A stretch of 64,000 nt of DNA from Loxodes magnus (Eukaryota; Ciliophora; Karyorelictea; Loxodida; Loxodidae), in contig CAMPDV010000089.1 of the NCBI GenBank assembly GCA_946699065.1, positions 682,001 through 746,000 of the forward strand. The letters run 5' to 3'. The notes under the pieces were generated by a model that saw only the letters and a program-made list of their open reading frames with translations, was not told the DNA's origin and ran no database searches. Both the position numbers and the translations under genes were made by a program. This document shows, one piece after another, positions 1-64,000 of the stretch. Position 1 is the first letter of the stretch, and each line of letters begins with the position of its first letter.

Positions 1-1121
1 TTATTACACTAACTTAAATTCAATTATTCTTAGCTGTTTTAAAGCTAAATCATATAAATAAAAATATGAAGCTGAAATATTTGCTCAGTATATATTTTAG
101 CAATTTTAAAAAGAATAAGCTTAACAATAAGAAGATAGAAAGGAAACAAGGAAATATCTAATATGAATTAAATTATTAAAAAGTTAATTATAATAAACAT
201 ATTTTATTAGCTTTATCATTTCATTCAAATATAAAAAATTGTCTATTATATGAAAAGGAGATAGACAGGGTATAGGTTTATTATTTATAGCACTACAGAT
301 ATGTAAAATAAATTGCTTTTTAAAGCTATTTGGAATTATGTTTATTCTAAATTAGTACTAAATATGGTGGTATTGAGGGTTAAAAGTCTATATATATGAA
401 ATTTAGATATATAAATAAAGTTTAGTTTTATTATAACTTTAAAAGCTATAACTACTTATATTGCTTTTTACTAAAAGCAAGTAATTAACTTTTAAATAAA
501 ATCTTTATTTGTAAATAGTTCAAGTGATCATATCATCAAGTAGAAGACAATAGTAGAGCAATATGAATTCTCAAGTAAATATAAAATATTTATAAAAGTT
601 GCTATGGTAAGAAAAATGCAGCAATATAAAAGATATGAACTACAATTTGAAATATAAATGCTGGCAGTAAATAAATATAATTTTCTTCCTTGAATAGACA
701 TTTTTATATACTTAGCATAATTAATCTACTTAAAATTAATAATATATTACTTCTCTACCCTTAGTGATAACCTATTTTAAATCACAATTTAAATTTTTAT
801 CTTATATCATTTAACTCTAAATTATCATTCAAATTTATTATATAGGATAAATCTAAAATTTACTCTTAAAACTAAATAAATAGAAGTGTAAAGAGCTACT
901 TAATAAGTAGCAAAAGTTCCTTTTAATAATATTATTAGTATTAGGGTGTTTATATGCTTTTTAGATAAATAAATAATTTAATTCACTATTATTTATACAT
1001 TGCTTAGCTAAGTATGCTAAAGCAGCTTGATAATTAAACGAGTTTAGGATTTTCATAAGAGTTTTTAAATTTTCTAAGAAAATAGAATTAAAAAATATTT
1101 TCAAAGTTTAATTTTAGCAAA
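1..1121. other. AT-rich region without a recognised gene
   Basis: Very AT-rich sequence upstream of the LRR/ankyrin gene. No stretch gives a convincing protein in any frame under the Gln/Trp code, and I see no RNA gene. It should contain the promoter of the downstream gene, but no motif stands out. Confidence 0.5.
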
Positions 1122-3044
1122 ATGTAAAAAGAAGAAAAAATATATTACGGAGAACTTACTCCAACTGGAGAACTTGTTCTAAGAGAGGCAGGTCTCTAGG
1201 CTCTTCCTAAGAAAATTTTGCATGATGTAAGAGAGTCTTTATTACACATTGATTTACAAGATAACTAGATATCATATTTAGATGGTGGTATTCTATTATC
1301 ATTACCTCATCTAAGAAGCATCGATTTAAGAACTAACAAAATAGAAAATTTGCCTTCAGAAATTACTTAACTAGGAAAGCTTAAATGTCTAAGAGTAGAT
1401 AACAATCTTATTACTACTCTTCCGTAAAATGTACAAGACTTTTTATCTCTTGAAATTTTTACTTTATAGGGTAATAAAATATAAAATCTCCCTATCTCGC
1501 TAGGTAAGATACGAACATTGCATACTATAATACTTTCCAATAATTTATTAAAGAGCTTACCAGATGAATTTGGAGATCTTGCCAATCTTAGAATAGCCCA
1601 TCTCCATGGAAATAGTTTCTCTACTTTTCCTGTCTCTTTAATGAATTTGATAAATCTAAAAGAGTTCTCCTTAGAATGGTTTAAGTATACAAACCCACCT
1701 TTACCTAAAATTTTAAAAGGTCATATGGGAGAAGCTATGATTGAATCCTTGAGAAATCTTTGTGGAGCTCTTAAAAAAGCCAATTAGATAGAATGTGCTT
1801 TACTTGCCTTTTTAGAGCATTATTCTGAGAAGATCTTTAAAATAGACAAAGTAGATGGTAAAAATAGATCTCTCTTGCATAATGCAGCTCAATAAGGCGA
1901 TTGTGGAGTTATTGAAGGATTTATTCGTGCAAAAGCAGATATAAATAGCCTTGATAAGGATGGTTATACTCCATTATGTTTGGCATTAAGAAATGATAAT
2001 TTTCAAGCTGTTAAAATATTGCTTGACAATAATGCAGATATCAATACAGGAGGGGGATTATTAGGATCTCCTCTACATATGGCTACTATAAAATAAGAAA
2101 TATGGCTTGTCAAAGATTTTATTATTAAGTATGGAGCTGACGTTAACTTAATTGATGGTGAGGGAAATACTCCTTTACATTTAGTAATGTCAATCTTTTC
2201 AAGAAATTCAAAGAACTGTATAGTGATTGCAGAAACATTATTATAGGCAGGAGCCCTACCAAATGCGGAAAATAAAGATCTATGGACTCCTCTTCATTTA
2301 GCAAGTAGAAAAGGATAAGATGAAGGAGTTTCTTGGTTAATTTAGTACAATTAGTCGGCTAAAGGTACTAAATTTGATCTAAATAAACTAGGAGGAACTC
2401 ATAATTGATCTTCTTTACATTTAGCAGGCCATGCAGGACATTTCAAAACAGTCCAGCTTTTAATCGAAGCAGGAGCAAACATCTTTTGTAGAAACATAGA
2501 TGGTCGAACACCTCGCTAAGCTTCTCGAGGAAACTTAGCAATTACTAAATTATTCCTAAAAGCAGAAAAGGAATGATAGTAAAAGCATGTTATTAGCAAT
2601 TTAAAAGTACCTGACTGAGATTAATAGGAAGAAGAAAGGTAGAATCGTAAAACTTTGATTAACTTTCCTAAGTAAACTAAAAATATGCGAGTTCTAATGT
2701 CAGATATCAATGAGCACACCAACAGAAATAGAAAAAGATATATCAATATAGAAGAGTAGAGAACACGGTTACTAAACTAAGAAAAATAATTAAGTGAAAG
2801 ATACAATTCAATGTATAATATATTTGAAAGAGCTGTTTTCGACTAAAAACCTAGCTTTTTGGATGATTGTTTTGCCTAGCTAAATAACAATTTTTTAAAA
2901 GCAGACTTAGCATATATGCTAGCTATGCTTAACCGTTAGTAAGTCAAAACGAATCTAGAAAACGAGAGCGAAATAAGCTCAAATAAAAATCTTCGTTCAG
3001 AATGTATTTTAGCAGTAAATCTACTGAATAAATAGAAAGATTGA
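1122..3044 (+). CDS. Leucine-rich repeat and ankyrin repeat protein
   Basis: Protein of about 640 residues when TAA/TAG are read as Gln and TGA as Trp. Residues ~45-190 carry leucine-rich repeats (LPSEI, LRVDNN, LPDEFGDLANLR). Residues ~240-480 carry ankyrin repeats (DGYTPLCLA, GNTPLHL, WTPLHLA, SSLHLAGHAGH). The C-terminal ~150 residues are charged and low in complexity. In-frame TGAs at about 2406, 2574 and 2616 lie inside the coding part; the first sits within an ankyrin repeat, so it must be read through. The 3' end is uncertain: 3042 is the most likely TGA stop, and the frame stays open to about 3346. Such domains mediate protein-protein contacts; the partner is unknown. The ATG chosen follows AT-rich DNA and precedes the first LRR. 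Confidence 0.75.
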
Positions 3045-3561
3045 AGTAATAAAAATCAGATAAGAGCTAACTAAGAGAACTTAAGATAAGAAAGAAATGT
3101 AAAATAACATTAAGTTAATTATACTGAAGTTGTTACTTTCATACTATTAGTAATAAAATTCATTAATTAAATATTATTTATTAGATAGGCTAGTTTAATT
3201 AGAAATATACTATATGATAATAGTGTATGTAATTATAATTGTATAGCTAGGCTTTAGTTATTAATGTGGTCTTTTGCAATTTATATGCTTATAGCAATAA
3301 ATATAATTATTGTGTTTAAGATTATCAATCTAAGCTTATTATTTTGACCCTATATATCTAATTATAGATCTTAAAGGTAAATTTGGAAAAGCTAGGAATA
3401 ATAATTTGGTATAAAGCATAGAAGATATTTTAGTAATGAAATGCTAGATTTTATAGATTTATTTATATGATAATTTTGAGTTCTAATAGGCTAAATGGAG
3501 ATAAAGGAAAAGTATAAATCAATAGGAGAAAAGAAAAATATATATAGCCTTAGTTAAAGAG
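3045..3561. other. 3' intergenic region between convergent genes
   Basis: AT-rich DNA between the 3' ends of the LRR/ankyrin gene and the SF-assemblin gene. The frame of the upstream gene remains open across part of it (to about 3346), but the translation becomes hydrophobic and AT-driven, so I treat it as non-coding. Confidence 0.4.
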
Positions 3562-4299
3562 TTACATGTTTTGGTTAAGCTTATTGCAAGTATCTTCCAA
3601 CAAATTGAGAAGAGTTTCTTCGGTAGTTTCCCTATCTTTACGCTCATTATCAAGCTCATTTTTCATTTGTGATACAACATCTTTAAGCAGTTCCAAAACA
3701 GCTTCTTCGCTCTCATCTCTAGCTTTTTTCTCTTCTTGAATAGTTTCTTTTATTCGTTGACTTTCCTGAGCTAATTAGGAAGACAATTATTACTCTATAT
3801 TTTCTCTTTCCTACTATTGTGCTCTTAGTAAATCTTAAATATGAGGTAATTCAGTTTCTATGGTTGATCTTATGTTATCAAGTGAGTCGGTACGTGTTCT
3901 TGTTTCTTTAGAAATTTCCATCTTCAATGAACTATGTTTATCATCAAGTACTCTAAGAATCCTATTTTCAGCATCTTTTCGTGCTTACTATTCTGTTTAT
4001 AACGCTGTGATAAACTTGCTTTCAAGTAATGAAAGTTCTTATTATCGAGATTCAAGCATCTCTTCATAAGTTTCTTACTCCTCTTCCAGTATTTTTTCAA
4101 GTCTTGTAATTTATTCTTTCAGCAAAGTTAATCGTTTAGAATTAGTTTATTCGCTTTCCATTATTTTCTCATCTATTGCATTCATTCTTCGCTCAAAAGC
4201 CTCAAACTTAGAACTTCGTTCCTACTCTAATCCAGCATGCAAGCTGTTAAGTCTTTCAGAGAGTTTGTTAATTCTCTCCTTATAAGGTAGATCAGCCAT
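3562..4299 (-). CDS. SF-assemblin / beta-giardin family protein
   Basis: About 245 residues, the usual size for striated-fibre assemblin. These proteins polymerise into the non-contractile fibres attached to ciliary basal bodies. The sequence is nearly all coiled coil with the family layout: a short head (MADLPYKERINKLSERLNSL), the FEAFERRMNAIDEKI segment, LEKILEEEQETYEEMLE, and a C-terminus near ETLLNLLEDTCNKLNQ. Many in-frame TAA/TAG codons fall at Gln positions. There is no in-frame TGA for about 1 kb beyond the family's normal end, so the stop is probably the TAA at 3562-3564 (another in-frame TAA lies at 3550). This is one of the best arguments in the window that TAA can also terminate. 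The family call is confident; the exact end is not. Confidence 0.88.
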
Positions 4300-4749
4300 T
4301 AATAGTTATAAATTAACTTAAAAAAGCAAAGATAAAAGAGGAATTAATTACATCATAACTATCGTTTGCTCTATAGCAGCTCACTTCTAATCTTCTAAAT
4401 ATTTCCCTCTAAATCATCTTTAAGTAAGCTTAAGTATGTCTAGATACTAATTAGTCAGTTCCTTTATTAGCAATATTACCTCATAAGCTTAATTCGTTTA
4501 AAATTACTATCACTCCTTATATGAAATAAAAGGCAAGGGTTAAAGTAAAAAAAGAGCTCATCTTATATGCTTAAAGGCTTCATATAATCATTAATTTAAA
4601 TTAATCAATTTATAACTTTCAAAAAGCCATAAATTAGAAAAGCTAATATTATGGATTAACTAAAGTTTCTCTACTTTTACTTTAATAATTTTTAAAGCTT
4701 AATCTATTTATTTCAACTGTTTCTAAAGAATACACTTTAACATTTTTAA
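4300..4749. other. Divergent intergenic region
   Basis: AT-rich DNA between the start of the SF-assemblin gene and the start of the next plus-strand ORF. It probably holds both promoters; no motif is recognised. Confidence 0.4.
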
Positions 4750-5400
4750 ATGGATACTATATCTTAAGAAGCATAAGATACTTAGGTTAATTATACCATA
4801 ATCTAAGAATTTTAGCTTAGATATAATAAAAAATAGCTAAATCTATCTTTCAAATCTTATTTCTAGATATAAGGAATAAACCATCATTAAAAGTAAACAT
4901 TCAAAGGAAGTATGCTGATATAAAGAAAAGCAGAAGCTCTTTAGAAAAGGAAATAGCGATCTTAATCTTGTTTAATTGAATGAAAAGGCACTAAGAATAA
5001 ATGTGTTAATCTTAAGCTAATACCTTCATTAAATGATTTAATGCTAACTGGTAAAGAAGATAAAAGCTGGTTGCATTTTAAAGATTTAATATAGATGTTA
5101 GAGAATTATTAGACAAAAACGAGCAAATAACAAATCTGTACCTATAATAATTTTAGAAGGATCTAAAACTCTTAGAAACAAATCTATGAAAATAAGAGTA
5201 AAAAAGAGAATAACAATCTTAAAGAAATGATAGTTAAATATCCCTTGTATAGATGCTCTTAATGCTTAAAATTTGCTAAATTAGCAAAGTAAATAAAATA
5301 GATGCAATAGATGTGTCAAATATCTTAGAGTCTTTTATCCAAGTAGAATGAAGAAAATGTTAAATTGAAATATTTAATTAGTGTATTAGCATCTTAATGA
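4750..5400 (+). CDS. Hypothetical protein with a CxxC motif
   Basis: Open frame of 216 codons from ATG at 4750 to TGA at 5398-5400, with base composition and residue use more like a gene than the flanking DNA. It is rich in Lys and Gln (Gln mostly TAA/TAG) and has a CSQC motif near residue 170 that could bind metal. No family is recognised. The terminal TGA may be Trp: the same frame continues with plausible sequence (NTFYEYDIKYPKTKIKE) to about 5.6 kb and possibly 6 kb, so the protein could be considerably longer. Confidence 0.42.
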
Positions 5401-6942
5401 CAGAACACATTCTACGAATATGATATTAAATACCCTAAAACAAAAATCAAGGAAAGCAATCTTTTTAAATGTTCTTCGAACTGTCAGTGTTCAATTCTAT
5501 GAGAATAATCTACATCATTAATTGTTTTTACTGTTTCTTATTCAGATTTATAGTATATACACAATTTCCTAAAAATAAGTAAATCTATAAACTAAATAAT
5601 ACCTATCGGTACTTTAGGTATTAAATCGATTAAGAAAAAATGTATATACTTAAAGTTCTAGTTTATAATAAATTCTAATGAAGTGCTAATTTTATTAAAC
5701 TACTTATTATTACCTTTATATTTATTAACTTCATACTATTTATACATTTCTGTTTAAGTCTACACTTATACTAGATGACTGATTTTATGGATATATCATT
5801 TTTCTTCCATTAATACTATAAAAATTAAATTTATTACAGAAAGCTTGAATGAAGTTGGTATAATATATATGAATCATCCACTATGTGTAAGTTCTTAATT
5901 TCTGGATATTCAGTTAGATGAAATATCATAATTTATGTAAGAATCTTGTATACAAAATTAAATCTGACTTAATAAGAAAGATATATATAATTAATCAATC
6001 ATTATTATTGTTATATTCTTATCCTTTCCTCTATCTTTTCTTATCTTTTATTTGCTTACCCTTTAACTTCTATTTTACCTATATTAGGAATTGAATCAAT
6101 TTTTATAAATTTAGAATTTGATAATTTACTACTCTAAGAGCTTAAACGTGTAAGTAAATTTGATTGATTGTTGAATTTATATTGCAAATTATATAATTTT
6201 ATAGCTTAATTAATACTTTAAATATTTAAATTTATATTATAATTAGCTAGTTAATTCAACTCAAGTTTCCCCTTTAGGCTTAGACAATTCATTTAAATTG
6301 GTACATGTAAATAGTATAAATCACTTTAAATAATCATTTTATCTTTTGTTTAGTTATTTGGGTATCATCTCTTTAAACTGCTAAGATTTATTAATTACAT
6401 AATAGAAGTCCTTTATTCTTAATTTAGTCATTTAAGCAAGTTCTAATTATAGGTATTCTAAAGATATTTACTAAATATCTAATAAATATCAGATTAATAG
6501 TCTATATTGTATAGATAAGTGATTATATAACTTTTAGTTTAAATATTTATATTTATGACCTTATTAAATAGCAGACTATTTAGATAGAAAAGCAATTAAT
6601 CACACTGAGTATTATTACATAGCTAAATAGTTTTCTATTAAGCTTTAGCTTTCTATATAGTATAATATTGCTTTAGTATATATGTTAATGATAAAGCTAG
6701 ATAGCTATTTATTTATACTCAGACGCTTATACTATTATTAGTTTCAATTTCATTTAGTATATCCTAAGCTTTTTTATGCTATAAGACCTTTAGAGCTTCA
6801 TATAAGAGGTATTTTAAGTATATTCTCATACAGGTTCCTTGCTTAGTTTATTAAATATTATGCAAGCTTATGGAGAATGAGGTTAGAGAAAAGTAGGCTT
6901 TAATGATAAAAGTATTGACATGCTTTTAGATATTTAATAAAA
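5401..6942. other. Mostly AT-rich; possible extension of the upstream gene
   Basis: The first 150-600 bases may still code for the preceding hypothetical protein if its TGA at 5398 is Trp. Beyond about 6 kb I see only AT-rich intergenic sequence up to NOP58. Confidence 0.35.
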
Positions 6943-8204
6943 ATGCTTGTTCTTCTAGAAACTTCAGCTGGATTTGCGATTTTTAAACTTGTAGGCTCAA
7001 GATGAAAAGAAGTAGATAGCCTAGACGAAGAATGTGCTTAATTGCAGGCATTTCATAAGTTTAAGAATACTAAAGAAGCATTAGAAGCTTCTAATTTACT
7101 TATAGAGGGAAAAGTTCATAAGAAACTAAAAAAATTTTTGAAGAAGAATGTAGAAAAGAATGAAAAACTAATAGTTATAGATATAGAACTGAAAAAGACA
7201 CTTGAAGAGAAATTTTAATTTAGTATAGCCAGTGGAAAAAAATATCTTTAGGTCTTAAGGTTTTTAAAGCTTCAAATGGAAAGTTTAATTACTCCTTAAG
7301 AATAGAGAGCTATGTAACTTGGTCTTGCTCATGCTATGTCAAGATATACCTTAAAATTTTCAGCTGATAAAGTAGATACTATGATTGTTCAAGCTATTAA
7401 TTTGCTTGATGACATTGATAAAGAGCTTAACAATTATGCTATGAGATTAAAGGAATGGTACAGTTGGCGTTTTCCAGAGTTAGTAAATGTAGTTCAAGAT
7501 AACATAATGTATGCTAGAGTAGTTAACGCTATAGGAGTTAAAGAAAAATGCTTAGAGGTAGATTTAACCACTGTTGTGATGGGCGAGGAAGTTGAAACTT
7601 AGATAAAGGAAGCCAGTCAAGTTAGTATGGGAACAGAAATTTCTCAATTAGATCAAGATAATATATAAGTACTAGCCAGATAAGTAGTCGATCTAAGCGA
7701 TTACTTTATATAACTTTACGAATATCTAAATGCAAGAATGTAAGCAATTGCTCCTAATTTAACAGTTTTAGTTGGCGAATTAGTCACTGCACGTTTGATT
7801 GCACATGCTGGATCCTTAGTAAGTCTTAGCAGATATCCAGCTTCTACAATTTAGATTCTAGGAGGTGAAAAGCTTTGTTTAGAGCTATAAGAGCTAAAAA
7901 AGATACACCAAAATATGGACTCATTTATCACGCAAGTCTAGTTGGAAATGCTCCTAATTAGTGCAAAGGAAAGATTTCGCGTTCTCTGGCTGCGAAATGT
8001 GCTTTAAGTGTTAGACTTGATGCTTTATCATAAAAGTCTACAAATGAGCCAACCTTAGGACTTATACATAAGCAAGCTTTGGAGATTAGACTCAAATAGC
8101 TTGAAAAACAACCTTAAAGTCAAAGATCATTTTAGCAGAAAAAGTAGTTCTAGAGGCCTGTAAAGCAATATTAAGAAGCAAGTGATTATAAGAAGACGGA
8201 ATGA
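6943..8204 (+). CDS. NOP58: NOP58 box C/D snoRNP core protein (apparent frameshift)
   Basis: Clear NOP58/NOP5 homologue, the scaffold of box C/D snoRNPs that guide rRNA 2'-O-methylation in the nucleolus. It starts [16 protein letters not shown], followed by the NOP5NT domain, the central coiled coil, and the Nop domain with [48 protein letters not shown] and RYPASTIQILG. At about 7868-7871 the frame breaks: the sequence reads GGTGAAAAGCTTTG, whereas the family (GAEKALFRAL) needs one more base. After that point the next frame continues [20 protein letters not shown] to a basic tail and the TGA at 8202. The missing A is in a short homopolymer, so a sequencing error is the simplest cause. TGA is Trp near the N-terminus (GSRWKEV). 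Confidence 0.93.
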
Positions 8205-8375
8205 CAAATATTTAATTATATATTTAGGCTTATTTTACACTTCTTTGCTTAATAATAATAGGTAAAGAATCTAGAATTAGTAATGGAAGATACATTAAAT
8301 TAATATTAAGGGACATAGAAATGAGTCGTATTTACTATTAGAGTAAATTAAATATTTTTATTTATTCGTTTGCTC

Positions 8376-8768
8376 TCAATAAAAGAAGCCCAAAATTTTA
8401 CCTCCCACATGTTTCTTTTTTGCTTCCTCGTGATCCATAATTCCATATGTTGTAGTCAGGACAATTTTGCCAAACTATCTTGAAGGAAGTAAGTTTGCAG
8501 CATATTTTTCAATATCAGCCAAGCCCATATCGAAACGCGGGCTAATGACTCCTACTTTGTTAAGTCTTCCTATTAACTCAACAACAATTTTGTTGGCTCT
8601 ATGATCGTCTATGATTTCAAACTCCCCAATATATCCATCTCTTTACATAACTTGAAGGAATCTAACAACGACTTTAGATACAGGATGGATCAACACTTAT
8701 CTCTTTCCTTTCTTTTCTGCATTAACAATTGACTTTAAGCAATCAGCCAACACTCCTGCTCTCACCAT
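8376..8768 (-). CDS. RPS15A: Ribosomal protein uS8 (RPS15A/RPS22)
   Basis: A 130-residue protein, exactly the eukaryotic uS8 length, from [20 protein letters not shown] to the conserved end GGKILGFFY followed by TGA. Family blocks are present: [43 protein letters not shown] and [20 protein letters not shown]. uS8 binds the central domain of 18S rRNA in the 40S subunit. Gln is encoded by TAA/TAG three times. This gene is a clean demonstration that TGA acts as a stop here. Its 3' end converges on NOP58 with about 170 bp between them. Confidence 0.97.
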
Positions 8769-9007
8769 TATTACTTTAAATCAAAAATGATAACTAAATT
8801 GAAAGTCACTTTAATAAAATGCTTTTAAACTGTAGCTTAAATTTAATCCATTACATCTTTAAAGAAAACTAGCAGCTTCATTAACTCTTGACTTATTAAT
8901 TAATGCTAAGCAATTTGGTAAAAATTAAACCTTAATCGATATTAAAATTAACCTAGCATTAGAGTCATAAAATTGTTTTAACTAAATTTATACTTTCTTA
9001 AGGTTAA

Positions 9008-9637
9008 ATGGAAAGTGTGCCTTAGTAGAGCTAACCTAATCAAGAAGAACTTAAGGAAAATCCAGAAACTTTTGAAAAATGTATTCAGAAATTGAAATAG
9101 CAGGAAATAGAGTTCAAATTACTTACTCATGAACCTGCTAGAACCTCTGAATAAGCTGCTTAGATTAGAGGTGTTCCACTTGGTTCTGGAGCTAAAGCTA
9201 TGCTTTCAAAGTGAATAAATCAAAGTAACAAAAAGTAGGAAACAGTACTTTTAGTAATGTCAGCTGATTAGAAAATAAGTTGGAAAAATATAAGAAAGAA
9301 AGGGTATAAAAATCCTTAATTTTGCTCAGAATAAGAAGTTTCCTCAATAACTAATTGTCTTCCTGGAGCTGTTCCTCCTTTTGGAAGTATTTTCAACGTT
9401 CAAACTATACTAGATCCTTCTCTTAGCAAGTATGAATAAATAAACTTCAATGTTGGATTAAGAACTCATTCCTTGAGTATTAAATATGAAGATTACATTA
9501 AAGCAGAAAATCCAATAATAATGGAATTCACTTAATTGAATTAATTTTAATAAGCTGCATTAGGTTATTCTCTACTTGCCTTATATCTTCTAGTCTAAAG
9601 AAAATAAAGGAATGATTAAATTATTCCTTCTATTTGA
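9008..9637 (+). CDS. YbaK/ProX-type aminoacyl-tRNA deacylase domain protein
   Basis: About 209 residues. Residues ~38-180 match the YbaK/aminoacyl-tRNA-synthetase-associated domain of the eukaryotic prolyl-tRNA trans-editing type: LTHEPARTSEQAAQIRG, SGAKAM, NCLPGAVPPFGSIF, DPSL, FNVGLRTHSLSIKYEDY. Such proteins hydrolyse mis-charged tRNA (for example Ala-tRNAPro). The domain normally ends at about EFT. Here the frame continues into a short hydrophobic stretch (GYSLLALYLLV) and a basic end before TGA at 9635. A tandem TAATAA at 9548-9553 could instead be the stop. TGA is used as Trp once (SKWINQ). The start is the only nearby ATG giving the N-terminal extension MESVPQQSQPNQEEL. Confidence 0.8.
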
Positions 9638-9893
9638 ATCTTCTACTATAACTTTAATTCATTTCAGCTTTAACCTTCTTTTCCTAACTTCTTATCTAAA
9701 CTGTTCCTTTATAGTCTTCATTTATTTATGCCAAGCTATTATTTAAGCTTCTCAGCTTTTAGGTAGTTATATGAGGGATATAATCATGCTACTTTAACTG
9801 ATCTGTAGAGTATTAGTTGGATTAAAAGACAATAAATAATAGATGAGTGACATAAGTTTATAGTTAAATTATTTAATTATACCAGAAAATTTG

Positions 9894-11847
9894 ATGGAAG
9901 AAATAAGAAATCTAAGAGACTAAATAGTAAGCAGCAAAACCAGCAAATAGCAAGTAATTCAAAGCGGAAAGCTAGAATGGTAATTATTTATTTTCAGACT
10001 TATTTAGTAAAGCTTATAAGGAACTGAGAACTTACTAATGATTCTACAAACAGTCTATATTATCGTAAAGGATTCCTCAGAATAGTCTATGCTAGCTATA
10101 TAAAACAATAAAAAAGATATCGTTGCTATGCTCCTTGGTATCATTCTTAGGAATAATCATAGCGATTTTAAAATGCTGAAGATTAGTCTTGAGTTACTAT
10201 TTCTCTTGATTGACAGGAAGCTTATTGAATTATTGGACCTTTAGACGAACTCTTAGCTATCTTAATTACCATAAACTTTGGTTGAATGCATGAATAAAAT
10301 ATAGTTGAGTGAGATTTCTTGCAAGTTGTTATAGATATGTGTAGTATAAGGAAATAGTATATAAGAGCTAAAACTCTAAATTAAGTAAATAGAAAGTCTT
10401 ATTTAACTAACAATGGTACACTTTAAGAATTCGCTAAGTGAAGACTTATAATTCGAACTTATAAGCTTATTTTAGTTGCTAATTCAAATAAATCAAGAGG
10501 TATTTCAAGCAATCAATTTAGAGGAGTTATAAAATATAATTCTTAACGTTTTAAGGAGACCAGAGCCTAGATGAAAAATAATATCTACCTAATTGTAATA
10601 TTTTAAAGTATAGAGTTCTAAGATTTAGTAATATAGACTAAAACATCCTTATCTGATGTATTTAATCCTTAGCTAATATCATATCGTCTTAAGGATATAC
10701 GATTTAATGTTTGTAGCTTCTTCAGTAATGTCTTACTTTTAACTAGCAATTCTAATTGGTGGCTCTATAGACTGACACCTTACTTAAAATAACTTAATTA
10801 ATTGATACTCTTTTCCACAAAATTTAGGATAAAATTGATAATATCTAAGACCTAAATGAACTAAAGGAAAGCCTATTATGTTGCTATTGTGCAACTGAAA
10901 ATTTAGAGAAGTGTAGACTCTTTATGAGTGAAACTTCAGTTACTAAAGTTATTTTCTTTGTACTTGAAAAATACAATTTGCAAACTGACGAAGTGCATGA
11001 AAACCTTAAAATAGCAGCTTCAAAATGTCTTTTTTCTTTATCCCGTTGTGCAAAGTTTATAAAGCAGCAGATACTTAACAATAGCAACATATGAGAAAAA
11101 ATTCTGGAACTATATTAAAAAGAGTAAATCATATAGGTTAAAATATGTCTTCTTAAGGTTTTAGCAAACTTTTTAATAGAGTTCTCAGAGCTTTAAGTTA
11201 GTATACTAGAGAAAATTATAACTTAATTAAAAGAAGAACTAGAAACTAACGAAGATAATTAAATTAAGCGCTATAGCTTGATTGCTCTAAAGAACATGCT
11301 ATTCCTTTCCATGCCTGAAGTGAAACTTTAGGTTTTTTAATAAATTGGAACTAATTTAATGTGGAAGCTTGCAAAAAGTGAAGACTACTATGTGTAATTA
11401 GAAGTAATTAACTTATTAAGGAATATGCTTAGTTTTAAAGAAGGACATTTCGATACTAATCAGTTGAATCTCCATATGGAGTATGAGCAGTTTCTCTCTT
11501 TTCTTTTACAAGCTTTGCAATAGCCTCATTCTGAGTTGAAGCATAGTATATTATACTGTTTATGCAATATTGTAGCAGTTGAATAAAATAAAGAGCAACT
11601 ATTTTAGAAACTGATTACAGAAGAGTTTATCCAAATTCTTCATTAATTGATATAAGATAACGAGTGAAATGTAAAGCAAGCTACAGCTTATTTTATAGCA
11701 AATGTAATAGCATGCGAATAAGCACCTATAGAATAGTTCACTGAATTTTAAGAAAGGTTTAAAGACATACTTGAAGATCCAAGACTTTAGGTTAAGATAT
11801 ATTTAAGGAATGCTTTGAACGTTCTAACAAACTCACAAAATAGTTGA
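9894..11847 (+). CDS. Armadillo-repeat protein, ARMC8/GID5-like
   Basis: All-helical armadillo repeat protein of about 640 residues. The N-terminal segment IRNLRDQIVSSKTSKQQVI resembles the start of ARMC8/Gid5, a scaffold of the CTLH/GID ubiquitin ligase. Later repeats include LANFLIEFSELQVSILEK, LYCLCNIVAVEQNKEQLF and NVKQATAYFIANVIACEQ. Two ordinary introns are inferred from frame continuity: 9980-9997 (18 nt, GTAA...CAG) and 10725-10746 (22 nt, GTAA...TAG). Several TGA codons are read as Trp (RRPEPRWKII, NIWEKI, NEWNVK). The chosen stop is the TGA at 11845; the frame stays open beyond it, but a convergent gene begins at 11943. The ARM fold is confident; the ARMC8 assignment is tentative. 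Confidence 0.72.
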
Positions 11848-11942
11848 CATTTATAGTTATAAAATTACCTATTTTCAAATTAACAATTAATTCCATAATT
11901 TTTTAATTTGGATAATTCTACTTAAGCTTCAATTTTGCTTAT

Positions 11943-12691
11943 TCACTAAATATAAGGAAATAAAAGTTTGAGGGATGATTTAATCTTATTATGAAAAGAC
12001 ATATTAAAATGTTTCTAATTAGTTTAATTTAAAAGTTAGATTACTATCTTTTCTGGAAAATGGTAATTTAAATTTCCAAATTCAGGGCATTCATCTTGTG
12101 CTACAGCCATTTATTTAATATCTGCTTTGCTTTATTTATTATTTTTGATCAAGCCATACTGGATATATTAATAGAGTTCATAGGAAATTTAATATTCCTT
12201 AGAAAATTCACTTGCAAAGCTATAAAATTATTCATTTTTTTCTTAAGGAATTCCAAGCTTGCTTAATAGTTCATTTTTAAACTGAATTTTTTACTATTTC
12301 CTGAATTTCATTATTTCATCCTATAGTTACAGAATTGTATCAGCATTATATTCTTACACATTTCTGAAGCCAGATTAATTCCAAAAAGCATCTAAATAAA
12401 AATTAGTAAATTGTTCATCATCATCTATGTTCTATATGAGTGACTTACAGATTGTAAAAAGGCTTTATTAACTATTCTTTATATTTATTCAAGATTTAAG
12501 AATTTTATCTGATTTTCCTTTCTATCTAAACCTTAATCTTTTTAACTTAAATCTCCTTCTTATGGCCCATTTTCTCCTCCTATATCTCCATCTCCTATAT
12601 CCTTAAAATTCTACTCCTAATCATTTAAATCTTCAACTTCAATTGCTCCTCTAGAACAGAATACTAAAGCAATGAGTAAAATAATCCTCAT
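11943..12691 (-). CDS. Predicted secreted/luminal protein, unknown family
   Basis: A 243-residue protein after removal of one 17-nt intron (12432-12448, GTAAGT...ATAG). It begins with a typical signal peptide (MRIILLIALVFCSRGA), followed by an acidic linker (EVEDLNDQEQNFKDIGDGDI) and a mostly helical domain containing NIDDDEQFTNFYLDAFWN and SKLGIPQEKNEQFYSFASEF. It ends at the TGA at 11943. The intron is needed: without it the frame shifts into low-quality sequence. No family was recognised; it is likely in the ER lumen, in a vesicle or secreted. Confidence 0.68.
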
Positions 12692-13062
12692 TTATATAAC
12701 TAAATTCTTTAATAAATGCAATAAAAACTAGAGTATTTAAGCTTTTTAATGAATAGCCTAGCAGTACAACTGCTTACTTATAGTTCTTATTTATTACTTC
12801 TCTATAAGAAACACTATTAAAGTATTATAATAGCATGCTTATGATTACAGTGCTATTATACGATATTTAACTAGATATTATAAGATATGCCTGCTTATTT
12901 ACATAGAAGCAGTATGATTTAGATTGCTAGACTTGATTACTTTAATAATATTTTGATAGCTTTATAACTCCTTTTCGTTAAAGGAAGCTGCATTTAAAGA
13001 GTTCAGTTGATTAGAAATAAGATTAGAATATAGTTTTAATAATTCTAAATAGAAGTTTAATC
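12692..13062. other. Short AT-rich intergenic region
   Basis: About 370 bases upstream of the secreted-protein gene and downstream of the M50-like gene. No gene or clear motif seen. Confidence 0.4.
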
Positions 13063-13827
13063 TCAGTCATATCTGAATTTTGATAGACCCAGAATATCAA
13101 ATTCAGCTGCTCCTGCAGCTGCTCTGCCCTCATATCCGAAAAGTCTTGCTAAATCGATAGAAAGATCGAAGAAAAACTCATATAAAATGATCCAAACTAA
13201 TACTGAATAGCCAACATAAGCAAGGATGGATATTAAAGCATTTAGTGTGGGATTCAGTTTCAGGTGGAAATATTCTCTGAAATTCCCTGGTAAAAATTCT
13301 AATAATGAGAAGAAAGCATCACTTGGAGGAATTGGAATTATGGATAATGCGCATTGCATGCATGAGGCATATAAGCCAACATTAAGACCTTACCAAAATA
13401 ATGTGGTTTAATTGCCAAAAATTTCACCCAACAAGCCAAACAATAGAACGCCAATAAGTCAGCATATTGCAGGTCCTCCACATAGCACAATTAGTGTTTT
13501 TACTTTATTAAATTAAGTGTTAATAACATGTATTGCACCTGAGGGATTATAAACATTAACAAGAGCGCCAGTGACTAGTGGAACATAATAATGTGAAACA
13601 ATATGAGGACTTCCGAGCCAGTTACCAAACTCTATATTCTTAAAAGAGAATCCACTTAAAAGGATTGTAACTAAACCATGACCCAAATCATGTAAATTTA
13701 GTACGAGTAACCACAAGGCCGCACACCAGAAATAGAAAGTTCACTTATTTTCAATAAATATAACCAGAAGAGCTGAGACTCCTAGGATCAAGAGTAAACT
13801 CAGGAGAGATTTGCCAAGATCAGACAT
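13063..13827 (-). CDS. Polytopic membrane protein, M50-like metalloprotease fold (degenerate motif)
   Basis: A 254-residue protein from MSDLGKSLLSLLLILGV to a TGA after SKFRYD. It has about six hydrophobic segments. The second contains NLHDLGHGLVTILLSG, which resembles the HExxH zinc site of M50B-like intramembrane proteases but with Asp in place of the catalytic Glu. Downstream IIPIPPSDAF resembles the second M50 motif (xxPxPPLDG) with the Asp kept. Two TGA codons are Trp (ENKWTFYFW and AICWLIG). A membrane protease or an inactive relative is plausible; with HDxxH the activity is doubtful. No introns. It sits alone on the minus strand. Confidence 0.65.
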
Positions 13828-13923
13828 TTTGGAAATTAAATATAATTTAAACCTAACGAAGCTAATATAAAGTAGAGTTTAATTTTATATAAACAAAATT
13901 TCATATTTTCATATAAAATAAAC

Positions 13924-14142
13924 TCACTAGTCTTACTGATATTCAAATAAGACTACCTCTAGTTTATTATTAAGCTATATACTATAATCTATTTCCATCA
14001 GCTCTTCAACATTACTTTATTTGCTCCTACTAATCTAAACATTAAATATAACTCAAATCTTCTAACTTTTAGAAACTATTGCATTATAAAAACTATGTTG
14101 CTAATAGTGTCCTTTGGGAATAAGAAGAGGAATAGTAAAGGT
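13924..14142 (-). CDS. Possible small or partial gene, hypothetical
   Basis: About 70 codons read well in one frame up to a TGA at 13924 (IPKGHYQQHSFYNAIVSKSQ near the start, FEYQQDQ at the end). Composition is better than in the flanking DNA. No start codon is convincing; an upstream exon joined through a short intron is possible. Family unknown. The listed start is only where coding quality fades. Confidence 0.35.
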
Positions 14143-14670
14143 AAAATAAGATTAGAGACAATAATTTTAATAAAAAAGGCTATAAAATAATATTATATTT
14201 AGCTATTTAATAGCTAAATAAGATTCTAAATTACACTTATAAATAACTGCTACCTATCTAAACATCCTAGTATATTATTTAAACTTATTATTAATAACTA
14301 TTTTGCATATTGTGTCAGTTTCCTGCTATTATTAAACTGATATTCTAATTTGATACTTCTATAATCATATTTTAGCCTGGTTTTAAAAATATCTCTTTAT
14401 ATGGCTCAATTTTAATATTGGAATAATAATTATACAAGTGGAGGCTGATTATAGAGGGATTATAAAAGAAAGAAGTTAGGTATTTTATATAAAATAAGCA
14501 TTTCTTAAACTGTATCTATGCTATTTCTAGTATCTACTAGCATTAAAGTAAACTTAGAAGTTGCTTATTCTCTAAGTGTAAGAGTTTATCATTCAAGCAC
14601 CAGTTAAAGATAGAAATAGATGCTATTTAATGCTTGTTAATTTGAAAATTTAATTTAGATAAAAGAATAA
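14143..14670. other. AT-rich intergenic region
   Basis: No gene recognised; it probably contains the promoter of the CMS1-like gene. Confidence 0.4.
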
Positions 14671-15270
14671 ATGGAATAAAGTGGAGATGCCGATCTACTA
14701 TCTAAAACAGTGAAAGAAGCTAACTCTGTTAAAGTTCATAAAAAGTAGAATAAAGTACCTAAGGATAGACAGAAGTAGGCTGAATTTTTAAGCAAGATGA
14801 CTTAATAAAAATTTGTGAAAAAGCAATTTTTCAAGAGTAAAAAGGCTGGTGAAGAAATTATAAAAAAGTTTTACTCAAAGCATGAAAATGGTTAAGCTAT
14901 TGCAATAACATATTCAGCAGAGAAAAGCTTAGAGTTATTTAAGAAATTTAAAAAGCATGCTTTCTTTGCAGCTAAGCTATTTTCGCGACATATTAAGGTG
15001 AAAAGACAAGAATCTTAGCTACAAAAAGCTCCTGCAACAAAAACTATTTATGCAGTCGCTACTCCAGGGAGATTACTCAAGCTCTTAGAAATTTAAGCAC
15101 TAAACTTCAAGGATAGACCAACACTATTGCTTTTAGATCTTACTGCTGATGCAAAAGGATATCACATGTTCAACATGCTATTCTTAAAAAACGAACTTAT
15201 AAAATGTTTACGAGAATATACAAATGATCAAAACAAAGTTTACATTTTAAAAAAACAGCTTAATTAATGA
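14671..15270 (+). CDS. CMS1-like ribosome biogenesis protein
   Basis: A 199-residue protein, Lys-rich at its N-terminus (KVHKKQNKVPKDRQKQAEF). The core resembles Cms1/CMSS1, a degenerate DEAD-box-like protein of the small-subunit processome: AITYSAEKSLELFKK, FSRHIKVKRQ, TIYAVATPGRLLKLLE and LLLLDLTADAKGYHM. As in Cms1, the TPGR motif remains but classical helicase motifs are missing. It ends TAA-TGA at 15265-15270. A nucleolar role in 18S rRNA maturation is inferred from the family. No introns. Confidence 0.72.
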
Positions 15271-15803
15271 ATAAGCATTAAATTCTTCTTCTATTCTTAG
15301 CTATTTCTTAGCCAAATTCTACTTCTTGATAGATGTTTATAAAAGCAAATAAAGGTATTTATACCTACATCCTAATTTACCACTAAAGGTTTTAATTTTA
15401 GATGATAAAGCTTCTTTAATATTTTTATCGAATAATCGCTTGGATATTTTTCATTAAATTAAACTATTAATGCAGGTAATTCTTGTTAAATCTTTTTTCC
15501 GATTAATTTAAAAGTAAATTCATACAATAAAAGTCTAATGATTAAAGCAATTAGCCTTAAGAGCTAATTATTAATTTTAAGGTTAACAATTAAAAATAAA
15601 AGACAGAGTAAATAATCAAAATATAAGGAAATAACCAAAACTAAACAGTCTTAGCTTTTTATAATTTCTACTTATTAATCTATAGAGATACAAAGCTCTT
15701 TTCTATCTATTCTATATTCTTAGCTTCTTTAACTAAAATACTTGCAAATTTTCTTATTCTAAGCTAATTACATTCAACTAGGTAAATTAGCATACCTTCT
15801 CAT
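15264..15803 (-). CDS. Hypothetical protein
   Basis: Open frame of about 179 codons from ATG at 15803. The second half is the best supported, with coding-like sequence such as IGKKIQQELPALIVQFNEKY and YSIKILKKLYHLKLKPLV. The middle is hydrophobic and AT-driven, and could instead be an intron or a membrane segment. No in-frame TGA ends it; a TAA at 15264 is the most natural stop, giving tail-to-tail contact with the CMS1-like gene. Family unknown. Confidence 0.33.
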
Positions 15804-15866
15804 TCTCCAATAAATGTGATTTAGTTATTCGTAAGGTTTCTATATTATTACCTTGATAAGCTAAAA

Positions 15867-17332
15867 ATGGAGGATGTTTAAGTAATAAAAGAAAAAGATT
15901 AAAGTACTTTAAAATAGATAACCATTAAACTGGTAGAAGCTGTTTTGTTTATTAATGTCGCTAGTTTTGGAAGCATGAATGTGTTTGCTGTTATCTAATA
16001 TGGAAATTAGATTTGAAAATCGTAAGTTAGCTAAAAGGAAGGATAGAATCCTTACTGAAATGTATTGTTATATTTTGAGCAAAGCTAGGAAGAAAGTCTA
16101 AATATCTAGATATTTCATAAAGCTATGATTTTTGGAGAAAATTTAATTGGAAAATGCTTATTAAAGTTATAAGAAGTTTAAAGTAATGAAGCATAATGAT
16201 GAAAGCTATTGACTGATAAATAAGAATTAGCAGGATAAGTTTTACTAGCGTTTGAAACTTAAGAATTTTAGGACTCTTTTAGTGCATAAAAGAAGGAATA
16301 AGAAATTTAAAGTTTTATAAGAAGCAATGAAAGCTTTGATTTGTTTAAGGAAGAATTTATCAAAAGATTGCATATATTAGAGCAAGAAAAAGATGCAATT
16401 TATTAGGAAAAAAGGAAGTACAAAATGAAAAGCGAAAAACTTAAACAAGATAAAAAGAATTTCAGGTCAGTAAGTGATTATAATGCTGTGCAAAGTTTTC
16501 CAATTGATTTGGAGTTAATAAAACAAGAAATGGCAAAAGAAAATTAAAGATTATTAAAGTAAGAGTACAAAATAAAAAATTTACTTGATAAATTTTAAAC
16601 AGAAAAGTAGAAATTGAAGTAGGAAAAGCAGCTATTACTGAAGAAAAAAGTAATTATTTAAAGAAGAGAGGAGAGCATTTAGATAGAATAGAACAGAATT
16701 ATTCAGGAAAAATAACAGCTAGAATAAGTGCAGATTTAATTATAGCTGTTAAAAGATTCAATTTAAAACGAAAAAGTTAAGCTGAATTAACAGCATAAAG
16801 AAATTATTGCAGCTTAAAATATATTGATGGTTCAAAAAAAAAAAAAAGTAAGTTATTAAATATCTTAGATAGTTGTAAAGTCTTAAGAAAGTAAAATTCA
16901 GTAAATGATATCTAAATTCAAGAAAAATTTAATACAGGAAAATACAGCGACTAATAACTATAAGAAATTAAGGAGTCCAAAGAGTAACTTGAATAAGAAT
17001 GAATAGAGATAGCTTAAGTCAGATAAACTTTATAAGAAAAACAAAGAATTATAGAGTAGAACGCAAGCTAACTTTCGATTGAGAAAAAGTAATTTGAACA
17101 GAGTAGAGAATAGTATTTTTACGATCATCAAGAAATTATGTAGCAAAATGATGATTTTCATTTTGAAAATCTGGATTTTCAAAATAAAGAAAGTAGCAAA
17201 ATCTCAAATGATTAAATAAAAACTAAGTGTCCAAAAAGTCCTAATTTTTTACAGTGCGTATAAGAGAAGCATAGGATTAGACGAAAATTTAACTATTCAT
17301 AGGATTGAATATCTCTCAGAAGAAATTTTTAA
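15867..17332 (+). CDS. C2-domain coiled-coil protein (apparent frameshift)
   Basis: Residues ~18-135 look like a C2 domain (ITIKLVEAVLFINVASFGSM, PYWNVLLYFEQ, GENLIGKCLLKLQEV), a beta-sandwich used for membrane or protein binding. The rest is a long Gln/Lys/Glu coiled coil. The reading frame changes at a run of 14 A (16834-16847). Upstream the frame from ATG 15867 is good. Downstream the good frame is the one reading LQEIKESKEQLEQEWIEIAQ and REQYFYDHQEIMQQNDDF. A one-base error in the homopolymer or a real indel would explain it. The C-terminus has no convincing TGA stop: the TGA at 17306 reads as Trp and a TAA at 17330 probably terminates. Three TGA codons near the N-terminus are Trp. Confidence 0.65.
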
Positions 17333-18260
17333 TTAGCATGTTAAAATTTTATTTATTTCTTTCGTTCTTTATAATCTAACTGTAATTTATCAAGCTAAAC
17401 AATTTATTTTTTATATCTATTTATCTTAACTATTAACATCTATACAGATATCTTTTATAGTTCTTTAATTTTATATACTTATCTTGATGTATTCTAAAGG
17501 TATTGATATTATCAGGCTTTTTATTAGAATGAAATTATTGCTATAGATCTAACTATCAACATCTAATTTGAATGTTAAAATTATTATTTATCCAATTTAG
17601 TGAAAGTATAATAAAAGAGTATGTTTCTTATAAGATGCTATTATAATAACTTATATAATTACTTAACTCTATTATTAATACTATAATGTACTCATTATTC
17701 ATACTCTTATTTTCTCTATTATATTATTAATCTTTACAGCACATTCGTTTAAATTATAAAGCATTCAAGTTAATGGATATTAAAATAAGTATTAATTTAA
17801 ACCTTAGACAACTGCTATTATTTAAAAGCTCAATTAAATTAATTGCAGCTTAGATAATCATATTTCCTATATAATAAAGCTAGCTGTATTATTAGCTGTG
17901 GATTGCTATAAGTATTTACTATAGAAAGTGAAGTAGCTAATAAATAGGGAAGTCTACAATCTAATTATATTAGATTATTACCAATAAGTATTGCTCTAGC
18001 AAGATTAGATGCCGATATAGCAAGCCATAACATAATTAAGACTCTTGCTTATTCATCTCTACAAACTATAAGACTTTTAAGATCTATTTATATTTATTGC
18101 TTAGTATACTTAATCAATTCTATCAATCTCTATCTTGTTATTTCCAACCTTCTATCCAGTTGGTAAAAGCAAAGAGTGTATAGAGTAATATAGTGGTGAG
18201 TATAAGGAGTAGCAATGAAAGGATTAAATAAAAGGAGATTAAGTTTAATAAATTAAATTA
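17333..18260. other. AT-rich intergenic region
   Basis: About 930 bases without a recognisable gene or RNA. It contains the promoter region of the CFAP70 gene, in which I see no motif. Confidence 0.45.
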
Positions 18261-20999
18261 ATGGATTCGTAACAGAAGTTTAACGTTTTGAAAGCTAGAT
18301 TGAGCAACCCTGCTGATAAAATTGTTCTAAGTATTTTACTTGAAGGAGTTTTTCTTATTCCTGAAGGGATGATGCCTGAAGGTGAACCACCTGCAGCGGA
18401 ATATCATATTTATATACCGTAATTCGGAATAGAATACCTAGGAGGTAAACTAATAAAAACGCTTGAGAAGGATGAAGAATGAAATGAGAGTAAGAGAACT
18501 TCGTAGAATAAAGATGAAGATCTTTATGAAAATTCTTGTATCTTATGGTAAGATGAGGAGGAAAAACTAATTACTAAGTAAATTGCTTATGAAAATGAAA
18601 AATTGCTTGAGTTCGAAGAATTTATTGATAATGTTGGGGGATTCTAAATCGAGTTTAAAAGAGTTCCATTAGAAGAACAAGAGAAAGGAGGTAAGAAAAA
18701 AGTTGCAAAAGGTTAGGAATAGTTATTAGAACTTAAAGGATTAAGTTGGGTAAATCTTTAGGAGTTTTGAAAGCCAAATGCAACAGAATTAATTGCAAAG
18801 CTCAAACTTTAAGATATTCCCGAAGAACCGTAGGTTCAGGAAGTTGTTTAGGAAGAAAAAAAGAAAGGAAATAAAGAGGAAATTCCAGTTGAAGTTTTGA
18901 GGTGCTTCTAAAGTAGCAAATGCTACGCTAAACTAAAAATTACACTCAGTAAAGCTGTGTGTCCAAAGATGATGGAGGAAATTATTCTAGACAAATTAAT
19001 ACCTCCACTAGAACCATTGCCAAAATTCCCAGTTAGTATTGACAGCACTCATGATTTTAAACGTCAAGTTAAATTAGCAGTCCAGGCAATGGCATTATAG
19101 TATATAGAAATGATAGATGATGAATCTGAACAAAAGTCTCTGAATAAGGAAATAATTGAGAGACGAAGAGACAACTTCTTATATGATATGAATACAACTG
19201 GTAAATATACCATATTGAAAGAAAAGCTCAAAAAAAGTATTGCAAAGATAGTCAGAGAAAAGTTCGGAGTTCATGAACCTATTTAAGGTTTGAAGTTTAA
19301 TGAAAAAGATCATTTCTACAGCACTTTGTATTAGTACCTTGTTCAAACTTTGAATGAGTCTATTCAAGAAATGGTTAAAGAGAAAAGAGAAGAATTACAC
19401 GAAGATCTAACAATTTCTTAAAAGCTAGCTCAGAAAGAAAGAGAATAAATGATCGAAAGGTATCTGAAAGAAACGAAAGATTTTATCCTCAAGAGGCTTA
19501 TTCTTGAGTATGATATGAATGGATTTTATGATATTTGCAAATAGTTTATGGAGGAAAGAATTGAAAGGGATGTAAGAAACGAAAATCTTTGGAAAGAATA
19601 TAGCCAATTAAGCTTGAGAAATGGAGATGCCTAAAAAGGAGAAGAATGTATTCGTCAAATTTAAGGAATTACTAAGAATCAGGATATTGGAATCTGCTTG
19701 CTACATGCAGCACTATTATTGAATCTCAATAACCAAAAAGATGCAAAGATTGTGCTTAACCATATTTTATAGCAATAACCATTAAATTTATAGGCTAACT
19801 TACTAAGTAATCTTTTATACGATATGAAAGGCTAAACTGGAATAAGTTAGAAGTTTTTATCAGTTTGCAAGAACATTCTAAAGAAGAGATGGGAAGATGA
19901 ATAAGAAGAAATAAAAAAGTAGTAGCAAGCAAAGTTAGAAGCTGATTAGCTTTTATAAGAAGAATAGGAAAAATAAAAGGCGGAATAGCACTAAGCAAAA
20001 TAAACAGAAAAAGACACAAAAAAACAAAAAAAACAAGAGGAAGTTTAAGAATAGCCTGAAGAGACTTAAATTGCTATTCCTACAATTGAGATGATAGATT
20101 CAATGTACTATGACCTATTGGAATGACTCTTATAAGAAAGAATTTTAAATTTAGCAAGTTTAGTGAAAGAAAAAATTTAAACTATTGAAAAATCGATGAT
20201 AAGATATAGCTTCAATATGGCTTCTTTCTATTTCTTTAGTAGGTAATACGAAGAGAGTCTGGAACATTTGGAAACTACACTAAAGTATAATAAAAAGCAT
20301 GGATTAGCTTGGACTTATAAAGCTCATTGCCATTTTTTCTTGTAATAAGAATAAGAATCGATGAGTAGCTATTTAAAAGCTATTCGCCTAATTACTGATA
20401 GCACTATTTATCATAGACTAGGTTCTCTATATCTTAAATAAGAAGCTTGGGAATAAGCTAAATGGATCTTTTACAGATGTTGTGCTGATATAGAATATCC
20501 AACATGTTCATCATGGTATGGACTTGGATTTAGTTTATTAAAACTAGGAGATTTATAAGAAGCAGAAAGAGCTTTGAATTAGGCTAATTTGTATGATTGC
20601 AAGAATCCAGATGTTTGGGGAGCATTAGCTTTATTAACTTTATACAAATAGGAAGAAGATACTTACTTTTAAGCTTTATAAGTTATAAAGGAATGCCTTC
20701 ACTATGGTTTACATAATCTAAACATATGGATTGAGCTAGGAGACATTCTAATAGCTAAATATTTACTTGTAAAAGGATCCAATTTAGCAGCGGTATGCTA
20801 TAAGCAAGCTTATAATTTTATCGAAAACTAAGAGGAAGGAGAAAAACTTTAAAAGCATATTTACGAGAATTTCGATTCAATTAGAAAATAGGGAAATAAT
20901 AGTCTTGATCCCAAAATTCTCAGTATCATCCAGGAAGAATATGAAAAATTATGCGCTACAATATCAAATGATTAACCGAAGTAATTTTAATGTTTTTGA
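18261..20999 (+). CDS. CFAP70: CFAP70-like axonemal TPR protein
   Basis: A single 912-codon frame ending at a TGA at 20997. The N-terminal ~300 residues are beta-rich and acidic, as in CFAP70. From about residue 420 onward the protein is helical with TPR-like repeats: MEERIERDVRNENLWKEYSQ, AALLLNLNNQKDAKIVLNHI, and later HGLAWTYKAHCHFF, RLGSLYLKQEAWEQAKW, WYGLGFSLLKLGDLQEAERA. A highly charged Gln/Glu/Lys spacer lies near residues 550-590. CFAP70 is a component of the ciliary axoneme that regulates dynein-driven motility. TGA is Trp at three sites. No introns. Confidence 0.82.
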
Positions 21000-21552
21000 T
21001 TTAATAATCTTTAAATTATTTTTGTAGAAAAAGCATTTTTCCTTTTAAAACTAATTTCATGCCTTCTCAGTTGTTTTTCTTGAGTTTCATTAGCTATCCT
21101 TTAGAATAATCTTTCATATCATGCATCTGAAACTAAGTAACTTGAATAAGTAATAAGCTATTTTGCTAAGAAATATAATTATTTCAACTTGCAGAATCGT
21201 TTGCTAGAGTAGTTATAGCAGTAATATATATTAAGAGTATATTTAAAGAAAAGTAAAAAGTTAGTACATAGATCTTGGTGTATAATTAATAATATTAAAT
21301 TAGATTTATTTTAAAATGACTTTCAATTATAATATTTATAATATCAAAATTTTCATAATACTTATTGCATTCTATCATTAATTCCTAACTTGCAAGATTT
21401 AGACTATGCTTCCAATGGCAAATTATCTTTTAAACTAGAAAGATCAAAAAGATTTAAAAAAAGAAAATTATTAAAGTAGATGATATTATTATTACCTTTA
21501 TTTTATGTGAGATATCAAAGACAGATGTTAATTAAATAAAGTTAATGAAACC
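21000..21552. other. 3' intergenic region between convergent genes
   Basis: AT-rich region between the CFAP70 stop and the end of the minus-strand coiled-coil gene. No gene seen. The minus-strand frame of the latter stays open here for lack of TGA but loses coding character. Confidence 0.4.
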
Positions 21553-24500
21553 TTAACCTAAATATTTAATGTCTGCCTTGCTATTTATACTTAATTTTGT
21601 TCTCTTAAAGTCCTAACTCTTTTCCTCATTTCTTTGTTAGATAATGGAAATAAAATCGTTGATGCGCATTCCACTTGGAGTTTCAAGCCAATATTTTCTA
21701 TATGATCTTTCTTAGCTATTATTTATATGCGCTGTCTTTACTTATTTCAATCCAATAGGTTTAATTGTGATTTTATAATTAGACATATCAGACCCAGATT
21801 GATTCCTTTGACGTGCATCATCGTAAAGAGTTTCTCAAACAGGCCTTTCTCTTGGAATCTAAATTTTTTACTTTTGAGTTTTTTAAGCAGATTATTGACG
21901 AAGGGGTTTTGCTCCAGCATATTAAACAGCAGATTTCAAATATCTATAAATAAGCTGAGTTGAAACATCTTATTTTACTAAATATGCTTTTAAGCCTTTT
22001 TGCTACTACTCCGCAAAATGTTCTGCTCTTTTGAGATAATGTCTAGCTTTTTATATCTACGATGATTTGAAATATAGCGTTTCACACAGATGTACAGAGT
22101 TCTTAATTAGGTTATGAATAGGATAATTAGCAAGATTGAATGAAACATCCCCCCACATATTTTCATTAAACTGCAAATTTCTATCATTCTAAAAGAAAGT
22201 TATTAAGGCTATTCCCAAGAACACCTAAAACTAACTTGGTTCTAAGAGTCTAAAATTTTGTAAATCAGTTTTTTCTATTAGTTAGCTTAATTTTTAAACT
22301 CTGGATCGATGGTCCAAATCTTCCATTTATTCCTAATTTGATAAGTCGCTCTTATCTATTTCATTAAAGCTTAAATCTTATTCTAAATTGTTAAAATTAG
22401 CTCCTAAAAGCATTTTTTTACGAAGGTTCGACTAAGATCTATTTATAATAAGCTTTTTTTGAGAGTTAAAAGTTGAAAGCTTTTTCATAGACTAAGAATA
22501 GAAGTTTTTAAGGAGCTTTTTCTAATTTGTTTATATAAAACTAGCATGCTCTTATATCTTTTCTGTCATCTACTTATGAACTTTCGCTATTTCATTAATC
22601 AACTATAATCCTCTCTCTCTAAACTATTTATGATCTTCCTCAGTTTAATCATTCTCTTATTTTATAAGATTAGCATTTTTAACAGTATTTGGTTAAATTG
22701 ATTTCGAAGTTAATATTTAACTTATTTTCTACTCTAACGTATTTTAAATATAGCATTAATCTTATGATATTTTTTGCAACTCCAAACTCATAGCAAGATG
22801 CTTTTAGAATTTTTACTTTTAAGTTTCTCCATTATTGTCTAGAAACTAATCATATTTTAGATCTTTTTTCACTTGAATTTTTCTTACCTCTCTCTATGTT
22901 TACTACTAAATAATCTACTGCTTATTCTGCTCATTTTGATTCTATACTTGCTAACTAGCTTTAATTATTTGCTTTTTATTTTGAACTTCTTTTCTAGCAC
23001 CTTTTATTTTTCGTGAATTTTCTTATTTTTACAATAAAATTTATTTTTGTTCTTTTTGAAATAAGTCTTTCTCCTCTATATTTTTTTTTAAAGGCATTTT
23101 TTTTAATAGTGGGTTGACTTGCTCCATAGCAGTGAAAGTAAGACAATTTTCTTTAATTTTTTCTTTTTAGTCTATTTTTTCTTTTACTTTTACCTTTTAT
23201 TCTATTTTTTATTTTTCTTTTATTTTTACTTTATCTTCTACTTTTACTTTTCCATTTTATTTTTCTTTTATTTCTATTTCTTCTTTTAGTACTTTTTTTA
23301 CTTTTTCTTTTTATTCTGTTTTTACTTTTTCTTTTATTTTTACTTTATCTTCTATTTTTGTGTTTCCATTTTCTTTTTCTTTTACTTCTATTTCTTCTTT
23401 TAGTATTTCTTTTAATACTTCTTTTCCGTTTTCTTGTTATTCTGCTTTTACTTCTTCCTTTACTTCTTATTTTTTTTTAATTTTAGCTTCTACTTCTTCT
23501 TTTAGTACTTTTTTTTCTTTTTATTTTTAATCTCCTTATATTTTTCCATTTACTTTTAACTTATCTTCTACTTTTGCTTTTTCTTTTCCATTTTATTTTT
23601 CTTTTACTTCTATTTCTTCTTTAATAACTTCTTTTGGATATTCTTTTTATTCTGCTTTAAATTTTTCTTTTACTTTTTCTTTTACTTCTATTTCTTCTTT
23701 TAATACTTCTTTATCTTTTTCTTCTTTTACAATTTCTTTTTCTATTTCTTCTTAAAATAATTATCGAGATTCTTCCAAATTTACTTATTAAGAAATTTTG
23801 TTAATATTATGTTTTTCTACTTTAACTTAACTAACATTTTTTTCCTCACTTAAGTTAAAAATATCTACTGGCTTATTTTATTCTATAAAAATCTCATTTT
23901 AGTTCAATTGTTGAGTTTCTTGATGCTTTTCTTCATTATTATAAGTCTTTTCAAGTTGTATTTACTCTTAAAAAATCATTTAATTATGTACTTAGTTTAT
24001 TTCTAAACAAGAAGATTATTCATTCATTTCTTAACTTTATGGAATTTCTTCTTCGAGCTTCATCTAAGTAGATTCTTTTTCTATTTATTCCTCTATAATT
24101 TAGAAAGGCTAAGAAGTTTTGATTTCTTCAGATATTATTGATTTGGATAGTATGTAATCAGTTTCAAAGCTACTTTCATTGCTTGTTTAGAAAGATTCAT
24201 CCACAAGAGATGCATTCTAACTAATCTGTTTTAGATTTAAATTTAATTTGGTTTGAATCTTTTCAAGTATCTAGTTATTTACTTAGAATTTATAGAAATA
24301 AAGCTGTATTATTAGACTCTCCTCTATAAAATCTGGTGATAAACCAAGTTCGCAAATGATAGCTTCGCTTAAGTCTAATTTTTTATTCTATTAAGATGTT
24401 CTTTTAATATTCTAGATACTTTAGAAAATAGATTATCTTTGTTATTTTTCTTCCACTCCTGCGAGAATTGTAAATCTACGCTATATCATTATTTTCTAGC

Positions 24501-24804
24501 TATTTCATTTTCCACTTTTTTTCAAAGCTTTGCAAATCCTTCTTAATCGTTTCCTTTTTGCTTCTTCTACAAGATCATCAATAGAGCTTAAAAATTTCTA
24601 ATGCTCCTCCATAACCCAATCTCTCACTTATTACCAAGTCATATTTATTTACACTTCATCCACACTACTTTTATCCTTGTAAAATATCTAAATCAACTTT
24701 TTACTTTTTTTGTCAAGAGCGGATTGAAGTTACTCAACTGCGCTTTAACTTTGCCTTAGCCTTTCATTAACTTTATTTAAGCAGACACTCAACCTTTTAG
24801 ACAT
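21553..24804 (-). CDS. Large K/E-rich coiled-coil protein
   Basis: About 1083 residues. The N-terminal ~250 residues are helical (MSKRLSVCLNKVNERLRQ, TWQQVRDWVMEEHQKFLSSI). From about residue 350 to 560 there is a degenerate repeat built on KEEIEVKEK, NGK and VEDKVKIKEK, visible in the DNA as a long pyrimidine-rich tract on the plus strand (about 23.1-23.75 kb). The C-terminal third is more complex and may be a domain (PVWETLYDDARQR, YWLETPSGMRINDFI). TGA in PVWETL (21835) reads as Trp. No in-frame TGA follows, so a TAA near 21553 is the probable stop. Family unknown; a cytoskeletal or basal-body role is only a guess. It has no short introns that I can detect. Confidence 0.68.
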
Positions 24805-26510
24805 TGATTTATATATAAAATTAAAGAAATTTAATAATTAAAGTTATTTATTTTTAAATACATCTTAGAGTAACCTATACTTATAATATTCTTTTATACT
24901 TCCTAACTAACTTCTCAGTTTATTCTATGGCAATATGCATTTCTCTTATTTGAATAACCATAAGAATATTCCATCCTTCAAACTTAACTTATATAGCCAG
25001 TGTTAAGGAATAAGTGCCTAGCTTCTTTCAAATATACTTATATACCTTGCTATATACTTTGTATACTATCTGCTTTACAACATATAAAATGTTTAGTTTC
25101 CTAGAAAATCTAAAGTTAAGAATCTAGCAATGAGATTGGTAGCATTAAGCATAAACTTGTTAGATATATTAAGCTTAAAAGGCATGCAAGTTAAATAAAT
25201 AGAATCAAAGATATCTAATTAAAGTATAAATAATTAAAGTTAATCTTAGAGTAAATTAAATCAAGCTAAGCAAATATATTTATACACAGATGTTTAATAA
25301 TATCATTAAGCTTAATCATAATTCATTATTAAGAACTTTTTCATATGCTTATAAATCAACTTTTCTTTTTTTGAGCTTTATGTAATTATAAATTAGACAA
25401 GCTTTGGGTAAAGGGAACTTATCCTTAAAATTTTACCTCAGTTTTCTAAAGTTTTATATAGTGATATTTTTTAATTTTATAAGTTAGTAGTTAGATTATA
25501 TTATATACTATTGGAATTTATAATTAGGTGTTGCAGTAGTACATATAAGTACTATTTTTATACTAGTAAAAATTAGATAAATAGAAAGCTTTAGCCAAGT
25601 ACTAGATTATAGAACATATTATTTTATTAAAAATAACTTTAAAGGAGACATTAAAGGTACACTCTGCCAAAAAAAAACAGCTCTTAATTTATTAATTGAA
25701 AGGTAGCAAATTCCAAACTCTCAAAAAAAGAGAAACTAATCTAAAAGTGATTTATTCATATTAACACTATTACCTTTAAATTTGGCTAAAGTACTTACTA
25801 ATCTATTTAGTTTAATTGTTAATAAGGTAATTTAAGATTGATTATTTATTATTTAGACTAAAAATCTATTTAGATTTAGAAATCTATTAAATATTTATTT
25901 GGAATGTATTTTAAAATTAAATCTCTAGTGTTCTTATAAAAAAGTACTAAGCACAAATAATTTAAATCATGCTGAAGACTTCCTTAATATGATTTTAAAC
26001 TACTCTAGATGTTATTATTATAAACAAATTAGCCTATTGATATTACTTGCTATAATGCTTTGAAATTAGTAAGTGAATTCTTAGTCTTTCAACTTTTGAC
26101 ACTGTGAGTTTTAGAGATATTGGTATGAGATAACTGAAAATTTAGATCTTAGTAATAAATGTTATAATTCTATGTAGTTAATTATATCTAAATTTCATTG
26201 TATGCATTATAAATTAATTTAAACTCTGATAATTTAGAAATTTAAACTGTATAATTAATCAGCATCTTCTATATAATATAAGATATACTTAGTAGATAAA
26301 TTAATTAAAAAAAACAGGAAAATACTCTTATTTATTGGAATAAAGAAAGTGGATAAAGTATATTCATAAACTTATATTAATAAGTATCAAAGATTGATAA
26401 AGGATATAGTTGAATGATATAATAAGATGATAGTAAATAATTGTTATATGATAATATAATTAAATTGCTTAATTTTTTTAACTTTATTTACTAAAATAAG
26501 ATTGTTTTAT
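24805..26510. other. AT-rich intergenic region
   Basis: About 1.7 kb of very AT-rich DNA between two minus-strand genes. No coding region, RNA gene or clear repeat seen. Confidence 0.45.
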
Positions 26511-27203
26511 TCACATATCGCATATTTCCATACAATCGTTTATGAGTTAATTAGTAACCTATTATATCATCTTTCCCTTTGAAGTCATAAAATCACATTT
26601 TCTTATTTTTTGCTTGCTAAAATCTAAAATCAGGTTATCTCCTCCTCTTTTAACTCCTCTTTTATACTTTTCTTAGTAGAAAGGATAGAACCTGATATCT
26701 CAGAAAAAACCTCCTAATAGTGTTTATTAAATAATTTATTAGAACTAATATAGCTAATTTTCCATTAGTTAAGCTAAATATTTATTCACCCAACTATTTG
26801 GAATCAAATAATTGAACTAAAGCACTAATTAATCCAAAGCGGTAATAATGTCGCAAATCTAGAAGCAAGCGCTTCAATTATCAGTCTATGTTAGAGGCAA
26901 TAGAACTTCTCCAGTATATGCATCAATGTTCAAATGACACACTTTATTAAGACATTTTATTCAAGGAGGTTTGAAGGGAAATTCAGTTGGAAAGGTAATT
27001 TCGAAGTTAAAATGGGCTCCTCTATATAGGGTCTTCTAATTAGCGACGATATCTATAGTTATTTAACATGGAGAATTGGCTGATAGCATCCCACAACGTA
27101 CCTAGTTTTGATATCTGTTATTTTCATTTTAGGTAAGCAAAAATTTAAAATCATTAGCAGGCACACTGTTCAGTATCTTCTTTCCATGGGCTATTTTAAT
27201 CAT
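26511..27203 (-). CDS. Ubiquitin-conjugating enzyme E2-like protein lacking the active-site Cys
   Basis: A 230-residue protein from ATG 27203 to TGA 26511 in one uninterrupted frame. The UBC fold is recognisable in order: KTLYRGAHFNFEITFPTEFP, FKPPWIKCLNKVCHLNIDA, TGEVLLPLTQTDNWSACFQI and then the helix that carries IPNSWVNK. In active E2s the sequence after HPNI is G-x-[IV]-C-L-D. Here it is GEVLLPLT, so the catalytic Cys is replaced by Leu. It therefore looks like a UEV-type or otherwise non-catalytic E2 variant. A C-terminal extension of about 90 residues is basic and unique. TGA is Trp at three sites (PPWIK, DNWSA, FFWDI). Confidence 0.78.
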
Positions 27204-27672
27204 TTTATTTTTGTTTATAATTAAGACTATTTTCAATCTGATTTCCTTAAGAAATTATAGTATTTTCTTTTATTTATTTTCATTCTAATTTAATTTATAA
27301 TTAAAACACTGTCCACCCAAATACCATATTTATTAGTATAAAGATATCTAATAATGCCATACTCATTCATTTACTTTTATTCTTATTTTTATTGCTATGA
27401 TACTAAGGAGAAAATAATACTGCTATAAGATTATAAAGAGTTTTTAATTTGATAGTAAATCTTTAATTAGATAAATAGCAAAGTCTTAAAGCGAAGAATA
27501 TTAGAAAAAAAGAGTTGTGGTGAATTGAAGGGATCGCAATGAATCAAAAAGATATATCGATGAAGTTAAATGCCTAATAAATAAGTAAGCTATGAAAGGT
27601 AAATATATGTTGATTACTTAAACAAAATAAGATTTATAAATAAAAACAGTCAAGATAATTAAACTAATATGA
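27204..27672. other. AT-rich intergenic region
   Basis: About 470 bases between the E2-like gene start and the fumarase stop; nothing recognised. Confidence 0.4.
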
Positions 27673-29325
27673 TCACTTGGGCCCAAGCATCTCTTCAGGC
27701 TTCACCCAAGCTATGAACTATTCTTCAGTCAAAATTTTTAGATTAATAGCTTCTTGCATAAGAGTAGTTCCTTTCTTATGAGCAGACTTTGCTATTTTAG
27801 CTGCATTATCATAGCCAACATGAGGATTAAGAGCTGTAACTAGCATTAAAGAATCCTTCATTAAAGATTCTATTTTTTTCCTATTAGCTTGAATACCTTA
27901 TAAACAGTTTATTTCAAAGCTTTTGATTGCATCGGACAATATTCTTGAACTTAAGAGAACGTTTCTAATTATTAAGGGCTTGAAAACATTTAATTCAAAA
28001 TGACCATTCATTCCTCCAATCGTAGTAGCAACATAATTTCCTTAAACCTGCGCACATACCATTGATAATGCTTCACATTGTGTAGGATTTACTTTTCCAG
28101 GCATTATACTTGATCCTGGCTCATTTTCGGGTAAAATCAACTCACCAAAGCCACATCTTGGTCCACTTCCTAAGAAACGAATATCATTTGCAATTTTCAT
28201 TAAACTTGTAGCTAGAGTGTTAAGAGCGCCATGATAATAAATCAAAGCATCATGGGCAGCTAAAGCCTCAAATTTATTGGGCGCTGATTTGAAAGGATAT
28301 CCAGTTTCTTTTTACATTTCATCGGCAAATCTTTAGGAAAATCCTAATGGAGTTGTAATTGAAGTGCCAATTAAAGTTCCTCCTTGAGCTATATAATAAA
28401 CATCTTCCAAGTTTTCTTTTACTCTCTTTATTCCAAGTTCAATTTATTTAGCATAACCTGAGAATTCTTAGCCAAGTCTTAGTGGAGTTGCATCTTGAGT
28501 ATGAGTTCTTCCTATTTTTATGATGTCCCAAAATTCCTCAACTTTCTTATTAAAGCATACTAAAATTTATTCTAATGAAGGAATCAAATTCTCATTAGTT
28601 TCTAACACAGTAGCTATGTGCATTGCTGTTGGAAAAGAGTCGTTTGTTGATTAGCATCTATTAACATGATCATTAGGATGGACTAACTTAGATCCAAACT
28701 CTCCGCCTAGAATTTCTGTTGCTCTATTTGAAATAACTTCATTAACATTCATGTTTGTCTAATTTCCACTTCCAGCTTACCACACTGCCAAAGGAAATTG
28801 GTCCATTAATTTTCCCTAAATTACTTCATCTGCAGCTTTAATAATCGCATTCCCAACTTTTTTGTCCATTCCATATTCCATGTTTATTATAGCAGCTACT
28901 TTTTTCTGAATTCCGAATGCCTTGATTAATTAATCTGGCACCTTATCAAACGGTTGTCCAATCTTGAAATGTTTTATGGCATTCTAAGTTTAAGCTCCCC
29001 AATATTTGTCAGCAGGTATTCTTACTTCTCCAGTACTATCATATTCGATTCTAAAAGAAGCCTTGTCCTTCTTGAAACTCTTGGTTTCCTATTCTTAAGT
29101 CTATAACTGCTCACTCTAAACGTTTTAGTTTAACTTCTGTCTGTCGATAAATTAAATGCTTAACTTCTCAATGCAAGATTGTAACTTATATAATTGTTCC
29201 TTTAGATCTATATTCTCAGTTTTAAGCTGAGTATATAGCTTTTTATCGTAGAAATTTTCCTTCCCTTTAACCAAACCTTCTTTGCTATTTTAATTTTCAG
29301 TTTCGTCATGTCCTACAACATCCAT
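27673..29325 (-). CDS. FUM: Class II fumarate hydratase with N-terminal extension
   Basis: A 550-residue protein. From about residue 90 it is a typical class II fumarase (fumarate + water to L-malate): [56 protein letters not shown], the catalytic-His region [19 protein letters not shown] and the signature [16 protein letters not shown]. It ends EEMLGPK with TGA. The usual GSGTQ is GSGNQ here, changing a residue that contacts substrate in bacterial FumC. The first ~90 residues are an unusual, highly charged helical extension ([20 protein letters not shown]) rather than an obvious mitochondrial presequence. An upstream exon joined by a short intron near 29360 cannot be excluded. All Trp codons here are TGG. 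Confidence 0.95.
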
Positions 29326-32300
29326 TTCTACTTTATTAGGAACAATTCCTGTCAAAGAGAACTGGGGCAATTACTCAAATGGTTTTAATTCCCCAATCGA
29401 GACTTATTTGAGCAAATATGTCATTTTTTATAATTAGTCTCATTGATTTTGAATTTATACGTATATCAAAATTAAATACTGCGTTTAAACGTTTATTACA
29501 TGTTAATAATCATTAAATAGAGAGTAGTTTCGTTGCTTTTTTATTTTAATTTGATTTCGTAAACTATTAAGCATTGTTAGTTCAAATATACTTGTAAACA
29601 AATGTAATGATCTCTTCTACGACTTTTAATTATTCAAGTCATCTTTTGTCTTACTCTAATATCCTTTTCAAGCTACTTAATATAAATGTTCTACTTCGTG
29701 AAAGTTGTAATAGCATTACTCAATAAATATTTATAAAGAATAGCTTAGAGTGCTTTAGTTAAACTGATTGAGAATTTCCCAGAAAATAAAAACATTAAGT
29801 AAAGCAATAAAAGCTGAGATTTTACCTAATTAGGAAGTAAGAAGTATCTTATTACTTTGATATTATCATAGAATAAGTCAAATGTGCTAGAGATTTATCT
29901 CCATTATTTATAACTTTTTTACCATATAGTTATTATAATCTACTCTCTTTACTAGCTTTTAATGTCTTTCTCTAATTATAATAAGCTTCTTCTAAGAGCT
30001 TCTTTATTTTACTGGTATTTAAATCGTAAAAATAAGTATAAAATTATATAATTAAGAGTTATAGCTCTATAATCTTGAAATGGTATATTAGCTTTTATTT
30101 AGAGATTCTTAGTTAACTTAATCCTAATTTTTATAAATAAATCTATCTCTTCGTATTATCACTATACCTTAAGACAAGCTTAATCCAATTATAGCTAAAG
30201 AGCAAAGAGATAATAATTAGTTCAGATTTTAACTTAATCTAATAATTCTAAAACTAGCAAGCACATCCTGTTATAAATATATATGTCTAAGCAATTTTCC
30301 TATAAATAAAAAGTTTGAAATGAAACTTATATAGCATCTTAAATAATATCCTGAATAGCTAGACTTATAGCACTCACTTAAATACTTTGCATAACTAAGT
30401 AAAAACTTAGAGTTTATTTTCTTCAATTTAATTAATCATTACATATCTTAAATAACTCTAACTACTCTATTTTAGATTTCTATATCAAAATACTAAGAAG
30501 GTATATAACATAGTATAAGTAAAGCAAAAATAGTTGCTTAATAATAAAAACTAAATGCTAATAAAAAGCTTAAAAGGAAAGCATTGATATTCCTATTTAA
30601 GTAATTAATTAGCAATTGCTTCTATGAATATTTAATCTAGTTGTGATAAAACAATTAAGTGTATTACATATAATCACACTAAAGCTTATAGGATTATTAT
30701 TTTGATAACTTTAATTTTAGAAAATCAAAAGTTATAATTACTATTTAATAAGTATTTAACTATTGGATAATGTTATATAAAGTATTAAGGATTTATATAG
30801 AATCAATGTCTAGTTCTTACTAAAAGCATTTAATCATTTCTAAGAAATTTGTTACTTTTGCAAATTAACTAATTTTTGAATATTTTTAAAAAGAAGGCAT
30901 ATTTTTAGAGAAACTTCAAAATTTCAAGTTAAATTTGCTTTCAATCTGAATAAAGAATCCAATTAGAGATAAAAAAGGTTAATAAGACTGATAAAATTGC
31001 AGACTTTAATTTATCTTAATAAAGAAGCTAAATCTAATATATAAATGATTTAGATAATAAAATGCCTCATTATCCTAAGTATATTAAATTAACTAGCCTT
31101 CTATGATTATTGGCTAACATAATTAAATTATTTTATTTACTTATAAATAATAAAGATATAATTCAATAAAAGAATGGAACAGAGCCAAAGAAAATAAATG
31201 CTTAATATAATGAATTCTATTAGATATTATTGTTTTTCAAGTTTTAATTAAGAAGTTAAAAAATCATGTTTGGAGTAAATGCTTAGTGTTAATAAAAACC
31301 CAAAATGCTTAATTATCAATAAGGTAAAAATTTAAAATCACTAATTATATAACTTCATTAATAAAGATGTATTAAAGGGTATATAAAAAATACAAATGTT
31401 GCTATTTATTTAAAAGCTAAAACTAAAAATTATATCTAGTTTGAATCAAAATATTTGTATATTGTCTGACAAAAGCAAATTGTATGAAATAAGCAAGAAA
31501 TATTAAAAAAATAAAATAGGAAAAAAAGAAGATTCTAAAAAACTAAATTATTTAAATAATAGAATCTGCTAGTAACCTTCTAAAATTAAATCTAAAAATA
31601 TAAAATATAATATCTAAAGATAAAAATAAAATCTAAATGTCGTAGATTTTTATATTACTAAGATTTTTTGATATTTTTATAATTAAAAATTTTTCTAAGA
31701 ATGAATTAAGACTAACTTAAACTAAGATAAAAATTAACTTAGATAAAAAAACAGCAAGCTAGTTTATTGGATTTAAAATTCAAACTAAATTTTTAATTTT
31801 AGATTAATATAAAAAATTTGTACTTATAGATTTTATAAAAGAAGGTTTATAAAGAAAGATATTAATTTTATAAATTGATAAATTATCAAATAGGTGGGAT
31901 ATTAAATTCTTTTAAATGATCTATTGTTTTCTGTATTTTCTAAAATTTTTTCAAATGCTACAATAAAAATAGAATCTTAAAAATTTATTCAAGAAACAGA
32001 TATTTTTTATCATAATCAAGTATTAAGAAGATATATCATTATCCTTAAAATTAAAGCAAAAAAGAGACTATAAAATAAAATAAATAAATGCATAAATATA
32101 AATTAAAAAATCAAATAAATTGACAAAGAACTAAATAGTCAAGAATTATCTCCTATCATTTTTAGAATATTTAAGTATAATTATTTTAATTAGAAAAATA
32201 AATAAAATTATGAAGATAGTTTAAAAATTAGAAATAAATTTATAAAATTTTAAATAAAAATTATTAATTTTAAAATAAAAAATAACTTTAAATTATTTTT

Positions 32301-35300
32301 TTAATTCTAAATACTAATATAAAACATTATTTCAATATAATATTAATATAAATTTAAATTAATAAAAGATAGTAATTTAATTATATAAAATAATATTCTA
32401 TTCTTTCTTTTTTAATATTTTTACTTAATGAAATTATGATAAAATTTAACTGAATACTAGATTGTTAAAATGATAAATACAATGCTTTATTAATCCCTTT
32501 AAATATTAATATTTTAAATTATTTGCTTGTATCTTCTGTATATTTTAATATTTTATAACAGTGAGAGCATATTTCAAGATGTTTAAGTTTGAATATATTT
32601 AATTATTCAGAATTAAAAATTAATGTGAAATATAAATTTTATCAATAATTTATTTATTATTATTAACAAGAATAACTTTATAGAAAATATTTAATAATCT
32701 TTCAAAGCTTTTTTTATATGTTGATTTTATATCTAATTAATACATTCTAACTTAAATTTATTTAAAAAATTATTAGAAAAGTAGTTATTTCATCCTAAAG
32801 GCAAATTGATATAAATAATCTCTATATTTTAGATTTTATTATATCTAAATTTTTATTTGAAAATGCTTTTATTTCTCTTATGAATTTTCAAATATATTAT
32901 AAAATAAATAAATAAAGTATTGTAAAATATCCCAAAAATCCTTTCTTATCTATAAGCAGGGACAATTACTTTGAGCACATTTTTTTCCATTTGTAATTTA
33001 TCTATTAAAATATAAAAAGCTTAGTTTTATTTGAAATTTAATTATTGCTTCCTCAAAAATTTATGCTAAATTCAATTTAAACTGGTTCCTTCACAACTTG
33101 CCTTAATAATAATTAGTATATTTATTTCCTTGTTTCAAAATTTTTAATTTTTTGAGTAAGGTATTAAATATTTTTCACCCTATTTATAAGATATTCTTAT
33201 AAATAAAAATATGTGAAGGATAAAAATTTAATTATTGTTTTGATATTATAACTGCATAAAATTTAATTTTACAAGTTATAATAGTTCTTATATATCTTTT
33301 TGTTAATAAAGATTATTTAGTTCCTTTATAACGAATCTAAGATATTAAAGTATTTAAGATAGAGATTATAAAGATACTAATTAAAGGTATAAAAAGAACT
33401 AGATAAATTGTATATTTAAGGTTATTTATATTTAATTAAATTTTGTAATTCTAGGTAAAAGATATATTTAATTGCATTTCTTTAATGTAATCCATACACT
33501 GAAAATAAGATTTATCTAATGATTTGCCTAATATCTCTATAAATTAAGAAATGTACTACTATTACTATTATCATATCAGTTTCTTATATGTTTTCTTTTG
33601 TAATAACTTTACTAACCTTAATTCACTAATTTCAAAAACCATTAGTTCTTATAAAATTATAAAAAGAAACTCTAAGTCAAAAGAAGATTAACAGTAATAC
33701 GATCAAAGTCTGGAGATTTCCAGACTGGAAGCTGTTTGAGGATTAGCACCTACCAAAGAAATGTTAAATAAAGATTAAATATTTTAATATATAATTAATT
33801 TTAATCATAATAAATTAAAAACAAATTGATATCCTTTAAATGTATGCTTTTAAATAAAATTTAAACCTAAAAGGGATAATATAGATGTATAACTCAATTA
33901 GAAATTATTTTATAAACTGTAATAAATTATTAATTTAGCTATATATCAAATTTAAGCATTTTATTAATAACTTTAAGATGATATTTATCTATAAATTAAA
34001 AGGATTTTTAAAGCATTTTTCTTTTAATTTAGTAAATATAGCTTGTAATAATTAAATAATGATAATCTATAAACTTATATTTAACTCCTGTTTTTCTTAA
34101 ATCTACTAAATTGAAGCAATATTAAATAAAGCTAGCTTTCCAATATCTAAAGCACTTCTAAATAAAGTAGAATTTAAAAATATTCTTAAAATTAAAGGAA
34201 TCATAATGATATTTTAAAAGGGCTTATAATAAACTAATAAGAAGCATTATAAGCTTGCTTTGTACAATCTAAGTAATTGATTATTTTAAATTTCTATATT
34301 TTATTAGTAAATATAATTAAACTATAAAATTATTTGGCTTCAAATCATTTAATATTTTTAAATTATAAGATAGATAGTTAAATAATTAAGCTTAACTTTA
34401 ATCAACAAATCTCCATTATTTTAAGTGTATTTTACCAGATATTTAGAAGTATATATTATACTAATTTCATCAACTAATTTCTTTAAAATTTTTCTCTAGT
34501 TTAATAAAATCAAGCATCACAATTATTTTGCTATATATAAAAGAAAATAAAGGCATCAGAACTTAAATAAAGAAAAGGTTGAAGATAAATAAGAAAAAAA
34601 TAAAAAATACTGTATCTTTCATTAAATTATAGAGATAAACGATTATTAGAAACTTATTAATTATAAATTTTAGTTTAATAGAATCTGCAAGCAAGTTATG
34701 TGAAAAATTAGAGTAAGTTCTCAACAATCAAGATAAGCAAGTTTAAAATCATTTAGATATAAATACGAATATTTAAAACTATTTTGAATAAAATATATTC
34801 AAATTTCAGATTTACATAAGTAGTTTATTCAAAATATAGTAGCGAAAAAATAAAAATTCTGTCATTAATTATAATCCAACTCAAGAGAAAAAATTTCATT
34901 ATAATTTAATTAGCTAAGGTTAATATCATGCCCTTTATCTATCATTAAAAATAAATTTAAAAAGCTCAACTAAATAAAAATTTGAAAACACTAAAAAGTT
35001 ATATTCTTCCATATAAAGACGAAATATAAGAAAAAGATATGTTGATATTGTGCTTTGTCAAAAAGATGAATTATTACTATAAAATTAAAAAAATTAAAAA
35101 TAATTGAGATTTAGAGAAGCTGAAGAGTACAAAGATTATTTGTGAGAACCAAAAAACTCAAAAAATAAGAGATTAAAAGAATTTAAGAAAGAAGGAGAAA
35201 ATTAGTAACTGTCAACATAATAATTGTATGAAATATTAAATCTAAAATAAAATTGAACAACTAGATATGTTAAAATTTCAAGAAAAAATAAACTAAAATT

Positions 35301-38300
35301 TGAATTGCTAATATGTATAAAGAAACACTAAAGATACTAAAAATAAATTTTTTTATTAGTTTCTACAAATAAGAATTAGATAATTTTCTAGCTTATTCAT
35401 AAGTTTATTTGAAGTTAGAAATTTGTAAGTAATTTTCTTATATGTTTCCTTTAATTTTTAATATTAATTTTTATAAAAATTAATGCCATAAAATAAAAAA
35501 TAAAAAGCATATAATAAATAAAAAATATAAGGTTATTAGTAATTATATTATATAATCAATTTCATTTTGGAATTAATTAATTTTAGATATATTTAAATAT
35601 ATATAGATAATAAAATAAAAGAATATATAATCTATATGCAAAATTATTATAATCTAGCTATTATTCTTATATATAATATTATAATATTAATTCCTATATA
35701 CATTAAAAGGAGTTTTTTAATTAAATGTATTTATAATTATAATGAACTAAAGTCTTACTTAAAATTACAAATAAAGTAGAAGATATTTAAGTTATTATAT
35801 TTAGTTATATTTGCATAGATATTTTTGTAATAAAAATATTTAAAAGTCAAAATATTTAATAGCAATATTTGCAATTATTTGAAAATAGAGATGAGTGAAA
35901 CTTTATTAAAGTAGTTACTTTAAATAAGAACTAGATATTCTAAATAATTTTTAAATATAAATTATTGAATAAATTGAAATAAAATAGAAGTATCTTGGAT
36001 TTCTATAATGATAAAGGTATTATATTAATTAAGTAACTAATTAATTAAATAGCTATAAAATGATTGAAATTAGTTAATAAAGGAAATACTTATATTTAGA
36101 TTTATTTAATAGTTAAGTTATTTGATATTGTAAGCTTTATTCTATAAAAATCAATTATATTTATTAGAAATATTTTTAAAAGTATACTTAAATTCTAGCT
36201 CTAATAATTCTACTTAGATTTAGATAGATAGAAAAATACAATTTTCAAATAAATCGGAATTTACTTTAAAAGATAGAGATAAAAAGGTAAGGCAAGTATA
36301 ATTGAAATCTCAGAAAAGCTTTTATGAATCATAGAAATAAATACAAAATAGAACTTAGGAATATACTTTATATCCTTAAAATTAGGAGTTAAATTTAAAT
36401 TATTTGGGCATAGATTAATAAAATCAGATAAATCACTAAATGTTTATATACAATTCTAGGATAAGAAAACTCAAAAATTAATTATTGCTTCCATCAATAA
36501 AAAGAACCAAACATATCATCTGCTTAAAATCATAATAAGCTCGGAGAACTTATTAAATACTATTGATAAACATAATAAAAGCAAGCCATTAAGAACAAAA
36601 GATTCTTGAAAAGTTTAAATAGATTAAGGTGTTCTAAACATATAATATAAAAAGTTAATAATCAAGCGTAATAAAGAGTTAGCATATTCTATAATGCAAC
36701 ATAAGATAAAGGAAATATATAAAGAATATATTCTTAGAAAAAGATAATTAAAATAGTGATGTATTAATACCTAAAATAATAATAAAAATTGTTAATATTA
36801 TAATAAAGAAATCTAATATAATAAGCATTTAAGGGGATAAATTTAAAATAGTTAGATAAATAATTAAATTATTATTTAAAAATAATAGAAAATAGATAGA
36901 ATATTTATTGACTATATTATTTTTTGTATTAATGGTTCTGTTAAATCAATCTTACAAAGAGAAAAACGAATAAAATAAGTAATAAAAGAAGAAATATAAT
37001 GATATATTTAATTTATAAATAAACTTCTATATTTTATCATAAATGCTTAATTAAAACAAAAAAGAGCTTTATACGCATTTAAATATCTAAGCTTTAGATA
37101 TTTGTAAAAGGTTGTTAGGATATCTTCTTTAAAAACTTGTATTTTGATAAATATGTATCTAGACTAAAGCTATAATTATTTATTTCAATCAACTATTTTA
37201 GAGTTCTTAATATTTTGAGTTTTTAATTAACTATGTATAATTAACAAAAGTTTTAACTTTATCTATTAAATTAAATTAAATTTAAATATACTTTCTAAAT
37301 TTGTGGATTTATTTTCTTGGTTTGGATTTATTTAAATGGAATTATATTGCTTTATACATCTTTAACTTACTTTTTACTTTATATATAAATCTTAATGTAG
37401 TTAATAATGCTGCATATATTCACTTAAAAAAGATATTTCTTACATTAATTTTATAGCAGGTTATTTATTATAATTAATATAGAAAGAGAACTTTTTAATT
37501 TATTTATTTCTAAGTTTTATATCATAATTAAATAAAATTATAGTATATCTTTTATTGTTTTTCCTTATTCTAGCTGGCTTTTAGGTATTTTTATAATTGA
37601 AATAGTTAAAATAATTAATTAATTATTGCTTTATTTCTGAAATAGATGCTTTCAAATTTTTTATTACTATTATTTCAGATTGGGTTTGAAATATTGATTA
37701 CTAAAAGCTATGTTTAATGAGTAATTTATCTTGCATAATAATATGAATTTAGATTATTTATCAATTTTAAAATAAATATTCATACTTTTATTAATTTTAG
37801 AGTCTAATCTAAAAATAAAGCTTTATTGTTTCTTAGAATTTGCTTGAAAGTAGTTTAAATTGACTCTATGGCTGTTGTACTATACTTTATCATTTAAAGA
37901 AATTCAGATTTAAATTCTTTAAAAAACAAAAAAGTTACTCTAAAGTATAAAATCAAGGAACTTATTAATAGATTTCTTCTAAAAGCTGTAATAAATCTAG
38001 TAAACCCTAGGCTTACATATACATAACATTAATAAAAATAATTATTTTTCTTTTTATTAAAGATATTATATAATAATTTATTACTATAGCTCTAAAGAAC
38101 AATTATTATTTCCTTGCTTATTATATTCCCTTATTTTTCTATTTCTAAATGTTTATAATGCATTTTCTTTTTTAACTTAATAATTAAATAAAGCACTAAA
38201 CATGATAAATTTATAAAAGTATAAGTGAGAATGCTGCTAATAGTTAAATTAGAGTATATAAAATTAGTTAGATTTATATTTATATTAAATAGTTATATTT

Positions 38301-39162
38301 ACACTTTCTATTTTAAATATAGTTAAAGCTACTAATTTAATGTTTCAACATAAAACCAAAATCTACTTTCTTTTATAATTTTCATAAAGGAATTTGCTTA
38401 CTATTATTAGTAATTTAGCACTTTAGTTTTAGTTCTAGTTGATACTTAAAAAAGAGGTAGTTGATTTGTAGTTTTTAAGTTAATAAAGGACAAAAATAAG
38501 AAGTATATATAATAAATTAGAATATTAGGGTAATACACATAAAAGCTAATTAATGATATAGAGATTTATTAATTTAAAGGTTTGCTAAAATTAGTCTAAT
38601 AAAACATTTTTATCTATTAAAGCCTTTCAAAATTTAGATATAGCATTAATATTAGTACCTACTGCAAATCCTTCGTACTAAGTTCTTACATCATCCTGTC
38701 TTATTCTGCTTATCTGATAAAGTTAAGAAGATAATAGATGATTTATAACCTAAATTTAATATCATTCAAGCTATAGATTGCAAATAAAATGCTAAGTATT
38801 GTTTAATTTACCTGCTTAATAAGCTTGAAATCTATTTGTATATCGTTTTAATAATTAAGAAACAATTAATTGAATATAATTTATTGAAACATTTATAATA
38901 TAATTGCATTATGTACTGCTTCTTCATATCTAAGAAAAGTTTCAGCATCATTGCTCAAATGAGAAAGCCACATTATATATTTAGGTATAAACTTAATACA
39001 GCATAAAGTAAGCATCTTAATTTTTAACTTAGTGGTAAAAATTAAAGTTTAAAAGTAGAGAATATATATAATTCGAACATTTTGAATGGCATTTTAATAT
39101 GCTAATTTAAGTTTAAACAGTAAGAGTTTAGTTTTAAGCCTTTGAAACTATATATTAATAAA
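29326..39162. other. 9.8-kb AT-rich gene desert
   Basis: Extremely AT-rich sequence with no confident gene on either strand. Some stretches (about 34.9-35.25 and 36.2-36.8 kb) are slightly more complex and may be decayed genes, but they give no recognisable protein. No regular array of AG|NNN|GTAA is present. A GC-richer island is listed separately. Confidence 0.5.
33680..33760. other. GC-richer island with a perfect short hairpin
   Basis: Within the desert, about 80 bases stand out by composition. They contain GTCTGGAGATTTCCAGAC (33708-33725), a 7-bp perfect stem with a 4-nt loop. It could be a small structured RNA. Alternatively it could be a lone exon, because plus-strand translation gives TIKVWRFPDWKLFED. 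I cannot decide between these. Confidence 0.3.
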
Positions 39163-42100
39163 ATGAAAGGATTGATGAATATTAAAAAAATAGAAATTTA
39201 AGAAGAAAATTAAAACGTGAGGACTGAGCCTAATGAGTAGGAATCTAATTAAAGCTTAGAGGATTAAATTGATAAAACTGGCTAAAATATTTCACTTAAT
39301 ATGTAGAATTATTAAGATACTAAAAAAGAAATTATATAAGGTCGTTTAAGTTACTCTTCTGCAAAAGACCAAAAAATAGAAAAAGAATATGACAAAGAAA
39401 CGTCTAATAAAGCTTAAGATCTGCATAATCTTGGATAGGAAATGTTTTCTCCTTATTTTACTCAAAATTAAGGTATGTAATTTCACAAATAAAAAGCTGG
39501 ATATCTATATCAGAACAAAATTAATGACTTTGATGCTTTAGCTGATTCTTAGATTGAGTTAGCTGAAATCCATAGAATGTCAGATAAAATTAAAAAAATT
39601 TATAAATAACAAAAGTATTAAAAGTGCTAATGTTGTGGCTAGCCATATGACGGAGAAAAATTCCCCTTATGTTGTAAACTGCAAGACTTATTCGACTTAG
39701 GAGAGGGATTTTTGCTTTATTTCTACTTCATGAAATATCAAATAATTTCCTTAAACATTTCTTTCTTTCCCTTCGGACTTTTTATGGTAATTCACACTGT
39801 TGATTAGAATTATTATAACATAAAATAAGATCCTTCTGATTCTGATATGTTTTAGTACTATATTTAAATTATTTGCTCCATAGGTAATCTATAGGATTAA
39901 AAGGCTCCTTGATGGTTCGGGTTATTCCATTTATTTATCACACTGATACTACTATTAACATACTTTATCATGCAGATGTACATACCTCTTAAATTATAGG
40001 AATTAGATGACGAGATTATAGAACCTAATGACTACACAGTTTGGGTGAGAATCCTCTAATAATACTTCAAAAAGAAAGATTTGAAAAATTTTATAGAATA
40101 AATTAGCGCTCAAGATAACTAATTCAAAGTAATAAAGATAAATAAGCTTTACTAGATATCTGATTAGATTCATTATGCTAAGTAATATCAGTAATACTTG
40201 ATTTAGTACAAGGATATTTGCACTTATATGGAATAGAATGAAGGAGATTTACCTACTAAGGGATTTCTTTGCTTTAAGAAATAAATTGATATAAATACTC
40301 TTGAATAAAAAATAAACTATCTTTATTCGATGATTTAGATTGAAGACGATAGTTAGGAGTTAGGATTAGAGCAAGCCCAAGAGAGAAAACTGAAATGTGC
40401 AGGATAGGCTTTTGTAACTTTCAGTTCTTAGAAGTAATCAAGACTTTTTGTATAGCATTTCAAGAAAAATTGATTCTAGAAATTTAGAGATAGATTAAAA
40501 GGGAGAACTCAAGACTGAAATACAAATATTGAAGTTAAGAGAGCTCCAGATCCTTCTGATATCTACTGAGAAAATGTAGGACTCTGCTTTGGAGTTAAGT
40601 ATAAGAGATAGTTCTTTACTTGGATGGCAACTATCTTTATACTAGCAAGCAACTTTTTTTTATTTATCAGATTAAGAAATATTAACTTTAAAGAGGTACT
40701 TCAGTCGAGTTAAGTCTTATAACAGGAATTACTATAATTTGCACTAATTAGATAATAAAATTTGTGTTAACAATACTGAACTCTTATGAAAAGCATGCTA
40801 CTATTACGTCTTACAATAAAAAGAATAGTTGAAAAATGACTCTTGCACAGTTTATGAATTCCGTTATTATCTTCTTGGTATATAGCAATCCTGATGTCTG
40901 ATTTGAACATAATGGGTTAATAGGAGGAATATTTTCTATAATCATAACTGTAAGTACTCTAAATGCTTTATTCCTACTACTGAATCCTAATTAAATTATA
41001 AAATACTTTATCAAGAAAATAGTTATAAAAAAACTTAGAGCTGGAAAAATGACCCAAGCATAGGCTAATTTAATTTGGGAAAATGTGACTATGGATTTTG
41101 CAACTGGATACAGTGAAGTATTAAATATAGTTTTTTGTTCCTTTATATTCTCCTTTATCTATCCTTTTTCTCTTTTTGTTGGATTCTTAGGACTTTTAAT
41201 CTACTACTGAACTTCAAAATATTTACTACTGAGAAAATATTCCAGATCGCCAAGAATGAATTCCAGTCTACACAAGCGAATTTTTGTGTTAGCCTGATTA
41301 GTAATAGTCTTTTACAACTGCTTTGGCATTATAGTTTATACTTAAACTTAATCCTACGAAGCTAGAAATTACTTGATTGTCAGTTTGGTATTAACTTTTT
41401 CATTTTGGTTCATACCTATAAAAGCACTTGCTAATAAGGTATGAAAGAAAAATCTATAAATATCCTAAAAATATGAAAGCAGTGAATATGAATATGAAAA
41501 GCAATGCATTTACTTCTTAAGCGTAATTTTACTATTTTAGGACTATGATAGAATGAATCCAGTAACATATAACAAGGGATGGAAGTGATATGCAGAGCAT
41601 TTGAGTAATTATTATAATATATAGAAAAGAACTAAGATTTAGTCACCAGTTTAAACGAAATTTAAAAGCAAAAGGTAGAATTTAATCAGAAATTTTTGGA
41701 AGAACTAGAGGAATGCAAAAATTTCTTATAGTATATATAAAGAGTCGAATAGAAAGATAATAAAATGCTAAGAGCTAGAACTTTAATGGGTATTGTAACA
41801 CTTAAAAATTTTCGGAAGTAGAAGTAATAATTAAGCTCTCATTTATAAATTGCCTAAAAAATACGTGAAATTATACTTAAAAATCCTCAAATACAAAAAG
41901 GAAACAGAAAAGTTTAGTTGTCTACTCTTTTGTTTAAAAAAGCAAAAAAGTCAGAAAGTTATTCCCAAAAGGCTAAAAGCAGGGATTTCTAAAGTTCAGA
42001 GATCAAATAAAATTAAGAATTGCAAAGCTTAATGGAAAAAATATAGCAGCAATTAAAAGTTTTTACCAAAAATACGTTTTTTTAATATCTAGCAATAAAG

Positions 42101-42553
42101 ATTATAATGAAAGAAAATTTAATTAACAAGCAAAAAGTTGGAGAGGTAAGTGTTTCTTCTGAAAATTAAGAAACTTTTTTTTTAAATTAAACACCAGAGG
42201 AAAACTTGAGCATATAGACCTTTTAAGAATGGCAAGATTTTAATCATATAGTCTAAAATAAAGTAAACATCCAAAAAGAAAAGGAAAATAAAGAATAACA
42301 AAAAGAACAAGATTTGAATTACTTGCAAATGTTGGCAAAGCAAACTTTTTTAGAAAAAAAATTTACTTATCCATAAAAATAATAAGATGAAATAGAAAAA
42401 CAGGAATAAAAAAGCAGATGGTCTCTACCTTTAAATATTTCCAAGGATGATTAAAATTCTTTTGCTTTAAGCAAAAGATCAGATAACAGTGCGACATTTT
42501 TAGAAATTTAATAAACATTATTATTATAAGTTGTCTCAACAATATTTATCTGA
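39163..42553 (+). CDS. OSCA/TMEM63 (CSC1)-like mechanosensitive channel, copy 1
   Basis: Roughly 1110 residues, paralogous over its whole length to the gene at 46871. Seen in order: a charged N-terminus; a Cys cluster (CQCCGQPYDGEKFPLCC); paired membrane segments (FLLYFYFMKYQIISLNISFF; WFGLFHLFITLILLLTYF); an RRM-like cytosolic domain ending in AGQAFVTFSSQKQSRLF; the OSCA hallmark RAPDPSDIYWENVGLCF; and then the multi-TM channel core with SFIYPFSLFVGFLGLLIYYW. The C-terminal ~330 residues are charged. Two introns are shared with the paralogue: 41523-41540 (18 nt) and 41605-41624 (20 nt). A frame change near 40695 needs either one missing base or a 14-nt intron (GTAC...CGAG). Many TGA codons are Trp; the stop is TGA at 42551. 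Confidence 0.8.
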
Positions 42554-45055
42554 ATTTAAAAATAATAATCTAATAATCTAGCATTTATACATAGGCTATA
42601 ATACTTGTTTATATAATGCTTATTTTCTACAATTATAATAATCTTATCTTGTAGTATTAACTTTAATTATAAGGAATATAATTAATGCTAGACTTCTTTT
42701 AATTCAAATATAAAAAGGCTTAAACAATAAAATAACCTAAGATATTAAATATTCCAGCTACATAAATCTACATTATTTAATTTTAATGCTTAGTTTAATT
42801 AAATTATTTAACTTTCCAACCTTCCCTTAAAAGATGCTCTATAGTTCTTCATGCTTATAAAGAGTAAGTATTAGTGAATGTATTTAATTATAGCTTTTAT
42901 CAATAAGTCTTTATAGAAACAAATAAATTATTGTAATTCTAAACTTTGTCTTAAGAAGTATTAGATAAGTAATTGCTTAGTCTTTGTATAAAAAGGTAAT
43001 TTATTTGAAAATTGTTTATCTTAAAATTCTAACTAACTTATATAAATTCATCATTATCAATGCCTTAGGCCTATGGATAAACTAAAAGCATTTATTGTGT
43101 TAAAGTAAGTTTGAATAATCATGCAAATTGATTAAAACAGCTTAAATGTTTCTAAAAGTCATAATGAAGTTACTTATGAAATGCTAAAGTAAGATAAAAA
43201 ATAAACTTATTAGATAAATATAGATATAATAGTCCTTCATTTTAACTATTTCTTTACTTATTTATCAAACATTTAAGTAATTTTAGATAGTAAATAAATT
43301 GATGAAGCATTACTAATACATAGCAGATACACAGTACACAGCTAATAATTCTTATAAATGGTTTAAATATAATAATTAGTAGCTATAGTTAAAACTATAT
43401 AATTTAATTAATAACTTAGTGTCTTGCTTATAATCATTTTGTGTGCTTGCCTTTTTCATTTTAGCAAGGTATAAGTATAAATTTATTTGTTTCTTAAAGA
43501 TCTAGCTCGAAACTTTAATAAAAATAGATCAAAATTAATTTATAGACATAAATTTATATCTTTGGTTCAAAAGAAGTTTTGACTAATCTCTTTGGATAAT
43601 ACTGAAGAGTCTCTAATGAATTAAAAGCTGAGAATTTTATTAAGTAGTATTTCTCTTAATAGAATTCTATATATCTAAATGTTTCTATTAATAAAGCCTT
43701 TTAATAATAAATTCCATTTCCTTAATTACTTTTCATAATCTTATCTTTGTGGTTTAAATTTAACTTTATTAAGCAATAAACTTATTTGCTATTTTAAGTT
43801 TAAACTTATACTTATATCTAATTAAATTTGCCTTTTCTAATTAAATAAAATAATTCAAAAATTAAAATTCTTAGGTAGTTTCTTTTAAAAATATTGAAAG
43901 CCAATTAACCAAGAATTTCATTTAAAAACTAATTTCTATTTATAACATAATAATTATTCATACTTTTAATCTAAGTAAGATGATAGAATAGCTAAATAAT
44001 ATTTATTTAATTAAAATATCTAAGCATAAGCATTAGCTTTAATTAAGTAAATTTATTTAAATAGATTTTAATAAAATAGCTATATGCATAATGATTCTGC
44101 TAGTTGCTTAATTATCCTTTAACTGAATAAAAGGCATAAATTATAAAATTAAATTTAGCTAATTAAATATAAAAGCACCTTATTATTTTATTTTTGCTCC
44201 AATATTTTTCATTTACTCCTATTTTTATATTAGAGAGCTAATTTTATAGCTTACTATCTAGTTGGTTCAAATAATTAGTTAGCTCTTATTATACTCTAGT
44301 TATTCAATAAGTTTGAGAATCAGAGATATGTAAAGATTGTTATAAATCTTATTCAAAAATTAAGTTAAAGCTAAAGACTAAGGTATTTTATTCATTTTCT
44401 TAGCATAAAAATCATCTTTTTTATTATAAAACTAAAAGCAGTCTATTATACTTGAAAATATAAGCTAAAAAGAGGATAAAAATTAGAAAACATAGTTATG
44501 TAAGTAGATTGGAATCTGTATGGGATTAAATCTACAATATTAGCATCATTATTTGTTGTGAACTTATTAAAGGTGGTTCCACAATATTCTATTATTATTA
44601 TTTAAAAAGTTTAAACCAAAAATTTTAATTTAAATTATTTTAGTTTGGAGTTCATATAGTTGCTATATGGAAGAGTATATTGAAAATAGATTCTTAAGTT
44701 AGAAAAATGAAAGATCTTTAAAAATTTAATTATTTTGGTAATTCCAAAAAATAATATCATCTTATTCAATCATAGAACCATAACTTATTTGAAGGGTTAC
44801 AGTAATTCTTATTTAGCATAATAATTATATAAAGGAGAAGGATTTTTAAATTATCACTCTCTTTATTTTAATAACTATAAATGGAATTTATTTATAAGAA
44901 AATTCATTTACTAAAGTAATTGTTTTATAGTTATAGGCTTCACACAAATTATTCTGATCCCCTCTTTTCTGGATAAAATATTATGCTTTTCTATTAGAAA
45001 TTTTGCTAATCTTCAATTTTCTGCTCTTCTTCTTTAAATAGAACTAAGTCTTACT
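42554..45055. other. AT-rich intergenic region
   Basis: About 2.5 kb of AT-rich DNA between the first OSCA-like gene and the 3' end of the DHHC gene. No gene, RNA or clear repeat seen. Confidence 0.45.
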
Positions 45056-46225
45056 TCATTGATATCTATTCCATACTTGTATTCAAACTCTAATAATCTA
45101 CTTAAATATACTGGGGAAGATTGTGATGTGACTATCTGTAGAGTTATAATAAGCAAATTAACTTTCTTTATATCGATCACTTTCTTCCTTGATTTCTTCA
45201 TTATACGCAAAACTTGGCTAAATGGAGAAGATATTTGATTTATTTATTTCACTCTATAAATTGAGCTAATATTATGGTATAGGAATACAACAAACCTCTA
45301 GTCAGTTTTTACAACATCCCTTAGTAAAAGGATTTGTTATTTTCATATCCCTAAATGGCTTTTTTATTTGTTCGTATGTGGTTTGGTTAGTTTATATTAG
45401 ATACATATGATAGCAACTCATGCCTATCACAAATCAATGAATGTCTATTACGTAAATTATTAGTAATACAGCTACTGGCGATTCTTTTATTGCATCACCT
45501 AAAGCTTCTCCTTTTGAACTACTAGGATGATCATCTCTGTAATCCTCTGCTAGCTTTATTAATTATCCAATACTACATGATATTACAAATAGTCCAAAAC
45601 TACCTGTTGATCATAGGAAAATTAGAAAGAATCGATAATTTCTCTTACCTACACAATTTCCTATTTATGGACAGTGATGATCAAATTTTTCTACACACAC
45701 ATTACAAACAGAACAATGAGAACAACTAGGAGGTCTAAACAGCAAACAGGTTCGACAATATTTTTATTTAAACATACTACCTAATACTTTTGTTTCTCAA
45801 GTTCTACTCTTTCATTTTTCTACTATTCCATACGCTAAATAAGGTATCAGTTAAAAGTTTTATGGCCCTTTAACAAAAGGAGGATTTTATTTAGGAACAT
45901 ATCCGGGATTCATTAAAACTACAACTAAGAGGGAAGAAGAGGAAATGATTTATAGTATAATAGCAATGGGGAAAATCCAAATGGTTTCCTCTTCTTTTAA
46001 GTATCACTAAATAAAAAATCTTACAGATCCTACAAATACATAAAAGAGTATAGCAGGAGCATTTATAAGAAAAGAAATTAGAATGGATTTTTTCCAGTCT
46101 TCAGTATACATAATATAGCCAGAACATGTAAAGTTATGATTTCCTTATCACTAGTTTCATAACTTAAAGTCATTTCTGTTTAATTATTTTTATTCTTAAT
46201 TTAAATTTCCTTTGAGTTTTTCCAT
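45056..46225 (-). CDS. DHHC palmitoyltransferase
   Basis: A 389-residue protein in one frame, ATG 46225 to TGA 45056. The DHHC cysteine-rich domain is complete: [48 protein letters not shown]. Two membrane segments precede it ([38 protein letters not shown]) and two follow. The N-terminal [15 protein letters not shown] resembles the W-x-GN-x-F-x-C-x-G stretch of plant and protist DHHC enzymes, which fixes the start upstream of a tempting internal ATG. It attaches palmitate to Cys residues of membrane proteins. It lies between the two OSCA-like genes on the opposite strand; no functional link can be claimed. TGA is Trp at several sites, for example EKWKSRTWE. Confidence 0.93.
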
Positions 46226-46870
46226 TTCTATTTAATTCATTTATCATATAAAGGATTTATTTTTTATTAGAGCATAAACTGCTTGCATTTAATTTTATCT
46301 TTGCTTTACTTCAGTTTATTTGATTAATTTTTTAATTAATAAGATTTACTTATAAATGACAAGCTAATTAGCAATTTTAGTTCTTCATTTGCTTAAATGC
46401 TAAAATATATAGGATAATTAAATATAATTCTAATTTCTTTTAGCTATAATTTAGTTATTTGTTTAGTTAAACTAAAAGAGGTGCAAATGAAGCATATAAC
46501 AATAGTATATATTAACTAATTTAAACTAATGCTGTATAAGCTTAATATTAAAGTATAATAAATCAATAATTTCATATTATTCAACTACAAGCTATATGAA
46601 TTATAGTAGCTTTAAGAAGGATAAAATAGTTCTTAAAATGAGATAGTTTAGTTTAAGCAATTACTATATAAATGGAGTATTTCATTAATCAGTTTTAATT
46701 TGATAAATAATATTGAACTATAGCTTATTTTCTTTCTAAATAGCAATTAATATAAATTTAGCCTAGATTCATCACTTTTTTATTCTTTACTAATAGTAAG
46801 AAAGTTAGTTAAAGATAATTAGTAATACTGCTTATAAAGATCATTTTGCTTTTAATTTTGCATAATTAAA
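46226..46870. other. Divergent intergenic region
   Basis: About 640 bases between the starts of the DHHC gene and the second OSCA-like gene. It should contain both promoters; no motif is recognised. Confidence 0.4.
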
Positions 46871-49800
46871 ATGTAAGAACTAGATTCTAGTAAATAGGTC
46901 AGTAAACTAATGTTTAATCTTGGGAAAGGATAAAGTGAAAGTTCTGATAAATATGAAGATGGATAGAATAAATCTATTATATTGTGGAAGCAAGAATTAG
47001 ATTAAAATATAGACATAAATTAGGAAATTAATTTTGAGGAAAATTATAATAAAAAGTTTTTTTATGAACCCTATAGCAACTCTAATCAGGGAATTTCACA
47101 TAAAAATATAAATTAGTTTACACTTCATCAGGATATAGGAAACAAAAGATCAGATCTAGCGGACGAATAAAAATCCTTAATTTCATAGAAATTTGGGTAT
47201 CAAGCGTAAGAAGAAATCTCTCTATTTCTTATGAAAATTAAAAGTCGCCAATTTTAAAATTAGTTCAAAGAATAAGTTGGATTCCTTTATTAAGATAAAA
47301 AAACTGACTTCGATGCTTTAGCTGTCGCTAAGGTAGAATTGGCAGAAATTCATAGAAAATCAAAAAGGGTTTAAAGAATATTTCAGTAAAAAAATTATAT
47401 AGAATGTTAGTGCTGTGGATAACCATTAAATGGAGAATAATTTTCTCTCTGTTGTTCTATCTTTGAACTGGCTGAATTAGGTGAGGGTTTTCTACTTTTT
47501 TTCTTCTTTATGAAATTTTTAATGTTTCTTCAGTTAGTTTCCTTTTTTCCTTTTGGCCTGATAATGGTTATCTTTAGTATAAAATAAAACTAACTAAAAA
47601 TAGAAGAAGATGCAACTTCCTCAGATTAATTTTATTATTATATACAGACTCGTACTTCAATAGGTGAATTATAAGATAAAAAGGCACCTTGATGATTTGG
47701 ATTGCTTCATTTATTGATAACAATCGTACTGCTATTAGCGTATGTAATAGTGAAATGATACATTCCAATCAAATTATAATTACTTGATGACGAAAATATA
47801 GAGCCTAGTGATTATACAGTATGAATTAGAAATCTTTAAACCAATTATAGAAAGAAGGATTTAAAGTAATTTATAGAGGAATAAGTAATTGAGAATACAA
47901 AGTTTCAGGTGGTAAAAATAAATAAGCTTTTTTAGGTCCATGAACAAATAAAATGTGCAAAACAGTATCAGAAATATTTAATAATATTCAATGCTCTTAC
48001 ATCTTAAATCGAACAAAATTAAGGAAAACTTCCTATCAAAAGATTTCTTTGCTTCAAGAAAGTACTAAATTTGGAGGAAATTGAATGGAAGCTAAATAAT
48101 CTATATGAAAATACTTTGCTAGTAGATAAAACCAAATCTATGAAAGTCTAGAAGGCTGAATCTAAATAACTTAAGTGTGCAGGATAAGCTTTTGTAACTT
48201 TTAAGACTTAGAAGTAAGCGAGAATTTTTGTTGATCGATTTAAAAATAACTGATTTAGAAGAATAATTATTAGACTATAAAGAGTAAATAAGGATTGACA
48301 AAATAAGATAGAAGCTAAGCGAGCACCAGATCCTTCAGATATTTACTGAGAAAATATTGGACTTTCTTTTAGAGAGAAATATAGACGTCAGATATACACA
48401 TGAATGGCTACTATTGCGATACTTTTTTTTAGCTTTCTACTCATTTATTATGTTTAATTATGATAAAACTAGTCAGAAAGTTCAGGAATATTAAGCTTCA
48501 TAACAGGATTTATTATTATTTGAATTAACCAAATAATTAAAATTGTTCTTTCGGTTTTTAATACTTTAGAAAAGCATGTTACGATAACTTCCTATAATGA
48601 AAAGTTGACTTGGAAGGTTACTCTTATCTAATTCATGAATACAATAATGATTTTTGCTGTTTATCATGATCCAAGTAAGTGATTTGATACAAATGACCTT
48701 ATTTGAGGAATTTTCTCAATCATTTGAACTGAAAGCCTTCTAAATTCTCTAATTCTTATGACGAGTCCGAAATCCATCTTAAAATGATTCATTAAAAAAC
48801 TCATTAAGAGAAGAATAAAGTCTGGAGTTATAACTTAGGCATAGGCTAATTTATTATGAGAGGATATAACTCTTAATATCGCAACTGGATACAGTGAAGT
48901 ACTTAATGTCACTTTTTGCTGCTTTGTTTTCTCCTTTATTTATCCTCTCTCATTTTTAGCTGGATTTTTTGGTTTGCTTGTATATTATTGAACTACAAAA
49001 TATTTACTATTGAGGAAATATTCAAAATCTCCAAGATTAAATTCAAACTTGCACAATCGAATTTTTGTATCCTCTTACCTAATCATAATACTCTATAATA
49101 GCGCAGGTATTTTTATCTATACTTGGATTGAGTCTTACGAAGCTAGGTTTTACATGTTTATTAGTCTTGGTATTACTCTGTTCGTTGCTGTTGTTCCTAT
49201 AAAAACTATTATCTAGAGAATTATCAAGAAAAAATAAAATGTAGCTTCGAAATTTGAAGGAAGAGAGTTTGATTACGAAACCCAGAGCATTTACTTCTGC
49301 AACGTAATTTTATAATCTTTAGGACTATGATAGGTCAAACCCAGTAACCCATAATAAAGGATGGAACTTGTTTGCAGAGCAACTTAGTAATTATTCATTT
49401 ACAGATAAAAACAAAGCATTTGTGAATGCTCTAAGTGAGGAGCAGAAATAAAGATTTTAACAAAACTTACAGCTTTTAAAAAATCTAGACAAAAACTAGA
49501 ACTTCATATAGTATGTCCTAAAATCAAAAGAGGATAATAATAAAAAGAAAAGAACTAAAACTTTACTGGGATTTGGGATACTCAATAACTTTATAAGGCA
49601 AATGGATCCTATTACCTCTTATCTTGATATATCTAAAAAAATTAATTCCTTTCTTTTAAAAAGCTAATTTGTTAAGAAAGCTGGTTAGAAAGCATTACTA
49701 ACTAGTTTAATTTTTAAGCAGAATAATCCTTAAAATGATCAAATTTATTAAAAAAAATACGCATTTTTAGGTAATTAATGCTATAATAAGCAGTCACCAT

Positions 49801-50309
49801 CACCAAAAAAAAAGAATTTAAGCAGTTTTTTTAAAAAGAAAAATAATAAATTGAAAACATTTGACAAAGACTATCTTTTAAAATAAATAGCTTTGAAAGT
49901 TATAAGATAATAAGATCTTATTGCACCAGAGTAGAATAATATATTTAATTAAACCTTTAAAAATAAAGATGATTATATAACTAGCCAAATTACAAAAGAA
50001 AATCTTTCCTCAGAAAGAAATAATAACTAATTAATATCTAAACCTACGCCTTAAAACGCAACTGGTATTTCGAAAATTAAGCTTACGTAGTCTTAGAAAA
50101 AAATATTAAAAAACTCATAAGAGCTTGCAAGTACATAGAATTATGAAGAAAAATGTGAGCTTTCAGTAAGTTAGATGGATGATAAACTAGATATTATGAA
50201 TGCAAATAAAAACTGATGGCGCTTAACACTATTATAGAGACATCATATTTAAAACCCATTCAAAAATTTAAAAGAACAAAGTAACATATCTCCTGCTTTA
50301 AAAGACTGA
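46871..50309 (+). CDS. OSCA/TMEM63 (CSC1)-like mechanosensitive channel, copy 2
   Basis: About 1133 residues after removing two introns (49304-49322, 19 nt; 49387-49404, 18 nt) at the same codons as in copy 1. The domain order matches the paralogue: Cys cluster (CQCCGQPLNGEQFSLCC), two N-terminal membrane helices, cytosolic RRM-like domain (CAGQAFVTFKTQKQARIFV), RAPDPSDIYWENIGLSF, then the channel core with ILSFITGFIIIWINQIIKIV and SFIYPLSFLAGFFGLLVYYW. OSCA/TMEM63 proteins are membrane-tension-gated cation channels; that role is inferred from the family. The frame is intact throughout, unlike copy 1. TGA encodes Trp more than ten times and also ends the gene at 50307. The C-terminal ~300 residues are divergent from copy 1. 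Confidence 0.86.
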
Positions 50310-52962
50310 TAAATATTTACCTTTTTAATTATTTTATTTCTAACGCTTTACAGTTATTGAAAAAGGAAAATTTGCATTTATCTTTTGAGTAAGAAAGTAA
50401 ATTTTTATTCTTAAAATGAGTCCTTATTAATACCCTATTTAAATATTACTCTCTATTTACCAATATAAAAATTTCAAATGGAATATATGTTAAGAATAAT
50501 AGAAGCATGATTGAGGGATGGCTAATAAATAAAGGTTGTCTTAATAACATATATAAAGTCTCATTATTGCAACTTTATATACTTATATTGTAGTCAAATA
50601 CAGCTAATAGTAGTTATATTCAAAAAACTCCAATTAGTTAATATTTAATTAATTATTATAATACTGCATCCATTATTTATGCAAAATTCTTAAAACTTTC
50701 ATTATTTTATTAAGAAAGAACATCATAGCCAAAACTCAGAACGAAGCTTAATAATATAACGATCACTCGAAATTTAATTTCATGGTATCATTAAAATTCC
50801 TAAGTGGAGGCCAAATTAATATTATCCTATTTGAGATTGATTATAGCTTAGATTGAAGAATATATGGGTAACAGGGATCATATTTACATAACTAAAATAA
50901 ATCTAAGTATAAATTTAAAATATCTATGAACTATCATTTTTAAAGAGTTATAAAATAATAAAAGCATTAGAATATAAAGTAGTTTTAGAGAATTAGTTTA
51001 AACTTTCTCAAGCTAATTAGATATTTATTATTACCATCATTCTAACTTATTTTTAAATATTATTACTAAAATTAAAGTTTACTACTAAAAGGTTATTATA
51101 AGCTTTAGAAACTTTAATCCTCTTAATAATCTTTTTATTACACATAATTTTTAAATCAAATCTTAGAAGAAAATATTAAAATCTATGAATTTAGATGATA
51201 TTTTATTAGTTTTCGCTATATTTCCATTATGACTAAAGAAACATATTATTACCCTTGTCAAAATATTAACTTTCTAGTCCCTAAGTTTCTCGATTATATT
51301 TAGCCAGATAAAATAAATATCAAAATATAGTAATATAAAAGCTAATTTTCATATTATATTTATAAAATTCTTTCTAACTAATTACTAATATTCAAATGAA
51401 TTATATTCTACATTAATTTATATATTTTTATAATAACTAGCCTCTTAGTAAAATTACACTTTGATATATCTTTTAATAGATTACTATTATTAAATAAATT
51501 CCTTATTTAAATTATGAAATAAAACAGTTTAGATTAATTACTTTACTTACCTAATTTCTTTTAATCGTCTATAATTAGTTAGTTTCTTTATACTTGCTCT
51601 TACATTTAAAATTATATAAATCATTTTCTTTCATACTCATATCAATAGTTAATTAGCTACTTTACCATTCTTGGAAGCTTAGGGAATTATAATATTTCTA
51701 TTTTTAACTTTTTTTTGGACTAAAAATTGCTTTTGATTTAGTAAATTAGTTGTTTCAAAGCTGTTTGCAAATATTTAATTACTTAATTAGAAAACTGTTT
51801 TTTAGTTCAATATAATGTATATTATAAAAGTTATAAGTCTCAAAGATTATTAGATATTATTTTATTAATGATCCTAAGATTCAGGCTTAGTAGATGAGAA
51901 GTAAAGAGCCTAGCTATATTATATATATTAAAAACAAAGAAATTTCTTTTCTTATTTAGTTTAGGAAGCTATTTTAAGATAATATGGGTATTTTAATTGA
52001 TTGCTTAAGTCTCATTACACTTTTACAATAAACATTTCAAATTAATTAATTTGGCTGTTTTTAAAAAAGGCTGAATAAATTAATAGTAAATGCATTATCT
52101 TTTCTATTTAGAATCTGATTTTTAAACAATTTTAATTAACCTTTTGACTGAATAAAGCGAAACAAATCGAAATAAGTTAAGAGCTGAGCTATTTCCTCAA
52201 TTTGATCTGGATTATTATAAAGTGCAATTACTACTTTCCTAACTTCTCTAAGTTTTACATTTTTACTGATGCTTAATATAGAAATTTTTAGTAGCAAAAA
52301 AAGTATTTAAGTTATTCTTTTTATGAAAATAAAATAAATACTTATTTAAAAATATTTAATAAATATTCATCAAAAAATATAGAAATTTTCACTTTATTTG
52401 CTTGAAATTATCTATCACTAAATTAAATTAAAAAAATAATCAAATTTCTAAACTAATTTTATATTTATAATATTATTTAACAAATAGACTAAATAAAAAT
52501 TTCTGCTTCTTAACATATGCTAAGCAAGTTAAAAAATGAATTTTATAATTATTTTATTCTATAGTTCCTGATATGGTATCTAACTATATTCGTTTGATAA
52601 ATTTTTGTAAATTTTATTTTTAACTTTATTGTTGGTCTTTTTTAGATATTTTTATTTTGGATAATTTATTTTATTTAAAATATTGCAAATTATATATTTT
52701 TATTAAGTTTATCTGATTATTTTAAGAATCTGGATAAATACATTTATCTCAAGTCTAAATTAATTTTTAATAGATCATTAATAGATAGAAGTAGATTCAA
52801 AATTTTTTATTTAAATTCCACTTTTATGGAAATAAAAATTATTAGCTTAGTTTCTTTTAAAAGGGTTATAACTAGATTATAGTAACTTTTTTATGAGTAA
52901 TTAATTTTTAGTATAAGAGTTATAAGTTGATTTCTCCTCACTTTTCAATAAAGTCCTTACTT
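50310..52962. other. AT-rich region downstream of the micro-exon array
   Basis: About 2.65 kb of AT-rich DNA. The periodic AG|NNN|GTAA signal of the neighbouring array stops abruptly at about 52.96 kb and does not continue here. No gene recognised. Confidence 0.5.
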
Positions 52963-55900
52963 TCACTTTTATTAAAATTCTTACTATCTTTAATTTAATT
53001 TGTATAATACCAGCTATAAAATATAAAATTTTACTTTCTTGAATAACTTTTCACTTACCAACTTTTAAAATGAATGTTATTACACTCTGTAAATTTTATT
53101 TTTTACATTCTATTTATTTTATAATTTTTACCCTCTATAAGCAATTAAAAATTACACTCTTGAACAAGTAGATCTTTTACATTCTTTAATTTTACAAACT
53201 TACTTTCTAAAAATAAATTTGTTTGCTGTCTTTTTATTTAAAAGAATACATTCTAAAAAATAAACTCTTACCAACTGTAAATTGTTTATATCTGGTTACC
53301 CACTAATTAATTAAAATCTTTTACTTTCTAAATAAGTTAAAAGCTTACCCACTATTAGAGGAATTATAATCTTACAAGCTAAGATATTTTAACAGCAATA
53401 CTTTCTTGTTATCATTTAAATTTATACTCACTACAAAGTTTTGAAAATTACTCTCTAAAGATGATATTAAATACCATCTAAAGATTAAATAAAATTACTT
53501 TCTATAAATCTTTAAAGAATAAACATTCTGATGTAAACTTTAAAATTTACTTCCTTGAATAATAAATTACTTACTGACTAAAATAAATGATAATAGTTAC
53601 TTTCTAAAAATATTAACTTTAATACTATCTGCAATAAAGTAATTTTCATACTTTCTTTTAAATTATAATGTAATACTAACTAAATATTCGAGTTATTACT
53701 TTCTTTAATAGTTGTTATATACTCCCTATATTAATTAAATAATATACCCCCTATTTCACTCATATCCTTACAATCTAAGAATTTAAATTTTTACTCTCTT
53801 AATGTTGATAATTTTACTCCCTGAATTTCTTATGTTTAATACATCCTAAACTTATTAAATTTTACCTCCTAAATATAAGGATTTTAACTTTCTAAATAAA
53901 TTAGAGCAATACTTTCTTTAAGATATAAAAAGTATTACGATCTATATAAAAAATTAAACTCTTACTTTCTATATTGTATTATTAAGAAACCCCCTATTAA
54001 ATTTATAATTTACAGACTACAATTTTAGCTTTTTACAATCTAAAATCTTATATTAATACCCTCTTTTGCTTTGTTTTTCTTACCTCCTTAAAATTAGTGG
54101 CATTACCTCCTTTAATATTTAGACAGTTTACACACTTTAAATTAAATTTCTTACACTCTAACTCATTAAAATTCTTGCTTGCTGTATTAGATATTATACT
54201 TTCTAAATTTAATTAAAGTCAAACGTTCTAAAATATCTTAGTACTTACATTCTATATAAAAGTATAACTCTCTAATTGGCTTATTATTTTACGAGCTATG
54301 TAATTTAATTTTATTTACACGCTTCAATTTTAAGATTTCTTACAGACTATATCATTAGAATACAGCCTGAGTTATAAACTATTATTACATACTTCGTATT
54401 AAAGATCTTACATGCTTTTTTATTTATTTACCACCTTTATTAAAGCTTTACAGCCTTTATATTAAAGCCAATACCACCTTTATATTTAAAATGTTACAGA
54501 CTTTAATAAAATGTATTACACACTTTATATTAATTATATTACAAACTATATCAAAATTTTACCAACTGCTTTTAACATAAAATTACAGCCTTTTTTAAGC
54601 GATTACAACCTTAATAAATAAATCTTACATTCTTTATATTAAAACTGCTACCACCTTAAATAATAAAAATTACGCTCTTTCAATTTTAATGTTTACCGCC
54701 TTTTAACTTAAGATATTACATTCTTAATATGATTTGAGCTTACAAACTATGAAATAAAGTACTTACTATCTTATTTCAATTTTTATTACATGCTTTTAAT
54801 TAATATGTTACTCACTTAATATAATCTACTTACAAGCTTTAATATTAAACATCATTACGGCCTGCACTATAACATTTTACTTTCTTATAATTATTTATTT
54901 TACAAACTGTAAATTAAAGTATTACTCACTTCAATTAAATGCTTTACTTCCTAAGATAATTTATCTCACAGCCTTCAATTTTATATTTTACCCGCTTAAA
55001 ACTTAAAATTATACCAACTATTTCACTAAATAATCTTACACACTTTTTAAAATTTATCTCTTACAAGCTTTATAGGTGTTAAAGCTCACCAACTTGTATG
55101 GTTTTAATGAATCTTACTATCTTTATAATTTAAATGATTACTAACTTTAAACATTTGAATAGTTACTAACTTTAATATCAGCTAATTACTTGCTGAAATA
55201 TTTAAATTATCTTACTTTCTATAAAATTAATTCTCCTACGACCTTTTATTTTACAAATTTACCCACTTTTTATAGAATTTAATTACATAGCAGAACTAAA
55301 ATTTAGCTAATTTTTACTTGCTTTTAATTATTAAAGTTACGAACTTTTGTATATCAAAGCAATGTACAAGCTATAATTTAACTTCTTACTAACTAAATCT
55401 AAAATATTGTACCAACTTAGAATATAAAACTAAGTTACGGCCTATAAACATAATCAAAACCTACATTCTTTTGTATTTAATGCTTACTGCCTATAGATTT
55501 TAAATCTATTTACAACCTTAATTTAGTTAAAACTTACCATCTTAAATTTTTAAGATATCTCACTAACTAGAGAATTTAGATTAATACATCCTTTGACTTT
55601 CAAACATTTTACTTCCTTATAATTATAAAAATTACTTCCTACATAAATAAAAATCAATTACTTTCTAGAATTTATAAACTGTACACTCTAATGATTATTT
55701 ATTTTCAATCTTACTGTCTAAAAATTGCTTAAAAACTTACATGCTTTAGTTTTTTAAAGTATTACTTTCTGTAATAAAATAAAAACTAACTTTCTTAAAC
55801 ATTTAAAATTATTACTTGAGAAAACTTTAATTATCTCAAATTACTAGCTGTGACTATTTAAATTTGTACGCTCTTTATAAGTTTATTATTATTTACTCCC

Positions 55901-58436
55901 TTGTAAATTTTTAAAGGTATTACAACCTTTATATATTTTAGAAATTACTTTCTTTAGCATTTAGCAGCTTACTTTCTAAGTATTTTTATTACATACTCAC
56001 TATAAATATTTAAAATATTTTACACCCTTAGCTATTTATATCTTCTTACATTCTTTAATCATTTTAATCTTTACTCTCTATTAAATTTCAAATCATTTAC
56101 TGTCTATAAAGTAAAATTCGTACAACCTTAATATTAGCAAATACATCCTTTAACCTTTTAGAATTTACCAACTTTTAATTAATTTATACAGTCTTTATCT
56201 TTCAAATGAATTACAGACTTTAGAATTAATAAACTTACAACCTTAGAGTAATTGATTACAATCTATTTTTATTTATTTACGAGCTAAAAATAAATTCTTA
56301 CTAGCTTTATCTTTTAAATATGATACAGTCTTTAAATAAGACTATCTTACAATCTTAATTATTAAATATCTACTATCTTGAATAAAGCTTGAACGTTTTA
56401 CTTTCTTAAATATTTAAATATCAAACTTTCTTTAAAGAATATCAATACTTACATGCTGTAATTATTGAATGAGTCTTACTTTCTATAATTTAAACATATT
56501 ACCACCTTTAATATTTAAATTAGCTACAAACTTTTATATTTATATTTCTTACAAACTAGGATATTTTAATCTTTACGACCTTAAAACTAAATTATCTTAC
56601 AAGCTTTATACTTTAAGACTTACATTCTTTTTTAATTTTAATGTTTTACCGCCTACATTATTTTAAATGCTTTACAAGCTATAAGTATTTTATTGCTTTA
56701 CTCACTATGTTTAAACTATTTACCACCTACGCTCACAAAAGCATACAGTCTAAATAACTTTATTAATTACTTTCTTTATATAGTTTAATTACCAACTTGA
56801 ATGTTTATCATCTTACAACCTATTTTAAAATTTTCACAGCCTGAGTTTATCAAGTTACAAGCTAGAACTATAAAAAATTACAAACTATATAAGTTAAAAC
56901 GCTTACTTTCTATAAAATATTAAGGCTTACATTCTATGCAAATTAGTATTATACTTTCTTGAATTTTATATTATTACAACCTTTAATTTTAAGGGAAATA
57001 CAACCTATATTTAATTTTTACAAACTAATTCATAGCTTTACATTCTGTATATTTGGTTATAATATACTGCCTAAAATAAATAGATTATACATCCTAATGT
57101 CTTAGTTATTTTACCTTCTTTAAAGAAGATAACTAACTTACTGCCTTTTAATTAGAATATTACTAACTAATTTTAATTATAATACTCTCTTTTATCATAA
57201 AAATTTACCTATCATAATTGTTTCATACTCTCTATCTTAGTTTTCTTACTTTCTGATTTTAAGAATAACCTTTTAAAATAATTTTAGTTTACATTCTATA
57301 ATATTATATCTTACCTCCTTGATATAAAGCATCATATTTCATCTTACATTCTGTACAATTTAAAAAATCTAACCAGCTTAAGAAATTTAATTGCTACTTT
57401 CTATCAAGATTGATAGCATACCTTAATATAAAGATGATACCTTTTGTAAATTGATTAATATTATACTTCCTAAATTAAAACTTGCATCCTGACTTATAAC
57501 ATAAATACTTTCTGCATGTTATTTACTTACTAACTTTAATGCTTAATAGTTTTACACACTAAACTTTAAGCACTTACTATCTTAAAACTAGAAATTTTTA
57601 CTTTCTACGATTATTATTTCTTACATGCTTTTATTTTATGTTATTATTACCACCTAAAATACTTAATTTCTTACGTGCTTTAGATAAAGTCTCTTACAAG
57701 CTGTTAGCTGTAGAAAATTTACCACCTAGAGTTATTTAATTTCCTCACAACCTTATCTTATATTTTTACAAACTAAAGAATTTAAGACTTACCATCTATA
57801 AAATCATCTTTTTTACAAACTTAAAATAAAATCTTTATACCACCTATTTACCATCAATGCTTACAAGCTTTTAATAGAACAACTTACGACCTTAATAATT
57901 TTAACTTGGTTACAACCTTAATTTTAATTATGTTACATACTATATAAAATCTTACAACCTAACGTATGAAAATTTCACAGCCTATAGAATTAGATAATTA
58001 CAAGCTTATTTAAATTGATTACATACTATAATTTATGAACTTACAGACTGTTTATTATAAAGATTACATTCTTATAATTTAATTTTTACATTCTGTAAAT
58101 TATGAATTACCATCTAAAGTTAGTCTTTACATCCTTAAAATATAAAGGTATACTTTCTGGTATTGTAAAATATTGTTACAGTCTATAAATAAATATCTTA
58201 CAACCTTCAGTTAGAATGCTACCTTCTATCCGTTCCTTAGACAGATCAATTTCTATAAAATTATTGCCTTTACATTCTTTAGAGGCATAATAAATTACCT
58301 TTTAAATATAGTGCTTATTTACTTTCCGCTATTTTTTAGGATACTGAGTTAGCAAATACTGTCTGTTAACGGTAAATTATTATACATTCTAAAATGATAG
58401 AAAAATTACCTTCTATAATAAAATTAAATTCCATAC

Positions 58437-58448
<12 letters not shown>
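52963..58448 (-). CDS. Array of about 215 three-nucleotide micro-exons (putative polytopic membrane protein)
   Basis: On the minus strand the sequence reads AG|NNN|GTAA every 19-31 nt (mostly 20-27) for 5.5 kb. Each NNN is a different triplet; the flanks are a 3' splice site (AG) and a 5' splice site (GTAA or GTAT; less often GTAG, GTGA, GTAC, GTTT, GTTA, GCAA). The implied introns (about 16-28 nt) match the 17-22-nt introns of neighbouring genes. A few exons are longer but still multiples of three: 58323-58328, 58223-58252, 55816-55824 and 55287-55295. Read as codons from high to low coordinate, the triplets give hydrophobic blocks (SYLAVYVVLVFMFVVLHVHK; VNVALFCSVAVHYAS) separated by charged loops (KKHTSKEEDLM; KIKKEDGRIGGK). 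The last exon begins with TGA (52963-52965), a natural stop. Exon-position GC falls from first to third base, as in codons. Family unknown. The reading phase is inferred, not proven. Confidence 0.7.
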
Positions 58449-59646
<1,198 letters not shown>

Positions 59647-60014
59647 TTTAAATTTAATAAAAATACAACTTAAATAAAAATACCAGAACAAAAAAAATGT
59701 AATAAATAAAAAACAAAGCATCTAAAACATTTCTATATATATTTAGCAAAACAATTAATAAATATCATTTTAATACTTTAATGTCCTTACACAAAGCTAT
59801 TTGTAATTTATACTATTACAATCTACGATTTTGAGTCGTTTTAATTTCTTTATTATAAAAGAAATAATTTATTCTAAATAATTTATTAAATATAGCTAAT
59901 ACTAAAATATTAAAGATTTATTTAAAACTTAAAATTAAACTATTTTTATTTTAATATTAAATAAAAAATTGCTTATATAATCAATCTACCTACTTTAGAA
60001 TGAAAAATTACATT
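59647..60014. other. AT-rich intergenic region upstream of the kinase
   Basis: Short, very AT-rich stretch between the kinase start and the end of the small basic protein gene, both on the minus strand. No motif seen. Confidence 0.4.
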
Positions 60015-60275
60015 TTATTTTAGATTAAATAATGATTTTCTTGGAGAGTTTCTGCCTTTTTTAGCAAATTTATAATCATCTTCTTATGGTCATTCTTTCT
60101 TTTTAGTTCTACTTACTTTACTAAACTTCTAATTATTTTATAGTTCATTGCGAGTGATTTTGCGTTTCTCTGTCAATTTTTATTATGTAATTTTTAAAAT
60201 AAAGGGATATTGATTTGATTGGATTATATAGTTATAAGTTCTTATTTCTTTAGCATTGCTTAATTTCAGTCCCAT
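60015..60275 (-). CDS. Small basic hypothetical protein
   Basis: An 86-residue protein from MGLKLSNAKEIRTYNYIIQ to SPRKSLFNLK, ending at TAA (60015-60017); no in-frame TGA lies nearby. The second half is strongly basic (LTEKRKITRNELQ, FSKVSRTKKKEWPQEDDYKF), which suggests nucleic-acid binding or nuclear localisation. One TGA is read as Trp. Composition is far less AT-rich than the surroundings, supporting a real gene. Family not recognised. Confidence 0.5.
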
Positions 60276-60317
60276 AATAAATTACTAATTTTCCTTAGCT
60301 AATATGTTTTTCATAAT

Positions 60318-60635
60318 ATGCTTGACGAAATTAGAAAAAGACCAAAACATTCTATTTCTATCTTCATGGTAAATATTGATAATTTAGAATGTAGCTATAC
60401 AATATTTTCTAAATAAAATTTCACTAAATGCTAAGTAATTTCTAAGTATAAACATTAAAGCTTCTTAATTCTTACAAAGTAATTTCATAAGCTTAAAAAT
60501 AATTCTACACTTATTTAAATTTAATATTAATCGATACTTCTAGTAAGATAAGATTTAAATAGAGATATATAAGAATAAAAACCTTATAATAAATACATAG
60601 CATAATCCTAAATAGTATAAATTTTAACTATTTGA
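60318..60635 (+). CDS. Doubtful hypothetical ORF
   Basis: A 105-codon frame from ATG 60318 to TGA 60633. The first 40 residues look coding (MLDEIRKRPKHSISIFMVNI); the remainder is AT-driven. It diverges from the small basic protein gene with about 40 bp between the two start codons, which is tight. It may be spurious. Confidence 0.25.
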
Positions 60636-61466
60636 AATAATAACTTAAATTAATAGCAGATAAACTTCTAAAAGTTATAATGATTCTTAAATTAAAACAA
60701 TTTAAATAATTGCTAAATGTAAAATTAGGAAAGAGAAAGCCATTTAGATATTTATCATTAATAAATTTTAAATTATATAAATAACTAATTAAAGGTATAA
60801 ATAATAATGCATCATAGATTTTTAGAGCCTGAATAAAAAATGAGAATATTATTCTATCAATTAATAAAAAGATTAAATTAGATTTTATCTTATTTGCTTA
60901 AAGATCTCTTTAATTTAAATTTTTCTATAAAAATATTTATCAATTAAGCATCTCTTAAAGATTCTACCTACTTTTAAAACTTTAATTCATATAATAATGT
61001 ATTTCTATCTTTAAAATATAATCCATCATTTCTATCATTCGATTATTGATCTTTTATAAAATTAATCATAAAAGAAATATTAGATAGTACAATATTCACT
61101 ACCTTATACGCAAGTTGAATCTTAATAATTGTACTTCAATAACTTGAAATAGTTAATATTTTTATTCTAAAGGTATTAATTTCTTACACTTATCATTATG
61201 AATTATAGTTAATTCTTCCTTATTAATAGTACTTTTGATTTAAATTTTGAATAATTAAATTTTTAATTTATTTGAATAAAGAAAATTAAAACTTTTAATC
61301 TATTTAGTTTTAAAGTTTCTATTTAATATGTAAATTATTTTAATTATATAATCATTTCCTAATTATCTAGTAAATGTAGTATGAAAATAATAACTTGATT
61401 CTAAATATTTTATTCCTAAGGAGAGTGCTAAGAATCTAATCGAAGTTAAAAGGAGATCAAATATTT
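60636..61466. other. AT-rich intergenic region
   Basis: About 830 bases without a recognised gene, upstream of the Kelch-like gene. Confidence 0.4.
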
Positions 61467-62345
61467 ATGAAATTTGGAATTGGAGTTGTAAAATATGAAA
61501 TCTGTTCTAATTTAAAAATGAGAAGAAAACTAAAGCATATAGATGCATTAATAAGCTATAAAAATTGAAAAAAATAATATTTTATAGAGGAAAATAAATT
61601 CATTGAGATATAATTGGAAGTAGAATGCCGTGTTAATGGTTCAAATGTTTAGTAACTTAATGATGAAACTCTTATCACTTCTGGATCAGTTATGAGAAAT
61701 CACAAAAACTTTTCAATATTTACCAATAGTTAGTTTTAGCATTTAGAAATGTAGTCCTAAAGAGGATATCATAGAACTAGTTATGATGAAAAAAGATTAG
61801 TTTTCTTTATTTCTGGCACTTTTTTTGGAAATTAAGAATGAAAAGATGTTAATAATTGTGAGAGCTTTAACTTTAGTTCTTAGAAGTTTAATAGTATTAA
61901 AGAAATATAAACTTCAGTTTATTCATTTGGATGTGACAAATCTGATTTATAGATTTATGCGTTTGGAGGAGCTAATTCAAAAGTAACTTCTGAAATGGAT
62001 TTAATTTAATTTTATCATTCTAAAAGAAATGAATGATATTTATGCGAATAAAAGCTTTCAAGAGTGGGGTTCAATACTGCTATTTTTATTCCACAAATTA
62101 AGTCTTTTGTTATTTATGCAAATAAATCAAACTTAGATACTCAGTTTTTCGACTTGAAAAAAATAATTGTATAAGGATAAAACTATTAGCATGGCATAGA
62201 CTACACTCAACCTATTATAAATGGTAGTCTAGTATACCAATATAATTAATCAGGTACACTTTTAAACTTCGATTATAAAAGAGGAAATTGGAATGAAGTA
62301 AAATGAAGAAATAAAAATATATTAAATAATTCTTAGTTTCATTAA
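61467..62345 (+). CDS. Kelch-repeat-like protein
   Basis: About 290 residues. Blade-like segments typical of ciliate Kelch proteins are visible: SVYSFGCDKSDLQIYAFGGA followed by EMDLIQFYHSKRNEWYLCEQ; VIYANKSNLDTQFFDLKK; and SLVYQYNQSGTLLNFDYKRG ending in NWNEVKW. Kelch propellers are protein-interaction platforms. TGA is Trp four times, at the usual Trp position of the NEW/NWNEV motifs. No TGA stop follows; the TAA at 62343 is a guess at the end, and coding quality fades around there. An upstream exon is possible because the N-terminal part before residue 60 is poorly defined. Confidence 0.55.
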
Positions 62346-64000
62346 AGTATCTTAATGTAATATACTGAAAAGCTAATTTAGATTATCCTTAATTATTTTT
62401 AAATTAATTCATCATTTAAGTATGCTATATTGCTTTTAAAAATGAAGGCAACTTTCATTTATTCAACTTTAAATTATTTATTCCTTAAAAAACTATTAGC
62501 AAAGCTGTTTACACCAAATAAAGTAATTTTATATAATTTTAAAAGAAACTAAGCATTATCTTTATAGTTAAATAGCTAAATAAAATAAAACTTCTACCTT
62601 TTTCTTAAACTGAAAAGTCTATTAATTAACAATAGAGATATTATATTCTTCAATAAACTTCATAATATAATAAATTTTACTAAAGCTCTAAGTATTATTA
62701 AGCTTAGCAATTTTAAATATTTCTAAGTTTATTATTAAAATATGCTTAAAGCAAATTATCTAAAATTTTAGTTTAGTTTAAGTTATTTGAGACATTTAAG
62801 TTTAAATAATTTATAGAAATAAATCACTAAAATAAACAAATAAATTAATTAAAAAACTAATGCAGCTATCTAAATTTTAATATTATGCTATATAAATTAA
62901 AATTACAGTTAGTTTCTTTATTTAAAACATAGAGTTTAAGTTTAAAAATCCTTTAAATAGAAATTTGAAATTTAATAAGACAAATAGAAAATAAGTAAAG
63001 TTAAATTTAAAAAAATGTAAAAAAGTTTGCATATAAGCTTACAGAAAGACTTAGTATAATTTTAAGATTTATCGCTTAAATATCTATTGAAAATATATGC
63101 TTCAATTAAAAGTAAAATTAAATTAGTCAATAATAAATTTAATATGCTATTATTAAAGAAATTTTATAGAAATAATAGATAGAATATTTAATAATAAATT
63201 ATTGCTCTCATTTATCATATGTTTAAATAAACTTCATTGAAATATATAAATAAGAATAATATTAGAATAAAAACTAAATAAATGGATCAATAAGAAATAA
63301 ATTAAGAATGCCCATATATCTCTTTAAATCATTCACTTCCTATATAAATAGCTATAAATTTTGTTTATTAAATGAATTTATGTATAAAAACCTAGCAATG
63401 ATAAGTATAAAATCGAAAAGATATGCATGATGTACTTTAAACAATATTTTGACAAATAATAGAAAATTTGTAATTTAAAAGTTAAATTGAATATATTTTC
63501 TATTTAATAAAAAAGTATAAATAAATACATTTTAAGATATTATAGATATTGTAGACTAATGTTTGATATTAAGCTTTTTCTATAAATAATACTAAAACTC
63601 AAATAAATAAACCAATACTTATTTGCAACTTAGATTTATGCTAATTAAATTAATAATATAGCTTCAACAGAAAAATAATCTATCTTTGCTGAAATTAGTC
63701 TAATAATTAATAAACTAAACCAATTATAAAGCTAAGATTTAAAATTAGTAAGAGTATAAAGCTAATCATATGAATGATCAAAATAGATAGTTAATTATTC
63801 TGTGCTTTAATCATTTTTATTTATTAGCTTTAACATTTTACTTTGAAAGGGTCATTTTCATAAATTTAAATAATATGTTCACTGATATTTGAGCATATAA
63901 TTGCATAAAAGGAAGTAGCAAAATCTTTGTGTTAAGCTTTGAAAGTATTCATATCTAAAGAAGAGGTATTTTTTACAGTAAAATAATAGACGGAAAAAAA
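62346..64000. other. AT-rich terminal region
   Basis: The last 1.65 kb is AT-rich without a confident gene. The final bases (ggaaaaaaa) are not a telomeric repeat. Confidence 0.45.

What the first reader, a model, noticed from the sequence alone, without database searches (positions are those of the whole stretch)
52963..58448. A gene apparently split into ~215 exons of exactly three nucleotides
Seen: on the minus strand AG|NNN|GT(A/T/G)(A/T/G) recurs every 19-31 bases for 5.5 kb. The middle triplet varies freely, while both flanks are splice-site consensus. Known: introns in neighbouring genes of this window are 17-22 nt with GTAA...AG, the same as the spacers here. Inferred: each triplet is a micro-exon. 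Read in order they give hydrophobic 18-21-residue blocks and charged loops, and the series ends exactly where the next exon starts with TGA. Exon GC by position (highest in base 1, lowest in base 3) matches codon positions. Single 3-nt micro-exons are known in eukaryotes, but I know of no gene built almost wholly from them. Splicing it would challenge exon-definition models and current ideas of minimal exon size.
Basis: partly seen in the sequence, partly recalled or inferred. Interest (0 to 1): 0.97.

Follow-up and report, generated by a model that had tools for sequence, protein, structure and literature searches.

The report
Gene tails of one-codon exons
In a single-celled ciliate, the end of a signalling gene looks cut by tiny introns into some 200 exons only three letters long, and related genes share this; in young copies the introns stay nearly the same while the three coding letters vary, which would stretch ideas of how genes can be built and spliced if RNA data confirm it.

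Summary
On the minus strand, 52,966-58,436 parses as 226 GT..AG introns (mean 20.8 nt) around 216 exons of exactly 3 nt. The genome matches the Loxodes magnus macronuclear assembly in size; its published RNA-seq introns average 19.3 nt.

It is not one odd gene. The array is the tail of a kinase plus ubiquitin-like (UBL) gene. Similar arrays follow UBL exons elsewhere; all 16 fetched members of one UBL subfamily carry one.

Paralogs conserve this frame, but the window's own evidence is weak and array L013 disagrees.

In a 99%-identical duplicate, GT and AG are unchanged in 226 of 226 introns.

The surprise is in young arrays: introns differ about 2-5% per site between units, triplets 58-71%. 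Turnover of whole [intron + 3 nt] units, which cannot shift the frame, is the likeliest growth mechanism; it does not by itself explain the triplet variety.

Splicing is untested: no RNA was available. The tail's function is unknown; a recognition role is a guess.

The parts
59164..59637 (-). N-terminal part of a protein kinase domain, taken to belong to the same gene (approximate ends; the join to the next exon is inferred)
   Evidence: Pfam PF07714 E 4.1e-35; inside ORF 59161-60075
58438..59127 (-). exon with the C-terminal part of the kinase domain and a ubiquitin-like domain (UBL at 58438-58665); one base over (T at 58437)
   Evidence: PF07714 4.8e-18 and PF00240 7.7e-11; UBL placed by tblastn
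52966..58436 (-). array of 226 GT..AG introns with 216 three-nt exons, 4 zero-length junctions and 5 longer exons of lengths divisible by 3
58413..58436 (-). first intron of the array (GTATGG...ATAG, 24 nt), phase 1 if the UBL frame holds
   Evidence: parse; frames
52961..52965 (-). last micro-exon TGAAA (5 nt) in the UBL frame: completes ATG AAA
   Evidence: read
52941..52960 (-). last intron-like piece GTAAGGACTTTATTGAAAAG
   Evidence: read
52938..52940 (-). TGA stop in the UBL frame
   Evidence: read

Best explanation
The array is the coding C-terminal tail of a kinase-UBL gene of Loxodes magnus. The spliceosome removes ~20-nt introns by intron definition and joins 3-nt exons. Introns are in phase 1, so each codon is assembled across a splice junction (base 3 of one triplet plus bases 1,2 of the next). 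Arrays grow and shrink by gain and loss of whole [intron + 3 nt] units, probably by slippage or unequal exchange between similar introns, which always keeps the frame. In young arrays introns are nearly uniform while coding triplets differ, so paralogs have conserved array ends and a variable middle. Shown by sequence: the structure, the UBL association, frame conservation in one paralog group, GT/AG conservation in the duplicate, unit turnover between close paralogs. Inferred: actual splicing and translation, the phase in the window itself, slippage or exchange as the mechanism, the source of triplet variety, any recognition role.
For: Structure beyond chance. Genome 705.73 Mb against the published L. 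magnus MAC assembly of 706 Mbp; published introns mean 19.3, mode 17, 93% <=25 nt; array introns 20.8. UBL (PF00240) before the array above Pfam's cut-off in window, L013, L018 and C1256 and L014, L016a, L016b, L050, L051, L053, with L011 exactly at it; L012 (24.1 bits) and L017 (25.1) just below 25.4. Arrays in 16 of 16 fetched members of the C1256 UBL subfamily: 6 chosen as top or intron-matching hits, 10 picked by hand from lower in the list. Duplicate L049: same 226 introns and exon lengths, GT and AG unchanged in all 226, intron interiors differing 28/3123. Four paralogs (blocks chosen by hand): UBL frame 27 synonymous/75 nonsynonymous pairwise codon differences, mean BLOSUM +0.28; triplet frame 17/80, -0.62; third frame 17/83, -0.34. 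Longer exons in 12 arrays, 608 codons: log-odds -1.6 (UBL frame), -54.3 (triplet), -123.9. C1256: 26 of 43 block units have the identical 27-nt intron while their triplets differ 0.659 per site. Six paralogs pooled, 210 units: mean pairwise difference 0.706 (triplets) vs 0.048 (introns); seven genes of a second type, 93-101 units: 0.58 vs 0.02-0.05. C1256 and C3150 (0/306 downstream, 1/286 in the UBL exon) differ by several whole units.
Against: No RNA or protein data. Codon log-odds are negative or near zero for many arrays even in their best frame (window -4.3), and the training set had no TGA, so TGA codons were penalised. Six of 19 arrays do not favour the UBL frame: L013 (16.0 for the triplet frame vs 4.7), L015, L016a, L016b, C2, and L018 (nearly equal); the 19 are not independent, several being close paralogs. 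L010 and L015 have no UBL in the stretch read, so 'UBL frame' there means only base 3|1,2. In the window's longer exons the triplet frame is slightly better (1.4 vs 0.3), and window/L049 has 5 synonymous of 16 changed codons in the triplet frame against 2 of 15 in the UBL frame. L016a, L053 and the C1256 family do not leave one base over at the first parsed intron; for L016a and C1256 phase 1 needs an unparsed intron of 36-41 nt. Some copies break the pattern: C2175, C469 and C1798 have 1, 2 and 2 longer exons inside the array, L009/L010 differ at three splice sites or unit edges, L071 has one altered junction. Introns of length 3n are not depleted (417 of 1229), unlike published ones. Microexons are faster than introns in the window pair (14/648 vs 28/3123) but not clearly faster than the downstream flank (17/765 in all array exons vs 11/683). 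Unit turnover does not explain where new triplets come from. No Pfam match above cut-off for eight array products.
Confidence: 0.7

Rival explanations
1. Same spliced array, but read in the triplet frame (each 3-nt exon is one codon, introns phase 0).
For: L013 codon log-odds 16.0 vs 4.7; window longer exons 1.4 vs 0.3; hydrophobic runs in the window in that frame; 5 of 16 window/L049 changed codons synonymous.
Against: One base over at the UBL exon in window, L011, L012, L013, L014, L016b, L017, L018, L050, L051; paralog conservation; codon log-odds better in the other frame in 13 of 19 arrays, with fewer TGA than the triplet frame in 11 of those 13. Only in the UBL frame do both C1256 and L053 reach TGA within five codons of the array.
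Confidence: 0.15
2. The array is not coding: a satellite-like tract of splice-like motifs in a 3' UTR or in one large intron; the protein ends soon after the UBL.
For: No RNA evidence; an unspliced reading of the UBL frame runs to 58,246; very young arrays look like minisatellites.
Against: 0 of 904 GT/AG letters changed in the duplicate; spacing almost only 3; the five end exons are identical in L053 and C1256 while the introns between them are unalike; protein-like conservation in one frame; published introns are <=25 nt in 93%.
Confidence: 0.1
3. Spliced and coding, but built by insertion of copies of one intron every 3 nt into an existing coding sequence (introner-like), not by unit duplication.
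For: 26 identical introns around unrelated triplets is what insertion into a ready-made sequence would give.
Against: tblastn of two array products in the whole genome found no convincing contiguous-exon relative (0 matches at E<=1; 2 at E 0.93), though the tool warns that an empty answer has no positive control. Listed exact copies of the C1256 intron lie on contigs C469, C1256, C2175, C3150, all with UBL-family members; 934 places in all match with up to 2 mismatches and only about the first 100 are listed. Closest paralogs differ in tail length by whole units.
Confidence: 0.15
4. Combinatorial splicing: because almost all internal exons are multiples of 3, any set of skipped exons stays in frame and re-makes the junction codon, so each gene yields many tail isoforms.
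For: Follows from the anatomy and from near-identical splice sites in young arrays.
Against: Nothing measured.
Confidence: 0.2

Closest known systems
Micro-exon genes (MEGs) of Schistosoma
   Same: Genes of very short exons; secreted, variable proteins (PMC10526429, PMC10399815, PMC4350168: titles and start of abstracts in the listing).
   Different: The PMC10526429 abstract gives exons of 3-81 bp and introns up to 5 kbp. Here exons are nearly all 3 nt for >200 in a row, introns ~20-29 nt, codons probably split, and the tail sits on kinase/RING/UBL proteins.
One-nucleotide exons of Arabidopsis and Fusarium
   Same: Reported exons even smaller than 3 nt (PMC4674806, PMC12940212: title and start of abstracts in the listing).
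   Different: Single exons, as far as the listing shows, not serial arrays.
Introner-like elements and intron gain by tandem duplication
   Same: New introns as copies of one sequence or by duplication (PMC4457414, PMC4974935: start of abstracts in the listing).
   Different: Here near-identical introns sit every 3 nt inside one gene family.
Coding minisatellites (from general knowledge)
   Same: Copy-number turnover of units, always in frame.
   Different: About 90% of the unit would be spliced out, and the constant part is the intron.
TRIM (RING/B-box/coiled-coil) proteins (from general knowledge)
   Same: L013 has RING-like (below cut-off) and B-box matches in one ORF with the UBL; L018 has them in separate ORF pieces.
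   Different: A UBL and a micro-exon tail at the C-terminus; no such domains in the window gene.

Membership tests
Spliceosomal introns of Loxodes | GT..AG ends and length mostly 16-25 nt | tested here: met
   window: 226 introns, mean 20.8, GTAA in 160; published mean 19.3. The parser asks for GT/GC..AG and 14-34 nt. Young arrays have 27-29 nt
Spliceosomal introns of Loxodes | depletion of 3n lengths | tested here: not met
   417 of 1229 in 12 arrays
Spliceosomal introns of Loxodes | removal from RNA | not testable with these tools
   no RNA reads
Schistosome-type micro-exon genes | most of the coding sequence in micro-exons (feature recalled) | tested here: not met
   kinase and UBL parts lie in ordinary ORFs
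Schistosome-type micro-exon genes | long introns | tested here: not met
   introns ~20 nt
Schistosome-type micro-exon genes | secreted products | not tested
   kinase and UBL domains suggest an intracellular protein; no signal-peptide test
Introner elements | the same intron dispersed over many unrelated genes | tested here: inconclusive
   listed exact copies only on contigs with UBL-family members; list truncated
TRIM-like proteins | RING + B-box + coiled coil | tested here: inconclusive
   B-box above and RING below cut-off in L013 and L018; coiled coil not tested; not found in the window gene
Ubiquitin-like domain proteins | ubiquitin-family domain | tested here: met
   PF00240 7.7e-11 in the window, 42 bits, cut-off 25.4

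The most novel reading that the evidence does not exclude
A codon-scale diversity generator: a large family, possibly hundreds, of kinase/RING-UBL genes carries a tail whose near-constant introns act as recombination arms and whose 3-nt exons are the variable letters. Because each codon is split, every unit exchange, and every skipped exon, makes a new junction codon without shifting the frame, giving gene-level and possibly transcript-level repertoires for recognition of self, prey or parasites.
Probability: 0.2. Interest if true: 0.98.

Novelty: categorically new. Interest (0 to 1): 0.95.

Why it matters
If spliced as the sequence implies, hundreds of consecutive 3-nt exons are hard to fit with exon definition and ask how a spliceosome handles ~226 introns whose splice sites lie 3 nt apart. 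The family offers natural experiments (near-identical introns, variable triplets, zero-length junctions) on minimal exon size, recursive splicing and splicing order. It also suggests a way of changing proteins one codon at a time with introns as spacers. Such tails are easily missed: a tblastn search of the whole genome with the window's spliced product found nothing, not even the window itself.

Tried and rejected
Triplet = codon: set aside as the main frame, kept as a rival. Codon usage from window ORFs alone could not separate frames. Pfam on two array products in the triplet frame, part of a third, and eight products in other frames: nothing above cut-off. Intron-poor relatives: none convincing. 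PF00240 and the L018 UBL as queries mainly brought up (poly)ubiquitin-like hits. Strong positive selection in the window pair: dropped after comparison with the downstream flank. A first count of changes per site in young arrays (23:1 and 12.6:1) used filters that dropped intron variants; with looser filters it is 8-10:1 and 3.7-7.9:1, and it saturates for triplets, so I rely on pairwise differences instead. Hypervariability in the eleven near-identical L053-type genes: not seen; they keep the same exon series apart from a few single-base changes and one altered junction in L071. Print: the searches listed no report of such arrays; only their top rows were seen. Of the Loxodes genome paper PMC11441545 I saw passages (no occurrence of 'microexon') and section 9, not the whole text or supplements. 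All other papers were seen as listings with the start of the abstract.

Rows left out: one search uses exon blocks picked by hand from the alignment; the exons between the two 5' blocks, the variable middle, and L017 in the 3' block were left out. One search sets aside columns with different labels in the two sequences (93 in L009/L010, 156 in L011/L012).

Confidence in the best explanation was lowered from 0.75 to 0.70 and the triplet-frame rival raised from 0.12 to 0.15 on rechecking, because the window's own frame evidence is weaker than first written.
Full report
What is there. On the minus strand AG|NNN|GT recurs 227 times in 5.5 kb, against a mean of 34 (maximum 50) in 200 dinucleotide shuffles. 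A local parse finds 226 introns of mean 20.8 nt and 216 exons of exactly 3 nt from 58,436 down to 52,966, with four AG|GT junctions without any exon and five longer exons with lengths divisible by 3. The genome (705,730,643 bases) has the size of the published macronuclear assembly of Loxodes magnus (706 Mbp; PMC11441545, passages). In that species introns found by RNA-seq average 19.3 nt and 93% are <=25 nt (section 9). The species is my inference.

Gene context. Upstream lie kinase pieces (PF07714, 4.1e-35 and 4.8e-18, in two ORFs whose join I infer) and a ubiquitin-like domain (PF00240, 7.7e-11) that ends at 58,438. The array starts two bases further on, after one base over. Ten other loci, fetched because pattern hits clustered there in the listed part, hold 11 arrays. 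Three UBL hits have arrays too: the two best after the window's own (L049, L051), and L050, chosen because a pattern hit lay there. Before the array, PF00240 is above the cut-off in window, L013, L018, C1256, L014, L016a, L016b, L050, L051 and L053, exactly at it in L011, and just below in L012 and L017. L010 shows a kinase (9.0e-30), but no UBL was found in the stretch read; for L015 no upstream domain was identified. RING and B-box: L013 B-box above, RING below cut-off; L018 the same, on separate ORF pieces; L012 RING above cut-off; L014 and L017 weak.

How common. Two neighbouring triplets around a 20-nt intron with GTAA occur 1278 times, the reversed control 93 times. The 15 arrays counted hold 8.9 such hits each, which suggests of the order of 130 arrays with ~20-nt introns; this is rough and biased, as most arrays were chosen by clusters of hits. 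Arrays with 27-29-nt introns are hardly counted by that pattern. A tblastn search with the C1256 UBL scored 150 of 985 candidates, all at E <= 4.1e-21. Of these I fetched 16 (six from the top of the list or matching an intron search, ten picked by hand lower down) and all 16 have arrays; one, L082, is cut by the contig end after 8 triplets. Ten further copies of the L053 gene also have them. In the search with the window's own UBL, 6 of 16 hits examined have arrays; ten have none within about 1.3 kb. Most of those ten look close to ubiquitin by eye, but L056 and L063 are divergent UBLs without an array.

Reading frame. At the first parsed intron the UBL exon leaves one base over in window, L011, L012, L013, L014, L016b, L017, L018, L050 and L051 (L049 has the same leftover base). 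If the exons are 3 nt, every intron is then in phase 1 and every codon is base 3 of one triplet plus bases 1 and 2 of the next. In four paralogs this frame gives QNDFKERVLKKYWKYFEASQE / QNDFEKRVLKKYWKYFETRNE / QNDFKKRAMKKYWQYFETREE / QNEFIKRVLKKYWKYIEMREE, with TGG/TGA exchanges (both Trp when TGA is read through). Over the hand-picked blocks there are 27 synonymous to 75 nonsynonymous pairwise codon differences (mean BLOSUM +0.28), against 17:80 (-0.62) in the triplet frame and 17:83 (-0.34) in the third. Codon log-odds are best in this frame in 13 of 19 arrays (not independent), including the window (-4.3 vs -9.6 for the triplet frame), and in 8 of the 12 arrays with longer exons, whose sum is -1.6 vs -54.3.

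Against that frame: L013 as a whole (4.7 vs 16.0 for the triplet frame), L015, L016a, L016b, C2 and, nearly equal, L018; the window's longer exons (0.3 vs 1.4); and the fact that the window's best score is still below zero, so codon usage there hardly differs from background. L016a, L053 and C1256 do not leave one base over at the first parsed intron; for L016a and C1256 a 36-41-nt GT..AG piece further upstream would restore phase 1, an assumption. In the window the frame ends with exon TGAAA, a 20-nt intron-like piece and TGA at 52,940.

Selection on splicing. A duplicate of the gene lies inverted on the same contig, the two arrays about 116 kb apart, 99.05% identical over 6.2 kb. All 226 introns and all exon lengths agree; GT and AG are unchanged in all 226. 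At the intron-interior rate of 0.9% about eight of those 904 letters should have changed. The 3-nt exons differ 14/648, intron interiors 28/3123 (Fisher p 0.011), the upstream exon 8/1100, the downstream flank 11/683. Fifteen codons differ in the UBL frame, 2 of them synonymous. The exons are thus faster than the introns, but not clearly faster than flanking DNA. In L009/L010 the contrast is 13/264 vs 15/1655 (p 2.6e-5), with 12/526 downstream. For L011/L012 it is 64/195 vs 78/999, inflated by array parts that do not align one to one. Not every copy is intact in structure: C2175, C469 and C1798 have longer exons inside the array, L009 and L010 differ at an acceptor and at two unit edges, and L071 has one altered junction.

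How arrays grow. In L011 a block of some 37 units repeats nearly the same intron, and groups of three and four units are themselves duplicated (read). In C1256, 26 of 43 block units have the identical 27-nt intron while their triplets differ 0.659 per site. Pooled over six paralogs (210 units), triplets differ 0.706 and introns 0.048 per site; over seven genes with another intron (93-101 units), 0.58 and 0.02-0.05. Old arrays show less contrast: the window 0.704 vs 0.432, L013 0.678 vs 0.462. C2, C469 and C1798 use the same intron as C1256 but largely other triplets, although C1256 and C2 differ by only 10/880 downstream. C1256 and C3150, identical over 306 nt downstream, already differ by several whole units. 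The last five exons are ATC GTG AAT GGG GAC in L053, C1256, C2175, C3150 and C469 (in C2 TAT for AAT; C1798 was not read to its end), and end in GAT instead of GAC in L080, L086 and L089, while the introns between them differ between L053 and C1256.

Mechanism. The simplest account is gain and loss of [intron + 3 nt] units, with exchange between paralogs as a possible source of new triplets. Why triplets vary so much more than introns is not explained by unit turnover alone; selection for tail diversity, exchange within a large family, constraint on introns, or targeted mutation are open. Insertion of intron copies into a ready-made coding sequence is a live rival, but no convincing intron-poor relative was found.

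Zero-length junctions. L018 has 13 among 46, L010 21 among 122. They could be recursive splice sites or longer introns; not tested.

Function. Eight array products match no family above cut-off. Young tails in the UBL frame look rich in Y, Q, N, D and W by eye. A variable tail on kinase- or RING-UBL proteins suggests a recognition or interaction role; this is a guess.

Compared with what is known. Schistosome micro-exon genes are the nearest precedent that my searches listed, but their introns are long and their exons of many sizes. One-nucleotide exons are reported in Arabidopsis and Fusarium (listing). I found no report of serial 3-nt exons in the searches, in a library that lacks most subscription papers. 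Whether the arrays are really spliced needs RNA, which I could not examine.

Noticed in passing
window 52966-58436 and C89:612000-619500 (L049): The kinase-UBL-array gene is duplicated in inverted orientation on one contig at 99% identity, arrays ~116 kb apart; L009/L010 on C16 are a similar inverted pair.
   Followed up: yes
L018:1211-2310, L010:3174-6174: Many AG|GT junctions with no exon between two intron-like pieces (13 of 46 in L018, 21 of 122 in L010), candidate recursive splice sites.
   Followed up: partly
L061 and L074 (C1256) against L077 (C2): The UBL exon differs 13/287, but the downstream flank only 10/880: the UBL may also evolve fast.
   Followed up: partly
12 parsed arrays: Introns of length 3n are not depleted (417 of 1229), unlike published L. 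magnus introns.
   Followed up: no
C537, C32, C2553, C1577, C930: Many ubiquitin-like hits in tandem, often about 1.06 kb apart.
   Followed up: no
C120:243612-262367: Eleven UBL hits spaced exactly 1854 bases apart: a tandem array.
   Followed up: no
window 23147-23750: Dense tandem repeats, among them 6-nt TTTTCT-like units.
   Followed up: no
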